Below are positions 1 through 64,000 of a DNA stretch of 64,000 bases, in pieces. The notes beneath the pieces are model-generated. The model was not told the DNA's origin. It searched no databases and saw nothing but the letters and a program-made list of their open reading frames with translations. The DNA comes from Bacteroidales bacterium (GTDB taxonomy: Bacteria; Bacteroidota; Bacteroidia; Bacteroidales; M50B96), in NCBI GenBank assembly GCA_018401015.1, contig JAGYLP010000002.1:124001-188000 (forward strand). The letters are read 5' to 3'. Each line of letters starts with the position of its first letter. The first letter of the stretch is position 1. The position numbers were made by a program, and so were the translations under genes.

Positions 1-1078
1 AGCGGCTGGCTGCGTGTTGAATGCGGTTTTGTTGTTCCCGAAGGCTACTCCTGCTGGCCGATAGGCTAAGCGTTTCCAGTACTTGCAAACGATGCTTGTG
101 TCGTTGCAGAATCGATTGAACCTGAGGAACCAAGCGGTCGCTGTTTCGCACCAATCGATTCTTTTCAAAGGCCATGCGTTCACGAATTACCTGAAGTAAG
201 TCGTCTTCTAATTCAATTAGTTTGAGTTGATGCTGATGTTGATGCTGAATAAGGAATTCGGCTACAGCGGTAGGCGTTTTAAACGCTGAATAGACCACCA
301 TGTCGACAATGCTTTCGTCGCGGTCGTGACCAACGCCCGTAAAAATGGGAATAGGGAACTGAGTGCAATGGTAAGCTAGTTCGTAATCGTCGAAGGTGAT
401 TAAGTCGGATCGACTTCCACCTCCACGAATAATGACGAGCACATCGAAATTTTCTTCCGATTCGTACACTAGATTCATCGCATCCATGATGCTTTGCGGA
501 GATTTGTCGCCCTGCATGGTGGCGGGGAACAGCTTGGTTTCAAATCGCAAACCGTATTGATTCCGATGCAATTGGTCGATAAAATCGCCGTAACCGGCTG
601 CAGTACTCGACGAGATGAGTGCAATTTTTTGAAGAAAAGCCGGTAATTCCAGTTCCCGATTCATATCGAATACTCCTTCGTTCCGAAGCTTCTCAATAAT
701 TTCTTTGCGTCGTCGGGTATGATCGCCCAAGGTGTAATTTGGGTCGATATCCAAAATGTTTAGGCTGTGCCCGTATAGCTCATGAAACTCAACGCTAACA
801 CTAACCAGTACTTTTTGCTCGGCCGCCAGCGACATGCCTGTGCTTTGTTCGAAGTAGGGTTTCAGCATGCGGAAAGTGCGCGACCAAATGGTGGCTCTCG
901 ACTTGGCAACCACTTGATTGAGTTGATTTTTTTCGACCAATTCCAGGTAGCAATGACCCGATCGATGCTGATTAATTTCGCTTATTTCGGCTACTACCCA
1001 CAAGCTCACCGGGAATCGCTCGTGCAGCAAGGAACGAATTTGTCGGTTTAACTCGAGTAAACTTAATTGTGTTTCCAT
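1..1078 (-). CDS. xseA: Exodeoxyribonuclease VII large subunit (partial, C-terminus outside window)
   Basis: Not in the ORF track because it runs off the left edge. I translated the reverse complement from the ATG at 1076-1078 (METQLSLLELNRQIR...). The product is the catalytic large subunit of exonuclease VII, which degrades single-stranded DNA to acid-soluble oligonucleotides together with XseB. Visible family features are an N-terminal OB-fold region (VVAEISEI, then SGHCYLELVEK), the LNILDIDPNYTLG segment, and the catalytic-domain blocks IALISSSTAAGYGDF, VLVIIRGGGSRSDL and FTGVGHDRDESIVD. About 359 codons are present, so the C-terminal helical part is missing. The next gene downstream, often xseB, would lie outside the window. 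Identification is secure; the real C-terminus cannot be judged. Confidence 0.95.
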   Translation of the reverse strand, partial: METQLSLLELNRQIRSLLHERFPVSLWVVAEISEINQHRSGHCYLELVEKNQLNQVVAKSRATIWSRTFRMLKPYFEQSTGMSLAAEQKVLVSVSVEFHELYGHSLNILDIDPNYTLGDHTRRRKEIIEKLRNEGVFDMNRELELPAFLQKIALISSSTAAGYGDFIDQLHRNQYGLRFETKLFPATMQGDKSPQSIMDAMNLVYESEENFDVLVIIRGGGSRSDLITFDDYELAYHCTQFPIPIFTGVGHDRDESIVDMVVYSAFKTPTAVAEFLIQHQHQHQLKLIELEDDLLQVIRERMAFEKNRLVRNSDRLVPQVQSILQRHKHRLQVLETLSLSASRSSLREQQNRIQHAASR

Positions 1079-1372
1079 GAATCGACATTAGGGTGCAAAA
1101 ATCCTCAAAAATGCGAGGAAAGGTTCGATAAACTTAATAAATATTTGTCGCCTTTTGTACGAAGGAATTCAACGAAAACCTGTAAATTTATAGGATTCTA
1201 GCTGGCTTCCCGGTTCTTTGAAATTCATTTTTTTATTCGACGGAATAGTGGATGGTTGTGAATCAATCATTTCGACGCTTTTAAGTTGAATGGTCATTCC
1301 AGCGCTGGCAAAACGCTTCCGTAATGAGCCCTTTCTATCAACCCTGACTGATAACCTTAAATGGAACATACC
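1079..1372. other. Divergent intergenic region between xseA and phoH
   Basis: Roughly 290 bases separate the two divergent starts. I found no convincing small gene or RNA. TGTAAATTTATAGG (around 1180) resembles a TANNTTTG promoter element but misses the last base, so I do not call a promoter. The minus-strand ORF at 1169-1435 crosses into phoH and looks like a shadow. Confidence 0.4.
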
Positions 1373-2692
1373 ATGAAAAAAACCTTCATCCTCGACACCA
1401 ATGTTATCTTGCACGACTACACGTGTATTTATCATTTTAAGGACAACGACATTGTGCTCCCAATTGTCGTGTTGGAAGAACTCGATCGTTTCAAAAAAGG
1501 AAATGATTTAATCAATTTTCACGCACGGGAATTTACCCGTGAACTCGATAAATTAGCCGATGGGCAGGATTTATCGCTCGGTGTTCCTCTGGGCGAGGGC
1601 TTAGGGAAGCTCTTTATCGAAACCGGAAAGGCATTTTCCGAACAAATGCTTCAGTCCTTTAGTGAACATACCCCCGACCATCGAATACTCGCGATTGCTG
1701 AATTCTTTAAGACGCACCGTCCGTCGTTTCATCCTGTTTTGGTCTCGAAAGACATCAATTTGCGCATGAAGGCTAAGTCGCTTGGAATAGCCTCGGAAGA
1801 TTACCTTACCGGAAAGGTCCAAGACCTGGAGCATTTGTACTCGGCTCTGCCGGTTTACGATAACTTAAGCGACGACTGGATTGGTAGTTTGTATCAATCG
1901 GAATTTGTCCCACTGGATGGATCTCCCCTTAAAGACGTAGCTTTCAAAGGTCAGTCCTACTTCATTTTGAAAGGAAATAATCAGAATGCCTTAGCCTATT
2001 TTAATCCTATTTCGAAGTTGATTAGTCGGGTTGAGAAACAAACGAATTATGGGATTAAGCCTCGAAATGCGGAACAGACCTTTGCTTTTCATGCTTTAAA
2101 TAATCCGGAGGTATCCTTGGTTTCTGTTTCGGGAAAAGCCGGAACGGGAAAAACCTTACTTGCTTTGGCCGCAGCCTTAGCCCAAAGAAGGCAGTACAAA
2201 CAGATATATCTTGCACGTCCGGTTATACCACTCTCCAATCGGGATATTGGGTATTTGCCTGGCTCCGCCGATGAAAAAATTGGTCCTTACATGGCTCCAC
2301 TTTTCGATAATTTATCGGTTATCAAGAATCAGTTTAGCCCTCAATCGCGCGAATATCAAAACATCGAAGAGATGGTGCGCCTCGAGAAGTTAGTCATTAC
2401 ACCGCTCACTTACATACGGGGAAGGAGCTTGTCGGATGTGTTTTTCATTGTCGATGAAGCTCAGAACCTTACCCCTCACGAAGTGAAAACGATTATAACT
2501 CGGGCAGGAGAGGGAACTAAGATGGTTTTTAGTGGCGATGTGCAACAGATAGACACTCCTTATCTCGATAGCAAATCGAATGGATTAAGTTATTTAACCG
2601 ATCGGATGCGTGGACAAGAAATTTTCGCTCATGTTCATTTGGAAAAGGGGGAGCGTTCAGCATTGGCTGAGTTAGCGAGCGATTTGCTTTAA
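1373..2692 (+). CDS. PhoH family protein with N-terminal PIN domain
   Basis: A 439-aa protein made of a PIN-type ribonuclease fold (about residues 1-150, opening with FILDTNVILHD) followed by a PhoH ATPase domain. The ATPase has a Walker A motif GKAGTGKT near residue 253 and a Walker B FFIVDEAQN near residue 357. PIN-PhoH proteins of the YlaK/PhoH2 type are thought to be ATP-driven RNA-processing factors; the exact substrate is unknown. The ORF track starts four codons earlier (MEHTMKKTF); I prefer the second ATG because homologues begin with a short basic MKKxFxLDTN stretch. The gene converges with the next one, and their stop codons overlap. The family is certain; the cellular role is inferred. 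Confidence 0.9.
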   Translation: MKKTFILDTNVILHDYTCIYHFKDNDIVLPIVVLEELDRFKKGNDLINFHAREFTRELDKLADGQDLSLGVPLGEGLGKLFIETGKAFSEQMLQSFSEHTPDHRILAIAEFFKTHRPSFHPVLVSKDINLRMKAKSLGIASEDYLTGKVQDLEHLYSALPVYDNLSDDWIGSLYQSEFVPLDGSPLKDVAFKGQSYFILKGNNQNALAYFNPISKLISRVEKQTNYGIKPRNAEQTFAFHALNNPEVSLVSVSGKAGTGKTLLALAAALAQRRQYKQIYLARPVIPLSNRDIGYLPGSADEKIGPYMAPLFDNLSVIKNQFSPQSREYQNIEEMVRLEKLVITPLTYIRGRSLSDVFFIVDEAQNLTPHEVKTIITRAGEGTKMVFSGDVQQIDTPYLDSKSNGLSYLTDRMRGQEIFAHVHLEKGERSALAELASDLL

Positions 2693-3048
2693 TCGGGCAG
2701 TTCGCTCCAGGCTTGTTGTGTTTTTTTGGGTAAGGACGCAATCACCAGCGCATAGGAGTCGTCGATCCATTGTTTGATTTGCGAAACGGGAATCGAACCA
2801 TCAATTTGTACGGTATTCCAGTACTTTTTGTTCATGTGGTAACCCGGTTGAACCGAAGGGTAGGCATCTCGTGCAGCCAAAGCATCTTCGGGTTCAAATT
2901 TTAAATTAATTGCCAGGTCATCTTCGATGTCGGTGAGTGCATACATCTTATTCATCACTTTAAAAACAAGCGTTGTTTCGTCGAATGGAAAGGACTCAGT
3001 GACTCCTTTTTTACTCAGGCAATAGCTTCGAAGTTCTTCAATATTCAT
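2689..3048 (-). CDS. MmcQ/YjbR family protein
   Basis: A 119-aa protein that matches the MmcQ/YjbR (CyaY-like fold) family along its length. It begins with MNIEELRSYCLSKKGVTESF, continues with PFDETTLVFKVMNKMYAL, then LNLKFEPEDALAARD-type residues, and ends with the typical MNKKYWNTVQIDGSIP and QWIDDSYALVIASLPKK blocks. Members are sometimes annotated as DNA-binding; the molecular role is not established. The TAA of this gene and the TAA of the PIN-PhoH gene overlap on opposite strands (2689-2692), so there is no room for a terminator between them. Confidence 0.85.
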   Translation of the reverse strand: MNIEELRSYCLSKKGVTESFPFDETTLVFKVMNKMYALTDIEDDLAINLKFEPEDALAARDAYPSVQPGYHMNKKYWNTVQIDGSIPVSQIKQWIDDSYALVIASLPKKTQQAWSELPD

Positions 3049-3354
3049 AATGCGAAAAGCGATTAATTGGTTGCAATCGGTTCTAAAAAGAAGCGTAGAT
3101 TCTCCTCGTAAATTTATTGAAAAGATGCCTTGTAATGGCTCGTTTAATTTGTTTCTAAACGTACGCCGTATTATTTTTGAGCAGATTCCGAAAACAGGAT
3201 GGAAGGCCTTGGTTTTCAGGTGTCTGGCTTGAAAACGATTAGCGTTCTAAAACAAACAAGTATATCAATTACCATCCGGGACGACTCGAAGATAGTAATA
3301 CCTCCGCATGAGGTGAAGTAAATCGACGTTTTGTACCCTTAAAATTACGTACAC
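3049..3354. other. Intergenic region upstream of icd
   Basis: About 300 bases between the yjbR-like gene (leftward) and icd (rightward). It should carry both promoters, but I found no clean TANNTTTG element on either strand. The 60-aa ORF at 3050-3232 has no recognisable features and is not called. Confidence 0.4.
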
Positions 3355-4581
3355 ATGAAAAAAATCAAAGTTCACAACCCCGTGGTTGAGCTCGATGGCG
3401 ACGAAATGACGCGCATCATTTGGCAATTCATTAAAGACAAACTGATTTTTCCTTATCTCGATTTGGACATCAAGTATTACGATTTGGGAATGGAGTATCG
3501 CGACGAGACCGACGATCAGGTAACGGTCGATGCCGCAGAAGCAATCAAACAGTACGGTGTTGGAATTAAATGTGCCACCATTACTCCCGACGAAGCGCGT
3601 GTGGAGGAGTTTGGCCTGAAGAAAATGTATCGTTCTCCTAACGGAACCATTCGTAACATCTTGGGCGGGACGGTATTCCGCGAGCCCATTATGATTAACA
3701 ATGTACCTCGATTAGTTCCCGGATGGAAACATCCAATTTGTATCGGACGTCATGCATTTGGCGACCAATATCGTGCTACCGACTTCGTTACCAAAGGGAA
3801 AGGAAAACTCACCATTACTTTCGAACCGGAAAATGGAGGCGAAATTCAGCAATACGAAGTATATCAGTTCCAGGACGATGGAGTTGCGCTGGCTATGTAC
3901 AATACCGATGAATCCATCACCGGATTTGCTCATTCCTGCTTTAATCAGGCATTAATGAAAAAGTGGCCACTGTATCTTTCGACCAAGAATACCATCTTGA
4001 AAAAATACGATGGTCGATTCAAAGACATCTTCCAGGATATATACGAAAAACACTACAAGCAAGCTTTCGAGGATGCCGGAATTTGGTACGAGCATCGTTT
4101 GATCGACGACATGGTAGCTGCTGCTCTTAAGTGGGAAGGTGCTTTTGTTTGGGCTTGTAAGAACTACGATGGCGACGTTCAGTCCGATACCCTGGCTCAA
4201 GGTTTTGGTTCCTTAGGATTGATGACTTCTACCCTGGTAACTCCCGATGGAAAAACGATGGAAGCTGAGGCTGCGCACGGAACGGTTACGCGTCATTATC
4301 GCATGCATCAGCAAGGTAAACCTACTTCGACTAATCCGATTGCGTCCATTTTTGCGTGGACTCGTGGCTTGGCCTTCCGCGGTAAATTAGATAACAATCA
4401 GGACTTAATCCATTTCTGCGAAACCTTGGAACAGGTTTGCATCGAAACCGTCGAAAGTGGTAAAATGACCAAAGATTTGGCGCTAACTATTTATGGCGAC
4501 CAGTTGAATGAAAGTCATTACCTTACTACCGAGCAATTCCTCGATGCCCTTGATGAAAATTTGAAAGCTAAATTGCAATAG
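3355..4581 (+). CDS. icd: Isocitrate dehydrogenase (NADP+), eukaryote-like subfamily
   Basis: A 408-aa enzyme that oxidatively decarboxylates isocitrate to 2-oxoglutarate in the TCA cycle. The sequence [20 protein letters not shown], the block [20 protein letters not shown], and [14 protein letters not shown] near residue 327 are those of the homodimeric NADP-dependent subfamily shared with mitochondrial and cytosolic eukaryotic IDH, not the E. coli Icd type. Length is normal for that subfamily. The NADP assignment comes from the subfamily, not from testing residues. A strong terminator follows at once, so the gene is probably monocistronic. Confidence 0.95.
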
Positions 4582-4593
4582 TTAAATACAAGC

Positions 4594-4653
4594 AGTTTGT
4601 TTCCGTGAAAGCCGTATCGAAATAACGGCTTTCCGGTGACAAACTTTTTTTTT
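4594..4653 (+). terminator. Intrinsic terminator after icd, abutting the next start codon
   Basis: Nested inverted repeat: AGTTTGT pairs with ACAAACT on the outside and GAAAGCCGT with ACGGCTTTC on the inside. An uninterrupted run of T residues follows. The T tract ends three bases before the ATG of the omega-amidase gene. Confidence 0.85.
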
Positions 4654-4656
4654 CTT

Positions 4657-5436
4657 ATGGAATCACTCAAGATTACTATAGTTCAGCAAGCCATTGTGTG
4701 GGAAAAGCCCGAAGAGAACCTGCAACATCTGGATCTTATTTTGCAAGCGGTTCCGGTGAGCGAATCTCACCTAATCGTATTACCCGAGATGTTTACTACT
4801 GGTTTTACGATGAATTCCCATCAGCTGGCGGAAGAAATGGACGGTCCTGCATTGGAATGGATGAAGCATACGGCGCGTGAAAAAAACGCGGTAATCATGG
4901 GGAGTGTCATCGTTAAGGAGCAAGGCGCGCACTACAATCGCTTGCTGGCAGTTCATCCCGATGGTAGTTTTAATCAGTACGATAAAAGGCATTTGTTCCG
5001 CATGTCGGGCGAACATGAGCATTTCTCACCGGGAAATCAATCCATGATTTTTAAGATTGGCGAATGGCGTGTTAAGCCTCTGATTTGCTACGACTTACGT
5101 TTCCCTGTTTGGAGCCGCAATCGCAACGATTACGATGTATTAGTCTATGTTGCTAATTGGCCCGAAGTACGCCGACGCGTGTGGAACACCTTGCTCAGTG
5201 CCAGGGCAATGGAGAATTTGTCCTACGTGGTAGGGGTTAATCGTGTTGGTATCGATGGAATGGGGATTCAATATTGCGGCGACAGCATGGCACTTAACTA
5301 CTACGGCGAAGTAATCAGTTCGCATACAGAGCCTACCGAATGGCTTGAAACAGTCGATCTCGACCGGGAGGCTTTGGAGCGATTCCGAAATAAGTTTCCT
5401 GCCTGGAGAGATGCAGATTCCTTCGAAATTCTGTAA
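4657..5436 (+). CDS. Omega-amidase (YafV/NIT2-like nitrilase-superfamily hydrolase)
   Basis: A 259-aa carbon-nitrogen hydrolase with the complete catalytic triad: E44 in VLPEMFTTGF, K110 in YDKRHLF and C144 in LICYDLRFPVW. These contexts fit the omega-amidase/YafV branch, which hydrolyses alpha-ketoglutaramate and related omega-amides and may repair deaminated glutathione. I start at 4657 (MESLKITIVQQ) and not at 4636 as in the ORF track, because the earlier ATG lies inside the terminator stem of icd and adds a meaningless MTNFFFL. Placement right after icd is metabolically suggestive (both yield 2-oxoglutarate), but the terminator argues against cotranscription. Confidence 0.88.
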   Translation: MESLKITIVQQAIVWEKPEENLQHLDLILQAVPVSESHLIVLPEMFTTGFTMNSHQLAEEMDGPALEWMKHTAREKNAVIMGSVIVKEQGAHYNRLLAVHPDGSFNQYDKRHLFRMSGEHEHFSPGNQSMIFKIGEWRVKPLICYDLRFPVWSRNRNDYDVLVYVANWPEVRRRVWNTLLSARAMENLSYVVGVNRVGIDGMGIQYCGDSMALNYYGEVISSHTEPTEWLETVDLDREALERFRNKFPAWRDADSFEIL

Positions 5437-5479
5437 CTCATTTTCTCATTAGAATCGCTTTTATTCCTTTGCTTTCAAT

Positions 5480-6646
5480 ATGTCGTATTCCATTCAAACC
5501 AGTTCCCTTCAACTCAACAGCCATTTGCTGGAAGCAGACGAGTGGATTCGAATCTACCGACTTTCCGGAAAGCATCAGGATGGAAGCAAGCTCTTGCTAG
5601 GTGCAGCCGAATGGGACCATTCCAGAGGTCAGGTTCTGCGTTTTGCCCTTGAATACAGTCTTTCACGACAACGGCCGGCCGGCTTATTCGCCAAACAATT
5701 TGAAAAAAGAAACGAGTTATTATCGCACTTGGCTTTTAACGGTGGTCCTAGTATCCTTCCTTCGGTCGTGAAGCAGCATGCACTCGACGATTTATTTCAA
5801 AATGCTCCCCTGGGTTTTCTCCTTTCGCACTCCTACGTAATGGGAGCACCTATATACTCCCTTCCGGTACTCCTCGTTACTGAAACGCATGACTTGTCGG
5901 TTCGTAAAATAGATTTAAGTCAAGGCATTACTTTAAAGTGTAACTCACGGACCATCGAAATTCCGGCTCAGAACCGTAACTTATCTCCTGATACTCCTCA
6001 ACTACCTGATTTTTCATACTACGATGCGGCCTATGCCGGCGATACCATCCCCGGAAATGGTCGAGTAGTGATTCAGTTGGCCGGTAATTCGATTGCACGC
6101 GTCCATCATACCGGATACCTGCAAAATCCTCCTTATCGAGCTGCCGGGCTGGTTTTGTCCATTCGGTCGGAGGCGCTCCCTCCCATGTGGGATATGAAGG
6201 ATAAAGAATTGGAAATAATTATTCCGGGATTGGAGAATGTGGTATTTGGGGTTCAAGCCTCGTATTATTGGGAGAAAGGGAAAGGTGAGGTCGAAACCGA
6301 TGCACGGCTTTCCACTTATCTGGCTCGTGATCCTGAACCGGCTCAAACCCGTTATCTCTTGGGATTAACAACTCAGAAAAAGTGGGTTGTATTAACCTTG
6401 CCTCACTGTGATTCACCCTGGAGAGGTTTGTCGTTGCAGGAGTTACCCGAATTACTGGAGGAAATGAATTTTCAATGGGCAATTGGTCTCGATGCCGCTA
6501 ACGGGAGTTCTCTCTACCGGGGAGTTCAACGAATACGCCTTTCGGAGAAAGATCCTGATGAATTTTTCAATCCTTTTGCCACCGATACCATTCAATCGGG
6601 AGCTGTTTCAAATGCCTTCATTCTTTATCGGGAAAAACTTTTTTAA
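5480..6646 (+). CDS. Hypothetical protein, 388 aa
   Basis: I do not recognise this protein with confidence. It has no signal peptide or clear membrane segment and appears cytosolic. The middle is rich in beta-strand-like stretches (GNGRVVIQLAGNSIARVHH, LEIIIPGLENVVFGVQ). Near the C-terminus it carries QWAIGLDAANGSSLYRG, followed by a short tail ending NAFILYREKLF. That motif is reminiscent of the DGGGSS loop of phosphodiester-glycosidase (NAGPA-like) domains, but the match is too short to assign function. It lies 43 bases after the omega-amidase, in the same direction, so the two may be cotranscribed. Codon use resembles that of its neighbours. Confidence 0.75.
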   Translation: MSYSIQTSSLQLNSHLLEADEWIRIYRLSGKHQDGSKLLLGAAEWDHSRGQVLRFALEYSLSRQRPAGLFAKQFEKRNELLSHLAFNGGPSILPSVVKQHALDDLFQNAPLGFLLSHSYVMGAPIYSLPVLLVTETHDLSVRKIDLSQGITLKCNSRTIEIPAQNRNLSPDTPQLPDFSYYDAAYAGDTIPGNGRVVIQLAGNSIARVHHTGYLQNPPYRAAGLVLSIRSEALPPMWDMKDKELEIIIPGLENVVFGVQASYYWEKGKGEVETDARLSTYLARDPEPAQTRYLLGLTTQKKWVVLTLPHCDSPWRGLSLQELPELLEEMNFQWAIGLDAANGSSLYRGVQRIRLSEKDPDEFFNPFATDTIQSGAVSNAFILYREKLF

Positions 6647-6653
6647 GCAAATA

Positions 6654-6705
6654 AAACCGCTTCCTCCCAAGCGAATCATCCGCTGCTGCCCGGTTATCGG
6701 TTTTT
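6654..6705 (+). terminator. Possible weak terminator
   Basis: AAACCG and CGGTTTTTT flank a long, partly paired spacer containing GCG/CGC, and the second arm ends in a T run. It sits just after the 388-aa gene. The loop is long, so confidence is low. Confidence 0.3.
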
Positions 6706-6866
6706 TAATGAAAACTACGTTCTTTTAAGGGCTTTAGTCTTAAACTGAACCTATTATTTACACGAAAAATAGCTATGAAATACCCATGAGATATCTAAGC
6801 CACACCAACCGAAATGAAGATAGATTGGGTATTCCATTTGACCATTATAAATCAACCTTTATCCAG

Positions 6867-8897
6867 ATGAAAAACCAATTGCTGATACTGTATGTCGCTG
6901 CCTCAATCTTCCTGTTTGGACTGCTCGCGGCTTGCACGCACAATGAAAATAAACATACGCTCTCGTCGCCCAATTTGCAAAATAGGATTGAATTCGAGGT
7001 CACGGAGGGTAAGATGTATTATGCCGTTTATCGGGCCGACTCACTCCTGATTGATAAAAGCAGGCTTGGCTTCCATTTGGAGGGAGAACTCCAATTAAGC
7101 GATAGTTTCCAAATCCTCACCAGCGAGAAATCGAGTCACCGCGAAACATGGAAACCTTATTGGGGACAACGATCCGAAGTGCTGAACGAATACAATGAAA
7201 TGCAGGTTTTTTTAAAGCAAACGAATAGCAATGGGTTGAGATTGAATGTGTTATTTCGAGCCTACAACGACGGGGTTGCCTTCCGATATGTCGTCCCCAA
7301 TCAATCCTTTGTCGATAGTTTGGTAGTAGAAGAAGAGTTGAGCTCTTTTAACTTTTTGCATGACTATCAAACTTGGTCGATTCCCGCAAATTTCGACAGT
7401 TATGAGTTTTTATACAGGGAGTTACCGCTGTCGGAATTGAATGATGCGAATACCCCCTTAACCCTTCGTGCGGAGAACGATTTGCATCTCAGTATTCACG
7501 AAGCTCATTTGGTTAATTATCCGGAAATGACTCTTTTACGTAAAGCGAATTCTACTCAGCTTGCAGCCAATTTAGCTCCCGCTGCCAATGGGTACAAGTT
7601 GAAAAGCCGAACACCTTTTTCTACTCCCTGGCGCAGTATTCAGATAAGCGATGGAGCTGCCGGATTATTACTTTCGGATTTAATCCAGAATCTCAATCCG
7701 GCTCCTGAATCGAACTTCGATTGGGTAAAACCCATGAAGTACATCGGCATTTGGTGGGACATGCACATTGGTTATACAACCTGGACTCGTGGACCCCGCC
7801 ATGGAGCAACTACCCTGCGAGCTAAGCGATACATTGATTTTGCTGCTCAACATGGAATCGAAGCTGTGCTGTTCGAAGGATGGAATACCGGATGGGAAGC
7901 CTGGGGGAAAGAGGGTGCTTTCGATTATGTAACCCCATATCCCGATTTCGACATGGAAGAGATTAGTCGTTATGCCAGCGAAAAAGGGGTGGCCCTGATC
8001 GGTCATCACGAAACCGGTGGCGATGCAAGAGGATATGAACAAATGGTCGATACGGCTTTCGCTTATTACAAAAATCATGGAGTTAATGCAGTTAAAACCG
8101 GTTATGCCGGAGGGATTGTGCCACAAGGAGAATCGCATCATGGCCAATGGATGGTGAATCATTATCGGAAGATTGTGCGAAAGGCTGCTGCTGAACAAAT
8201 TATGTTGAATGTACATGAACCCATTAAACCTACTGGCGAAGAACGCACGTATCCAAATATGATGACTCGCGAGGGAGCTCGAGGAATGGAATGGAATGCG
8301 TGGAGCACCGGGAATCCTCCTTCGCATACCTGCATCTTGCCATTTACACGCTGTTTGGCCGGACCGCTCGATTATACGCCGGGTATTTTCGACGTTTTAT
8401 TAGAGCGAAAAAAAGACGAATTGCTCGATTGGAATAATAAACCGGAGGGAACCCGAGTGCATACCACGCTGGTTAAGCAGCTCGCTCTCATGCTGGTTCT
8501 CTATTCGCCCATGCAAATGGCATCGGATTTAATCGAGCATTACGAAAAGGAGCCGGCATTGGAATGGTTCAAGGCTGTTCCCGTTAGTTTCGACGAAACC
8601 CGAATTCTTAATGCACGAATAGGGGAATATGTCACTTTGGCTCGACGCAGCCAGCAAGATTGGTTTGTAGCTGGAATTAGCAATGAAAAAGCACGCGTTT
8701 GGGAAGTCAACCTCGATTTCCTTCAATCGGGGAAGCAATACCAGGTAATTCGTTATCTCGATGGCGATTCGGCTCATTATCTTACGAATCCGCTTCCCTA
8801 TACCGTCGATACCTTATTTCTGGCTCCAGGCGATAGAACCTTAGAGGTTTCCATTGCACCTGGTGGAGGCTTTGCGATGCAGATTACTCCTCAGTAG
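6867..8897 (+). CDS. Glycoside hydrolase family 97, inverting (SusB-like alpha-glucosidase), lipoprotein
   Basis: A 676-aa GH97 enzyme. Starting at the ATG at 6867 gives a lipoprotein signal MKNQLLILYVAASIFL...LLAACTHN; the 27-codon extension in the ORF track is unlikely. The order is an N-terminal beta-sandwich, a (beta/alpha)8 barrel and a C-terminal beta domain. The inverting-type catalytic glutamates are visible as E382 (HHETGG), E451 (VHEP) and E475 (EWNAW). Their spacing of 69 and 24 residues equals that of E439/E508/E532 in Bacteroides SusB. The retaining-type nucleophile site reads KTGYAGG, with no aspartate, which agrees with the inverting mechanism. It probably hydrolyses alpha-glucosidic oligosaccharides in the periplasm. 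No susC/susD pair is nearby, so it is an orphan in this window. Confidence 0.93.
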   Translation: MKNQLLILYVAASIFLFGLLAACTHNENKHTLSSPNLQNRIEFEVTEGKMYYAVYRADSLLIDKSRLGFHLEGELQLSDSFQILTSEKSSHRETWKPYWGQRSEVLNEYNEMQVFLKQTNSNGLRLNVLFRAYNDGVAFRYVVPNQSFVDSLVVEEELSSFNFLHDYQTWSIPANFDSYEFLYRELPLSELNDANTPLTLRAENDLHLSIHEAHLVNYPEMTLLRKANSTQLAANLAPAANGYKLKSRTPFSTPWRSIQISDGAAGLLLSDLIQNLNPAPESNFDWVKPMKYIGIWWDMHIGYTTWTRGPRHGATTLRAKRYIDFAAQHGIEAVLFEGWNTGWEAWGKEGAFDYVTPYPDFDMEEISRYASEKGVALIGHHETGGDARGYEQMVDTAFAYYKNHGVNAVKTGYAGGIVPQGESHHGQWMVNHYRKIVRKAAAEQIMLNVHEPIKPTGEERTYPNMMTREGARGMEWNAWSTGNPPSHTCILPFTRCLAGPLDYTPGIFDVLLERKKDELLDWNNKPEGTRVHTTLVKQLALMLVLYSPMQMASDLIEHYEKEPALEWFKAVPVSFDETRILNARIGEYVTLARRSQQDWFVAGISNEKARVWEVNLDFLQSGKQYQVIRYLDGDSAHYLTNPLPYTVDTLFLAPGDRTLEVSIAPGGGFAMQITPQ

Positions 8898-9143
8898 CGA
8901 TTCGGAGTCATCAGCTTTCTGAGTAGGATTGAACGGGAAAAGAGCTTCCTTTTTGTAGAGATTCTCGGAATACTAACGTCACCCTTATGAATGCTAAACA
9001 AGCTAAAAACCATGTTTCATCATCCTTTTCCTGTTTTAAAATCGTAGGATAAGCACCGATAGGCAGACGAATAAATTATCCTGCTTTTAACCTAATAATC
9101 AGTCGGAAAAATTAAGAGAGAATCCAGTCGGGGCTGGGGAGTA
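8898..9143. other. Intergenic region downstream of GH97
   Basis: About 245 bases with no ORF or RNA that I can support. The region between the GH97 and infB stop codons ends in the terminator listed next. Confidence 0.4.
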
Positions 9144-9190
9144 ATCCAATGACAACATTTTTGAGATGCTGTCATTGGATGTGTTTTTTA
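9144..9190 (+). terminator. Intrinsic terminator between GH97 and infB
   Basis: A perfect 11-bp stem (ATCCAATGACA / TGTCATTGGAT) with a 15-base loop, followed by GTGTTTTTTA. The T run lies on the plus-strand side only, so it should stop rightward transcripts, although it is about 250 bases after the GH97 stop. Confidence 0.7.
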
Positions 9191-9220
9191 CTAGAGCGAG
9201 CGAGGGATGCAGGAAGAGGT

Positions 9221-12200
9221 TTAGAGCGTTTTTCTCACTTCAACTTCTTTGTATCCTTCAATGATATCGCCTGTTTTAATATCGTTGAAATTCTGAATAT
9301 TCAAACCGCATTCGTAACCCGATGAAACTTCTTTTACATCGTCTTTGAAGCGTTTTAACGAACCCAATTCCCCGGTATAAACCACGATACCATCGCGAAT
9401 GAGGCGGATTCTGGTGTTTCGATTGATCTTTCCTTCTTTCACGATACAACCGGCTACCGTTCCCACTTTCGTAATTTTGAAGGTTTCGCGAATCTCCAGG
9501 GTTGCCACAATCTCCTCTTTAATATCGGGCGATAGCATTCCTTCCATAGCGTCGCGCATCTCGTTGATAGCATCGTAAATGATTGAATACAAGCGGATAT
9601 CGATTTCTTCTTTTTCAGCAAGTTTCCGTGCACTCATCGATGGGCGCACCTGGAACCCAACAATGATGGCATCGGAGGCAGCTGCCAACAGAACATCCGA
9701 TTCGGAAATTTGTCCAACAGCTTTGTGTTTAACATTAACCTGTATTTCAGGTGTGGAAAGTTTAATAAGGGAATCGGAAAGTGCTTCTACCGAACCATCG
9801 ACATCACCTTTTACAATGATGTTCAATTCCTGGAAGTTTCCAATGGCGATGCGTCGTCCGATTTCGTCGAGGGTAATGTGTTTCTTGGTGCGGAGGCCTT
9901 GTTCGCGGATAAGTTGTTCGCGTTTGTTGGCAATTTCGCGTGCTTCGCGTTCCGAACCCATCACATTGAACTTATCGCCTGCTTGTGGTGCTCCGTTCAG
10001 TCCTAAAATTAACACCGGAGTAGATGGTCCGGCTTCCGTGATTTTTTTACCACGCTCATTGAACATCGCTTTAACGTGCCCAAAATTAGGTCCGGCAATC
10101 ATGATGTCGCCAACTCGCAACGTACCTGTTTGAACCAGAATATTGGCTACATACCCACGGCCTTTATCTAAACTCGATTCGATAACGGTTCCGGTTGCAT
10201 GCTTGTTCGGGTTTGCTTTCAGCTCAAGTAATTCTGCTTCTAGCAGTACTTTTTCCAACAATTCCTCAATGAAAAGACCTTGCTTTGCCGAAATATCTTG
10301 CGACTGGTATTTACCGCCCCATTCTTCTATGAGGTAGTTCATGGCCGCCAGCGCTTCCTTAATTTTTTCAGGATTAGCGTTTGGCTTATCGATCTTGTTG
10401 ACAGCAAATACGATGGGAACACCTGCGGCTGAAGCGTGATTAATCGCTTCGATCGTTTGGGGCATCACATCGTCGTCGGCTGCTACTACGATAATGACAA
10501 TGTCGGTAATCTTGGCTCCACGAGCACGCATGGCGGTAAATGCCTCGTGACCGGGTGTATCGAGGAAGCTGATGATGCGTCCGTCTTTTAGCGAAACAGA
10601 ATAGGCTCCAATGTGCTGGGTAATTCCACCGGCTTCACCGGCAATTACGTTGGCATTCCGAATGTAGTCGAGCAAAGAAGTTTTACCGTGGTCGACGTGT
10701 CCCATTACGGTTACAATAGGAGGACGGCTCACCAAATCGGCTTCGTTTTCAACCTCTTCATGGATTAATTCTTCCTCATCGAGGCTGATGAAAGATACCT
10801 GGAACCCAAATTCTTCGGCAACCAAACTCATGGTTTCGGCATCGAGACGTTGGTTAATCGACACAAATAATCCGAGGGTCATGCAGGTCGAAATGATTTG
10901 TACCGGTTGAATGTTCATCATGGATGCCAATTCGCTCACGGTAACAAATTCGTTCACTTTCAGTACTTTGCTTTCTTCTTGTTCCCGGATATGTTCTTCT
11001 TGTGCTCTTACCCGAACATCGTCGCGTTTCTGACGACGGTGTTTCGCTGCTTTGGTTTTACCTTTGGTGGTTAAACGAGCGAGGGTATCTTTAATTTGCT
11101 TTTGAACATCTTCGTCGGTTACTTCGGCCTTCTTAACTACTTTCTTGGTAGCGGCAGCCCTGGGGTTTTTCTTGTTTTTCTTATCGGTATCGGCGGCAGC
11201 TTTAGACCCGGGGACATCGATTTTTTCTTTTTGGATGCGTTTCCGTTTTTTCTTTTGTCCCGGATCGGGTTTGGAGCTCGATGCAACCGGTTTTTGCTTT
11301 CCTTTTCGTTTATCTTCAACCGGCAATTCAATCTTACCTACAACGGTAAGTCCGGAGAGTTTTTCAAACTTAGTTTCCAGGAAATTTTCGTCTTTAGCTT
11401 TAACAGGAGCTTCCTTTTTTGCGGTGGTTTCATCGCTTGTTGGAGTAGCCTCTACTATGGGCGTTTCTTCCGCAACCGGAGGCTTTTCTGCGGGGGGTGT
11501 TTCCTGAACAGGTTCTACGGTTTCTTTGCTTGGTTCAGCTTTCGACTTAGCTTTTTCAGCTTCTTTTTCCTTTCGAGTCTTTTTGGTAGGTCGAGTTTTC
11601 TGGTTGATTGAATCCAGATCAATCTTTCCTACAACTTTGAATTCGTTATCACGGGTTTCTGCCTTCGGAGCCACCTCAGGTGTTTTTTCTTCTTCAACAA
11701 CCGGTTTTTCCTCTACTGCTTCAGGAGTTATCACTTCTTCTTCTGCAGCATTGCTTACTGGAACTTCTTCTTGAGGGGCTTCTGGTTGAGGTTCCGGTTC
11801 AGCCGTTTCAGCTTTGGCTGACTCTTGTTTTTCGGCTTTTGGCTCTTCAACTGGAGTTTCTGCGGGAGGAGCGCTTGCCTCTTCTTTTTCCGGTATAGTT
11901 TCCGCTTTGCTTGCTGGTTCTTCTTTGGCTACGGATTTCGATTTTTTCTCAGGGATTTCGATTTTTCCGAGGATAACCGGACCTTTTTTAGGTTTAGGTT
12001 CAACTTCCGGTTCTGCTTCAACTGTTGTTTCGATCGTGGTAGTGGGGGATTTAGGCTCTGGCTCTACCGGAGCTGGAATGATTTCTTCTTCAACCTCTTC
12101 TTCAATCTCCTCGTCGGTGGTATTCTCGATGGTGATGGTTTCTTTTCGCTGTTTTACCGAGCGACTGAGTTTCTCGGATTCTTTTTTTATTTCGCTATCC

Positions 12201-12361
12201 GATTTAAACTCTTTATTGAGTAAATCGACGTATTCGGGTGCAAGTCGACTGTTAGGATTTGAATCGACGTCAAATCCCTTTTTGTGCAGAAACTCCACTA
12301 ATGTAGAGATTCCGACATTCAGGTCTCTTGCTAATTTACTCAATCTTATTCCTTGTACCAT
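9221..12361 (-). CDS. infB: Translation initiation factor IF-2
   Basis: GTPase that brings initiator fMet-tRNA to the 30S subunit and promotes subunit joining. In order: an IF2_N-type domain ([21 protein letters not shown]), a very long low-complexity linker rich in P, E, A, K and T (roughly residues 70-450), a second IF2_N region, then the G domain with [14 protein letters not shown] and NKID, and the C-terminal beta-barrel/C2 domains. I prefer the start at 12361 ([10 protein letters not shown]), which gives 1046 aa, because homologues begin there and a purine-rich AGAAGGTGG precedes it. The ORF track starts 20 codons earlier. It is the last gene of rimP-nusA-infB. Confidence 0.95.
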
Positions 12362-12445
12362 ATTGCCACCTTCTGTGTTACTTAGTCCCAAATGTTTGGC
12401 AAACTTTCTTAAAAATCGCATGAAAGATTAACTCAAACTCCAGGT

Positions 12446-13684
12446 TTATTCAAATTCAGATTTTAAAATTTCCATCACGTCCTTAATGGTTTCTTCTTCC
12501 AGATCGGTTCGCTTGACCAAATCTTCTATACTTAACTCAAGGACACTTTTAGCGGTATCGCACCCAATGGCTTTTAGCTCGTCGATTACCCAGCCTTCAA
12601 TTTCGTCAGCGAATTCTTCCAAATCCACATCTTCGTCTTCAACTCCTTCAATATCGCGATATACATCAATCTCGTATCCACATAACTGGCTGGCTAACTT
12701 AATGTTGAGTCCGCCTTTGCCGATAGCAAGGGAAACCTGATCGGGTTGCAGATACACATCGGCTTTTTTCTTTTCCTCGTTAATGGAAATCGAATTGATT
12801 TTAGCCGGATTCAAAGCGCGTTGTATGAACAGTTGGAGGTTATTGGTGAAATTAATCACATCGATATTTTCGTTCTTAAGCTCGCGCACGATTCCATGAA
12901 TACGCGACCCTTTCATTCCTACACAGGCTCCTACCGGGTCGATACGGTCGTCGTACGATTCAACCGCTACTTTAGCACGATCGCCAGGAGCACGTACAAT
13001 CTTTTTAATCGTGATTAACCCATCGAAGATTTCGGGTACTTCGTTTTCGAATAAGCGTTCGAGGAAAACTGGGGATGTACGCGATAAAACGATAACAGGA
13101 GAATTGTTTCGCATATCTACTTTGATTACCACTGCGCGAACCGCATCGCCTTTCCGGAAAAAATCGCCGGGAATTTGTTCCGATTTGGGGAGTAATAATT
13201 CGTTCCCTTCGTCGTCGAGGATAAGAATCTCTTTTTTCCAAACCTGATACACTTCTCCGGTTACGATTTGGCCTACTCGATTCTTGTATTTGTTGTAGAT
13301 ATGATCTTTTTCAAGTTCCATGATCCGACTGGTGAGGTTTTGACGGAGGGTTAAAATACTGCGTCGACCAAAATCGAGCAGCTTTACTTCGTCGGTATAT
13401 TCTTCACCTACTTCGTAATCGGGTTCTATTTTTTGTACTTCGCTTAACCGGATCTCTAAATTTTCATCTTCCAGTTCATCATCCTCTACTACCGTACGGT
13501 TTCTCCAAATCTCAAAATCGCCTTTATCAATATTGATAATCACATCGAAATTTTCGTCCGTTCCAAATCGCTTTTGAAGCATAGCCCGGAATACATCTTC
13601 CAAAACCCGCATCATGGTGGGCCGGTCGATGTTTTTTAATTCTTTGAACTCTGAAAAAGTATCAATTAAATTTAAGTTTTCCAT
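12446..13684 (-). CDS. nusA: Transcription termination/antitermination factor NusA
   Basis: A 412-aa RNA polymerase accessory factor that modulates pausing, termination and antitermination. It shows the N-terminal RNAP-binding domain (FRAMLQKRFG), an S1 domain around VGQIVTGEVYQVWKKEI, and KH1/KH2 domains (VGACVGMKGSRIHGIVREL and AIGKGGLNIKLASQL). A short C-terminal acidic helical part ends in ILKSEFE. Length is typical for a NusA without the extended acidic repeats. It lies 15 bases downstream of rimP and upstream of infB, the classic order. Confidence 0.95.
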   Translation of the reverse strand: MENLNLIDTFSEFKELKNIDRPTMMRVLEDVFRAMLQKRFGTDENFDVIINIDKGDFEIWRNRTVVEDDELEDENLEIRLSEVQKIEPDYEVGEEYTDEVKLLDFGRRSILTLRQNLTSRIMELEKDHIYNKYKNRVGQIVTGEVYQVWKKEILILDDEGNELLLPKSEQIPGDFFRKGDAVRAVVIKVDMRNNSPVIVLSRTSPVFLERLFENEVPEIFDGLITIKKIVRAPGDRAKVAVESYDDRIDPVGACVGMKGSRIHGIVRELKNENIDVINFTNNLQLFIQRALNPAKINSISINEEKKKADVYLQPDQVSLAIGKGGLNIKLASQLCGYEIDVYRDIEGVEDEDVDLEEFADEIEGWVIDELKAIGCDTAKSVLELSIEDLVKRTDLEEETIKDVMEILKSEFE

Positions 13685-13699
13685 GCTCGTGTGTATAGC

Positions 13700-14167
13700 C
13701 TATTTAAAGGTGATTTCTAATTTAGTTGACTTAATAGTCGGATACTCAAAACGAAGCGTTTCGGTAACCACTTGTTTTTTCTTTTTCCCTTCTACTTTGA
13801 CTTTCTTTTCGGTTAAAATCTCGAAGCTTTCGGTATTACAGCTAAGCAGTTTGCCCTTGTATGTTTGACCGTCGAGGCTGATCACTTTTACTTGTTCTCC
13901 CAAATGCTTTTCATATTGTTTTAAAAGTTTAAACGGCTGATCGATGCCAGCCGATGAAACCTCTAATTCGAAATCGTCTGCCTCGCGGTCGAGATTTCCT
14001 TCAATCTGACGACTTAACGCAATGCATTCTTCGATGGTAACTCCCTGAAAAGAATCGATGGTAACAGCAATCTTGTTCGTAGTAGAAATGTTTAATTCTA
14101 CTAAAAACAATTCTGTCCCCTCTAAATGAGAGTCGATTAAAGTCTGTATGTAGCTTTTATTTACCAT
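13700..14167 (-). CDS. rimP: Ribosome maturation factor RimP
   Basis: A 155-aa protein needed for 30S subunit maturation. The N-terminal domain contains the family block CIALSRQIEGNLDREADDFELEVSSAGIDQPF, followed by a small SH3-like C-terminal domain (GQTYKGKLLSCNTESFEILTEKKVKVEGKKKK). It is the first gene of the rimP-nusA-infB operon and is preceded by a TATATTTG element on the same strand. Confidence 0.94.
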   Translation of the reverse strand: MVNKSYIQTLIDSHLEGTELFLVELNISTTNKIAVTIDSFQGVTIEECIALSRQIEGNLDREADDFELEVSSAGIDQPFKLLKQYEKHLGEQVKVISLDGQTYKGKLLSCNTESFEILTEKKVKVEGKKKKQVVTETLRFEYPTIKSTKLEITFK

Positions 14168-14225
14168 GATTACTAATAAAATAGGGGAACCTCGTCCCCC
14201 TATTTTCTATCCCTCTTACGAGCGG

Positions 14226-14233
14226 CAAATATA
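14226..14233 (-). promoter_or_regulatory. Putative -7 element TATATTTG for rimP-nusA-infB
   Basis: Reverse complement of CAAATATA, about 60 bases upstream of the rimP start. It matches the Bacteroidota TANNTTTG element exactly. I could not place a well-spaced -33 TTG. Confidence 0.5.
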
Positions 14234-14294
14234 TAAACAATTTCCTCGCCCCGAAATAATTTTTTTCCCTGATTCTATTGATGTTTCCGACGTT

Positions 14295-15350
14295 TTAGCG
14301 TTTGTGGTATTGATCGGAGTAGTATTTTTCGTAGGCCCCACTAATAATGTTGTTTAGCCAGGTCTCATTCGAAAGATACCAGCGAACGGTTTTCTCAATG
14401 CCCTCTTCAAATTGAACCGACGGACTCCAACCCAATTCGCGCTGTATTTTGCCCGAATCAATCGCATAGCGCATATCGTGACCAGCCCGATCTTTTACAA
14501 AGGTGATCAGCTTCTCTGAACTACCTTCCGGACGACCTAACTCAGCATCCATTACCCGACATAAAACACGTATCAGGTCGATGTTTTTCCATTCATTATT
14601 CCCTCCAATGTTATACGTATCGCCCAATTTGCCTTCATGAAATACCAAATCGATAGCACTAGCATGATCCTCGACATATAACCAATCGCGAATATTTTCC
14701 CCCTTGCCGTATATTGGAATGGGCTTTTCGTTTTTGATGTTATTGATCGAGAGGGGGATAAGTTTTTCAGGGAATTGATTGGGGCCGTAGTTATTCGAGC
14801 AGTTTGTAATCACTACCGGCAAGTGGTACGTGTGAAAATAGGCTCGAACCAAATGATCGGAACTGGCTTTCGATGCTGAATAAGGACTGCGGGGATCGTA
14901 TGCGGTTTCCTCGGTGAATAATCCATCCTCACCCAATGATCCATAAACTTCGTCGGTCGAAATATGGTAGAACCGTTTTCCATCCATGTTCGAAGCCCAA
15001 AATTTGCGCGCTGCATTCAAGAGAACCATCGTGCCAACAATATTGGTTTGAATAAACTCCAACGGATTGGAAATGGATCGGTCCACATGCGATTCGGCTG
15101 CTAAATGAATTACATCGGTAAACTGATGTTTTTCAAACAGCTTTTCAATAAATGCTTCGTCGCGGATATCTCCTTTCTCAAATAAATAATTCGGTAAGTC
15201 ATCGATATCACTCAGGTTTTCCAGATTTCCCGCATAGGTTAAGGCATCGAGATTTACAATGCGATAGTGGGGATAGCGTTGTACCAATCGACGAATCACA
15301 TGCGAGCCAATAAACCCGGCTCCCCCGGTAACTAAGATAGTTTTCGACAT
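14295..15350 (-). CDS. rfbB: dTDP-glucose 4,6-dehydratase
   Basis: An extended short-chain dehydrogenase of 351 aa that converts dTDP-glucose to dTDP-4-keto-6-deoxyglucose, a step toward dTDP-rhamnose and other deoxysugars. Visible motifs are the NAD-binding GGAGFIGSH, the substrate and catalytic region [17 protein letters not shown], and the YxxxK pair in [11 protein letters not shown] start at 15350 ([12 protein letters not shown]); the longer ORF start would run into the end of galE. The gene is 20 bases downstream of galE. rfbA, rfbC and rfbD are not in the window. Confidence 0.94.
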
Positions 15351-15370
15351 AGAAATGAGTTTTATTCTTA

Positions 15371-16399
15371 CTATTGATTTTTTGCTCGATAATTTTTCTC
15401 CCAATTCCAGGCAGATAAAAGTGTTTCCTCAAGACTGCTTTGAGCACTCCAACCTAGCACTCGATTCGCTAATTCCGTATCGGCCCAAACTTGTTCCACA
15501 TCGCCGGGTCGTCGGCCAACCAACTCATAGGGTAATTTTACCCCACTTACCCGTTCAAAACACTGGATGATTTCAAGTACCGAACGACCTTTGCCGGTGC
15601 CTAAATTAAAGAATTCAAAAGGAGTTTGAAACTGATTATTCAACAATCGTTCAATGGCATAAACATGTGCCTTTGCCAAATCCACCACGTGAATATAGTC
15701 GCGAATGGCTGTCCCGTCGGGGGTGTTGTAATCGGTGCCAAAAACCTTCAATTTGCCTCGAATACCAATGGCTGTTTGGGTGATAAAAGGCACTAAATTA
15801 TTCGGCACTCCTAAAGGCAATTCACCAATAAGCGCGCTTGCATGTGCCCCGATCGGGTTGAAATACCTCAAGGCAATCGCACTTAACTGCGGATCGGCTT
15901 GCAAACAATCCTGAATAATCTCTTCCGAAATCTGTTTCGTATTTCCGTAAGGGGAAGTTGCCGGTTGAAATGGAGCTTTTTCGCTGGCTGGGAGTAGTTC
16001 GGGTTGACCGTAAACCGTTGCCGACGAAGAGAAAACTAAGTGCTTGATTCCATGATGACTCATGGCTTCCAGGATATTCATCAGCCCAAGCAAATTATTG
16101 CGATAATACTTAATGGGTTGTTCCATCGATTCACCCACTGCCTTGTAGGCGGCAAAGTGGATAATTGCCTCAATGTTCGGATACTTGGCAAAAAAGTCCC
16201 GGCATGCCTGGTCTTTGGCAAAATCTATTTGCTCAAAAAGGGGCCTCTTCCCGGTTATCTGCTCTATCCCATCTAACACATCCAAGCTCGAATTCGATAA
16301 ATTATCGGCTACAATTACCTCGTATGATTTATGCTGAAGCTCAACGGCAGTATGTGAACCTATGTACCCGGTACCTCCGGTAACCAATATCTGTTTCAT
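15371..16399 (-). CDS. galE: UDP-glucose 4-epimerase
   Basis: A 342-aa NAD-dependent epimerase interconverting UDP-glucose and UDP-galactose. Motifs: GGTGYIGSH at the N-terminus, [10 protein letters not shown], and the YxxxK pair in [10 protein letters not shown]. The block [18 protein letters not shown] is diagnostic of GalE. I choose the ATG at 16399 (MKQILVTGG); the extra 29 residues in the ORF track have no counterpart and overlap the upstream gene. It supplies UDP-galactose for surface polysaccharides, with rfbB downstream and a polysaccharide deacetylase upstream. Confidence 0.94.
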
Positions 16400-16452
16400 G
16401 GGAGAGGATGTTAGTGATGGAACAAATATCCGAAATTGAGTAGAAAAAATAC

Positions 16453-17286
16453 TCAATCTGGATTGATTTTTTGGTTTTTTTTCCACGCTATCCTCGCTTC
16501 CGATAGCGTTAGAAAGGTGAAATCATGAAGCAATTGATCGAATTTATTTGCTAAGCTACTGTTGCCAAGTGAGTTAAGGGTGTTTTGAACAATACCTAAA
16601 TTAAGATGAAAGGGAACCGACGAATCGAAGTCACGAGGATGAAAATAGGCCATGTTGTATTCCTTTTGTTCGAATTGTTTTTTCACAAAGCTATAAGGAA
16701 GAACTCGCATGTATCCTGATCCCGAGTAGGTAAGTCGTATTCCATACGTACTAATTCGAAGGAGAGGGAACTCGAGTAGCTTACCCGAGGTCAAGGCTAT
16801 TTCGAAGGGGTGAGGGGGAATAATTTTTTCTTCGAATCGAGCGCCGCAATTAAAGGTGCTGGTCGCCACAATGCCAACATCCAGCAAGATATTCAAGTAG
16901 GGGCGTGCATCTCCGTGTAAGGAGAACATGGGTGCCCGATAATAAAGCACCGGGCTTCCCTGGATATTTTCCAGTAACCTTATTCCTTTCAGTAGATCTT
17001 TTTCGAACTCAATGAGGCTTTGGTCGTTGGGCCGACGATGCTGGAAAGAATGGTAGCCTATTTCGTGGCCAGCCTTTAAAATAGCTTCTACTAATTCGGG
17101 GTATTTTTCAGCAATCCAACCTAGAATAAAGAAGGTTGCTTTTTGATGGTGCTTTTCAAGAAGGGATAAAATGAGGTGGGTGTTTTGCTCTACTCTGGCC
17201 GGTAAACGATTCCATTCTGAAAGAGGTAGTCGATTGGCATCTTTGCTTAGAAACCATTCTTCAATGTCGAAACTCAATACATTCAT
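16453..17286 (-). CDS. Polysaccharide deacetylase (NodB-type, DUF3473-like)
   Basis: A 277-aa carbohydrate esterase family 4-like protein. It starts MNVLSFDIEEWF, where the DxE pair fits the metal-binding aspartate region. It continues with ATFFILGWIAEKYPELV, the histidine motif HEIGYHSFQHRRPND, and the arginine block YRAPMFSL. This layout resembles deacetylases found in exopolysaccharide clusters. No signal peptide is visible, so it may act in the cytoplasm or on a lipid-linked substrate. The ORF-track start would overlap the preceding gene by about 85 bases; at 17286 the ATG begins one base after that gene's TAG, which suggests coupled translation. Confidence 0.88.
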   Translation of the reverse strand: MNVLSFDIEEWFLSKDANRLPLSEWNRLPARVEQNTHLILSLLEKHHQKATFFILGWIAEKYPELVEAILKAGHEIGYHSFQHRRPNDQSLIEFEKDLLKGIRLLENIQGSPVLYYRAPMFSLHGDARPYLNILLDVGIVATSTFNCGARFEEKIIPPHPFEIALTSGKLLEFPLLRISTYGIRLTYSGSGYMRVLPYSFVKKQFEQKEYNMAYFHPRDFDSSVPFHLNLGIVQNTLNSLGNSSLANKFDQLLHDFTFLTLSEARIAWKKNQKINPD

Positions 17287-17287
17287 G

Positions 17288-18067
17288 CTATTCTTCGGAC
17301 TCAAACACGCAGAACGGTGTTTTGGCAGGAATATTTCGCCCAACAATAGGGAGAGCCAAGATGGCTGTGCCAATCAGGCTCAGGCAGATGAAGTATAAAC
17401 CGCTAAAGAATACGATTGGGAGGATTATTACAAATCCAATTAACCAGCTGTAAATAAAGATCCAGTTCAGGAAATCTCCTTTCCATTGGTGATTGGAAAC
17501 GAATTGCTTTTTATAGGCAGTACGGAGAAAGAGGGCGGTGAAAAAGGGTCGAAATATAAGCGTTGCTACAATGATGATGGTAGCTGGAATTGCTCGCATG
17601 AGCGGATTGCTGAAACCAAGACCAAGCGAATAGCCAATTTCATCGACGATAAAAATACTGGCGAACATTCCGGCGGCAAATTGAACTACCAGGAAGAAAG
17701 CAATCCAGGTAAGAAAAAGTCGCGGTCGCCAACTTATGCGCTTTATGCGCTTTAGTAGTAAGGTGAGAAAATACCCCAGTCCTAACCAAAGCAAAGGCAT
17801 GATGAGATAGACAATCATTACCTTGGCTGTAGTCCACGAACCTCCTGAATAAGAGGGATAATTGATGGTTAACGGATGGTAGTCGAAACGAATGTGAAAA
17901 AGCTTTAAGAGAACGTAGGTGGATAGGTTCATGCTAATCTTAACCAGGAAGAAGGCGGCTATCATTCGTGAAACCGAATGAAGAAGAATGCGAACTTTAT
18001 CAGGTGTAGCGATCAAGGCTGAGAAGTATGGGTTAATTAATGAGCAGCTAATGTAAACGTTTTTCAA
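17288..18067 (-). CDS. Hypothetical polytopic membrane protein
   Basis: A 259-aa protein I cannot assign to a family. It has about five or six hydrophobic segments, among them VMIVYLIMPLLWLGLGYFL, FLTWIAFFLVVQFAAGMF, AIPATIIIVATLIF, WLIGFVIILPIVFF and LSLIGTAILALPIV, with basic loops between. The real start may be M1 or an internal methionine (MIAAFFLVKI or MNLSTYVLLK). It is the first gene of the run leading to the deacetylase, galE and rfbB, and its stop is one base from the deacetylase start, so a role in surface polysaccharide handling is a reasonable guess only. Confidence 0.7.
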   Translation of the reverse strand: MKNVYISCSLINPYFSALIATPDKVRILLHSVSRMIAAFFLVKISMNLSTYVLLKLFHIRFDYHPLTINYPSYSGGSWTTAKVMIVYLIMPLLWLGLGYFLTLLLKRIKRISWRPRLFLTWIAFFLVVQFAAGMFASIFIVDEIGYSLGLGFSNPLMRAIPATIIIVATLIFRPFFTALFLRTAYKKQFVSNHQWKGDFLNWIFIYSWLIGFVIILPIVFFSGLYFICLSLIGTAILALPIVGRNIPAKTPFCVFESEE

Positions 18068-18186
18068 AAATTACCATTCAATCAACGCGGTAAACGAATC
18101 TTTTTTTGAACAAAATTTTGTTGGTCTGTTAATACTCCGGTTGATAAACACTGCGTTTGGCGCTTGCAGGAATCAATGTTATAATG

Positions 18187-18194
18187 CAAATTTA
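18187..18194 (-). promoter_or_regulatory. Putative -7 element TAAATTTG for the leftward polysaccharide run
   Basis: Reverse complement of CAAATTTA, about 120 bases upstream of the membrane-protein start and just before parE on the other strand. It fits TANNTTTG but is AT-rich enough to occur by chance. Confidence 0.35.
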
Positions 18195-18201
18195 ACGCTC
18201 T

Positions 18202-20037
18202 ATGGTAGCAAATTATACAGACGAGAGTATCAGGACTTTAGATTGGAAGGAACACATCCGAAAACGTCCTGGTATGTATATCGGAAAATTAGGCGATGGT
18301 TCCTCACAGGATGATGGAATCTATGTGCTCATAAAAGAAGTATTGGATAATTCCATCGATGAATACATGATGGGATTTGGGAAGCAAATTGACTTGACCA
18401 TCACGGAAAATCAAGTCATGGTGCGCGATTACGGTCGGGGTGTTCCTCTTGGGAAACTCATCGATGTAGCCTCGAAAATGAATACCGGAGCCAAGTACGA
18501 TTCCAAAGTGTTTAAAAAATCGGTTGGGCTCAATGGAGTGGGTATCAAGGCTGTAAATGCTCTTTCGTCGCAGTTCCAAATCGTTGCTTTTCGCGAGAAT
18601 AAATCTGCTAAAGCCATATTCCAGGAGGGAAATCTGGTAGAAAATTCTTCCATTTCGGATACTGCGGAAAAGGATGGAACGCAAGTCCTTTTTCAACCCG
18701 ACGAAACCGTATTCGGTAAATACAAGTTTGTTTCAGAATACATCGAAAGCATGCTCAAAAACTATGTGTACCTGAATACCGGGTTGAGCATATACTACAA
18801 TGGGCAGCGCTATTTTAGCCGAAATGGCTTGGTCGATTTACTGAACCAGAACCTCGATGGACCGGGCAAATACCCCATTGTGCATTTAACCGGCGATGAT
18901 ATCGAACTGGCTTTTACCCATAGCAACCAATATGGCGAAGATTATTACTCTTTTGTCAATGGTCAGCATACCACTCAAGGTGGAACGCATTTGCTTGCTT
19001 TCAAGGAGGCAATCGTCAAAACAGTTCGCGATTTTTACAAGAAAGAATTCGACCCTTCCGATATTCGCGGAGGAATAGTTGCGGCTATCAGTATCAAAGT
19101 GGAAGAACCGGTTTTCGAGTCGCAAACGAAAACAAAATTAGGTAGTAAGGAAATGGCGCCCAATGGAGTAAGTGTGCGAAATTTTATCATGGACTTTGTT
19201 AAAAAGAACCTGGATAATTACCTGCACAAAAATTCCGAAACGACCGAAGTCTTGCTCAATTTAATCCAAGAAGCCGAGAAAGAGCGAAAAGCAATTTCCA
19301 GTATTAAAAAGATTGCCCGCGATCGGGCTAAAAAAGCAAGCTTGCATAACAAAAAGCTCCGCGATTGCAGGGTGCATTATAATTCCAATGCCGATAACAA
19401 AGAGCTTTCTTCCATTTTTATTACTGAGGGTGATTCGGCCAGTGGCTCCATTACCAAATCGCGGAATGTAAATTATCAAGCTGTTTTTAGCCTGAAAGGG
19501 AAGCCGCTTAATACCTACGGGCTTACTAAGCGAGTGGTTTATGAAAACGAAGAGTTCAACCTGCTGCAGGCTGCACTCAATATCGAAGAAGGAATCGAGA
19601 ATTTACGCTATCATAAAGTAATTATTGCTACCGATGCCGACGTGGATGGCATGCACATCCGATTGCTTCTCATTACCTTTTTCCTCCAATTCTTCCCCGA
19701 ACTGGTACGAAAAGGTCATTTGTATATTCTTCAAACTCCCCTGTTTCGGGTCAGGAACAAAAAGGAAACAATTTATGCTTATTCCGAAGAGGAAAAGCAA
19801 AAAGCAATGGCTCAGCTGGGGCGTAATCCTGAAATTACCCGATTCAAAGGGTTGGGTGAAATCTCGCCCGATGAATTCAAGCACTTTATCAATGAGAATA
19901 TTCGCTTAGAGCCGGTTCTGTTCAAAAAGGACGATTCGGTTAGCAAAATGCTTGAGTTTTACATGGGGAAAAATACCCCTGAGCGACAAACCTTTATTAT
20001 CGATAACCTAAGGGTTGAACTCGATCAAATAGCTTGA
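18202..20037 (+). CDS. parE: DNA topoisomerase IV subunit B
   Basis: A 611-aa GHKL-type ATPase subunit of a type II topoisomerase that decatenates chromosomes. It shows [11 protein letters not shown], the ATP-binding [10 protein letters not shown] and GRGVPLG blocks, the TOPRIM motif [16 protein letters not shown], and [24 protein letters not shown] (in place of the GyrB EGDSAGGS) and the short length point to ParE, not GyrB. parC commonly follows parE in Bacteroidota; here the next gene is argS, so parC must be elsewhere. Confidence 0.9.
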
Positions 20038-20065
20038 GCTTAAAGGGCAAATTCCTTTATCTTTG
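20034..20065 (+). promoter_or_regulatory. Putative promoter for argS (TTG-N21-TATCTTTG)
   Basis: TTG at 20034-20036 and TATCTTTG at 20058-20065, with a 21-base spacer, match the Bacteroidota -33/-7 arrangement. The -33 part overlaps the parE stop codon. Confidence 0.55.
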
Positions 20066-20114
20066 CGGCTGAATGAATCGGAATGGCATTCCTATGCTCC
20101 ACCAAACCTAACTT

Positions 20115-21920
20115 ATGACTGTAAAGGACCAACTCACAAATGGAATTGCTCAATGCGTGGAAACGCTCTATGGTGTAGTTCCTTCTCCCAAACAAATTCA
20201 ATTGCAAACAACCCGTAAAGAGTTTACCGGCGATTATACGCTGGTAGTTTTTCCCTTTACCCCTTTATCCAAGAAAAAGCCGGAAGATACCGCAACAGAA
20301 ATGGGGGAATACCTGCTCCAGGCATTGCCTCTGGTGGCCGATTTCAATGTGATCAAAGGATTTCTGAATCTGAGTATTACCACCGATTTTTGGACTTCTT
20401 TCGTTCAAGAACAACAGGACCAATCGCAATTTGGTTACCAAGCTTTAGCTGCAGACGTTAATCCGGTAATGATCGAGTTTTCATCGCCCAATACCAATAA
20501 ACCCCTCCACCTGGGACATATTCGAAATATTCTGCTTGGCGATTCGCTGGCGCGCATTGTCGAGGCTGCTGGAACCCCGGTTTTACGGGTAAATCTTGTC
20601 AACGATCGTGGTATCCATATCTGTAAATCCATGCTTGCCTGGAAAAAATGGGGCGAAGGTAAAACTCCTTCCGATCTGGGTAAAAAAGGCGACCATTTGG
20701 TGGGCGATTTTTACGTCAGGTTCGATGTTGAATATCGAAAAGAAGTAGCCGGGCTAATCGAACAGGGAGTGGATGCCGAAGAAGCTAAAAAGCAAGCTCC
20801 CTCCTTGCTCGAGGCTCAAGAAATGTTGCGACAGTGGGAGCAAGGAGAACCCGAGGTTATCGAGTTGTGGTCGAGAATGAATAGCTGGGTTTATGAAGGT
20901 TTTGATGAAACCTATGAAAAACTAGGTATTCGCTTCGATAAAATCTACTACGAATCGAATACGTATCAGCTCGGGAAAAAATGGGTCTTACAAGGGTTGG
21001 AGAACAATCAATTAGTTCAGGATGACGATGGGTCGATTTGGGCCGATTTTACCGCCGAAGGTTTAGATCGAAAAATCTTAATGCGTTCGGATGGAACCTC
21101 GGTATACATGACTCAGGATATTGGCACTGCTGTGCAGCGTTTCGAAGAGTATCCCATTCAACAACACATTTACGTGGTCGGAAACGAACAGAATTATCAC
21201 TTTCAGGTCCTTAAGTTAGTCCTGGCAAAATTGGGCTTTGAATTTTCCGATAAAATTTTCCATCTGTCCTATGGAATGGTTGAACTGCCCGAGGGGAAAA
21301 TGAAATCGAGGGAAGGGAAGGTGGTCGATGCCGATGATCTTTATCTCGAAATGATTCAGACCGCTGCTGAATCGGCTGCTTCGTCGGTTAAATTAGCCGA
21401 CATGGAGGAAGATGAGCTACATGAAGTGGTTCGGAAAATTGCTCTGGCTGCGCTCAAGTACTTCATACTAAAAGTCGATCCCAAGAAAACCATGGTTTTC
21501 TCACCGTCGGAATCAATCGATTTCAACGGAAATACAGGGCCCTTTATTCAGTACACCTATGCCAGAACGGCATCTATTTTACGTTCCGCCCGCGAGCAAC
21601 AACTCGAATTCCAACAACCTGTCGAAACCTCCTTCGAACCCTCCTTCGAACCCAACGAAGCAGAATTGCTGATTAGTAAAACCTTATACGAGTTCCCGGA
21701 ACTTATTCAAGAGGCTGCTCAGAATCTGTCGCCGGCATTGGTTGCCAATTATATCTACCAATTAGCGAAGGAATTTAATCGCTTTTACCACGAATATCCA
21801 ATTCTGAAAGCGGAATCAGAAGCAGCAAAAACTTTTAGATTGCAGCTTTGTTCTCTCACCAACATCGTTATTAAAAATGGAATGGCCTTGTTGGGAATAC
21901 CGGTTCCCGAGAAAATGTAA
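20115..21920 (+). CDS. argS: Arginyl-tRNA synthetase
   Basis: A 601-aa class I aminoacyl-tRNA synthetase charging tRNA-Arg. It contains the N-terminal Add1 domain, the HIGH-like signature SSPNTNKPLHLGHIRN, the second-signature region VELPEGKMKSREGKVVDADD, and the C-terminal DALR anticodon-binding domain (NGMALLGIPVPEKM). Near residue 510 an exact four-residue repeat SFEP-SFEP comes from a 12-bp tandem duplication in the DNA. It is probably transcribed from its own promoter after parE. Confidence 0.95.
   Translation: MTVKDQLTNGIAQCVETLYGVVPSPKQIQLQTTRKEFTGDYTLVVFPFTPLSKKKPEDTATEMGEYLLQALPLVADFNVIKGFLNLSITTDFWTSFVQEQQDQSQFGYQALAADVNPVMIEFSSPNTNKPLHLGHIRNILLGDSLARIVEAAGTPVLRVNLVNDRGIHICKSMLAWKKWGEGKTPSDLGKKGDHLVGDFYVRFDVEYRKEVAGLIEQGVDAEEAKKQAPSLLEAQEMLRQWEQGEPEVIELWSRMNSWVYEGFDETYEKLGIRFDKIYYESNTYQLGKKWVLQGLENNQLVQDDDGSIWADFTAEGLDRKILMRSDGTSVYMTQDIGTAVQRFEEYPIQQHIYVVGNEQNYHFQVLKLVLAKLGFEFSDKIFHLSYGMVELPEGKMKSREGKVVDADDLYLEMIQTAAESAASSVKLADMEEDELHEVVRKIALAALKYFILKVDPKKTMVFSPSESIDFNGNTGPFIQYTYARTASILRSAREQQLEFQQPVETSFEPSFEPNEAELLISKTLYEFPELIQEAAQNLSPALVANYIYQLAKEFNRFYHEYPILKAESEAAKTFRLQLCSLTNIVIKNGMALLGIPVPEKM
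21630..21653 (+). repeat. 12-bp in-frame tandem duplication inside argS
   Basis: TCCTTCGAACCC occurs twice in direct succession and encodes SFEP twice. It lies in a linker before the anticodon-binding domain. Confidence 0.9.
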
Positions 21921-21946
21921 ATCGACAAACTAAATAATTTTTAACC

Positions 21947-22489
21947 ATGAGAATTTTACCGAAAGAAACCCTCGCCGTAGTAGTAGATATTCAAGGACTC
22001 CTCTTCCCTCATATCCACGATCACGAAAACCTGGAGAAGAACCAAAAAATCCTGATCGAAGGGCTCAAGTTATTAGAGATTCCCTTGCTTGTAACGCAAC
22101 AATACACCGAAAAACTGAAATCAACCTTGCCTAGCTTGTCCGAAGCCATAGGCGAATACGAGCATATCGAGAAGATGGCTTTTAGCTGTTGCGATGAACC
22201 CTCATTTGCCGAGGAACTCGCAATTCAGGGTAAGCGAAATGTCATCCTTTTTGGAATTGAAACACATGTTTGTGTCTTACAAACGTGTATCGATTTAATT
22301 GAATCGGGTTATCAACCGATTATTGTAGCCGATTGTGTTGGGTCGCGTAAACCTTACGATAAAGAAATTGCCCTGGAAAGAATGCGCCAGGAAGGGGCCA
22401 TTATCACGACCAAGGAATCCCTCCTTTTTGAATTGCAACGCGTAAGCGGAACCGACCGGTTTAAAGCAATTAGCAAATTGGTTAAGTAA
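21947..22489 (+). CDS. Isochorismatase-family cysteine hydrolase
   Basis: A 180-aa protein with the isochorismatase/nicotinamidase fold. It shows the catalytic D14 (VVVDIQGLLFP), a lysine in the HIEKMAFSC segment, and the nucleophile C109 in FGIETHVCVLQT. It lies closest to the YcaC/ISOC1-like branch of unassigned hydrolases. The nicotinamidase metal site is not evident, so nicotinamidase activity is not claimed. The gene starts 26 bases after argS and ends before a strong terminator, so it is probably cotranscribed with argS. Confidence 0.85.
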   Translation: MRILPKETLAVVVDIQGLLFPHIHDHENLEKNQKILIEGLKLLEIPLLVTQQYTEKLKSTLPSLSEAIGEYEHIEKMAFSCCDEPSFAEELAIQGKRNVILFGIETHVCVLQTCIDLIESGYQPIIVADCVGSRKPYDKEIALERMRQEGAIITTKESLLFELQRVSGTDRFKAISKLVK

Positions 22490-22511
22490 TAGTAAAACTG
22501 CTTATCTAGTT

Positions 22512-22542
22512 AAAAAAAGCGCCCTGTCAGGCGCTTTTTTTA
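22512..22542. terminator. Bidirectional intrinsic terminator
   Basis: AAAAAAAGCGCC and GGCGCTTTTTTTA form a GC-rich stem with A and T tracts on either side. It serves both converging transcripts: the isochorismatase gene from the left and the alpha/beta hydrolase from the right. Confidence 0.9.
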
Positions 22543-23352
22543 TGCTAAAACGAAATAGAGTAGGTTTTTAATTAAGAGGTCGGGTTGCTCTGCATGAACC
22601 CAATGACCCGCTTTAGGGATTGTTACTAGTTCGGCGTAAGGGAAAATGGTTAGGATGATGGAGTCAAATACATCCTGCGTAATGTAGTCCGATTCAGCTC
22701 CCTTCACGAACAAAACCTGAAATCCGGTAATTCCTCTGCCTTTTTCAAATTCTTTCTCGTTTAAACCATCGAGGATATGCGGAAGATTATTCCAAAGTGC
22801 TTCCAGATTCAGGCTCCAGGAGAATTGATTATTCGATTCCCTGCGTAAGTTTTTCATTAAAAACTGACGAACTCGCTCGGGAGGAATTGTATCCGACAGC
22901 GCCTCGTCCACATCCTGACGACTTTCAATTTTCGAGAAATCGACCGAGCGCATGGCTTGAATCAAGGTGGCATGGTCGAGGGTGCGATGTTTCTTTCGGG
23001 CATCATCGAGGTATGAAATCGGAGCAATATCTACTACAATGAGGTGACTAATACGTTCGGGATATTCCTTGGCGAAATGCATAACAGTTTTTCCTCCCAT
23101 GGAATGACCCAGTAAAACTGCTTTCTCAATTTCATGCTCGTCCATGAACAGCTTCAGGTCCTCCTTCATTGCCTCGTAGGTGTGATCAGGATGATGGGGA
23201 GAACGTCCGTGATTCCGTTGATCGACTAAAAATACCTCGAAGTAATCTTGTAGTCCTTTTGCAATTGAGACCCAATTGTCGGAAGCTCCATAAAGACCAT
23301 GCACGATGATAAGTGCCGGTCCTTGACCATACTTGCGGTAAAATAAATCCAT
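22540..23352 (-). CDS. Alpha/beta hydrolase (YbfF-like esterase)
   Basis: A 270-aa alpha/beta-fold hydrolase. It has the oxyanion-hole HGLYGASDNW, the nucleophile elbow GHSMGG with S84, and a C-terminal histidine in KAGHWVHAEQP. The DQRNHGRSPH segment is typical of the YbfF esterase branch. Because the menaquinone cluster in this window has no menH, one can ask whether this enzyme is SHCHC synthase; the YbfF-type sequence argues against it. It is two bases downstream of the DUF3365 gene and probably cotranscribed. Confidence 0.85.
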   Translation of the reverse strand: MDLFYRKYGQGPALIIVHGLYGASDNWVSIAKGLQDYFEVFLVDQRNHGRSPHHPDHTYEAMKEDLKLFMDEHEIEKAVLLGHSMGGKTVMHFAKEYPERISHLIVVDIAPISYLDDARKKHRTLDHATLIQAMRSVDFSKIESRQDVDEALSDTIPPERVRQFLMKNLRRESNNQFSWSLNLEALWNNLPHILDGLNEKEFEKGRGITGFQVLFVKGAESDYITQDVFDSIILTIFPYAELVTIPKAGHWVHAEQPDLLIKNLLYFVLA

Positions 23353-23354
23353 GC

Positions 23355-23960
23355 TTATTCTTTCTCTAGGTTGATTACCCAGATGCCGCGCAGGGAATTT
23401 GGCTCGAAGCCGGTGGCGCGGTCGTCGGGATAATTGGCTAAAATGCGTTCGTATGTTTCGGTGCTAATGTGGTCGTTGATTATGCCATGGCATTGCATGC
23501 AAAGCTCTTCCGTAAGGATTGGGAATCGAACCTCTACTTCCTTATCGGCAATGAGGGTGGATGGTTTGGGTGCAATTCCATTTTTTAGGTCCGATTCGAT
23601 GGACTCGATATAGGCTAAATCGCGCTGGTTGGCTGTATTTGATGGATTGCGAAAATTTTTCGCTGCTCTCCTGATGCCAGCCTGGTTTGCTTCTCCGACG
23701 CTATCGGTTAAATGAGTGGCTTGGGTAGCGCAGAAATCAATGGCATAAGGTGCTCCCGATTGCTTGATGGCTGTTACCAGCTTAGAACCCAAGGTTCCTT
23801 TGGCTTTCAACATGATTTCTTTCGCCAAGTGCTCATAATCGGGCGATTCGTTTTCTGAAGCTTGATGATCTGTTTTCGATGGTGCAGAAGGCTGACATGC
23901 AATGAGGAAAGCACCTAGAATTAGGCTGAAGATGATGCCTGGAGAAGGAATTGTTTTCAT
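23355..23960 (-). CDS. DUF3365 (Tll0287-like) c-type haem lipoprotein
   Basis: A 201-aa exported lipoprotein: signal peptide with lipobox LIACQPS (C22), then a DUF3365 domain. The domain has DFCATQATHLTDS, RNPSNTANQRDLAYIE, and one haem-attachment motif CMQCH (C154, C157, H158), followed by the typical YPDDRATGFEPNSLRGIWVI. Family members are PAS-like haem proteins of unclear role, possibly redox sensing in the periplasm. Translation is probably coupled to the alpha/beta hydrolase downstream. Confidence 0.88.
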   Translation of the reverse strand: MKTIPSPGIIFSLILGAFLIACQPSAPSKTDHQASENESPDYEHLAKEIMLKAKGTLGSKLVTAIKQSGAPYAIDFCATQATHLTDSVGEANQAGIRRAAKNFRNPSNTANQRDLAYIESIESDLKNGIAPKPSTLIADKEVEVRFPILTEELCMQCHGIINDHISTETYERILANYPDDRATGFEPNSLRGIWVINLEKE

Positions 23961-24045
23961 GGATAGTGAATTTTAAAACCGGCCTTGCAAAAATAAGCGA
24001 AATGAATTGGATGCCCGGTGTGCTATGGATACTTGTGAGCGTTAA

Positions 24046-24082
24046 AAAATAAAAAAAGGCAGTTCCATCGGAAACTGCCTTT
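24046..24082 (-). terminator. Intrinsic terminator after rpmH
   Basis: On the minus strand AGGCAGTTTCC pairs with GGAACTGCCTT, followed by a T tract (A run at 24051-24057 on the plus strand). It lies about 20 bases after the rpmH stop. Confidence 0.85.
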
Positions 24083-24102
24083 CTATTGAAGTATTTTGAA
24101 CC

Positions 24103-24261
24103 TTACACTTTGTGACGTGCTTCGTCGGAAACAGTAAGTTTCTTGCGTCCTTTTGCACGACGTGCGGCCAGAACTTTTCTTCCATTGGCGGTTGACATTC
24201 TTTCGCGAAATCCGTGCTTATTTTTTCTCTTCCGGTTAGATGGTTGAAATGTTCTTTTCAT
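24103..24261 (-). CDS. rpmH: 50S ribosomal protein L34
   Basis: Too short for the ORF track. The reverse complement from the ATG at 24259-24261 encodes 52 residues starting [20 protein letters not shown] and including [22 protein letters not shown], an unmistakable bL34. It is a very basic structural protein of the large subunit. A good promoter lies upstream and a terminator follows, so it is monocistronic. The usual rpmH-rnpA-dnaA neighbourhood is absent. Confidence 0.97.
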
Positions 24262-24302
24262 TATCGTAAAATTTTATCGTTTCTGTTTTTAAAATCGGTT
24301 TG

Positions 24303-24333
24303 CAAAAATAGAATTGTTTTTTAAACTTTCAAA
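24303..24333 (-). promoter_or_regulatory. Promoter for rpmH (TTTG-N19-TATTTTTG)
   Basis: On the minus strand TTTG (24330-24333) and TATTTTTG (24303-24310) are separated by 19 bases. This is the best match in the window to the Bacteroidota housekeeping promoter, about 40 bases ahead of rpmH. Confidence 0.7.
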
Positions 24334-24350
24334 TACTCAGGCGAATAATC

Positions 24351-24791
24351 TTAATTTTTTCTCGTCCATGTAGTCGAACGGCCCAGGATTGAAAACCCCA
24401 TATATCCTCGCATTTCGATTTGATTTTGATGAACCAGATTGATTTTACACGAATACTCATTCCCACTTTCCGGATCGTAAATAGTACCATCGTCCCAGGT
24501 AGAACCGGAAATATATTCCAGGTTTTCAAGGATGGTTAAACCCACGATGGGGAATTGTTTCTTTTTCGAATCCGGGTTTTTAGTATCCAGCTTAGGTTTT
24601 CCATTTTCATCGAGTGGATTTTTCAGGGCCACTATTTTAGCAAAATAGCGTTTCCCTTTTTTGAAAATCTCTACAGTCGATTTATCATTTTCGGTTGACC
24701 AGGTTCCCAAAATAGCATCTGCTTTTTGGGCAAAACCAGCGGAACCAATCAGGATAAACGAAAGGACGAAAAAAACAGATAAAATACGCAT
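24351..24791 (-). CDS. DUF2147 domain secreted protein
   Basis: A 146-aa protein with a signal peptide (MRILSVFFVLSFILIGSAGFAQK). A DUF2147 domain follows, recognised from ILGTWSTENDKSTVEIFKKGKRYFAKIV, the GLTILENLEY block, and the ending GFSILGRSTTWTR. Proteins of this family are small beta-barrel-like periplasmic or outer-membrane-associated proteins of unknown function. It sits nine bases downstream of secDF and probably shares its transcript. Confidence 0.88.
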   Translation of the reverse strand: MRILSVFFVLSFILIGSAGFAQKADAILGTWSTENDKSTVEIFKKGKRYFAKIVALKNPLDENGKPKLDTKNPDSKKKQFPIVGLTILENLEYISGSTWDDGTIYDPESGNEYSCKINLVHQNQIEMRGYMGFSILGRSTTWTRKN

Positions 24792-24800
24792 GGGTACAGC

Positions 24801-27800
24801 TTAGTTTTTCTTGTTCTTAAGTGCCTTTTGTTCACCGCGCTCAATTACTTCGTATGCAATCGGAGTCGCAATGAATAAGGATGAGTAGGTACCTACAATA
24901 ACACCAATCATCATGGAGAAGACAAATCCGCGAATGGTTTCACCTCCAAAGAGGAAAATGGCGAGTAATACGACAAATGTACTCAACGAGGTTGAGAATG
25001 TACGGCTCACTGTACTATTCAAGGCGTCGTTGTAAACCACTTTTCGTTCCCGGTTAGGATGCAATCCCATCCATTCGCGAATACGGTCGAAGACAACCAC
25101 AGTATCGTTGATCGAATAACCAATTACGGTTAGGATAGCGGCAATAAAAGCTTGGTCAATTTCGAGGCTGAATGGTAGTATTCCGTAGAAAAGGGAGAAG
25201 AAACCCAAAACAATAATGGCGTCGTGCATAATAGCAGCAACTGCTCCTAAACCATACTGCCAGTATCGGAAACGAATCATGATGTAAAGGAACATGATGA
25301 TCAAGGAAATGAGCAAGGCCCAAACTGCTGCGGTTTTAATATCTTCTGCAATGGTTGGTCCAACCTTCTGAGAACTCATTCGACCGTATTCTACATCTTC
25401 GCTATCGGAAATAAAATCATCGTAAGAAATTCCACCCAATAAATCTTTTAATCCAAGGTAAAGTTTCATTTCCACCACATCGTCGACACCCAACTGAACG
25501 GATGCTATTTGTTCTTGGAAAGTGCTGTAGTCCATGCCATTTAGCAAAGAGCTGAGTTCGCTGAACAATTGCTCTTGATTCACTTCCGAATCCTCCAGCG
25601 TACTGTAATCGATCATGTATTTGGTGGTAACCTTCACTTGATTGTCGCTACCAAAAATTTTCACTTCCGGAGCTTGCCCGTAAACATCGGCTAAGCGTTG
25701 CGAAACATCGGAGGTCGATACACTTTCTTCAAAACGTACCACATAGGTTCTACCTCCGAGGAAATCGACACCTAAATTCAATCCTTTGGTGAATAAGGAA
25801 CCCAAGCTGATAACAACAGCAACTGCCGAAATGATGTAGAAGGTTTTTCGTTTGTCGAGGAACTGGATCTTTAGGTTAGTAAAGAGGTTCTCAGTCATTT
25901 TGGTCGCAAAACTAATCGAGTTGGATTTTTCAAGCATTCTTTCAAAAACCAAACGAGTAATGAAAATTGCGGAGAACAAGGAAGTCATAATACCTATTAT
26001 TAAGGTAGTGGCGAATCCTTGAATTGGACCTTTACCAAAATAAACGAGTACGATAGCTGTAAGTAAGGTGGTAATGTTCGCATCGACAATAGCGGAGTAT
26101 GCGTTTCGATAACCATCTTTTAAGGCTAATTTTAAACCTTTACCAGAGCGCAATTCTTCTCGGATTCGTTCATAAATCAGCACGTTCGCATCCACCGACA
26201 TACCAATAGTTAAAACGATACCGGCAATACCAGGTAAGGTTAGAACTGCTCCGAAGGAAGCGAGTACGCCAAAAATGAAGAAGATGTTTGAGATCAGTGC
26301 GATGTTCGCTACCAAACCAGCTCGGTTGTAGTAGAAAATCATGTAAATGAGGACAAAAATAAAGGCGATTACGAACGACCAAAGACCCGAGTTGATGGCT
26401 TCTTTACCCAGCGATGGACCAACGATGGCTTCTTCGACGATACGAGCCGGTGCAGGTAATTTACCTGATTTGAGCACGTTAGCAAGGTCTTGAGCCTCTG
26501 TGATAGTAAAGTCGCCGGTAATTTGAGAATTTCCGTTTTTAATTTCGTTTTGTACGGTTGGGAAGGAATAAACGTAACCATCGAGAACAATCGCTACTTC
26601 ACGACCAATATTCTCTTTCGTTAAGCGAGCCCAAATTTTGGAGCCCTCCGGAGTCATTTGCATGCTTACATCGGCATTTCCCCCCATCTGACCAAAACCT
26701 TGACGAGCATCGCGAATGGCAGAACCATCGAGTGGAGCTAATCCGTCGCGACTGGTAACTTTAAGGGCAACTAGTTGGAAAAAATCTTCAGTGTCGCCTA
26801 CGGGCTTGAAGGTCCAGGCAAATTTGATGTCGCGGGGTAATAAACTTTGAACCTCCGGGTTGCGAAGGTATTCGTTCATTTTTGCCGTATCTTTTTTATG
26901 AACGTATCCTACATTAGCACTATTGATAATGTTTCCATCGGTATATTGTGGAACACTCAAAATGGCCCAAATAGGATTGTCTTTCAATTGTTGTTCGCGA
27001 ATGAAGGAGCTATCGAGTGCTGCTTCGTCGCCAGCTAGTTCATCGAGCAAACTTTGAGTCGTATCTTCTTCGCTAGTAAGGAGCTCTTCGTTGGGGGAGG
27101 TTGCTTCGGTTTCAAGGGCTACTTCGGCTGCTTCGGTCGCAGCTGGTGTGTCGATGGTGTCGCCACTTTCAAGTTTTTTTAATTCAGCAAGGCGCTTATT
27201 GGCTTCGTCGAGGCTGTTGACGATCTCCCCTACACGATAGGTTTCCCAAAATTCAAGACTAGCGGTTCCTTGAAGTAATTTACGAACGCGTTCGGGTTCT
27301 TTAACACCCGGAAGCTCAACTAAAATACGTCCGGTATTTTCTAAACGCTGAATATTGGGTTGAGCCACACCGAATTTGTCGATACGACTGCGCAATACAT
27401 TGAAAGAAACTTCGATAGCGTTTTCAGCTTCGGCACGAATCACTTCAATTACTTCTTCGTTTGTTGAGTTCGGACGAACTTTATCTTTTAATTCGAGGGT
27501 TGCAAAGATGGTAGCTAAACGAGCATTGGGATCAATCTCGTTGAATGAACGGGCGAATAATCCAACAAAATCGGCTTCGCCGGCTTTTTGATATTGATTA
27601 GCACGTTCTAAAGCAGCAAGAAAGACGGAGTCTTTGCTGTATCCCGAAAGCGATTTGATTACGTCAACTACAGATACTTCAAGGGTGACGTTCATCCCTC
27701 CTTTTAAGTCGAGACCTAAATTGATTTCTTTCTCTTTACTATCCTGATAGGTAATGTTTTTCAGAACCGGAAAATCAACCACCGGTAGATTTTGGACGGA

Positions 27801-27953
27801 ATCGAGGTAAAAGTATTTCAACCGGGAATCGCCTTGGGCATACTCGTCGGCAGCTTTTTCAACCTTATTCGATAAATACGAAAAGGACAATTGATAAATC
27901 GTCACTAAAGCTAACAGGATAGCTAATAATCTAATAGCACCTTTGTTCTGCAT
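24801..27953 (-). CDS. secDF: Protein translocase SecDF (fusion)
   Basis: A 1050-aa fusion of SecD and SecF, an RND-type membrane protein that uses the proton gradient to pull proteins out of the Sec channel. The SecD half begins with one membrane segment, then LGLDLKGGMNVTLEV, a large periplasmic P1 domain, and the membrane bundle with GIVLTIGMSVDANVLIYERI. The SecF half, from about residue 690, has GLNLGVDFLGGRTYVVRFE and GYSINDTVVVFDRIRE. About 12 membrane segments are expected. An acidic, low-complexity insert (about residues 258-310) lies in the SecD periplasmic part. This fused form is usual in Bacteroidota. Confidence 0.96.
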   Translation of the reverse strand: MQNKGAIRLLAILLALVTIYQLSFSYLSNKVEKAADEYAQGDSRLKYFYLDSVQNLPVVDFPVLKNITYQDSKEKEINLGLDLKGGMNVTLEVSVVDVIKSLSGYSKDSVFLAALERANQYQKAGEADFVGLFARSFNEIDPNARLATIFATLELKDKVRPNSTNEEVIEVIRAEAENAIEVSFNVLRSRIDKFGVAQPNIQRLENTGRILVELPGVKEPERVRKLLQGTASLEFWETYRVGEIVNSLDEANKRLAELKKLESGDTIDTPAATEAAEVALETEATSPNEELLTSEEDTTQSLLDELAGDEAALDSSFIREQQLKDNPIWAILSVPQYTDGNIINSANVGYVHKKDTAKMNEYLRNPEVQSLLPRDIKFAWTFKPVGDTEDFFQLVALKVTSRDGLAPLDGSAIRDARQGFGQMGGNADVSMQMTPEGSKIWARLTKENIGREVAIVLDGYVYSFPTVQNEIKNGNSQITGDFTITEAQDLANVLKSGKLPAPARIVEEAIVGPSLGKEAINSGLWSFVIAFIFVLIYMIFYYNRAGLVANIALISNIFFIFGVLASFGAVLTLPGIAGIVLTIGMSVDANVLIYERIREELRSGKGLKLALKDGYRNAYSAIVDANITTLLTAIVLVYFGKGPIQGFATTLIIGIMTSLFSAIFITRLVFERMLEKSNSISFATKMTENLFTNLKIQFLDKRKTFYIISAVAVVISLGSLFTKGLNLGVDFLGGRTYVVRFEESVSTSDVSQRLADVYGQAPEVKIFGSDNQVKVTTKYMIDYSTLEDSEVNQEQLFSELSSLLNGMDYSTFQEQIASVQLGVDDVVEMKLYLGLKDLLGGISYDDFISDSEDVEYGRMSSQKVGPTIAEDIKTAAVWALLISLIIMFLYIMIRFRYWQYGLGAVAAIMHDAIIVLGFFSLFYGILPFSLEIDQAFIAAILTVIGYSINDTVVVFDRIREWMGLHPNRERKVVYNDALNSTVSRTFSTSLSTFVVLLAIFLFGGETIRGFVFSMMIGVIVGTYSSLFIATPIAYEVIERGEQKALKNKKN

Positions 27954-28009
27954 TTGTTTTTAAATTTTGTAATCTTCTAATTATTATGATGTTTCGGTAA
28001 AAGAATCGG

Positions 28010-28017
28010 CAAATATA
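28010..28017 (-). promoter_or_regulatory. Putative -7 element TATATTTG for secDF
   Basis: Reverse complement of CAAATATA, 57 bases upstream of the secDF start. It matches TANNTTTG exactly; the -33 part is only loosely matched. Confidence 0.5.
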
Positions 28018-28264
28018 TTTAATTTTTTCATTCTTAATGTCTTTTTTACGGACAAATCCAGCTCATAAAGGCAGTCTGATTTTGATTTTTAAGTGGCTGA
28101 AAATGTGTTATTTGTGAGTCTTCTGGTCAAATTCCTCTCCAATTATTTTCGTCTAAGTAGTCGGATCATTTCACGATGATGCGATTTGGAGTTATTGGGA
28201 GATGAGAGAAGGATGCAAATTGTTGAGAATCTTGACTTTTTATATCCGAAATGAGGTCAGTTTT
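28018..28264. other. Intergenic region between secDF and the phosphopantetheinyl transferase gene
   Basis: About 250 bases in which I see no ORF, RNA fold or clear terminator for the leftward gld/PPTase run. Confidence 0.4.
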
Positions 28265-28891
28265 TCACGTATAGCTAATCCATAAATTCTCGTGTTGGAA
28301 AAAGGACACTCGGCGCTCAACTGTTTCAGAGGTTTGAGTCACGATGATTCTTGCCTCTCGATCCTTTATGGGATTGAATGCTTGTATGCTCAATTCCTGT
28401 AGAAAGTCGATATGACGATTTTGCAGGGACTTGACCATTACTTCTTTCATGGTCCAACAAAGTAGTGCGTGTTCTTTTTTGTAGTCAGGAAGCAGGTTGT
28501 TTTGCTCCGCCGGGCTTAAGAATCGAGAAAGAATCCGATGGATAGGACGAGGCATCAGCTCGATGTCGATCCCCGGATTCGGCTCATCCGTGAGATAGAT
28601 GGCAACGTAGTGATTACTGTGCGATATGCTAATATGTTCTTTTGCGTTGATTAAGAACGGCTTACCGCTCGATTCGTGCGCTAAAATAATTGGACGTTGA
28701 AAGAAGAGGTTTATGAGGTACCTGGTTCCTAAAAATTCGATTTTGCGACTATTAGAGCCTAAGCTTTGATATGTTTGAACCGATTCATCATCCAGCGAGA
28801 CAAAGGGAAGCAGCTCTTCAGCCGAATGGGTGAAGGCTCCCAGTAGGATGTTTTTGCCCGCATCGGGAGAAAAGGACCAGAGGCTAATCAT
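28265..28891 (-). CDS. 4'-phosphopantetheinyl transferase superfamily protein
   Basis: A 208-aa Sfp-type enzyme that would transfer the phosphopantetheine arm of CoA to a carrier protein. Diagnostic motifs are HISISHSNHYVAI, PGIDIELM (metal-binding DxE) and CWTMKEVMVKSL (the WxxKE motif). I start at 28891 (MISLWSFSPDAG); the ORF-track start adds 17 residues lying within gldD. With this start the gene overlaps the gldD stop by eight bases, which suggests translational coupling. Which carrier protein it modifies cannot be told from this window. Confidence 0.88.
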   Translation of the reverse strand: MISLWSFSPDAGKNILLGAFTHSAEELLPFVSLDDESVQTYQSLGSNSRKIEFLGTRYLINLFFQRPIILAHESSGKPFLINAKEHISISHSNHYVAIYLTDEPNPGIDIELMPRPIHRILSRFLSPAEQNNLLPDYKKEHALLCWTMKEVMVKSLQNRHIDFLQELSIQAFNPIKDREARIIVTQTSETVERRVSFFQHENLWISYT

Positions 28892-29471
28892 GAGCGTCTT
28901 TCCAAACCAGCGAGTTAATGAGGTAATCAATGTCTGACTCAATGAATTGTAAAACCGGGGCTATGGAGTCAGCATTGGGTGCGTGCAAAAAATACAAGGA
29001 GCCTCTTAAAAAGTGGTGGGTGCTATCGGTAAGAAAGAACTGAATGGGTGAAGCGGCATTCCCGCGGATATGATAGATGAGTCCGAATTTTGATTCGTCT
29101 GGTTTCATAATTACTTCATCCTGAATCGCATCTGATATTATTTGATGTTTGAATGCGAGTTGATGCGATTCGTCTAATAAAAATCTGAGATTTCCCTGAA
29201 TAGGGTGATAGCTAAGGTGAAGTTGAGCTTTTTGAAGAGGAAAGTTCAGATTGTACCAATACTTGCCTTTCTCTTGATTAGGATAAGGGGTTAAAAGGGA
29301 ATACACTGGGTATTCGAATTGGTAGGGCAGATCGTCCGATTCGAGCAGGCGGTAGTCTTTTTCGGGAAAATCAATGCGGAAGTATCCGTAGGGTTTGGGT
29401 ATTGGGGTGTCTGTACAGGCAATGGCAAATCCCCCGATAAGTAGAAGGAGTGTAATACGTATTCCTTTCAT
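28884..29471 (-). CDS. gldD: Gliding motility lipoprotein GldD
   Basis: A 195-aa lipoprotein (MKGIRITLLLLIGGFAIACTD, lipobox cysteine C19) that matches GldD. The conserved PKPYGYFRIDFPEKDY opens the mature part, followed by the GKYWYNLNFPLQKAQLHLSY block and the GNAASPIQFFLTDSTHHFLRGSLYF block. In Flavobacterium GldD is required for gliding and linked to type IX secretion; many non-gliding Bacteroidota keep it too. It lies five bases after gldE. Confidence 0.92.
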   Translation of the reverse strand: MKGIRITLLLLIGGFAIACTDTPIPKPYGYFRIDFPEKDYRLLESDDLPYQFEYPVYSLLTPYPNQEKGKYWYNLNFPLQKAQLHLSYHPIQGNLRFLLDESHQLAFKHQIISDAIQDEVIMKPDESKFGLIYHIRGNAASPIQFFLTDSTHHFLRGSLYFLHAPNADSIAPVLQFIESDIDYLINSLVWKDAHD

Positions 29472-29476
29472 GTTGA

Positions 29477-30802
29477 TTATTTTTCCGATTCTCTACCAGG
29501 ATCAATTTGGACTTCTACTTGTTTGATTCGTCGATGATCGACCGATTTTACTTTAAATTGATACTTGCGGATTGAAAGGATGGTTCCTTGTTCCGGAATC
29601 ATTCCGATGCGTTCTAATATGAGGCCTGCAAGGGTTTCTATTTCTCCTCGTTCTTCGAAAAAATAATCATTGTCTTCGCCCACAATTTTGTAGAAATCGT
29701 TCAGTAAAATTTTACCTTCAAAAAGGTATTGGTTTTCACCCAATTGAGTATAAATTATTTCTTCTTCGTCCATCTCGTCGGTGATTTCACCGACTATCTC
29801 TTCCAGAATATCTTCCAGGGAAATGATCCCGCTTGTTCCCCCATATTCATCGACCACAATGGCTAAGTGATTTTTATCGCGACGAAATTCTTCCAATAGA
29901 TCGTCGAGCATTTTGGTTTCCGGCACAAAAAAGGCTTTTCTCATCAAGCTGGTCCAATCGAAATCATCTTTTTTATTTAAGTGAGGTAGAATATCCTTGA
30001 TATACAGAATGCCTTTAACTGAATCGAACGTTTGATTCACCACAGGAAGACGGGAATATCCATTCTCCATGATAAATTGTATCAGGTCGCTGAAACGAGT
30101 TTGAATATCGATGGTCACTACATCGACCCGAGGACGCATAATTTCTTTTACATCGGTATTTCCGAATTTTACGATGCCTTGCAGGATTTTTCGGTCCTCC
30201 TGTAATTGCAAGTCCGATGCTTCAAAAGCTTCTGATAAATCATCGAGGGAAAGGGTTTTGGTGTTTTTCAATTTTCGATCGATGAATTGAGTGCTATTAA
30301 CAAGAATGCTTAATAGGGGATAAAGCAAACTTTTGCTAAGGAGTAGTAGCGGCGACATGATTTTGGCTAATCGGAGTGCATGGGCAGCGGCTAGTTTTTT
30401 GGGCAGGATCTCTCCAAAAAAGAGCAGGACAAGCCCGATGAGGATGAGGTGCCAAATAATGGATAAGGAGTTAAGTGTGGTTTGAGCAAAGAGCATCTGA
30501 CAGAGTACCATTGCTGAAACCAGAAATCCTATTTGAGTAATTAGTTTGCTGGTGATTAGATTTGCCAGAAGCAGTTCCGGTTCTTTGAAAAGTTTTTCCA
30601 TTGAACCGGGTTTAGTTGCTTTCTGTTGGAGGTATTTCTTCCAGGATTGCGCTGGGATGGAAAAGAATGCCACTTCCGACGCAGCAATAAGAGCTGAGTA
30701 AAGAAGAAAAAGGCCGGAAAGAATAACGAAAATCAGGATGCTTCCCGGATCCGGATTCTCGCTAATCCATTGGTTGAAAGGAGGATGAATATCCATCATC
30801 AT
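29477..30802 (-). CDS. gldE: Gliding motility-associated protein GldE (CNNM/CBS/CorC-type)
   Basis: A 441-aa membrane protein: an N-terminal DUF21/CNNM membrane domain with about four segments (roughly 20-180), a pair of CBS domains (MRPRVDVVTIDIQTRF; YSRLPVVN; LAIVVDEYGGTSGIISLEDILEEIVGEI), and a C-terminal CorC/HlyC domain. This is the GldE architecture; paralogues are annotated as hemolysins or magnesium/cobalt efflux proteins. Three consecutive Met codons make the exact start ambiguous by up to six bases. It sits between ssb and gldD, as in other Bacteroidota. Confidence 0.92.
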   Translation of the reverse strand: MMMDIHPPFNQWISENPDPGSILIFVILSGLFLLYSALIAASEVAFFSIPAQSWKKYLQQKATKPGSMEKLFKEPELLLANLITSKLITQIGFLVSAMVLCQMLFAQTTLNSLSIIWHLILIGLVLLFFGEILPKKLAAAHALRLAKIMSPLLLLSKSLLYPLLSILVNSTQFIDRKLKNTKTLSLDDLSEAFEASDLQLQEDRKILQGIVKFGNTDVKEIMRPRVDVVTIDIQTRFSDLIQFIMENGYSRLPVVNQTFDSVKGILYIKDILPHLNKKDDFDWTSLMRKAFFVPETKMLDDLLEEFRRDKNHLAIVVDEYGGTSGIISLEDILEEIVGEITDEMDEEEIIYTQLGENQYLFEGKILLNDFYKIVGEDNDYFFEERGEIETLAGLILERIGMIPEQGTILSIRKYQFKVKSVDHRRIKQVEVQIDPGRESEK

Positions 30803-30823
30803 AGGGTGTGCCGAAGCATGGAT

Positions 30824-31249
30824 TTAGAATGGTAAGCCATCGTCGGTTGCATCAGGCACATCGGGTGATTGAGTCGGTGGGTTATCGGATGAGTTGTCGG
30901 GCCGATCGTTGGTTCCCTGCCCTCCCTGGGCTCCTAGCATCACCATGGAGTCGCCATACACTTCGGTGATATATCGCTTTACTCCTTCTTTATCGTCGTA
31001 AGAACGATGTCGGAGTCGACCTTCAACGAAGATTTTATCACCCTTTTTCAGGTATTTTTCGGCTGTTTCGGCCAACCCTCTCCAAAGAATGATGTTGTGC
31101 CATTCTGTTTGAGTGGTTTTTTCGCCCGATTTACTTTTGTAGGTTTCATTGGTTGCTAGTGAGAAGGACGCCACCGCCACACCAGAGTCGAGGTAACGCA
31201 CTTTGGGGTCGCCCCCGATGTTACCAATCAGCATTACTTTGTTTAGCAT
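30824..31249 (-). CDS. ssb: Single-stranded DNA-binding protein
   Basis: A 141-aa SSB with the OB fold (MLNKVMLIGNIGGDPKVRYLD; WHNIILWRGLAETAEKYLKKGDKIFVEGRL). A short disordered G/Q/N/P-rich tail ends in the acidic tip DATDDGLPF, which binds partner proteins. It coats single-stranded DNA in replication, repair and recombination. It is between mutY and gldE; the 78-base gap to mutY holds its own putative promoter. Confidence 0.96.
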   Translation of the reverse strand: MLNKVMLIGNIGGDPKVRYLDSGVAVASFSLATNETYKSKSGEKTTQTEWHNIILWRGLAETAEKYLKKGDKIFVEGRLRHRSYDDKEGVKRYITEVYGDSMVMLGAQGGQGTNDRPDNSSDNPPTQSPDVPDATDDGLPF

Positions 31250-31312
31250 AGTACTAATTTTTAAAGGTTTAAGAATGAACTATGGTATTGCTTATTCTTA
31301 AAGCGCAAGCGC

Positions 31313-31320
31313 CAAAGTTA
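31313..31320 (-). promoter_or_regulatory. Putative -7 element TAACTTTG for ssb
   Basis: Reverse complement of CAAAGTTA, 64 bases upstream of the ssb start, between mutY and ssb. It matches TANNTTTG. The nearest TTG upstream has a spacer longer than usual. Confidence 0.45.
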
Positions 31321-31327
31321 AGCAAAA

Positions 31328-32413
31328 TTACCTGCTTCCATTTTCAAAGATTGATTCATAATGTTTGGTTAAGAATGAATCCATCAGTTTAGATACGGGC
31401 AATTTACTAAGTTCTTTTGTTGGTTTCAATTGAAAGGGATGAATGGTATCAGTTAATTTATCCTTACTTAGGAGAATAATATAGGTGGCATGGATCTGTC
31501 TATGGCTAAGGAGGTGTTTTTTCTTGTTTTGGATGATTTGAAGGTCGAAATGAGGCTTATAAAGTCGATTCCAAAGCGAAAGTTCCGATAATTGCTCCGG
31601 AGGCAAGGGTGTTTTCGTCTCTTCGAGTGGGAATTGATACATTCCTCCCCAAATTCCTTTGTCTGATCGTTTATCGATATAAACTTGTTCCTGGTCGGTA
31701 AGGACAAAATAATAGTGCCAACGTTTTTCAACGATGGTTTTACCTCTTTTAATTGGTCGAGTGTCGATAGTGTTATTATGGTATGCTTCGCAAAGTTCCT
31801 GAAGCGGACACGCTTGGCAATCGGGGTTTGCCGGTACGCATTGCAGCGCACCGAACTCCATGATAGCTTGATTATACTCGCCCGGTTTTTCGGGGTGAAG
31901 TAATTCCTGGGCAAGTGATTTAAACATTTTTTTCCCTTCCGATGAATCGATGGGCAGGTCTATATTAAAGAGTCGAGATAAAACCCGATACACATTTCCA
32001 TCGATTACAGGGACCGGTTCATGGAAAGCTATTGAGGCGATTGCAGCCGCTGTGTATTCTCCAACTCCCTTAAGCTTAATGAGTTCTGTGAAAGTTGCGG
32101 GAAATTGGTTGTTTCGGTTTTGGTGGATTTCGATGGCTGTTTGATGCAGGTTCCGGGCTCTTGAATAGTATCCCAATCCTTGCCAAAGTTTCAGTACGCT
32201 TTCTTCGTCGGTCTTCGCTAGGTGCTCAATAGTAGGGAAGGCAGCTATAAAACGCTGAAAATAAGGAAGCCCCTGAGCTACTCGTGTTTGTTGTAAAATG
32301 ATTTCCGATAACCATATTTTATAGGGGTGCGGATCTTCTCTCCAGGGAAGGGTTCGTTTGTTCTGTTCATACCAGGTTAGAACTAAGTTTTTGATATAGC
32401 TAATTTTATCCAA
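31328..32413 (-). CDS. mutY: A/G-specific adenine glycosylase
   Basis: A 361-aa base-excision repair enzyme that removes adenine mispaired with 8-oxoguanine. The HhH-GPD core has LSEIILQQTRV with the catalytic Glu, GVGEYTAAAIASIAF, and IDGNVYRVLSRLF with the catalytic Asp. A [4Fe-4S] cluster loop of the form CX6CX2CX5C follows (CVPANPDCQACPLQELC). The C-terminal domain is the NUDIX-like 8-oxoG-recognition part. It is divergent from the HU gene and leads the mutY-ssb-gldE-gldD-PPTase series. Confidence 0.95.
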   Translation of the reverse strand: MDKISYIKNLVLTWYEQNKRTLPWREDPHPYKIWLSEIILQQTRVAQGLPYFQRFIAAFPTIEHLAKTDEESVLKLWQGLGYYSRARNLHQTAIEIHQNRNNQFPATFTELIKLKGVGEYTAAAIASIAFHEPVPVIDGNVYRVLSRLFNIDLPIDSSEGKKMFKSLAQELLHPEKPGEYNQAIMEFGALQCVPANPDCQACPLQELCEAYHNNTIDTRPIKRGKTIVEKRWHYYFVLTDQEQVYIDKRSDKGIWGGMYQFPLEETKTPLPPEQLSELSLWNRLYKPHFDLQIIQNKKKHLLSHRQIHATYIILLSKDKLTDTIHPFQLKPTKELSKLPVSKLMDSFLTKHYESIFENGSR

Positions 32414-32436
32414 AATTTTTACGGTGAGTTTTTAAG

Positions 32437-32444
32437 CAAAAATA
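32437..32444 (-). promoter_or_regulatory. Putative -7 element TATTTTTG for mutY
   Basis: Reverse complement of CAAAAATA, 24 bases ahead of the mutY start in the divergent mutY/HU region. The short 5' leader is a small concern. Confidence 0.4.
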
Positions 32445-32479
32445 CTGGCTAGTGGTTTTATTTGTGTAATAAATTCCCT

Positions 32480-32487
32480 TATATTTG
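32480..32487 (+). promoter_or_regulatory. Putative -7 element TATATTTG for the HU gene
   Basis: An exact TANNTTTG match 54 bases upstream of the HU start. A TTTG at 32461-32464 lies 15 bases before it, a little closer than usual. Confidence 0.5.
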
Positions 32488-32540
32488 CAGACCAAATTCA
32501 AAATGAATTATAAGTAATTGATAATTAAAGTTTTTTAAAA

Positions 32541-32825
32541 ATGACAAAAGCTGATATCGTAAACGAAATTTCGAAGAACACAGGTATTGAAAAGGTCACC
32601 GTTCTAAAGACTGTGGAAGCTTTCATGGATTCTGTAAAAAATTCATTAACCCATGGCAAGAATGTATATCTGCGTGGATTCGGTAGTTTTATAGTTAAGG
32701 AGCGCGCTGAGAAAACAGCCCGAAATATCTCCAAGAATACTACTATCATCATCCCTGCTCATAATATCCCCGCCTTTAAACCTGCTAAGACTTTTGTCAA
32801 CAAGGTTAAAAATCACGTAAAATAA
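32541..32825 (+). CDS. HU/IHF-family DNA-binding protein
   Basis: A 94-aa nucleoid protein with the HU fold: MTKADIVNEISKNTGIEK, the dimer core TVEAFMDSVKNSL, and the DNA-binding arm region GFGSFIVKERAEKTARNISKNTTIIIPAHNIPAFKPAKTF. It bends and compacts DNA as a dimer. The FKPAK motif is intact. It precedes the 30-residue ribosomal-type protein and RNase G, a conserved neighbourhood in Bacteroidota. Confidence 0.94.
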   Translation: MTKADIVNEISKNTGIEKVTVLKTVEAFMDSVKNSLTHGKNVYLRGFGSFIVKERAEKTARNISKNTTIIIPAHNIPAFKPAKTFVNKVKNHVK

Positions 32826-32847
32826 TAACCATTTATAAACGATAGCT

Positions 32848-32940
32848 ATGCCAAGCGGAAAGAAAAGAAAAAGACACAAAATGGCTACTCATAAAAGGAA
32901 GAAACGCCTAAGAAAAAACAGGCATAAAAAGAAGAAGTAG
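32848..32940 (+). CDS. AURKAIP1/COX24-domain small basic protein (mS38/bS22-like)
   Basis: Too short for the ORF track. ATG at 32848 encodes a 30-residue peptide that begins MPSGKKRKRHKMATHKRKK and ends in a run of lysines. The K-R-x-K-M...H-K-R-K-K-R-L-R-K pattern is the AURKAIP1/COX24 domain, seen in mitochondrial mS38 and in the tiny bacterial ribosomal proteins of Bacteroidota and mycobacteria. It probably inserts into the small-subunit rRNA. It lies 22 bases after HU and is followed by a hairpin terminator. Confidence 0.85.
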   Translation: MPSGKKRKRHKMATHKRKKRLRKNRHKKKK

Positions 32941-32969
32941 CCTAATTCACACTCTTCCTAACAGTTTTC

Positions 32970-33003
32970 AATAAACCTAAAGAGAAACATCTTTAGGTTT
33001 ATT
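32970..33003 (+). terminator. Hairpin terminator after the HU operon
   Basis: A perfect 14-bp inverted repeat (AATAAACCTAAAGA / TCTTTAGGTTTATT) with a six-base loop. The second arm itself supplies the T-rich tract, and GTATTTATA follows. Confidence 0.75.
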
Positions 33004-33054
33004 GTATTTATACCATTCACACCGCAATGATTCTTATATCGGTCGGGGAATTAT

Positions 33055-34617
33055 ATGACTTCACAAACAAGTAAAGAACTCATTATAGATGTTAATGCCG
33101 GTGAAACCTCCATTGCACTATTGGAGGATAAACTGATAACCGGTTTATACAAAGAGAAGAACAGTATTCAGTTCTCGGTAGGCGACATTTATTTAGGGCA
33201 GGTTAAAAAAATCATGCCTGGCTTGAACGCAGCCTTCGTCAATGTTGGTTACGAAAAGGATGCTTTTTTGCATTATCTCGATTTAGGTCCACAGTTTAGT
33301 TCGCTGAAAAAATACCTAAGCCTTACCTTAGAAGGAAAGCCGGTTCCTGCTTTCTCATCTTTCCCGTTGGAACCTGATATCAATAAACATGGGAAAATAA
33401 CCGAGGTGCTTTCGCCGGGGCAGTTGATTCTAGTGCAAATAGCTAAAGAACCAATCTCATCTAAAGGGCCACGATTATCAAGCGAATTGTCGATTCCAGG
33501 GCGGAACATGGTGCTTATTCCCTTTTCGAACAAAATTTCCATAAGCCAGAAAATTGGCTCCGATGAGGAGAAGCTTCGACTAAAAAAATTAATCCAGAGT
33601 ATTAAACCCAATAATTACGGTGTAATTGTTCGAACTGCCGCGAAAAGTAAACGGGTGGCAACGCTCGACAATGAACTACGTGAACTCGTCGAGAAATGGG
33701 AAAATGCTTTCAAGTCGATTAAACAAATAAAAGGGCCGCAACTCTTTATTGGTGAATTGAATCGCTCTTCGGCTGTGGTGCGCGACCTGTACAACGCCAG
33801 CTTCAACCATATTTTTGTTAATGACCATCATATCTATCAGCAAATAAAACAATACGTTGAGACTATCGATCCGGAGAAAACCAAGATTGTGAAAATGGTC
33901 TCGGCCAAAACGCCCATTTTTGAGCAATTTGGAGTCGATAAGCAAATTAAAGCGAGTTTTGGAAAAACGGTCAGTTTCAAGTCGGGAGCTTATCTAATTA
34001 TCGAGCACACCGAAGCGATGCACGTAATTGATGTAAACTCCGGAAATAGGACCAAAAAGGACTTGAATCAAGAGTCGAATGCGCTTGAAGTCAATTTAGC
34101 GGCGGCCGAGGAAATTGCAAGGCAGTTAAAATTGCGCGATATGGGAGGCCTGATCGTGATCGATTTTATCGACATGACCCTGGCTCCGAACCGACAGGCT
34201 TTGTACGATAAAATGCGAAGCCTGATGGCTGATGATCCGGCAAAACATACCATTTTACCCTTGAGTAAGTTTGGGTTGATGGAAATAACCCGTCAGCGGG
34301 TGCGCCCTGAAACCGATATCGATACGATTGAAAAGTGTCCTTCTTGCAATGGAACCGGTGAGATTCAATCGAGCATGTTGCTGATGGATGAAATTGAAAA
34401 TAATCTTAAATACCTGCTAAAGCAAAATCCAAGCATTAAGTTCCTGAAGCTGAAGGTACATCCTTTTTTAGCATCCTATTTTAAGCAAGGTGTTTTTAGT
34501 ATTCGCTATCAATGGGCAAAAAAATACAAGATTAAGCTCAAAATCAAGGAAATCAATTCTTTCCCAGTGCTGGAATATCGCTTTGTCGATCAAAATGAGA
34601 TTGATATACTGGTCTGA
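33055..34617 (+). CDS. rng: Ribonuclease E/G family protein (RNase G)
   Basis: A 520-aa endoribonuclease for rRNA processing and mRNA decay. The order is an S1 domain interrupted by the family insertion (VGDIYLGQVKKIMPGLNAAFVNVGYEKDAFLHY), the catalytic region with HVIDVNSGNR and IDFIDM supplying the metal-binding aspartates, and the zinc-link CPSCNGTGEIQ. The C-terminal part is short, and no RNase E-type scaffold is present, so RNase G is the better name. It follows the HU gene and the small ribosomal protein, in the usual Bacteroidota order. Confidence 0.93.
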   Translation: MTSQTSKELIIDVNAGETSIALLEDKLITGLYKEKNSIQFSVGDIYLGQVKKIMPGLNAAFVNVGYEKDAFLHYLDLGPQFSSLKKYLSLTLEGKPVPAFSSFPLEPDINKHGKITEVLSPGQLILVQIAKEPISSKGPRLSSELSIPGRNMVLIPFSNKISISQKIGSDEEKLRLKKLIQSIKPNNYGVIVRTAAKSKRVATLDNELRELVEKWENAFKSIKQIKGPQLFIGELNRSSAVVRDLYNASFNHIFVNDHHIYQQIKQYVETIDPEKTKIVKMVSAKTPIFEQFGVDKQIKASFGKTVSFKSGAYLIIEHTEAMHVIDVNSGNRTKKDLNQESNALEVNLAAAEEIARQLKLRDMGGLIVIDFIDMTLAPNRQALYDKMRSLMADDPAKHTILPLSKFGLMEITRQRVRPETDIDTIEKCPSCNGTGEIQSSMLLMDEIENNLKYLLKQNPSIKFLKLKVHPFLASYFKQGVFSIRYQWAKKYKIKLKIKEINSFPVLEYRFVDQNEIDILV

Positions 34618-34666
34618 TTTTCATTGGTTTTTCCCTGTTAATTTTTATTAAATACCCTTGCCTCAT

Positions 34667-34695
34667 CCATACCCCTGTTTTAAGAGGGAGTATGG
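34667..34695 (+). other. Inverted repeat between rng and the DsbD-like gene
   Basis: CCATACCCCT and AGGGAGTATGG form a stem of 10 bp with a one-base bulge and an eight-base loop. No T tract follows; the next element is a TATTTTTG promoter motif. It could be a weak terminator or an operator. Confidence 0.4.
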
Positions 34696-34709
34696 CTGCC
34701 AAAAAATCA

Positions 34710-34717
34710 TATTTTTG
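34710..34717 (+). promoter_or_regulatory. Putative -7 element TATTTTTG for the DsbD-like gene
   Basis: An exact TANNTTTG match 27 bases ahead of the start, just after the inverted repeat. No good -33 TTG was found. Confidence 0.4.
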
Positions 34718-34743
34718 CGAGCTGTATTCTAAATCCATTTAGT

Positions 34744-36876
34744 ATGAAGTTTCGCATGCTTTTCATCTTGGTAAGTGTTCTTCTTACCAGTTTCAGCACT
34801 TTACAATCACAAATCGACATTCCTGTTACCTGGGAATACCGACTGATCAATTCCAACAAAGAGTCTGCTATTCTAGAAATGGAAGCCACCATCGAAGATA
34901 AGTGGCATCTCTACAGTCAGCATACCCCTGAAAATGGTCCCCTTTCATTGTATTTTGAGTTTGAAGAGAGTGACAATTGGGAGCGAATTGGTGAGGTAAA
35001 AGAGCCCAAGCCATTGACTGAGTTCGACGAGATTTTTAAAGTGGATGTGCTCTATTTCAAAGATAAAGTGGTCTTTACGCAAGAGATTAAAATCCTGAGC
35101 CAAGATCCTTTCTTTATTCGAGGTACATCTGATTATCAGGCTTGTATCGATGGGAAGTGTGTTCCGGGCAACGATGATTTTGCCATACCGGTAAACGGAG
35201 CCAAAGCTGATGCGGCTAGCCCGGCAAAAAAAGAGAGTAAAGCGGTTAAAACCATGTCGTTTGGCAATATGGATGCGGTTGGGGAAGTGGTTCCTGCACC
35301 GGCGTCTGTAACCCAAAAAGATGGAGAGGCTCCTGCAAAAGCTGATTTACTAAAGGAAGAAAAAGTCCCGATTAGCTCAGAACCTGCAGGTGAAAATAAG
35401 GGTTTGTGGTTGTTCTTTTTCATCAGCTTTCTGGCAGGTTTAGCCGCGATTCTTACTCCTTGTGTTTTCCCGATGATTCCGATGACGGTTACCTTCTTTA
35501 TGAAAGATAAAGAACATGCTGCCAAAGGGAAAAGAGAAGCCTTGGTTTATGGATTTTCAATCATCGCTATTTATACCTTCATTGGTTCCATTCTCGCCGT
35601 TGTAGCCGGACCTGCGATAGCAAACTGGCTAAGCACCCACTGGATTCCTAATGTGCTATTCTTCCTAATTTTTATGGTTTTTGCTGCCTCTTTCCTGGGG
35701 ATGTTCGAAATTGTCCTTCCCAGCAGCCTGGTGAACAAGTCGGATGCAAAAGCTGATAAAGGCGGATACGTAGGTGCTATTTTCATGGCTATTACGCTCG
35801 TGCTGGTGTCGTTCAGTTGCACCGGTCCTATCGTTGGAGCCATTTTAGTTGAATCGGCTGGTGGCGCTGTTTTGCGTCCCATCATCGGAATGTTCGGTTT
35901 CTCGCTGGCATTTGCATTACCCTTTACTTTATTCGCCTTCTTCCCCGGTTGGTTGAAGAATTTACCCAAATCGGGCGGATGGCTCAATTCGGTTAAAGTT
36001 GTTCTTGGATTCATTGAGTTAGCTCTCGGATTAAAGTTCCTGAGTGTAGCCGATCAGACTTACCATTGGGGTATTTTAGATCGGGAGATTTACCTCGCTT
36101 TCTGGATAGTCATTTTTACCTTGATGGGACTTTATTTACTTGGAAAACTGAAGTTTTCGCACGATAGCGACATGCCGTATTTGAAGGTGCCTCGTCTCGC
36201 ATTGGCCATTGTAACCTTCACTTTCGTGGTTTACCTTATCCCGGGAATGTTCGGAGCGCCTTTAAAAGCATTGTCGGGGTATTTGCCTCCGTCGTCGACC
36301 CACGATTTTGATGTGGATGACAAGATGATTGAGAATGCATTCATGTTGCAGGAATTGATAAACGAAGGTGGCATAGCTGTTACCGGTTCTGCTAAAGCGG
36401 ATTGTCCTGAGCCGAAATATGCCGACCAATTGCATTTACCCCATGGATTGAAGGGGTTTTTTGATTACGATCAAGCCTTGGCTTGTGCACGTGCTCAGAA
36501 CAAACCCCTCTTTATCGATTTTACCGGACATGGTTGTGTTAACTGCAGGGAAATGGAGGCAAATGTTTGGTCGGATCCGGAAGTGCTGAAGCGATTACGT
36601 AACGATTACGTCGTGGTGGCCTTGTATGTTGATGACAAGAAGATTAAGCTACCGGAAGATGAATGGGTCGTTTCTACCTACGACGGAAAGGTTAAAAATA
36701 CCCTGGGTCGGAAATATGCCGACTTTCAGATAAGCCGCTTCAATGTGAACGCACAGCCCTATTATGTGTTGCTCGGATCCGACGAAGAACTCTTAGTTCA
36801 ACCTCGAGGGTACGATTTGAATGTAGGTGAATTTGTTACTTTCCTCGACGATGGTTTAAAAGCTTTTCATCAATAA
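34744..36876 (+). CDS. Thiol:disulfide interchange protein, DsbD-like
   Basis: A 710-aa membrane reductase that carries electrons from cytoplasmic thioredoxin across the inner membrane to periplasmic thiols. It begins with a signal peptide and an N-terminal DsbD-alpha-like beta domain (WHLYSQHTPENGPLSLYF). A flexible K/A/P/E-rich linker leads to a CcdA/DsbD membrane domain (about residues 220-500) with the redox cysteines in LTPCVFPMIPMTVTFF and SFSCTGPIVGAILV. The C-terminal thioredoxin domain has CVNC in FTGHGCVNCREME. It is the only gene before a strong terminator, with a thioredoxin-type gene just beyond. Confidence 0.92.
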   Translation: MKFRMLFILVSVLLTSFSTLQSQIDIPVTWEYRLINSNKESAILEMEATIEDKWHLYSQHTPENGPLSLYFEFEESDNWERIGEVKEPKPLTEFDEIFKVDVLYFKDKVVFTQEIKILSQDPFFIRGTSDYQACIDGKCVPGNDDFAIPVNGAKADAASPAKKESKAVKTMSFGNMDAVGEVVPAPASVTQKDGEAPAKADLLKEEKVPISSEPAGENKGLWLFFFISFLAGLAAILTPCVFPMIPMTVTFFMKDKEHAAKGKREALVYGFSIIAIYTFIGSILAVVAGPAIANWLSTHWIPNVLFFLIFMVFAASFLGMFEIVLPSSLVNKSDAKADKGGYVGAIFMAITLVLVSFSCTGPIVGAILVESAGGAVLRPIIGMFGFSLAFALPFTLFAFFPGWLKNLPKSGGWLNSVKVVLGFIELALGLKFLSVADQTYHWGILDREIYLAFWIVIFTLMGLYLLGKLKFSHDSDMPYLKVPRLALAIVTFTFVVYLIPGMFGAPLKALSGYLPPSSTHDFDVDDKMIENAFMLQELINEGGIAVTGSAKADCPEPKYADQLHLPHGLKGFFDYDQALACARAQNKPLFIDFTGHGCVNCREMEANVWSDPEVLKRLRNDYVVVALYVDDKKIKLPEDEWVVSTYDGKVKNTLGRKYADFQISRFNVNAQPYYVLLGSDEELLVQPRGYDLNVGEFVTFLDDGLKAFHQ

Positions 36877-36881
36877 TAATC

Positions 36882-36920
36882 AAAACAGGATGATGGTGTA
36901 AACGTCATCCTGTTTTACTA
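36882..36920 (+). terminator. Intrinsic terminator between the DsbD-like gene and the tandem-thioredoxin gene
   Basis: A perfect 12-bp stem AAAACAGGATGA / TCATCCTGTTTT with an 11-base loop; the T residues lie at the end of the second arm. It should separate the two genes, or attenuate read-through. Confidence 0.75.
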
Positions 36921-36932
36921 TCCAGATAGTTT

Positions 36933-37937
36933 ATGCGTATTTTATTTTTTATTCTTTTCAGTTTTCTTTTCAGTCAAACAGCTTTTTCCCAGCCAAAGAG
37001 TTTAATACAGTGGATGGATTTCGAAGAAGCCTTAGCAAAGCATGAACAGCAACCCAAAGTCCTTCTGATCGATATGTACACCGATTGGTGTGGATGGTGC
37101 AAGGTGTTGGATACAACCACTTTTGCTAATGCTGGTATTGCGAATTATATCAATTCCAATTTTTACCCTGTTAAGTTCAATGCCGAAGGTTTCGATACGA
37201 TTACTTATCGGTCGAAAGTTTATACCAACCAGGGTAGTGGTCGACGGCCAACACACGATTTGGCTAAGGAGCTTTTAAAAGGACGACTCTCATATCCGTC
37301 GATAGTTTACATCGACGATGCATGGAATGTTTATCCGGTGGCAGGTTATTTAAAGCCGGAGCAGATTGAGCCTATTCTGGCTTATTTTGTCGAGAAGGCT
37401 AATAAATCGGTTCCTTACGATGACTTTAATGCAAGTTTCGAAAAAGTGATTCGGGGTAATCCTCCGATGAAGGATTTAGTGAAGTGGATGGAGTTTCCGG
37501 AGGCTATCCGACAAAATAGCTTGGCTCCTAAAAAAGTACTCGTGAATGTGTATTCTTCTTTGGGGTATTCCTCTCGCATGATGATGCAGGATATTTTCAC
37601 CGATCCTGTTTTAGCGGCTTATATCAATGAAAACTATTATCCGGTGCGGGTAGAGGCAGAGCGTACCGATACGATAGTGGTGAATCAACAGGTTTTTATT
37701 AACGAGCAAAAAGTTAAAAACTATCCTCATCAATTGGCCATTGCCTTATTGAATGGTCAGGTTCAGTATCCAAGCCTGGTATTCATCAATGAGCAAGGGC
37801 AGGTTGTCAATAAGATCAGTGGATTTTTAAAGAAAGCCGATGTAGAACCACTCTTGCATTTCTTTGCAAAAGATGCTTACCAAACTCAGAAATGGGAAGA
37901 ATTCCGTCCTAATTTTAAATCGCAATTAACCGAGTAA
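36933..37937 (+). CDS. Secreted tandem thioredoxin-fold protein (second domain lacks active-site cysteines)
   Basis: A 334-aa exported protein (signal peptide ending TAFSQ) made of two homologous thioredoxin-like domains of about 150 residues. Domain 1 has an intact CGWC (C53, C56) in MYTDWCGWCKVLD. Domain 2 aligns along its length (WMDFEEALAK with WMEFPEAIRQ; NYINSNFYPVKFNAE with AYINENYYPVRVEAE), but its active-site segment reads YSSLGYSSRMM, with Gly and Ser where the cysteines were. Domain 1 may accept electrons from the DsbD-like protein upstream, while domain 2 may bind a partner or substrate. Its stop touches that of the convergent DUF4831 gene. Confidence 0.87.
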   Translation: MRILFFILFSFLFSQTAFSQPKSLIQWMDFEEALAKHEQQPKVLLIDMYTDWCGWCKVLDTTTFANAGIANYINSNFYPVKFNAEGFDTITYRSKVYTNQGSGRRPTHDLAKELLKGRLSYPSIVYIDDAWNVYPVAGYLKPEQIEPILAYFVEKANKSVPYDDFNASFEKVIRGNPPMKDLVKWMEFPEAIRQNSLAPKKVLVNVYSSLGYSSRMMMQDIFTDPVLAAYINENYYPVRVEAERTDTIVVNQQVFINEQKVKNYPHQLAIALLNGQVQYPSLVFINEQGQVVNKISGFLKKADVEPLLHFFAKDAYQTQKWEEFRPNFKSQLTE

Positions 37938-39134
37938 CTATGGGCGGCGATGCCAGTTGCTCCGGTTTATTTGGATGATGTTCCCCCAATAAGTGTCGAA
38001 TTCGATAAAAATCCGTTTGTCGTTTAAGGCTTCTACCGGGACTCTGGCGAGTGTTCCGTGTTGTGCGAGCGGAGTGCGTCCGTGAAGAATTACTTTTTTA
38101 TTTTGTATGATTTCCACATTAACCATTTCCGGGATTCGGTAAACCAAGCCCTTGTCGGTTGCCAGGGTAGAATCGAGCTGATGATAGAAACTTTCGAGCT
38201 TTTTTACTTCGGTAGTTGGCGTGATTTGGAGGTAAACTATTTCTTCAAACTCAGCTTCCTCTATGGGTAAGAAACCATCTTCTTGTGAAAAGGCAAAAAT
38301 TGGATAGAGCTGAATATTCTGTTGATCAATTGTCAGCGGAGTAATATCTTTTTGTACAGCCAATTTTGTTCGGCTTGTTTCGCCGGTAAAAAGGGGCAAA
38401 TAACTATCTTCCAGCTTATCGAACTCCTTCATAATGGTGCGGAAAGTCTCTCCTTCGGGAAATTCCTCCAGGTCGCCAATGAGCATGGCAAATTTTTCTT
38501 CCCGCATTTCGAGCATGATTTTAGCCAAGTCTTGGGCTTTGTCGCGATTGGTTTTAGTAACATATTCTTTGTTCACCACCGGCACGCGCAGGGTTGTTGA
38601 ATCGGTTTCGATAAGGCGATAAACGGTGTCATTTTTAAGGTATTGTCCTTGGGTTAGCGGGATAAAATCGGTTTGATGATTGGGCTGATTTAACAGAATA
38701 GATTTGCTTTTTGGAACATCCTGCTTTAGCTCGGTCGCCTTAGCATTGTAAGATTGTAGGATTCCTTGATCGTTCAGGCGAATAGATGGAAGTTTATTTT
38801 TCTTACCGGCATCGATTAAATAGAACTGTTCCGAGTCGGGTTCTGCAAAAATGTGAATGGTTATGTTCTCAAGGCTGTACCAGGTACTATCGCGCAGAGG
38901 GACATCGGGCATTCCGAGCAGTTCGTTGGCATAAGGTGCAAAGGGTCCGGTATGATGATGGTGTTTGTTGGCATCGGCTTCCACACGAATAATGTTTTTG
39001 GGGAGAGCATAAACAATTACATCGTTCTCAATGAAATGCTGGTTTGCTTCGTGGAGTGGAATTACTTTGATTCCGCTACAGGATGAAAGTAGAACAAGCG
39101 CCACGATGGCAAGCACGAGATTTTGTTTTCCCAT
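37938..39134 (-). CDS. DUF4831 family lipoprotein
   Basis: A 398-aa predicted lipoprotein (MGKQNLVLAIVALVLLSSCSG). The mature part matches DUF4831, a Bacteroidota-specific family: DVIVYALPKNIIRVEADANK, GPFAPYANELLGM, and the middle block NRDKAQDLAKIMLEMREEKFAMLIGDLEEFPEGETF. A histidine run (KHHHHTG) near residue 57 is notable and could bind metal. Function is unknown; location is probably the periplasmic face of a membrane. It is 61 bases downstream of the NAD(P)HX repair gene and converges with the tandem-thioredoxin gene. Confidence 0.85.
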   Translation of the reverse strand: MGKQNLVLAIVALVLLSSCSGIKVIPLHEANQHFIENDVIVYALPKNIIRVEADANKHHHHTGPFAPYANELLGMPDVPLRDSTWYSLENITIHIFAEPDSEQFYLIDAGKKNKLPSIRLNDQGILQSYNAKATELKQDVPKSKSILLNQPNHQTDFIPLTQGQYLKNDTVYRLIETDSTTLRVPVVNKEYVTKTNRDKAQDLAKIMLEMREEKFAMLIGDLEEFPEGETFRTIMKEFDKLEDSYLPLFTGETSRTKLAVQKDITPLTIDQQNIQLYPIFAFSQEDGFLPIEEAEFEEIVYLQITPTTEVKKLESFYHQLDSTLATDKGLVYRIPEMVNVEIIQNKKVILHGRTPLAQHGTLARVPVEALNDKRIFIEFDTYWGNIIQINRSNWHRRP

Positions 39135-39195
39135 AAGATTAATTCCTTTGCTGATTGGTAATAATGGGGCTAAGATACCAGAAAATTGCGGGTTA

Positions 39196-40713
39196 CTAGC
39201 AACGCGGGAATTCCTTCAATTCTTTAAACGCTTTCCCGATGCAATCGATAATATCGCCGGCCAGCATGCATTCCGGTTCAATACTATGACAAGCTATATC
39301 GCCGGCACGTCCATGCAGGTAAACGGCTAAACGACTTGCATCGATGCCTGAATATCCTTGTGATAGGAAGGAAATAATCATTCCGGTAAGGACATCGCCT
39401 GAGCCCCCTTTAGCCATTCCCGGATTGCCCGAAGGGTTGAAGTAGCATTTCCCGCCGGGCTCTGCAATCGATGTGTAAGCACCTTTCAGTACGACAATTA
39501 CATCTTTCTGACTGGCAAATTCCATTTGTTTTTGAATTCGTTCATAATGGTTTGCTGCCGGTCCTACTAGCCGTTCGAACTCTTTCAGATGGGGAGTAAG
39601 TATGGTTCCTTTGGGAATTAGATCGATGAGTTCTCGGTTTTCGGCAATAAGGTTGATGGCATCGGCATCGATTACAAGCGGATTAACACATTTGCTCATC
39701 ATGTCGGCAAGAGCTTGCATGGTATGCCGTGTTTTTCCGATTCCCGGTCCTATCCCTACTGCTGAGTAATGTTCGGTAGAAGGAATTTTACTAATCAGCT
39801 TATCGTAACTATCGATGCTTACCATTGCTTCGGGGAGGGAGGTTTGAACTACTTCGTAGCCTAATCGAGGGACGTGAATGGTGAGCAATCCTGTTCCGGT
39901 ACGCAGGCAAGCTTTGCCCGAAAGGATGGCCGCTCCAATTTTTCCATAACCACCGGCTATGAGAAAGGAGTGGCCGAATTTGCCTTTATGGTCGAATCTT
40001 TTTCGCTCTTTCAGGAAGGATCGTAGTGCTTCCGGTTCGGTTAGTTCGTAGGGCGTTTCCAATTGTTTCAGACCCTCCGGGTGCAGCCCGATGGGTAGAA
40101 TTTCCCATTGTCCGACTAGGTTTTCGTTTTCCGGGAATAGGAAGGATAATTTGGGTAATTGAAAACTCAGCGTAAAATCGGCATGGACGATGTGTTGTTT
40201 ACTCGAGCTTACGGGTTGTTCGCTAGCTAACCCGGAAGGGATATCGATGGAAATGATTGGATGCTTCGATTCATTCATGAGTTCGATCAAGGTGCCGTAG
40301 TAGCCTTCCACCGGGCGATTCAATCCTGTTCCAAACAGGGCGTCGATTAAAATGGAGTTAGGTTTTGGATTGAAAGCAGGCTGATTTGAATCGAGAAGGA
40401 TTGTTTCGATGTTTTTGGAAAGCGTTTCTTCTCGGTATCGTGCAGCATCGGGGGAGAATTCTTGCTGCTCGAAGTGGTAGATTCTTACAGGATAATTGGC
40501 CTCCTTGAGTAAGCAGGCTAGCGCGAAGCCATCGCCTCCATTGTTCCCATTTCCGCAAAAGATTTCAAATTCTTGCTGCGCATCATACCGTTTCGTGATC
40601 CAACTAAACAAGGCTTCAGCAGCCCTTTTCATCAGCAAATGCGAAGCGATAGGTTCGTGGGTAATCGTATAAGCGTCGGCTTCTCGGATTTGCGCGGAAC
40701 TAAGAATTTTCAT
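39196..40713 (-). CDS. nnr: Bifunctional NAD(P)H-hydrate epimerase / ADP-dependent NAD(P)H-hydrate dehydratase
   Basis: A 505-aa metabolite-repair enzyme that restores hydrated NADH/NADPH. The N-terminal YjeF epimerase domain (about 1-215) has FCGNGNNGGDGFALACLL and ALFGTGLNRPVEG. The C-terminal ribokinase-like dehydratase domain has HSFLIAGGYGKIGAAIL, GIGPGIGKTRHT, TPHLKEFERLVG, and the ADP-binding GNPGMAKGGSGDVLTG. Both domains are complete, and the length is typical of the fused form. Confidence 0.95.
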   Translation of the reverse strand: MKILSSAQIREADAYTITHEPIASHLLMKRAAEALFSWITKRYDAQQEFEIFCGNGNNGGDGFALACLLKEANYPVRIYHFEQQEFSPDAARYREETLSKNIETILLDSNQPAFNPKPNSILIDALFGTGLNRPVEGYYGTLIELMNESKHPIISIDIPSGLASEQPVSSSKQHIVHADFTLSFQLPKLSFLFPENENLVGQWEILPIGLHPEGLKQLETPYELTEPEALRSFLKERKRFDHKGKFGHSFLIAGGYGKIGAAILSGKACLRTGTGLLTIHVPRLGYEVVQTSLPEAMVSIDSYDKLISKIPSTEHYSAVGIGPGIGKTRHTMQALADMMSKCVNPLVIDADAINLIAENRELIDLIPKGTILTPHLKEFERLVGPAANHYERIQKQMEFASQKDVIVVLKGAYTSIAEPGGKCYFNPSGNPGMAKGGSGDVLTGMIISFLSQGYSGIDASRLAVYLHGRAGDIACHSIEPECMLAGDIIDCIGKAFKELKEFPRC

Positions 40714-41095
40714 GCTTTTGTAAGGGTTTTAAGTTACAATAAAAAGCTTCCTGAAAGGGACGATTTATCTTTCGAACAATCATCAAAAGTATGGAAACCT
40801 TTTGGAACATCCCATGACATTTCCTAGGATAAGGTTAGGATGTTCGAGCCGGTTTCCGATTAGCAAGAGGGAAAAGACAGGTCTCTATTCCTCCAGAACA
40901 GCTAACAAACGGACTGGTAGTCCAAATTGTTTAGAGTGAGGGAGTTTTTAATGCGAATCGAAGCAAGATTAGGATGAAATCGGTTGAATAGTGAGGGTTT
41001 TGATAGCAAAAAAAACAGCAAAAACAAGGGTGAATGGACCTCAAAAAATTGTTATTCAAAATCTTCTGCACCTGACCCTTATTCAAAAACCTTTC
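40714..41095. other. Intergenic region upstream of the POT transporter
   Basis: About 380 bases between divergent genes. No gene or RNA is supported; the 61-aa minus-strand ORF at 40931-41116 overlaps the promoter element and looks like chance. Confidence 0.4.
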
Positions 41096-41103
41096 TATAT
41101 TTG
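41096..41103 (+). promoter_or_regulatory. Putative -7 element TATATTTG for the POT transporter
   Basis: An exact TANNTTTG match 41 bases upstream of the start, in an AT-rich region. No clear -33 TTG at the right spacing. Confidence 0.5.
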
Positions 41104-41143
41104 TCAGGCAATTCAAAAAATTTAACTTTTAAAATTAGAATTT

Positions 41144-42676
41144 ATGTTTAAAGGACATCCAAAAGGGCTAATTGCTGCGGCTTTAGCAAATATGGGCGAG
41201 CGATTTGGTTTTTATACCATGATGGCGATATTGGCCTTATTTATTCAAGCAAAATTTGGTTTGAGTGGAACCAATACCGGTTACATTTATGCGACCTTCT
41301 ACGCTTTGATTTACATTTTAGCCTTGGTGGGAGGGGTGATTGCCGACCGCACCCGTAACTACAAGGGAACTATTATGGTAGGTCTTATTACCATGGCTCT
41401 GGGATATCTTTTAATGTCGATTCCTTCGCAAACACCCGTACCGGAAGATAAAAAGACCCTCATGTTGGTACTTACCCTTTTTGCCTTGTTTGTAATTGCC
41501 TTTGGTAACGGATTGTTCAAAGGGAACCTGCAAGCTTTGGTTGGGCAGATGTACGATAACTTGAACGACGATAAGAAGCGGGATTCCGGCTTCTCTATTT
41601 TCTATATGTTCATTAATGTAGGTGCCATTTTCGCTCCTTTTACCGCTGTTGGCGTTCGTAACTGGTGGTTAGAGCACAATGGATTTGAATATAATTCCGA
41701 CCTGCCTGCATTGTGTCATTCATATCTCAACGGAACCATTGAGGCTAATGCCAGTGCCTCTCTTCAAACCCTTGCTGATAAAGTAAGCGGAAGTCCGGTA
41801 AGTAACCTGAATGCCTTTGCCAATGAATACTTGAATGTTTTCGCTACCGGATTCCACTACGCTTTTGCGGTTGCAATTTTTGCTATGGCGATTTCCTTTG
41901 TGGTTTACATGGTAAACAAGAAATTCTTCCCGGATCCTAAAAATCATCATGCTGAAACAAATGCCGATGGAAGTAAAGTCATTGCTATGGATCCAGCCGA
42001 AGTTCGTCAACGGATGTATGCTTTGTTCGCTGTATTCGGAATCGTTATTTTCTTTTGGTTCTCTTTCCATCAAAATGGATTGACCTTAACCTATTTTGCC
42101 CGTGACTACACTTTATTGAAGATTGGAAGTTGGGATATTTCAGCTGAGATTTTTCAGTCGATGAATCCGTTCTTTGTGGTCTTCTTAACACCGGTGATTG
42201 TGGGAATTTTCGGGTATCTGAATGCCCGAGGGAAAGAACCATCAACACCTCGCAAGATTGCTATCGGTATGTTCATTGCTGCCTTAGGTTTCGTAGTGAT
42301 GGCTCTTGGATCTGTCGGAGTTCCTAATTATTCTGAGATTAATCCTGAATTGGGCGGTAGTCCACTAGCCGAGGCTCAGCGAGTAACTCCTTACTTACTC
42401 ATGGGAACTTATTTCATTTTAACGGTAGCTGAACTCTTTATATCTCCACTTGGAATTTCTTTTGTATCGAAGGTTGCTCCTCCACAATATCAGGGAGTTA
42501 TGCAGGGAGGTTGGCTCGGAGCCACTGCATTGGGTAACCAGCTGTTGTTCATCGGTGCAATCCTCTACGAATCGGTGCCAATTTGGGCTACCTGGAGTAT
42601 TTTCGTGGTAGCTTGTATCATTTCCATGGGAACCATGTTGTTTATGGTGAAGTGGTTAGAGCGTATCGCCAAATAG
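41144..42676 (+). CDS. Proton-dependent oligopeptide transporter (POT/PTR family)
   Basis: A 510-aa major-facilitator protein of the POT family, expected to import di- and tripeptides with protons. The ExxERFxYY proton-coupling motif is present in modified form (ANMGERFGFYTMM) in the first helix. Also present are GGVIADRTRNYKGTIMVG, the loop GNGLFKGNLQALVGQMYD, and the C-terminal AELFISPLGISFVSKVAPPQYQG signature. About 12-14 membrane helices can be counted, with one long periplasmic or central loop near residues 185-235. A terminator follows, so it is a single-gene unit. Confidence 0.93.
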   Translation: MFKGHPKGLIAAALANMGERFGFYTMMAILALFIQAKFGLSGTNTGYIYATFYALIYILALVGGVIADRTRNYKGTIMVGLITMALGYLLMSIPSQTPVPEDKKTLMLVLTLFALFVIAFGNGLFKGNLQALVGQMYDNLNDDKKRDSGFSIFYMFINVGAIFAPFTAVGVRNWWLEHNGFEYNSDLPALCHSYLNGTIEANASASLQTLADKVSGSPVSNLNAFANEYLNVFATGFHYAFAVAIFAMAISFVVYMVNKKFFPDPKNHHAETNADGSKVIAMDPAEVRQRMYALFAVFGIVIFFWFSFHQNGLTLTYFARDYTLLKIGSWDISAEIFQSMNPFFVVFLTPVIVGIFGYLNARGKEPSTPRKIAIGMFIAALGFVVMALGSVGVPNYSEINPELGGSPLAEAQRVTPYLLMGTYFILTVAELFISPLGISFVSKVAPPQYQGVMQGGWLGATALGNQLLFIGAILYESVPIWATWSIFVVACIISMGTMLFMVKWLERIAK

Positions 42677-42695
42677 TTTTAAAAGTATATGGATT

Positions 42696-42732
42696 AAAAA
42701 AGGCTGATGCAACCCTGTATCAGCCTTTTTTA
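42696..42732 (+). terminator. Intrinsic terminator after the POT gene
   Basis: AAAAAGGCTGATGCA and TGTATCAGCCTTTTTT form a stem with one mismatch and a short ACCC loop, ending in a T run. Confidence 0.88.
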
Positions 42733-42803
42733 TTCGAAACTTCCTTGACTACTTTTTGTTAAGAGGAAAACAACATTTAGCATGAACCTTATCGTATTGA
42801 AAG

Positions 42804-43163
42804 ATGGCTTATCAGTATATCAACCTGGAGTATTTGTATAAACATTCCAATGGAAAGATGGATGTTGTGGCTCACATGCTGCACCTGTCCAAGCTCAATG
42901 TGCAGATGTACCGCAAGGAAATGATTGAGTACTTTGTAAATGCAAGTTGGTACAAACTTGCCGAGACGGCTTTTTGGGCCAAACAAAAGTTACCTTTAGT
43001 CGGATTAGTTGATTTTTCGGCTAAAATGAATGAATTAGAGAAACTTACGCATAAAGGGGAGGACGTAGAGGCAATAGAGAAAATTATTCGTGAGTTCGAC
43101 GAAGCAGCTCCCAAGATTATTGAAGAGCTCGAAGAGGAATTACAGAAACTGATTTTAGAGTAA
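42804..43163 (+). CDS. Hpt-like helical protein lacking the phospho-accepting histidine
   Basis: A 119-aa all-helical protein. The central segment WYKLAETAFWAKQKLPLVGL followed by MNELEKLTHKGED lines up with the Hpt signature (ALAHKAKSSVAIMG...LKxFE...KEG) of Bacteroidota histidine phosphotransfer proteins. The phosphorylatable His is replaced by F57, while the following lysine (K60) and the LVGL turn remain. It could be a decoy or dimerisation module in a phosphorelay, or an unrelated four-helix protein. No histidine kinase or response regulator is adjacent. The C-terminus is strongly acidic (ELEEELQKL). Confidence 0.65.
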   Translation: MAYQYINLEYLYKHSNGKMDVVAHMLHLSKLNVQMYRKEMIEYFVNASWYKLAETAFWAKQKLPLVGLVDFSAKMNELEKLTHKGEDVEAIEKIIREFDEAAPKIIEELEEELQKLILE

Positions 43164-43267
43164 TCCTATATATCCTACCATTAGAAAAAACGGAATCTAA
43201 AGGTATCTCCTTTTGTTTCCTTAATTTTCGGGCTAATGAATTCAGTCTAAGCTGCATTTCCTCCAAG

Positions 43268-43313
43268 AAAAAAGCGAAAGTCCTCTTCGAAAAAGAGGGC
43301 TTTCGCTTTTTTT
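43268..43313. terminator. Bidirectional intrinsic terminator
   Basis: AAAAAAGCGAAAGTCCTCTT and AAGAGGGCTTTCGCTTTTTTT form a stem of about 20 bp with one G-T wobble. A and T tracts lie at either end. It separates the Hpt-like gene from the convergent aspS. Confidence 0.92.
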
Positions 43314-43329
43314 GGTATGACGGTGAGTT

Positions 43330-45075
43330 TTACTTCAATCGAAGCTCCAGCTCGTCGAGTTGATCGATTGCGATAGGCGATGGGGCATCGATCATTACAT
43401 CGCGACCGGCGTTGTTTTTTGGGAATGCGATTACGTCGCGAATTGAATCGTTACCGGCAAAGAGCGAAACCAATCGGTCGAAGCCAAAGGCAACCCCAGC
43501 ATGTGGTGGCGCACCGTACTTGAAAGCATTCATCAGGAAGCCGAACTGAGCTTGAGCTTCTTCGTGAGTAAAGCCGAGAATCGTGAACATTTCTTGCTGA
43601 AGCCGATCGTCGAAGATTCGCACCGAACCCCCACCAATTTCCACTCCGTTGATTACCAGATCGTAGGCATTAGCGCGAACGGCAGCGGGATTGCCGGCAA
43701 GGAGCTCAATGTCTTCCGGTTTGGGAGCGGTGAAAGGATGGTGCATGGCATAATAGCGTTGCGTTTCATCGTCGAATTCGAGTAAAGGAAAATCGACGAC
43801 CCAGAGTGGAGCAAACTGTTTTTTATCGCGTAAGCCAAGTTGATCGGCCATATGCAAGCGCAGTTCCGACAGTTGGGGTAAGGTTTTTTTCTTCTCACCA
43901 GCCATTACGAGGAGTAAGTCGCCGGGTTTTGCCTGCATTTGTTCTGCCCATTTAGCTAAAGCTTCGGGTTGATAAAATTTATCGACTGATGATTTAAAGC
44001 TTCCATCGGCTCCGTATTTTACATAGACCAAGCCTTTGGCTCCGATTTGCGGACGTTGAACGAATTTGGTGAGTTGGTCGAGTTCTTTTCTGCTGTATTC
44101 GGAGCAGTTAGGCGCAACGATTCCACCAACGTATTCGGCACTTTCAAATACAGGAAAATCGTAACCTTTCGTGAGTTCGGTTAGTTCGACGAATTCCATT
44201 CCAAAACGTAAGTCGGGTTTATCGCTCCCATAGCGATTCATAGCCGTTTGGTAGTCCATGCGTGGAAACTCGCCATTGAGTTCGACCCCTTTAATGGTTC
44301 GGAACAAATGCTTGGTGAGTCCTTCGAAGGTTTGCAAAATATCTTCTTGTTCTACGAAAGCCATTTCACAATCGATTTGGGTAAATTCCGGTTGTCTGTC
44401 GGCGCGAAGATCTTCGTCGCGGAAGCACTTCACAATTTGAAAATAGCGGTCGTAACCCGAAACCATCAGGAGTTGTTTGAATACTTGCGGGCTTTGAGGT
44501 AAGGCATAGAATTCACCGGGATTCATCCGCGAGGGGACCACAAAATCGCGTGCTCCTTCGGGAGTTGATTTAATGAGTACCGGCGTTTCCACTTCGAGAA
44601 ATTCTTGACCATCGAGGTATTTTCGAATTTCCTGAGCCATTTTATGACGCAGAATCAGGTTGTTCTTCACCGGATTCCGTCGCAAGTCAAGGTAGCGATA
44701 CTTCATGCGCAGCTCATCGCCCCCATCCGATTCATCTTCGATGGTAAAAGGAGGAACTTCCGATTTGTTGAGGATGTTTAATTCGTTTACAATGAGTTCG
44801 ATGTCGCCTGTGGGGAGGTTCGGGTTTTTATTACTTCTTTCCTGAACAATGCCTTTTATTTGGAGGACAAATTCTCTCCCTAATTTTTTAGCTTTCTCGA
44901 AGAGTTCGGGTTGCTTTTCCTGGTCGAAAACCAACTGAGTGATACCATATCGATCGCGTAAATCGATGAAGGTCATTCCACCAAAATTTCTGATTCGTTG
45001 GATCCATCCGCTGAGAGTAACCTGATTCCCTTGATTCGTAATGCGTAATTCGCCGCACGTGTGAGTTCTGTACAT
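43330..45075 (-). CDS. aspS: Aspartyl-tRNA synthetase
   Basis: A 581-aa class II aminoacyl-tRNA synthetase. It has the N-terminal OB-fold anticodon-binding domain ([23 protein letters not shown]) and the catalytic domain with [41 protein letters not shown] (quoted in parts: motif 2). The bacterial GAD insertion and motif 3 in [15 protein letters not shown] are also present. This is the bacterial-type AspRS. It is flanked by a terminator and a 260-base upstream gap, so it is probably transcribed alone. Confidence 0.96.
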
Positions 45076-45259
45076 GAGTTGAAAATTTTAGGGCGAAAAT
45101 AAAGGAATTTGTGAAGAATAGTTGTTTCGTTGCGAGGGCATTTCGGTGATTGTTTTAAAAAAATCCCGATGAAGGGAATAGTGCCTGTTCAGGCGGTTAA
45201 AAATGCTTAAATTGGGTGCTTTTTGGCAGCCAAAAGGGCGTTAGTTTGTCTTGGGCTTA
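45076..45259. other. Divergent intergenic region aspS / thioredoxin-men run
   Basis: The space between divergent starts totals about 260 bases. Apart from the promoter element listed next I see no gene or RNA. Confidence 0.4.
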
Positions 45260-45267
45260 TAATTTTG
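45260..45267 (+). promoter_or_regulatory. Putative -7 element TAATTTTG for the thioredoxin-menaquinone run
   Basis: A TANNTTTG match 72 bases upstream of the first gene of the nine-gene run. No well-placed -33 TTG was found, so confidence is moderate to low. Confidence 0.4.
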
Positions 45268-45338
45268 AGCGTTTCAAAATTCTTTGTAGTAAAGCAATTG
45301 AATTCAATTCATTAAAAGCAGTTTAAATCCAATTACTC

Positions 45339-46766
45339 ATGAGAAAAAACATCTTAACGATCGCTCTTTCCTTCCTGGCAATCATGGTTTTTAGCCTAGT
45401 CAGAGGTCAGGGGTATGATATCGAAGTGAAAATCAAGAATTTCGGGAGTCAGGAAATTTATATGGGTCATTATTTTGCCGATAAAACCTATGTAAAAGAT
45501 ACCGTTCAAACGAATGCCGAAGGGGTAGCTCATTTTAAAGGAGACAAGCCCTTGGAGGGAGGAATTTACTTTGTGGTATTGCCAACCAAAACCATAGCGT
45601 GGGAGTTTTTAGTCACCGACGATCAGCAGTTTGCGATGCACACCGATTCGGAAGATTACATAGGGATGTTGCAGTCGATTGGACATGTGGAGAATCAGAA
45701 GTTTTTCGAATACAGTCGGTTCATGCGCGACCGGAACAAAGAGATGGGTCAGTTCCAGGAAACCTACAAGACCGCAACTGGAGCTGAGAAAGAAGCAGTG
45801 AAAGGCAAAATAGAAGATTTACAAAAGCGAGTTCAAAAGCAATGGGATAGTTACATCGCCCAAAATCCCGGAACTTTTTTCGCCAATCTGATTAAGGCTC
45901 AAAAATATCCGGAGGTGCCTGAATTTACCGTACCCGATCATATTGCCAATAAAGACTCTGTGCTGCAGGTTAAACGCTATTATTACAATAAAAACCATTG
46001 GTTCGATAATATCGATTTTACCGATGCTCGTCTGCTTCGTACTTCTTACGTTTACAGTCGCTTACAAACCTTCTTTAACCAAATGGTTTTCGACCCGGAT
46101 ACGGTGATTGCCGAAGGGGAAAAAATTATTAAGCGGTCGGAGCCAAGTCCGGAGATGTTCCGGTATATCGTTGAATACATGCTGAATTTGAATTACGAAA
46201 CGAAACGAATGGGCATGGATAAAGTGCTGGTGCACATCGGTGAAGAGTATTATTTATCCGGTCGTGCTCATTGGGTAGAGGAAGAAAGGCTGGAGAAAAT
46301 TAAGGATCGTGTGATGAAAGTGCGTCCTAATTTGCTGGGAACAAAGGTAAAAGACATGAAGTTTGTGACGCTCGATAATTCGATAGTCAATTTATATACC
46401 CTCACTACCGATTATACGGTTTTGGCCTTTTGGGAGCCTAACTGCGGCCACTGCAAAAAAACCATCCCTAAGCTTCACGATATTTATACTGATTTGAAAT
46501 GGAATCAGGATAAAAGCATCGAAGTGATGGCTGTTTTTACTCAGGTGAAGGAATACGATGAGTGGAAAGAATTTGTCGAGGAGAAGGGTATGACCGATTG
46601 GGTGAATGCCTACGATCCTTATGGATGGAGTGGCTTCCGCGACCAATTCGACATTTATTCTACACCGACGGTGTATTTGTTGAATAAGAACAAAGAGATT
46701 ATAGCGAAACGAATTGATGTAGAGCGCATTGCCGAGTTTATCGAAAATTACGAAAGCATAAAGTAA
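45339..46766 (+). CDS. TlpA-like thioredoxin-family protein (DUF4369/DUF5106-type)
   Basis: A 475-aa exported protein. It has a signal peptide (MRKNILTIALSFLAIMVFSLVRGQ), an N-terminal DUF4369-like beta domain (YDIEVKIKNFGSQEIYMGHYF), a helical DUF5106-like middle, and a C-terminal TlpA/AhpC-type thioredoxin domain with an intact CGHC in FWEPNCGHCKKTIPKLHD and the cis-proline STPTVYLL. It is probably a periplasmic disulfide reductase. Its TAA stop is followed with no gap by the TTG start of menI, so it appears to open the menaquinone operon. Confidence 0.88.
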   Translation: MRKNILTIALSFLAIMVFSLVRGQGYDIEVKIKNFGSQEIYMGHYFADKTYVKDTVQTNAEGVAHFKGDKPLEGGIYFVVLPTKTIAWEFLVTDDQQFAMHTDSEDYIGMLQSIGHVENQKFFEYSRFMRDRNKEMGQFQETYKTATGAEKEAVKGKIEDLQKRVQKQWDSYIAQNPGTFFANLIKAQKYPEVPEFTVPDHIANKDSVLQVKRYYYNKNHWFDNIDFTDARLLRTSYVYSRLQTFFNQMVFDPDTVIAEGEKIIKRSEPSPEMFRYIVEYMLNLNYETKRMGMDKVLVHIGEEYYLSGRAHWVEEERLEKIKDRVMKVRPNLLGTKVKDMKFVTLDNSIVNLYTLTTDYTVLAFWEPNCGHCKKTIPKLHDIYTDLKWNQDKSIEVMAVFTQVKEYDEWKEFVEEKGMTDWVNAYDPYGWSGFRDQFDIYSTPTVYLLNKNKEIIAKRIDVERIAEFIENYESIK

Positions 46767-47195
46767 TTGGTGTTGAGCGATTCCGTAAAAAGTATTCAGC
46801 GATTAAACGACCTCTGTGCTCAGAGCCTGGTGAGTCATTTGCAAATGGAGTTTTTTCTCGATAATTCGGGAATGCCAGCCTTGAAAATGCCCGTTGGGTT
46901 GGCTCAAAAACAACCTTTTGGCCAGTTGCATGGTGGGGCGTCGCTCGCAATGGCCGAGACGTTGGCTGGAGCCGCGAGTATGTGGTTGCTCGATTCCAAT
47001 CAGGTAGCTATGGGAGTGCAAGTGAATGCTAATCACGTTCAGTGGGTCGATCAAGGATGGGTTTTTGCTTATGCCAGGGCTATCGTTTTGAAAACAAATT
47101 GGCATTTGTGGGACATTACCATTCAAGATGAATTGGATCGAATAATCTCGGTTGTTCGAATTCAAAATCGAATTGTGGATAAAGTAAGCGAATGA
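46767..47195 (+). CDS. menI: Hotdog-fold acyl-CoA thioesterase, probable DHNA-CoA thioesterase
   Basis: A 142-aa PaaI/YdiI-type hotdog protein. It has GLAQKQPFGQLHGGASLAMAETLAGAAS (HGGAS with the catalytic acidic residue downstream) and VNANHVQWVDQGWVFAYARAI. Position at the head of menF-D-B-A-C-E makes it the likely 1,4-dihydroxy-2-naphthoyl-CoA thioesterase that releases DHNA after MenB. The start is not ATG: TTG at 46767, directly after the previous stop, or the nearby GTG (46770) or TTG (46773). It overlaps menF by four bases (ATGA). Confidence 0.85.
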   Translation: MVLSDSVKSIQRLNDLCAQSLVSHLQMEFFLDNSGMPALKMPVGLAQKQPFGQLHGGASLAMAETLAGAASMWLLDSNQVAMGVQVNANHVQWVDQGWVFAYARAIVLKTNWHLWDITIQDELDRIISVVRIQNRIVDKVSE

Positions 47196-48304
47196 ATCTT
47201 TCGGACTTTTTAAACTCTTGTGTCAACGGCGGAATTGCTTTTGCCAGTGTAAAAGAACCCGGTAAAAAGGTTTATACCATTCCGTCGGAACTCAGTCAGG
47301 TTCATTCTGTGAACGATGAAACGCTGCGACAGGTTGAGCAAGGATTTCTGGTTGCTCCCTTTAAGCCCGGAGATCAAAAATGGTTGATTCCGATTGACCA
47401 TTTGCACGAAGGGAATTTCATTCCCGATACCCTCCTTCAAAGGCTGAAAAAGGATCGAAGCCTTGTGCCTTTTCAGAAGAATCCATTTGATTCGACGCAT
47501 TTTCCTGAGTATGCTGCTCAGTTTAAGCTTTTTCATCAATCTTTAACCAGCGGAGAACTAAGCAAAGTGGTATCGTCGCGACGAACGCTGCTAGAGCCTT
47601 TGCCGGAACCGGATGATTATCCGCTTTTGTTTGAATCGTTGATGCAAAACTATCCTTTTGCTTTTGTGTATTGGATTCATATACCGGGAGTTATGTCCTT
47701 TATGGGAGCCAGTCCGGAGGTGTTGTTAGAATGGGCCAATGGTGAAGGACATACCATGTCGCTAGCCGGGACAATGCCAGTGGATTCACCCATGCTGTGG
47801 GGTGAGAAGGAGCGTGAAGAGCAGGCTATTGTGAGCCGTTACATTCAAACCATTTTACAAGAAGAAAACTTGTCGGTAACGGTTTTTCCGACCGAGGATA
47901 AGATTGCAGGCCGAATTAAGCATTTATGCACTCGCTATCGTTTTCCATTGCCCTCGGAGCGATTTCTTGACTTAGCCTTACGATTGCATCCTACTCCTGC
48001 TATTGCCGGGATTCCCATGACGGAGGCAGTAAAGTTGATCGAGGAGGTAGAGCATCAATCTCGTCGATTCTACGCCGGATTTGCCGGGTTATTGCGCTTG
48101 CCTGTTCAGGGTAGTTTATTTGTAAGTTTGCGCTCGATGGAGATTTTTTCCGATGCTCTGGTCTTATATACCGGAGGAGGTCTCACGGTAGATTCTCAGT
48201 TAGAGAAGGAGTGGGAGGAGACCGAGCGAAAGGCTGAAACCTTATTGTCGATTATTGAAAAAATTAGGAAATTCGCACGAAAAGAAGCACATGACCAGCG
48301 ATAA
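47192..48304 (+). CDS. menF: Isochorismate synthase
   Basis: A 370-aa chorismate-binding enzyme converting chorismate to isochorismate, the entry step of menaquinone synthesis. Family blocks: LSKVVSSRRTLLEP, FMGASPEVLLEW, SLAGTMP, LHPTPAIAGIPMTEA, RRFYAGFAGLL and the C-terminal YTGGGLTVDSQLEKEWEETERK, supplying the magnesium and substrate sites. Length is slightly short but complete. The product feeds MenD, encoded next with an overlap. Confidence 0.93.
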   Translation: MNLSDFLNSCVNGGIAFASVKEPGKKVYTIPSELSQVHSVNDETLRQVEQGFLVAPFKPGDQKWLIPIDHLHEGNFIPDTLLQRLKKDRSLVPFQKNPFDSTHFPEYAAQFKLFHQSLTSGELSKVVSSRRTLLEPLPEPDDYPLLFESLMQNYPFAFVYWIHIPGVMSFMGASPEVLLEWANGEGHTMSLAGTMPVDSPMLWGEKEREEQAIVSRYIQTILQEENLSVTVFPTEDKIAGRIKHLCTRYRFPLPSERFLDLALRLHPTPAIAGIPMTEAVKLIEEVEHQSRRFYAGFAGLLRLPVQGSLFVSLRSMEIFSDALVLYTGGGLTVDSQLEKEWEETERKAETLLSIIEKIRKFARKEAHDQR

Positions 48305-49979
48305 GATTGGAATCAATCATTTAGTAGAAATTCTTCTTCAAAAAGGGATTGATTCGGTTGTGATTTCGCCCGGAAGCCGGAATGCACCCTTAGCCATTAG
48401 TTTTGCCCGGAATCCGTCTATTCATCTTTATCCAATTGTCGATGAGCGTTCGGCCGCTTTTTTTGCCATGGGCATGGCCCGTGAATTGGGCAAACCGGTA
48501 GCTTTAGTGTCTACTTCGGGGAGCGCTGTGCTGAATTATGCACCGGCATTGGCTGAGGCTTATTATCAGGAGATTCCACTCATTTGCCTCACCGCCGACC
48601 GACCGGCAGCCTGGATTGATCAGGGAGAGAGCCAAACCATTCGTCAGTTCGAAGTTTTTAGAAATTTTATTCTAGGGAGTTTTCAACTTCCCGAAGTAAT
48701 TCAGAATGAAGATCAACTCTGGTTGAATAATCGAATCATCAACGATGCAATCAATCTGGCCTTAGGGAAACCACATGGTCCGGTTCATATCAATATCCCC
48801 TTGTCCGAGCCCTTGTATGGGGTTCGCGAGTCGGGTACGATTCAGCCAAAATTGATGAATCATGTAAAAGCAGAGCCACTGCTGCCTAAGAGTGAGGTAC
48901 AAGAGCTGAGATCGTCCTGGAGTGGGTTTACCCGTAAATTATTGCTGATTGGGCGACAGGCTCCCGATGCTGCGTTAGAACAACAAATCAGCAACCTGGC
49001 TGCCGATCCATCGCTTGTCGTGTTGACCGAAAGCACTTCGAATATGCATTCGGAACGCTTTTTCCCTTGCATCGATAAGTTAATGGTTTCGATGCCACCG
49101 GACCGAATGGAAGCGTTTCATCCTCAGCTCCTGATAACCATTGGGAATCAGGTGATTTCTAAGATGGTGAAAGCCTGGCTTCGGAAGATTCCTGGTCTGC
49201 AACATTGGCATATTGATTCTTCCGGGAAACCATTGGATACGTATCAGCATCTCACACGGGTTTATCCAATTAATCCTAAGGATTTTCTTCAATATTTGAC
49301 TGAATCGCCCACCTCCTCCAGCACCTATCGACTTGCCTGGGAACCTTTACTTAGGTCGATTCAACAGCATCATCAAAACTATTTGCAGCAAATTGCTTAC
49401 AGCGATTTAAAAGTTTTTGAAGCCATTACTCAATCCTTGCCCTATCATTCGGTGTTGGACATGGCCAACTCAACTCCGGTTCGTTACATACAACTTTTTC
49501 CCTTTAATCGAACCATTCGGTATTACGGGAACAGGGGAACCAGTGGTATCGATGGGAGTGTTTCCACGGCTGCAGGAGCTGCTTTTGTTTCGGAGCAATT
49601 GCATGTATTGATTACCGGCGAATTGAGTTTTTTGTACGACAGTAATGGATTGTGGCACGCTCATCACAAACCAAACTTCAAAATTATTGTTATCAACAAC
49701 GGAGGAGGAAATATTTTTCGGTTCATTGAAGGTCCCGCTCAATTGCCAGAGTTAGAAGAATTCTTTGAGGTTCGTCATGATTATTCGGTAGAGCATTTGG
49801 CCAAAGCCTTTCGATTCCGTTATGTTGCTGTTCAGCCGGAGATCGACTTAAAGCTTGCCTTGGAGCAGTTCTTTGTGCCGAAAGACCGTCCGGAAATTTT
49901 AGAGATTTTTACTCCTCCGGAGGCCAGTGGCTCCATCCTCAAAGCTTATTTTAAGTATTTAAAAGATAATCGATTATGA
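48291..49979 (+). CDS. menD: SEPHCHC synthase (MenD)
   Basis: A 562-aa thiamine-diphosphate enzyme joining isochorismate and 2-oxoglutarate. Motifs: [16 protein letters not shown] at the N-terminus, [43 protein letters not shown], and the ThDP/Mg site [15 protein letters not shown]...[11 protein letters not shown] start at 48291 ([16 protein letters not shown]), where homologues begin; this gives a 14-base overlap with menF. The ORF-track start lies 12 codons upstream within menF. Confidence 0.95.
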
Positions 49980-50797
49980 CACAAAGAAATTGGACAACCA
50001 TTAAGGAATACGAGGATATTCTATTTGATTTTTTCGAAGGGATCGCAAAGATTACGATTAATCGCCCTCGATACCGCAATGCATTTACCCCCACCACCAC
50101 CAGCGAAATTAGCGATGCTCTGCGCATTTGTCGAGAGGACCAAAACATCAACGTTGTGGTTTTGACTGGAGCGGGCGACAAAGCATTTTGCAGTGGAGGC
50201 GATCAAAACGTTAAGGGAGCGGGAGGATACATTGGGAAAGATGGTGTTCCCCGACTGAATGTGTTGGATGTGCAGCGTCAGATACGTTCCATGCCAAAGC
50301 CGGTAATTGCCATGGTTAATGGTTATGCCATAGGCGGAGGTCATGTGCTCCATGTTATTTGCGATTTAACCATTGCATCGGAGAATGCTATTTTTGGGCA
50401 AACAGGACCCAAAGTTGGCAGTTTCGATGCTGGATTTGGTTCTTCCTATTTAGCGCGGATTGTGGGTCAGAAAAAGGCCCGTGAGATTTGGTTTTTGTGC
50501 GATCAGTATTCGGCACAAGAAGCGCTGGATATGGGCTTGGTAAACAAGGTTGTACCCCTTGAGCAGCTAGAAGATACGGTTGTTGAATGGTCGAAAAAGA
50601 TGATGATGCGCAGCCCAATGGCATTGCGAATGATCAAGATGGGCTTGAATGCCGAGCTGGATGGACAGGCTGGCATACAGGAATTGGCCGGAAATGCAAC
50701 CTTGTTGTATTACTTAACCGAAGAAGCTCAAGAGGGGAAACACGCTTTCCTTGAGAAACGCGACCCCGATTTTCATCAATATCCCAAATTTCCATAA
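49976..50797 (+). CDS. menB: 1,4-dihydroxy-2-naphthoyl-CoA synthase
   Basis: A 273-aa crotonase-fold enzyme that closes the second ring to give DHNA-CoA. It begins [30 protein letters not shown], has the oxyanion-hole loops [11 protein letters not shown] and [17 protein letters not shown], and the MenB-specific [21 protein letters not shown]. The C-terminal end is [14 protein letters not shown], also typical of MenB. It overlaps menD by four bases. Confidence 0.97.
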
Positions 50798-50799
50798 GC

Positions 50800-51711
50800 A
50801 TGGCAAATGCAACGGCGTGGATTCAAGCCTTTCGCTTACGAACCTTACCCTTAGCCTTGTCGAGCATAGCACTTGGTGGATTTGCAGCCTGGCATCGCGG
50901 AAGTTTTCAGCTTAAGGTAAGTTTGCTGGCAGCCCTCACCACTTTGCTCCTGCAAATTTTGTCGAATCTGGCCAACGATTATGGCGATTCGAAAAAAGGA
51001 ACGGATAATGATAATAGGGTTGGTCCGAGCAGGGCGGTTCAGAGTGGAGCCATTAGCCCTGCCTCGATGAAGCGTGCTGTAATCTTTTTCTCTGGTCTTT
51101 CGTTGCTTTCGGGAATAATGCTTCTGTTGGCTGCATTCGGAACCAGCGGGAAGCTTTATTTACTGCTAAGTTTCTTTTTGCTGGGAGTAGGCGCAATTTT
51201 AGCGGCCATTCGCTACACGATTGGAGAAAATCCTTATGGTTATGCCGGCTTTGGCGACTTATTCGTGTTTCTTTTCTTTGGTCTGGTTGCAGTTACCGGA
51301 ACCTTTTTTCTGAATGGGTTAAAACTGGAATACGATGTATTTTTCCTGGCTGCTGCCATGGGCTTGCTCAGTACCGGTGTGCTGAATCTGAATAACATGC
51401 GCGATATTGAAAACGACAGGGCGAGTGGAAAGAATAGTTTGGTGGTAAAAATGGGTTCATCGTGCGCTCTCGTTTATCATGTCGGACTCATTTCCCTTGC
51501 ATTACTTTCCTTTCTGCTCTACTCCTGGTCGCATTTTCAATCATGGTCTCAACTCAGTTATGTGGCTGTTTATCCTCTGTTTTTTCTACACATTCGTCGG
51601 GTGGTAATGGAAAAAGAAGCTCGAAAACTCGATCCACGTCTCAAAGAACTGGCTCTTTTATCGCTCTTGTTGGTGGTAGCTTTTGGATTGAGCCTAAATC
51701 TTTCTCTCTAG
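50800..51711 (+). CDS. menA: 1,4-dihydroxy-2-naphthoate polyprenyltransferase
   Basis: A 303-aa UbiA-family membrane prenyltransferase that adds the isoprenoid tail to DHNA, giving demethylmenaquinone. The first Asp-rich motif is in NLANDYGDSKKGTDNDNRVGPSRAV and the second in NNMRDIENDRASGKNSLVV. Eight or nine hydrophobic segments are visible. The gene lies three bases after menB and one base before menC, so transcription is certainly shared. Confidence 0.95.
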   Translation: MANATAWIQAFRLRTLPLALSSIALGGFAAWHRGSFQLKVSLLAALTTLLLQILSNLANDYGDSKKGTDNDNRVGPSRAVQSGAISPASMKRAVIFFSGLSLLSGIMLLLAAFGTSGKLYLLLSFFLLGVGAILAAIRYTIGENPYGYAGFGDLFVFLFFGLVAVTGTFFLNGLKLEYDVFFLAAAMGLLSTGVLNLNNMRDIENDRASGKNSLVVKMGSSCALVYHVGLISLALLSFLLYSWSHFQSWSQLSYVAVYPLFFLHIRRVVMEKEARKLDPRLKELALLSLLLVVAFGLSLNLSL

Positions 51712-51712
51712 T

Positions 51713-52768
51713 ATGTACGTTGCATTACACCCCTATCGGTTACAATTTTTAATTCCTGCCAAAACATCGCGCTCCGAACTCTTTCATCGCGATGTATGGT
51801 TCATTCGTTTGCAAGATGAGGAAGGGAAGATAGGTGTGGGCGAATGTCCTCCGCTTCCGGGATTAAGCAAGGAACTTGTGCCGGATTATCCGGAGGTTCT
51901 TGCTCGCCTGGTTGCCGATATGAATGCAAATCCGGGCTGGCAGCCGGAAGATTTTATCGCTTATCCGTCCTTCCGATTTGGCTTGGAAACGGCTCTAGCC
52001 TCGCTCAAAGCGAATAATGGACCGGTCCTGTTTCCAAGCGATTTTACCGAGGGACGTTCCTCGTATCGGATAAACGGACTTATTTGGATGGGTACGTATG
52101 CCAGGATGAAAAGTCAAATTGCGGCGAAATTGGAGGAAGGCTTTCGGTGTTTAAAGTTGAAAATCGGGTCGATCAATTGGGATGATGAATTGAATTTATT
52201 ACGTCAGATCCGAAAGGATTTTTCGCCTTCTCAACTTGAACTGCGGGTAGATGCGAACGGTGCTTTCGATCCTTATGAGGCCGAGCAAAAGCTGCGCGAT
52301 TTAGAAGCCTTCCATATTCATTCCATCGAACAACCCATCTATCCGGGCCAGCGATATATGATGGAGGAATTATGCCGGAAGGAGATCATTCCCATTGCTC
52401 TCGACGAAGAATTGCTGCAGGTACGCACCCTGGAAGAGAAACGAAGCTTGTTGGATGAGGTTCATCCGCATTATCTGATTCTTAAGCCCGGCATAAATGG
52501 TGGATTTGCCTCGTCGGAAGAATGGATTCAACTGGGCCGTGAGCGAACTATTCCATTTTGGATTACCAGTTCGCTGGAAAGTAATGTTGGCCTGAATGCG
52601 CTAGCACAATTCACTGCTTTGCATGCCGACGATATGCCTCAAGGATTAGGCACCGGGCAGCTCTATGGGAACAATTTTCCTGGACCGCTGATCCTGCAGG
52701 GCGAACGATTGTATTTCGATAAAAACCGGACCTGGGATATCCGTTCCATTTTTGAACATGAGCACTAG
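51713..52768 (+). CDS. menC: o-succinylbenzoate synthase
   Basis: A 351-aa enolase-superfamily enzyme dehydrating SHCHC to o-succinylbenzoate. Visible residues are the catalytic lysine in LKLKIGSINWDDEL, the metal ligands in LRVDANGAF, IEQPIYPGQ and ALDEEL, and the second lysine in LILKPGINGGF. The N-terminal capping domain (RSELFHRDVWFIRL; GVGECPPLPGLS) is complete. It overlaps menE by several bases. Confidence 0.94.
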   Translation: MYVALHPYRLQFLIPAKTSRSELFHRDVWFIRLQDEEGKIGVGECPPLPGLSKELVPDYPEVLARLVADMNANPGWQPEDFIAYPSFRFGLETALASLKANNGPVLFPSDFTEGRSSYRINGLIWMGTYARMKSQIAAKLEEGFRCLKLKIGSINWDDELNLLRQIRKDFSPSQLELRVDANGAFDPYEAEQKLRDLEAFHIHSIEQPIYPGQRYMMEELCRKEIIPIALDEELLQVRTLEEKRSLLDEVHPHYLILKPGINGGFASSEEWIQLGRERTIPFWITSSLESNVGLNALAQFTALHADDMPQGLGTGQLYGNNFPGPLILQGERLYFDKNRTWDIRSIFEHEH

Positions 52769-53831
52769 TCGGATTTGGTGGGAAGGGAAAGCTTTTTCCC
52801 CGGAGGAATGGATTTCCTCGATGGATGGGCGCTTTTCGACTTTTCCTGATTGGTTGAAGGAATGGAGTATTTTCCTTCGGGAATGGCTTAGCCCCTCGCA
52901 CCATATTGAGGTTCAGACCTCCGGTTCGACCGGGACGGCTCAAACGATGTTGCTGCTTAAATCGAACATGCGATTGAGTGCTCAATCAACCAATCGGTAT
53001 TTTCAACTAGGACCCGAAAGCCAGTTCTTATCCTGTTTGCCGGTTCGGTTCATAGCCGGTAAAATGATGTTGGTAAGAGCGCTCGAAGCGGGTGCTGGCT
53101 TGGTTTTGAAGGAGCCGAGAGTCAATCCACTCGATGAAATTACCGAAGAATTTGATTTTGCCGCTCTTACTCCTCATCAGCTTTGGAACGCCCATCATGC
53201 TGGAAGTCCCATCCATCGGATTCAAACTATTTTATTGGGTGGCGAGGCTGTTTCAGCGGCACTCCTTCAGGTGATTCAATCGTATCCGGTACGTTTCGTA
53301 TCCAGTTATGGAATGACAGAAACCATTACCCACGTCGCTTTACAAGAGCTTCATCCGAATTACGAAGCTTATTTTCGTTTGCTACCGGGAGTTACCGCAG
53401 GGCTCAATTCGGAGGGTTGTTTATTTCTGGAGGCCAGTTGGATAGAAGGGCGTATTCAAACTACGGATAGGGTTGAGTTTGTGGGTTCGAATCGTTTCCG
53501 TTTTTTAGGTCGGAGCGATTTCATTATCAACAGTGGAGGCATCAAGGTTAATCCGGAGGAATGGGAGCGAAGCGTAAAAGAGCAGGTTTCATTCGACTGG
53601 CTTATTTCTTCTCGTCCGCATGCCGAAAAGGGCGAAGAGCTTGTTTTAGTCGTTGGTGATGCCAATTACCAGTTAGCCCAAGCGTGGCTCGATATGGTGA
53701 ACCGCTATTCGACCTTTGGTGTTAGTATAAAAAAAGTGGAATGCTGGGATGTTATTCCCAGAACCGAATCAGGAAAAATTAATCGAACCGAAGTAAAAAA
53801 TCGATTGCAAAACGATACTTTTAGTCCTTAA
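52758..53831 (+). CDS. menE: o-succinylbenzoate-CoA ligase
   Basis: A short 357-aa acyl-CoA synthetase activating o-succinylbenzoate. The AMP-forming signature is TSGSTGTAQTMLLLKSNM, followed by SSYGMTETITHVALQE, the GRSDFIINSGGIKVNPEEWE hinge, and the C-terminal lysine region PRTESGKINRTEVKNRL. It is shorter than the roughly 450-aa Bacillus-type MenE, which is usual for Bacteroidota. I place the start at the third codon (MSTSRIWW), though M1 at 52752 is possible. It is the last biosynthetic gene of the run. Confidence 0.92.
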   Translation: MSTSRIWWEGKAFSPEEWISSMDGRFSTFPDWLKEWSIFLREWLSPSHHIEVQTSGSTGTAQTMLLLKSNMRLSAQSTNRYFQLGPESQFLSCLPVRFIAGKMMLVRALEAGAGLVLKEPRVNPLDEITEEFDFAALTPHQLWNAHHAGSPIHRIQTILLGGEAVSAALLQVIQSYPVRFVSSYGMTETITHVALQELHPNYEAYFRLLPGVTAGLNSEGCLFLEASWIEGRIQTTDRVEFVGSNRFRFLGRSDFIINSGGIKVNPEEWERSVKEQVSFDWLISSRPHAEKGEELVLVVGDANYQLAQAWLDMVNRYSTFGVSIKKVECWDVIPRTESGKINRTEVKNRLQNDTFSP

Positions 53832-53846
53832 ACCTCGTAAACCTCG
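53829..53846 (+). repeat. 9-bp tandem direct repeat between menE and the REC-PPDK_N gene
   Basis: TAAACCTCG occurs twice in a row; the first copy contains the menE stop codon and the second ends four bases before the next ATG. Confidence 0.85.
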
Positions 53847-53849
53847 TAT

Positions 53850-56834
53850 ATGAGCAACACCAACCTGAGTAACCTGCTGGAGCATAAATATTATTTCCCT
53901 GAAACACCCTTTCACAAATTAATGACCCACCGGATAAATCGGGTTTTATTGCTTTCTAGCTCGTACGATTATTTCATTTTGGAGGAAGATGGTCGGATCG
54001 ATGAGCAGATTTTTCTGGAGTATGTGGCCCTGAACCTTCGGTATCCGCCTCATTTTATTCATGCTAATTCAGCGCAAAAAGCCCTCGAGATACTCGAGTC
54101 GGAACCCATCGATTTGGTTATTACCATGATCAGCATCGAGGATATGGATGTATTCGAGTTGAGCAATCGGATTAAGGAATATCATCCGCATACCCCCATC
54201 GTCTTATTGAATGCTTTTTCGCGCGAAGTTTCTATTCGATTGAGCGAAGTGAATTTAAGTAAGATCGATTTTGTTTTTTCCTGGTTGGGAAATGCCGATC
54301 TGTTGCTCGCCATCATTAAGCTGATCGAGGACCGAATGAATGTGGAGCAAGATGTAAACGAGGTGGGAGTCCAGACGATTTTGCTCGTAGAAGATTCCGT
54401 GCGTTTTTACTCGAGTTATCTGCCACACATTTACAAAATCATTTTTAAGCAGTCGAAAAAATTCATGGTCGAAGGACTGAATGAGCATCAGCAAATGCTT
54501 CGGATGCGCGGCAGACCAAAAATTTTGCTCGCCACTAATTACGAAGAGGCCCTCGACTACTATCAAAAATACAAGCATAATTTACTGGGAGTAGTAAGTG
54601 ATATTTCGTATCCTCGAAAAGGAATTAAAGACAAGCGGGCTGGTTTCAAGCTGGCTCGTTTGCTTAAGAAACACGACCCTTATCTGCCGATTTTATTGCA
54701 GTCGTCCGATGCAAAAAATATCGAAGTGGCCCGCTCCATGGAAGTCGGGTTCATTCACAAACATTCGAAGACGCTCAATAAAGAGTTGCGGGATTTTGTG
54801 ACGGAGTATTTTGCTTTTGGGAATTTTAAAATCAAAGACCCTGACACCGGGCATGTTGTATTGGAAGTAGCTAATTTGAAGGAGCTTCAGGATGTTATTC
54901 ATCAAATCCCCGATCAATCGCTTCAGTATCACATCGAGCGGAATCATTTTTCAAAGTGGCTTACTGCCAGGGCGTTGTTTCCGGTCGCAGAGATTTTTAA
55001 GTGCTTGCGTCCAGAGGATTTTCAGGATTTGAATCAAATTCGGAGCTTCCTGTACACCACTATTTCTAACTATCGGCACAACAAAGGCCGAGGAATCATT
55101 TCTAAGTTTTACCGCGATCGCTACGATACTTCCCAGATTTTTAGCCGGATAGGAGAAGGCTCCATTGGAGGAAAAGCAAGGGGATTAGCCTTTGTTGATT
55201 CCTTGATTAAGCGCAATGGCTTGCTCGATAAATATCCGAATGTTCAGATTACGATACCGCGAACTGTGGTTTTAAGCACCGAGGTATTCGATGAGTTCAT
55301 GGAGATGAATCAGTTGTATTCGGTGGCTTTATCGAATTTGCCCGACGACGATATCTTGAAACATTTTATTAGGGCACAGTTTCCTTCTCGCATTTTACGC
55401 GATTTGGAAGCTTTTATCCGGGTTTCTAAAAATCCGATTGCAATTCGCAGCAGTAGCTTGCTCGAGGATAGTCATTATCAGCCTTTTGCCGGAGTTTACA
55501 ATACCTACATGATCCCGATGAACGACGAAGACGAAGGGCAAATGCTGGTAAATTTGGCCAATGCAATTAAAGCTGTTTATGCGTCGGCCTATTACAAAAA
55601 CTCCAAAGCCTACATGATTGCTACCTCGAATGTAATCGACGAGGAGAAAATGGCGATAGTCCTTCAGGAAGTAAGCGGACGCGCTTATGAAAACCGCTTT
55701 TATCCGACCATGTCCGGGGTAGCTCGATCCTTCAATTTTTATCCAATTGGACCCGAAAAGCCCGAGGATGGGATCGTGAATCTTGCCTTTGGTTTGGGGA
55801 AATATGTGGTGGAAGGAGAGCCGAATATGCGTTTTTCGCCCAAGTATCCTAAAAAGATATTGCAGCTTTCGAATACCGATATGACTCTGAAGGAGAGTCA
55901 GAAAACATTTTACGCTCTCGATTTATCGAAAAAGGATCCCGGGTTTACTCCCGACGACTCAGCCAATTTGGTGAAATTGAGAATCAAAGCCGCTGAAAAC
56001 GATTCATCGCTTAAATATGTTGGTTCTGTTTACGATTTTGAGAATCATATTATCCGCGATGGGGTTAATTACGATGGGAAAAAGATCATCACTTTTGCTA
56101 ATGTGCTGAAGTACGATACCTTCCCCTTAGCCGATATTATTTCCGATTTGTTGGATATCGGGCATAAGGAGATGAATAATCCGGTTGAAATTGAATTTGC
56201 TGCGGTGCTCGATGTAGACCCTGAAACGCCTCGTCAATTTCATGTTTTGCAGATTCGCCCCATCGTGGATAATCGGGAGTACATCGATGAGGATTTGGAT
56301 TCGGTTAAGGAGGAAAAAACCCTGATTAAGTCGTATGCTGCCTTAGGAAATGGAATGATAAGCGAGGTGCAAGATGTGGTGTATGTAAAGCCTTCGAGTT
56401 GGGATCCGTCGAAAACTGTTGAAATAGGGAACACGATTGCCCGGATTAATGAGGAATTTGTGCAGCAGGAGTCTTATTATGTATTGGTTGGACCTGGTCG
56501 ATGGGGAAGTTCCGACCCATGGTTGGGTGTTCCCATTAAGTGGTCGCAAATTTGCCAAGCCCGGGTTATTGTTGAATCGGGTCTGGAAAACTATCGAGTC
56601 GATCCGAGTCAGGGAACCCATTTCTTTCAAAACTTAACCTCGTTTCGGGTTGGCTACTTTACGATTAATCCTTACTCGAATGATGGTTTTTTGAACATCG
56701 ATTTTCTATCGACCCAAAAAGCTATTTACGAAGATAAATACGTTAGGCATGTTCGCTTGAAAAGCGAGATGAGCATTAAAATCGATGGTCAACGTCGTAT
56801 CGGAGTTATCCTATTGCCCAACGGAACGGAATAG
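53850..56834 (+). CDS. REC-REC-PPDK_N protein (response-regulator domains fused to a PEP/pyruvate-binding ATP-grasp-like domain)
   Basis: A 994-aa cytosolic protein. Residues about 28-155 resemble a receiver domain in which the phospho-acceptor Asp is replaced (M93 in DLVITMISIEDMD). Residues about 175-325 form a second receiver with the normal residues: E181/D182 (LLVEDS), D251 (VVSDISYP) and K304 (FIHKHS). A helical linker leads to a PPDK N-terminal domain from about 430 (GEGSIGGKARGLAF; AIRSSSLLEDS near 531; VLQEVSGRAYE; NLAFGLGKYVVEGE). I see no swivelling phosphohistidine domain and no C-terminal PEP-synthase barrel; instead there is a unique C-terminal region with LVGPGRWGSSDPWLGVP near 879. 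It sits 18 bases after menE. Databases may call it PEP synthase, but that reaction cannot be assumed. Confidence 0.85.
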   Translation: MSNTNLSNLLEHKYYFPETPFHKLMTHRINRVLLLSSSYDYFILEEDGRIDEQIFLEYVALNLRYPPHFIHANSAQKALEILESEPIDLVITMISIEDMDVFELSNRIKEYHPHTPIVLLNAFSREVSIRLSEVNLSKIDFVFSWLGNADLLLAIIKLIEDRMNVEQDVNEVGVQTILLVEDSVRFYSSYLPHIYKIIFKQSKKFMVEGLNEHQQMLRMRGRPKILLATNYEEALDYYQKYKHNLLGVVSDISYPRKGIKDKRAGFKLARLLKKHDPYLPILLQSSDAKNIEVARSMEVGFIHKHSKTLNKELRDFVTEYFAFGNFKIKDPDTGHVVLEVANLKELQDVIHQIPDQSLQYHIERNHFSKWLTARALFPVAEIFKCLRPEDFQDLNQIRSFLYTTISNYRHNKGRGIISKFYRDRYDTSQIFSRIGEGSIGGKARGLAFVDSLIKRNGLLDKYPNVQITIPRTVVLSTEVFDEFMEMNQLYSVALSNLPDDDILKHFIRAQFPSRILRDLEAFIRVSKNPIAIRSSSLLEDSHYQPFAGVYNTYMIPMNDEDEGQMLVNLANAIKAVYASAYYKNSKAYMIATSNVIDEEKMAIVLQEVSGRAYENRFYPTMSGVARSFNFYPIGPEKPEDGIVNLAFGLGKYVVEGEPNMRFSPKYPKKILQLSNTDMTLKESQKTFYALDLSKKDPGFTPDDSANLVKLRIKAAENDSSLKYVGSVYDFENHIIRDGVNYDGKKIITFANVLKYDTFPLADIISDLLDIGHKEMNNPVEIEFAAVLDVDPETPRQFHVLQIRPIVDNREYIDEDLDSVKEEKTLIKSYAALGNGMISEVQDVVYVKPSSWDPSKTVEIGNTIARINEEFVQQESYYVLVGPGRWGSSDPWLGVPIKWSQICQARVIVESGLENYRVDPSQGTHFFQNLTSFRVGYFTINPYSNDGFLNIDFLSTQKAIYEDKYVRHVRLKSEMSIKIDGQRRIGVILLPNGTE

Positions 56835-57788
56835 TTAAAATTCCGGATAGTAAACACCGCTGCCGATAAGGTAATCGTAACCTTGAATTGGGGTTACGTA
56901 GGCATTTTTAAATTGCTCGGTGTTTGTTTGATAATCCATCCAATAATAGGAGTAAAATCCCCCACCATTTTGAGCGGTCTCAATTAATCCTTGCATGAGG
57001 TAGTTCCCGCGAGAGTCTTGCATATCCCACTGATAATTCCCTTCTCGTTCGGGTTCAGGAGGTTGTACTACATTGTATCCGCGGTAATCGAGTACAAAAA
57101 AATAACCACTCAGGTTATCGAAAAAGCGAATGTGCCTTAGGAAGGCTCTCATCAAATCTACCCGTTCGAGCGAGTCGGAAGCAGTGGTTGGCAGCACTGC
57201 AGCCAAGCCTCTTGCCATAAAGTTAACCGCTTCCTGCACTACCTTTTCGTTTTTCTTAAAATCGCAGAGGTAAGGTTCATTCATTCGACCGTAAAAACCT
57301 GATCCTGCGTACCAGTCGGTTCCCGGAATCGCTTTTACGTAGGTAGTTTTTTCGTCGATGTTCCCGTTCAAATCGCTGTAATCGTAGCTTAAAAAGCCAC
57401 CGTTCTGATAAGTAACCAAATCAATCATTTTAAGTACGATTAGATTCCCATGAGCGTCGGTTTGTTCGAGCGAAGATTGACCTTCCAGTTCGGGCTGAGC
57501 TGGGTGGGCAATGTTGTATCCGCCCAGGCTTTCCACAAACAAGTAAGATTGAGGTTCATCCAGAAAGAAAGCCGCATGAGCAAAGGCCTTACAAAACTTC
57601 ACTTTTTCGATGGAATCGACCAGCCAGGTGTCGCCGAGGCTGTAAAGCCCTGTATTGAAGGTGCTCACATTGGTTTGGACCGATTCTTTCAGTACTTGGT
57701 AATACGGATAAGCTGCTTGTTCCGGTTCTTTTTCGCACGATGAAAAGAAAAATACAGCGATAACCAGAAGGGTAAAATTAGCTTTCAT
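56835..57788 (-). CDS. Double-Cache domain lipoprotein without effector
   Basis: A 317-aa lipoprotein (MKANFTLLVIAVFFFSSCEKEPEQ) whose mature part consists of two related Cache-type (PAS-like sensor) domains. The first contains SYLFVESLGGYNIAHPAQPELEGQ and VKAIPGTDWYAGSGFY. The second contains GYFFVLDYRGYNVVQPPEPEREG and VTPIQGYDYLIGSGVYY. The C-terminus follows directly; there is no transmembrane helix and no kinase or methyl-accepting domain. It probably binds a small ligand at the periplasmic face. I start at 57788; the longer ORF start would spoil the signal peptide. The gene converges on the REC-PPDK_N gene with abutting stops. Confidence 0.85.
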   Translation of the reverse strand: MKANFTLLVIAVFFFSSCEKEPEQAAYPYYQVLKESVQTNVSTFNTGLYSLGDTWLVDSIEKVKFCKAFAHAAFFLDEPQSYLFVESLGGYNIAHPAQPELEGQSSLEQTDAHGNLIVLKMIDLVTYQNGGFLSYDYSDLNGNIDEKTTYVKAIPGTDWYAGSGFYGRMNEPYLCDFKKNEKVVQEAVNFMARGLAAVLPTTASDSLERVDLMRAFLRHIRFFDNLSGYFFVLDYRGYNVVQPPEPEREGNYQWDMQDSRGNYLMQGLIETAQNGGGFYSYYWMDYQTNTEQFKNAYVTPIQGYDYLIGSGVYYPEF

Positions 57789-57943
57789 GGGACAGAATGT
57801 GTGGATTAAGTTTCCCGAAGGTAGCATATTTTAAGTGGCTTGTGCTTAACTTGTTAATTAGAATTGAAAACTTGTTCTTATCGACCATGTGGAGCTTTCT
57901 GTAAAGTCGTAATTTAGACTGATAGAAAGCAGGTTCGCAGTGC

Positions 57944-57973
57944 TTGTAGGAGCGGATTGTTTTTCTAAGTTTG
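57944..57973 (+). promoter_or_regulatory. Putative promoter for the TPR gene (TTG-N19-TAAGTTTG)
   Basis: TTG at 57944-57946 and TAAGTTTG at 57966-57973 with a 19-base spacer fit the Bacteroidota promoter. The start codon is about 100 bases downstream. Confidence 0.55.
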
Positions 57974-58076
57974 CCAGTTGAAAAGTGGCCTTGGAAAGAG
58001 TTAGTTCACGGCCTTTTATACGAATTTACGGCTATTGAATGGCACCATTGAATAGTTTACCAAAATACCTTTCTCT

Positions 58077-59492
58077 ATGAGAATGAACGACGATTATTCC
58101 GAACCCGATAACGACCCGATCCTCATCCATCGTTTTGAGGAAATGTTGGAGAATAACGAGGAATTATACTACGATGTGGAGGAGCTCGAACGGATCATTG
58201 ATCATTATTTGGATTCAGAAGAGCTGGACATGGCTTTGTCGGCCTGTCGGCACGCAGAAAATTTACACCCCGGAAGTCCATCGCTCACAATACGAAAGAT
58301 CTTTGTGCTCATCGATTTAGAATCGATTGAAGAGGCTGGAATCTTATTGGATCAGCTAGCGCTAATCGATGAAGAAAGTTTATTACTCTACCTGGGTAAG
58401 TTGCGCATGGCCTTGCACTGGGGCAATTTGGAGGAAGCCGATGGGTATGCCAATGCACTGCTCGATTCCGATGCCTACGATCCCTTTGATATGCTCATCG
58501 ATATTGCTGAGCAGTTTTCGCGGGCTTTGTATTACGATAAGGCGGAGCAGTACTTGATGCGGGCCAGGGAAATTGAACCAAGTAATGAAGATATCCTTCA
58601 AAAATTGGCCGACCTTTATTTGTTGAGTGGGAAAGCTGAAAAATCGATTGAGATGTATAACAATGCATTGAACGATACTCCTTTTTCAGAACATTTGTGG
58701 TATAACCTGGCTTTGTCCTACACCTTTGCCAATCGTCTCGACGATGCTCTCGGTGCCTACGATTATTGTGTTGCGATAAATCCCCACTTTACCAGTGCTA
58801 TTGTTAATAAAGGGCTAATCTATCTGCAATTAAACAGGACCGAAGAAGCCGTTGCCATATTTACCGAATTACTCGAACACGATAACTCTCCGGTGCAGGC
58901 TAATTTTTACATCGGGATGGCCTATTATCAACTCGACGATCATCGGAATGCAGTCATTTATTTCCATCGGGCCGCTGTACTTGATCCAAAATTTCACGAA
59001 GCGCATTACTACGAAAGTGTGTCGCATTACCACCTCCAGTATTGGACGCTCGCGCTTATGGCGATTGAAACAGCTTTGACCCATCATTCGGATAATTACG
59101 AATACCTGTTTCAGAAAGCACGGGTCTTGGTTCATCTCGATGAGTTATCGGAAGCCTCGGCTATTTTTACCACCCTTGTGGCCGACGATCCCAGCGATGT
59201 GGATTCCTGGTGCCTGCTCTCGAATGTTCACAAAAAGATTGGCTCCATAGCCATGGCCGAAATGGATTTAAAAATCGGAATGGAACATAACCCGGACGAT
59301 CCGGATTTAAGTTTTCATTTGGCCTACATCTGGTACCGCATTGGAAATGAAAAAGAAGCAGCCGCTTTGTTTCAAAAAGCCTGGGATTTCGATCCCGAAG
59401 CTTATAACGACCTGCTCGAATTTTACCCCGAGGCAAGTACTGTTGAAATCTTTCAGCAACACATCCGAAACATTCGAACACTCGGTGAGTAA
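58077..59492 (+). CDS. Tetratricopeptide repeat protein
   Basis: A 471-aa acidic protein made of about ten TPR-like helical pairs, such as EDILQKLADLYLLSGKAEKSIEMYNNAL, HLWYNLALSYTFANRLDDALGAYDY and VQANFYIGMAYYQLDDHRNAVIYFHRA. No signal peptide or membrane segment is visible, so it is probably cytoplasmic and mediates protein contacts. No enzymatic domain is seen. It lies 27 bases before the DUF368 translocase gene and is likely cotranscribed with it. Partners are unknown. Confidence 0.9.
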   Translation: MRMNDDYSEPDNDPILIHRFEEMLENNEELYYDVEELERIIDHYLDSEELDMALSACRHAENLHPGSPSLTIRKIFVLIDLESIEEAGILLDQLALIDEESLLLYLGKLRMALHWGNLEEADGYANALLDSDAYDPFDMLIDIAEQFSRALYYDKAEQYLMRAREIEPSNEDILQKLADLYLLSGKAEKSIEMYNNALNDTPFSEHLWYNLALSYTFANRLDDALGAYDYCVAINPHFTSAIVNKGLIYLQLNRTEEAVAIFTELLEHDNSPVQANFYIGMAYYQLDDHRNAVIYFHRAAVLDPKFHEAHYYESVSHYHLQYWTLALMAIETALTHHSDNYEYLFQKARVLVHLDELSEASAIFTTLVADDPSDVDSWCLLSNVHKKIGSIAMAEMDLKIGMEHNPDDPDLSFHLAYIWYRIGNEKEAAALFQKAWDFDPEAYNDLLEFYPEASTVEIFQQHIRNIRTLGE

Positions 59493-59519
59493 TTTTTTCT
59501 TTATTATAACTCCCTGTAA

Positions 59520-60458
59520 ATGAAGTTTTTTTTCTTGTTTTTGAAAGGTGGTGCCATGGGTGCCGCCAATGTTATTCCCGGTGTCTCGGGTGGGACCATA
59601 GCATTGATAACCGGTATCTTTGAACCCCTCATTCACGCCATTAAGTCTTTCGACATGGTCGCTTTGCGATTATTGGTGCGTGGTCGGTTTAAAGACTTTG
59701 CCGAGCATATTAATCTCTCTTTTTTATTGGCTGTTTTTGCCGGGATCGGTGTGAGTATCCTTAGTTTAGCCCGACTGCTTGGGTTCTTATTCGATCATTA
59801 TCCCATTTTCATTTGGGCTTATTTTTTCGGGCTCATTTTAGCTTCAGTTTATTTTGTTGGAAAAACGATTGAGCGCTGGAATATTCCCGTGGTTCTTAGT
59901 TTTCTGGTGGGGACTGCGATTGCTGTTAGCCTCACATTGATGGCTCCAGCTACCGAAAACAGTTCTTTCTGGTACCTCATTTTGTCGGGAGTAGTGGGTG
60001 CTTGTAGTATGATTTTACCGGGCCTCTCGGGTTCGTTTGTCCTTATTCTGATGGGTAATTATCAGTTGGTTATGATCGATGCTATTAATGAGCTTAACCT
60101 GGCGATTTTGCTCCCGGTTGCTCTTGGTGCAGCTGCTGGAATACTCGCTTTTTCGTGGGTGTTATCCTACATCTTCAAACGTTTTAAGGATGTTACGGTG
60201 GCGATTCTAACCGGTTTCATTCTGGGTTCTTTGAGTGTATTGTGGCCCTGGAAGCATAGTTACGATTTAAACGTTGAATTGATCCCTGTTAATTCCTATG
60301 GAGCATTCGATGTAGATCCTACGCTCTTCGATAAGCTAAAAGTGATGAGCTATGAACCTTTTGTTCCAAATACCGTGGGCTCCATCGAATTGGCTGCCTT
60401 GGGAATTGCCATAGCCGGAATCCTAAGTCTTTGGGCTATTGAAAAGTTAGCGAAGTAA
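59520..60458 (+). CDS. DUF368 membrane protein, candidate undecaprenyl-phosphate translocase (PopT-like)
   Basis: A 312-aa polytopic membrane protein of the DUF368 family. Two related motifs, GAANVIPGVSGGTIALITG near the N-terminus and CSMILPGLSGSFVLILMG in the middle, indicate an internal duplication typical of the family. DUF368 proteins (PopT) have been linked to recycling undecaprenyl phosphate across the inner membrane for cell-wall and surface-polysaccharide synthesis. The substrate assignment here rests on family only. Eight or more hydrophobic segments are visible. A bidirectional terminator follows. Confidence 0.85.
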   Translation: MKFFFLFLKGGAMGAANVIPGVSGGTIALITGIFEPLIHAIKSFDMVALRLLVRGRFKDFAEHINLSFLLAVFAGIGVSILSLARLLGFLFDHYPIFIWAYFFGLILASVYFVGKTIERWNIPVVLSFLVGTAIAVSLTLMAPATENSSFWYLILSGVVGACSMILPGLSGSFVLILMGNYQLVMIDAINELNLAILLPVALGAAAGILAFSWVLSYIFKRFKDVTVAILTGFILGSLSVLWPWKHSYDLNVELIPVNSYGAFDVDPTLFDKLKVMSYEPFVPNTVGSIELAALGIAIAGILSLWAIEKLAK

Positions 60459-60480
60459 ACTCTCTTACTTTTCAATAAAA

Positions 60481-60514
60481 AAAAGAGGCAGATTCTTAAT
60501 GATCTGCCTCTTTT
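60481..60514. terminator. Bidirectional intrinsic terminator
   Basis: AAAAGAGGCAGAT and ATCTGCCTCTTTT form a 13-bp perfect stem with an eight-base loop, flanked by A and T tracts. It separates the DUF368 gene from the convergent mutase gene. Confidence 0.92.
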
Positions 60515-60516
60515 TG

Positions 60517-62655
60517 TTAAGCTTCGGTTTCGAGCATTATGCGGAGAATATCTACCGCAGCTTTGCTAACCGATGTTCCCGGTCCGAAGATTCCGACAAC
60601 CCCTGCCTGATGTAAGAATTCATAATCCTGTGGTGGAATAACTCCTCCAACAATGACCATGATGTCTTCGCGGCCGGCCTTTTTTAATTCTTCGATTACT
60701 CGCGGTACCAAGGTTTTATGCCCAGCAGCAAGCGATGATACTCCGAGGATGTGAACATCGTTCTCCACGGCCTGGCGAGCTGCTTCTTCAGGAGTTTGAA
60801 AAAGTGGCCCCATATCGACATCAAAGCCCATGTCGGCATAGGCAGTTGCCACTACTTTAGCTCCCCGGTCGTGACCATCTTGCCCCATTTTGGCAATCAT
60901 GATTCGCGGACGGCGGCCTTCACGTTCAGCGAAGAGCTGTGTTAGGCGTAAAGCTTCGTCGAAATCCATGTCTCCTTTATTTTCACTTGAGTAAACACCC
61001 GAAATAGTTCGAATTACTGCGTTGTACCGGCCTGCTACTTTCTCGCAAGCCATGGAAATTTCCCCTAAGGTAGCTCTTTTTTGAGCAGCAATTATGGAGA
61101 GTTCCAGCAGATTTCCTTTTCCCGTTTCGGCACAGGTAGTAATGTCGTTGAGCGCTTGCAATACTTCGGCTTCGTTGCGGTTGGCTTTTAGTTCCTGAAT
61201 GCGTCGAATTTGTGATTCGCGTACGCTGGAATTATCCACGTCGAGTATATCAATGGGATCTTCTTTTTCGAGGGAATACTTGTTTACGCCCAGGATGGTT
61301 TCTTTACCGGCGTCGATGCGCGCTTGTTTGCGAGCGGCAGCTTCCTCGATGCGCATTTTGGGTAAGCCCGTTTCGATAGCCTTGGCCATTCCCCCAAGCG
61401 ATTCAATTTCTTCGATGAGCGCCCAGGCTTTTTGAGCCAATTCGTGGGTAAGCTTTTCAACATAGTAGGAACCGGCCCATGGATCGACCGATTTTACTAC
61501 GTGTGTTTCTTCCTGTAAATAGATTTGTGTGTTACGGGCTATTCGAGCGGAGAAGTCGGTTGGTAAGGCAATCGCTTCGTCGAGAGCGTTGGTATGCAGC
61601 GATTGGGTATGTCCTAGCACGGCAGCCATTGCCTCGATCGTGGTTCGAGCTACGTTATTGAAAGGATCCTGCGCTGTAAGGCTCCAACCTGAAGTTTGGG
61701 AATGGGTTCGCAACGCCAGCGATTTGGGATTTTTCGGATTGAATTGTTTGACGATTTTAGCCCATAACATGCGAGCTGCCCGTAATTTGGCTATTTCCAT
61801 AAAATGATTCATTCCAATACCCCAGAAGAATGAAAGACGAGGAGCAAAGGAATCGATATCCATTCCGGCCTCGATGCCGGCTCGAAGGTATTCCAGTCCA
61901 TCGGCCAGGGTGTAGGCCAATTCAATATCGGCTGTTGCTCCAGCTTCTTGAATATGGTATCCCGAAATAGAAATTGAGTTGAAGCGAGGCATGTTCTTCG
62001 ATGTGTACTCAAAAATATCGGAGATGATGCGCATGGAGAACTCAGGCGGATAGATGTAGGTATTACGAACCATGAACTCTTTTAAGATATCGTTCTGAAT
62101 GGTTCCGCTTAACTGCTCGAGGCTGGCTCCTTGTTCGAGGCCTGTAACGATGTAGAATGCTAAAACCGGAAGCACTGCTCCGTTCATGGTCATGGAAACC
62201 GACATTTTGTCGAGTGGAATTTCATTGAAAAGGATCTTCATGTCGAGGATCGAGTCGATGGCAACACCGGCTTTCCCAACATCGCCCGGAACCCGTTCGT
62301 GATCGGAGTCGTAGCCTCGGTGAGTTGCCAGGTCGAAGGCAACCGATAATCCTTTTTGGCCAGCGGCTAAATTGCGGCGATAAAAAGCATTGGATTCCTC
62401 GGCAGTGGAAAAACCGGCATATTGTCGAATGGTCCAGGGGCGCATAACATACATGGTGGAGTAGGGGCCTCGAAGGAAAGGAGGAAGACCAGCGGCATAA
62501 TTCAGATGCTCGCAGTTTTCCAAGTCTTCCGGAGTGTATAGGTTTTTGATGTCGATTTGTTCGGCACTTTTCCATCTCCGTTCGGAAGCTTTTTTGTCTT
62601 TCGATATGGACGAGCTTGTATGAAGGTCTATTTGTTTAAAATCGGGTCTGTTCAT
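60517..62655 (-). CDS. mutB: Methylmalonyl-CoA mutase large (alpha) subunit
   Basis: A 712-aa adenosylcobalamin-dependent mutase interconverting succinyl-CoA and methylmalonyl-CoA. The TIM-barrel part shows the substrate region [21 protein letters not shown] and [17 protein letters not shown]. The C-terminal B12-binding domain has the base-off ligand motif DGHDRG in [17 protein letters not shown]-type context. In Bacteroidota this enzyme works in the succinate-to-propionate route or its reverse. It lies 23 bases downstream of the small-subunit gene. Confidence 0.97.
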
Positions 62656-62678
62656 AGTTTAACAGGATAAGGTTTGAA

Positions 62679-64000
62679 TTAAGCGGTAATTGATAAGTGT
62701 TCGTGGAATTTCTTTAATTCTTGCAATACATTCATTCTCATGTGAATAAAGTCGTTGATTCCACTTGCTTGCAATTGTTCCATGCAGGCAGGAGCCCCGG
62801 CAATTACCAGCGTGGCGTAATCGGGTAGTTGTTTTTTGAGCTCGGGTGCGAGGTGTTCATATTCTTCGTCGGAGGAGCATAAAACAGCTATTTGAGCTTG
62901 GGATTTTTCGAAAGCTTTTACGGCTTGTGAAATATCGGGGAAACCATTATTATCGATGGGTTCGATTCCTCCACAGGCAAAGAAGTTGGAGGCAAATTGA
63001 GCTCTTGCTCGCCGCATGGCTAAATTTCCCATGGTAATCATAAAAGCTTTGGGTCGTTGCGCTACTTTGCTATGACGATCGGCAGCAAAACGCAACAATT
63101 CAAAGGCTTCCGCTCCACGGTATGGGCTCAGCAAAGGCATATCTTCCAATGCTTTGTTCCCAGTGCTTGAGTGTGGTGCTTTATCTAAAAGCTCCCCTGA
63201 ATTCGGGTATTGATTCACTCCAACAAGGATTTCTTTTCGTTCGGCAATTTGTCGATCGCGTTTTTGAGCCATTTGTTGGATTCGGTTCTGAATAAACCCT
63301 TGTTTGAAGGACTGAAGGAATCCGCCTTCGTCTTCAATTTCGAGGAAGAGTTTCCAGGCTGCATCAATCATAGCATGGGTAAGTTGCTCGATGTAATACG
63401 ATCCGGCCGATGGGTCGATTACCCGATCGAAATACGATTCTTCCTTCAGCAGTAATTGTTGGTTGCGGGCAATCCGCTTTCCGAAGTCGTCGGTGGAACC
63501 TAAGGCTTCGTTGTAAGTACCAACTCGCATGGAATGGATTCCTCCAATTGCGGCCGACATGGCCTCGGTGGTTGTGCGTATCATGTTGGTATGAGCATCG
63601 TATCCGGATTTATTCCAAGTAGAGGTTTCAACATGAATAAGCATGGGGCTTTGTTCTTTTTCGTCGATTCCGTAGGCCGCTTGTAGTTTTGACCACAAAT
63701 ACCTGGCAGCCCTAAACTTGGCTATTTCCATGAAATAATTTCCACCTACGGCAAATTGAAATCGAATGTTTTCAGCTACATCGCTCAATTCAACCCCTTG
63801 TCGGGCAATTTGAAAAATGTATTCAGCTCCGGCCGCCAGGCTCATCCCCAATTCTTGAACTAAGCTGGCTCCCGATTGACGAAATAAATTGCCATTAACC
63901 AGGATTGAAGTGAATTGTGGCCAATCGCGGGAAGCGAAAATGATTTCCTTCCCAATAGAAAAAGCAGTGGCTTCGTTTCTCGACCAAACTCCGTGCTGCA
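62679..64000 (-). CDS. mutA: Methylmalonyl-CoA mutase small (beta) subunit (partial, N-terminus outside window)
   Basis: The reading frame stays open past the ORF-track start (a TTG at 63851) to the right edge of the window, reading WPQFTSILVNGNLFRQSGASLVQEL before MSLAAGAEYIFQ. The true start is therefore beyond 64000. The visible part resembles the mutase barrel (FAVGGNYFMEIAKFRAARYLW; HVETSTWNKSGYDAHTNMIRTTTEAM; DPSAGSYYIEQLTHAM). The B12-like C-terminal domain is degenerate, without the DxHxxG motif, as expected for the non-catalytic small subunit. It forms an operon with mutB. Confidence 0.95.
   Translation of the reverse strand, partial: QHGVWSRNEATAFSIGKEIIFASRDWPQFTSILVNGNLFRQSGASLVQELGMSLAAGAEYIFQIARQGVELSDVAENIRFQFAVGGNYFMEIAKFRAARYLWSKLQAAYGIDEKEQSPMLIHVETSTWNKSGYDAHTNMIRTTTEAMSAAIGGIHSMRVGTYNEALGSTDDFGKRIARNQQLLLKEESYFDRVIDPSAGSYYIEQLTHAMIDAAWKLFLEIEDEGGFLQSFKQGFIQNRIQQMAQKRDRQIAERKEILVGVNQYPNSGELLDKAPHSSTGNKALEDMPLLSPYRGAEAFELLRFAADRHSKVAQRPKAFMITMGNLAMRRARAQFASNFFACGGIEPIDNNGFPDISQAVKAFEKSQAQIAVLCSSDEEYEHLAPELKKQLPDYATLVIAGAPACMEQLQASGINDFIHMRMNVLQELKKFHEHLSITA

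Follow-up and report, generated by a model that had tools for sequence, protein, structure and literature searches.

A 994-residue protein of a Bacteroidales bacterium, in which two receiver domains precede a PPDK-type ATP-grasp domain and a conserved C-terminal domain, is probably a control protein of the phosphorylation type that is dedicated to ammonia assimilation and is not a part of menaquinone biosynthesis, because a glutamate dehydrogenase (GDH) gene adjoins members of its family in genome after genome. The gene (here the target) lies in a stretch of 64,000 nucleotides, referred to as the window. The presence of receivers together with a PPDK-type ATP domain suggests a signal-gated, ATP-dependent control protein. 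The link to GDH is strong; the chemistry proposed below is what we infer for such a protein.

Domain architecture

The reading frame of the target is intact and opens with an ATG codon 18 bp past the menE stop codon on the same strand (Table 1). Pfam finds Response_reg in two stretches (E 3.2e-12), PPDK_N at residues 438-815 (E 2.4e-36; 317 of the 328 positions of the model) and, marginally, DUF5752 at residues 284-362. In receiver 1, residues 71-126 align to positions 27-82 of the Response_reg model, with M93 in what we take, from the receiver family generally, to be the phospho-acceptor column. Among 72 close members this column holds Met in 63, otherwise Ala, Trp or Leu, and never Asp. Receiver 2 has the acidic pair, acceptor Asp, Ser/Thr and Lys of a response regulator: E181, D251, S285 and K304 are kept in 72/72 close members and D182 in 65/72. 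The linker motif YHxxRxHFSxWL is strongly conserved, and its H361 occurs in 71/72.

Table 1. Features of the target gene and the genes directly upstream; positions are those of the window.
Feature	Position	Strand	Basis
menD-menB-menA-menC-menE, directly upstream of target	48255..53831	+	named by reading ORFs
Target gene, 994 aa + stop, REC-REC-linker-PPDK_N-C-terminal domain	53850..56834	+	ORF, Pfam, AlphaFold2 model (mean pLDDT 87.3)
Receiver domain 1, residues about 21-165, aspartate-less; M93 codon 54126-54128	53850..54344	+	Pfam Response_reg, column counts
Receiver domain 2, residues about 172-322, intact: E181, D182, D251 (54600-54602), S285, K304 (54759-54761)	54363..54815	+	column counts of relatives
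Linker, residues about 323-428, weak DUF5752 similarity, YHxxRxHFSxWL motif	54816..55133	+	Pfam, column counts
PPDK_N ATP-grasp domain, residues about 431-805; K442 (55173-55175), R533 (55446-55448)	55140..56264	+	Pfam, Foldseek, column counts
C-terminal domain, residues 806-994; H924 codon 56619-56621	56265..56831	+	no Pfam family; model pLDDT 92.2

The ATP-grasp residues K442, R533, T552, E780, E782, Q801 and R803 are present in all 72 close members; R803 is replaced by Lys in the upstream paralogues described below. The best structural matches of this domain in Foldseek are HpeI (9goj, E 2.5e-10) and rifampin phosphotransferase (RPH; 5hv2, E 2.5e-9). K22 and R117 matter in the latter enzyme (PMC4844700), and the PPDK_N catalytic set, which is intact in the target, matches them when mapped by motif. 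Pfam finds neither PF00391 nor a PEP barrel in the target, and a C-terminal PEP/pyruvate barrel is absent, 189 residues in all following the ATP-grasp domain. The sole PF00391 protein of the genome is a separate PPDK (L118).

These results agree in most respects with the original prediction, which had been made from the sequence of the window. It placed Met at the phospho-acceptor position of receiver 1, as the Pfam alignment and the column counts confirm; an acidic pair, D251 and K304 in receiver 2, as the column counts also do; and an ATP-grasp-like domain from about residue 430, where PPDK_N is found. It further pointed to the string GPGRWGSSDPW (residues 881-891) in a C-terminal region that it did not recognize, and no sequence library identifies that domain. 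Its claim that the phosphohistidine part and the PEP barrel are both missing holds for PF00391, the GGxTSH motif and the barrel; at the level of a hint, a very diverged phosphohistidine-like domain with an invariant H924 may exist. Pfam finds neither an intact phosphohistidine domain nor a PEP barrel in the C-terminal third, and literature searches turned up no description of the family.

The C-terminal domain and H924

AlphaFold2 predicts a confident fold for residues 806-994 (pLDDT 92.2), for which no Pfam family is matched. The conserved set comprises G835, N867, GRWG (883-886), D889, G893, E909, S920, G922, H924, F925 and F926. Over 127 diverse sequences N867, G883, R884, W885, G886, D889, G893, E909, S920, H924, F925 and F926 are invariant, and H924 is found wherever the sequence covers the segment. 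In the model a helix (924-930) begins at H924 and is followed by a strand (935-940). The phosphohistidine domain of PPDK, with GGMTSH, a helix and a strand, appears on reading by eye to have the same local order and about equal spacing between the histidine and the strand.

Fold comparison gives a weak match to PPDK: the most probable PDB match of the C-terminal domain in Foldseek is PPDK 5jvj_A (probability 0.57, E 0.10, TM 0.35), for which the matched part of PPDK is not displayed. Among the better viral matches is gp139 of phage G (probability 0.38), which is annotated as PPDK and has both PPDK_N and PF00391; two unnamed viral proteins rank higher. Sequence homology to PF00391 was rejected as undetected by per-member hmmscan (PF00391 is absent from all 71 C-terminal domains), by hhalign against the phosphohistidine domain of 17 PPDKs (0.2%) and with a larger alignment pair, and a PDB profile search with the domain returns chance-level matches only. 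The canonical GGxTSH motif is missing from the target. The dikinase HpeHI and RPH have the swivel motif T/SxxGGxxxH (PMC12167813); it too is missing, the segment reading SxG[ST]HFF in nearly all members. The weak fold matches suggest that the domain may be a very diverged phosphohistidine carrier, a reading that the sequence profiles do not support. H924 is a candidate phosphocarrier, and not an established one, because the PPDK segment matched by Foldseek is not displayed and the sequence profiles are empty.

The family and its distribution

Relatives were gathered from public genomes at 40-65% identity. At least 573 confirmed relatives were found on public genome contigs, in a non-random sample made up of the loci most similar to the target, and members occur in 29 of the 31 genomes covered by the search for relatives, almost all of which belong to the same order; the existence of the family is therefore far beyond chance. 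It is present in nearly every sampled Bacteroidales genome, including the gut genera Bacteroides and Parabacteroides, and, in a sample of 198 genomes that spans the phylum, in only 34. Bacteroidia of other orders seem in many cases to be without the target gene. The family has no curated name and no description of it was found in the literature. A phage or defense origin was considered and rejected, as viral contigs contain no relative of the family and PADLOC gives no match.

The unit of PPDK_N and C-terminal domain is common to four architectures. The target, with its two receivers, represents architecture A. A longer paralogue, encoded upstream, carries PAS or another N-terminal extension on the same unit. 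Architecture B, of about 580 aa, has no receivers, and architecture C, of about 1060 aa, ends in a nucleotidyltransferase domain.

Genomic neighborhoods

The original prediction tied the protein to a menaquinone operon. The neighborhoods of 80 relatives do not bear this out: the men cluster is near only 1 of them and a MenA-like gene near 2 more. In two relatives from the window's own taxonomic family the target is directly preceded by a homologue of window gene 45339; in the window itself the men cluster stands between that gene and the target. The men genes are lineage-specific neighbors outside the conserved unit, and on the neighborhoods of the relatives a menaquinone partnership was rejected. 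The regulatory role that was also predicted fits. The conserved neighbor is GDH. On the other side of the target, a lipoprotein gene (56835-57827, minus strand) with two Cache-like repeats, seen by eye, is convergent with it and abuts its stop codon with zero gap.

In Bacteroidales, GDH is the next gene at 26 of 80 loci and lies within three genes at 32; it is not found in the retrieved stretch of the other 48, some of which are on short contigs. A second set of 40 loci comes for the most part from other classes of Bacteroidota, with three from genomes that share the taxonomic family or class of the window, and GDH is the next gene at 32 of the 40; at L184, one of the eight negatives, the contig ends beside the family genes. 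Of the 55 members in this set that have an upstream neighbor, 35 are directly preceded by a GDH gene on their own strand and a further 11 by another family member. Short distances also prevail in the genus of B. bouchesdurhonensis, where 37 of 56 target copies are at most 5 kb from GDH and 20 at most 1 kb. In G199, a genome of the window's own taxonomic family, the target (locus L197) is followed by GDH 51-234 bp on. The genome of the window has a single detected GDH gene (C12:205918-207234), on the same contig, 25 kb from the target and 18 kb past the window end.

The identity of these enzymes as GDH was confirmed with NCBIfam, and at least two GDH subfamilies are represented. Architectures A, B and C are each linked with GDH. 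Since every architecture is repeatedly found with GDH genes of different subfamilies, the product likely works with GDH. Gene adjacency alone is no demonstration of direct modification. Among side observations, type C proteins in L178-L187 and L192 accompany a 428-aa archaeal-type GDH, with genes that by eye belong to histidine biosynthesis nearby in several. A cluster in the genus Bacteroides (L204:959-13003) contains an aminopeptidase, GDH, the target, catalase, NADP-GDH and malic enzyme.

Two further kinds of neighbor recur. At about 11 of 80 loci, genes for a KorA/KorB-type 2-oxoacid:ferredoxin oxidoreductase lie directly upstream of the target or of the paralogue-target pair. In L043, L045, L061 and others these genes end 5-21 bp before a PAS/REC-REC paralogue, which is followed by the target, and some such loci have a glutamate racemase gene farther upstream. 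In L158, L160 and L165 the neighbors of family members are HisKA_3 kinases with LuxR regulators beside them, and L170 has a gene of the same cluster in this place, its kinase being assigned by clustering only; among the surveyed loci these four alone have an adjacent histidine kinase. In L158, L165 and L170 the kinase and the LuxR-type regulator are located between two GDH-target pairs.

Proposed function

The architecture, the conserved residues of the ATP-grasp domain and of receiver 2, the invariant H924 and the recurrent linkage to several GDH types are observed, whereas phosphorylation of D251, the role of H924 as phosphocarrier and that of GDH as direct target are steps that we infer. 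A histidine kinase would phosphorylate D251 of receiver 2, and receiver 1, which is not phosphorylatable, would have a structural or docking function. The state of the receivers would gate the PPDK-type ATP-grasp domain, and this domain would charge the C-terminal domain at the expense of ATP, with H924 as the most likely site. The charged C-terminal domain would then pass the phosphoryl group to GDH, or change its shape and bind GDH, and GDH activity would be set according to nitrogen or energy status. In some lineages the 2-oxoacid:ferredoxin oxidoreductase may perhaps be controlled as well. The chances that GDH is controlled by this ATP-using, receiver-gated protein are about evenly balanced, and action by phosphotransfer through H924 is a tentative proposal, somewhat short of even. 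The full scheme would amount to a new class of post-translational control, in which a receiver-gated, PPDK-derived histidine phosphotransferase with an SxG[ST]HFF phosphocarrier domain modifies GDH throughout Bacteroidota and has a sister form with a nucleotidyltransferase; taken as a whole it is possible and still doubtful.

Several systems offer a comparison. VadK (Rv1127c) of M. tuberculosis is described as a His kinase of PPDK descent which phosphorylates itself and which binds enzymes of the methylcitrate cycle and tunes their activity; it combines an ATP-binding domain with a phosphotransfer histidine domain (H422), and the description consulted mentions no receivers (PMC13400623). Like the target it is without the PEP half, which provides a precedent for a PPDK turning into an autophosphorylating regulator of metabolic enzymes; as far as that account goes, it differs in the enzymes on which it acts and in the two receivers of the target. 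The aspartate-less receiver domains (PMC4395418) resemble receiver 1 in missing the acceptor Asp; in the target, receiver 1 is combined with a second receiver that is intact and with PPDK_N as the output domain. If the target does control GDH, it would explain how Bacteroidales tune ammonia assimilation and would be a further PPDK-derived regulator like VadK, wired to two-component signaling.

The same gene linkage would be expected of a non-catalytic sensor-effector whose ATP-grasp domain does no more than sense ATP/ADP or a similar ligand; such a protein would bind GDH and thereby activate or inhibit it. GarA and OdhI of Actinobacteria act in this way; they are unrelated proteins that regulate by binding, under the kinase PknG, and if the GDH reading is right the target would serve the same node, the enzymes of 2-oxoglutarate and glutamate. 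Absence of the canonical GGxTSH motif also favors such a protein, but K442, R533, E780, E782, Q801 and the C-terminal set with H924 are invariant or nearly so, a pattern typical of catalytic sites, and the reading seems unlikely. It is still less probable that the protein is a small-molecule dikinase which phosphorylates a metabolite related to glutamate or 2-oxoglutarate and is linked to GDH through a shared pathway. HpeHI and RPH, which share its ATP-grasp fold and include its nearest solved relatives, do phosphorylate small molecules, whereas the target has no counterpart of the third, separate substrate-binding domain of RPH or HpeH, and the receiver, PAS and nucleotidyltransferase domains of the family point to signaling.

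A role in menaquinone synthesis, as regulator or as transferase, was predicted first; it accounts for the close spacing behind menE in the window but not for the absence of conserved men neighbors or the different arrangement in two relatives from the same family, and is highly improbable. That the protein is an ordinary or decayed PEP synthase or PPDK is scarcely credible. It shares with these enzymes the PPDK_N ATP-grasp domain with its catalytic residues and possibly, judging from the fold, a C-terminal domain that resembles their swivelling phosphohistidine domain. Unlike them, it has two receivers in front and a link to GDH, it is without PF00391 and the PEP barrel, and it represents a separate conserved family of about 1000 aa. 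The genome also has a separate PPDK. The preferred reading is a receiver-gated protein derived from PPDK, either a phosphotransferase or an ATP sensor, by which GDH activity is controlled.

A possible link to a trans-acting gene downstream of gdhA

By its title, the study of Baggio and Morrison (1996, J. Bacteriol. 178:7212) attributes an influence on GDH activity in B. thetaiotaomicron to trans-acting gene(s) located downstream of gdhA. The layout of L204 places a catalase gene between NADP-GDH and the target. BT_1971 was considered as the B. thetaiotaomicron orthologue and rejected, since papers describe it as catalase; from the L204 layout, BT_1972 is the likelier candidate for the orthologue. 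Because of the intervening catalase gene and the identity of BT_1971, the proposal that the trans-acting gene is a member of the target family is left as plausible but unproven. The fragment studied in 1996 was reportedly about 3 kb long. The existence of the target family makes this puzzle testable, and in five of the genomes sampled from this genus (G274, G286, G288, G290 and G295) the 3-kb stretch right after a GDH gene is a gene of the target family, convergent with GDH and 0-100 bp away.
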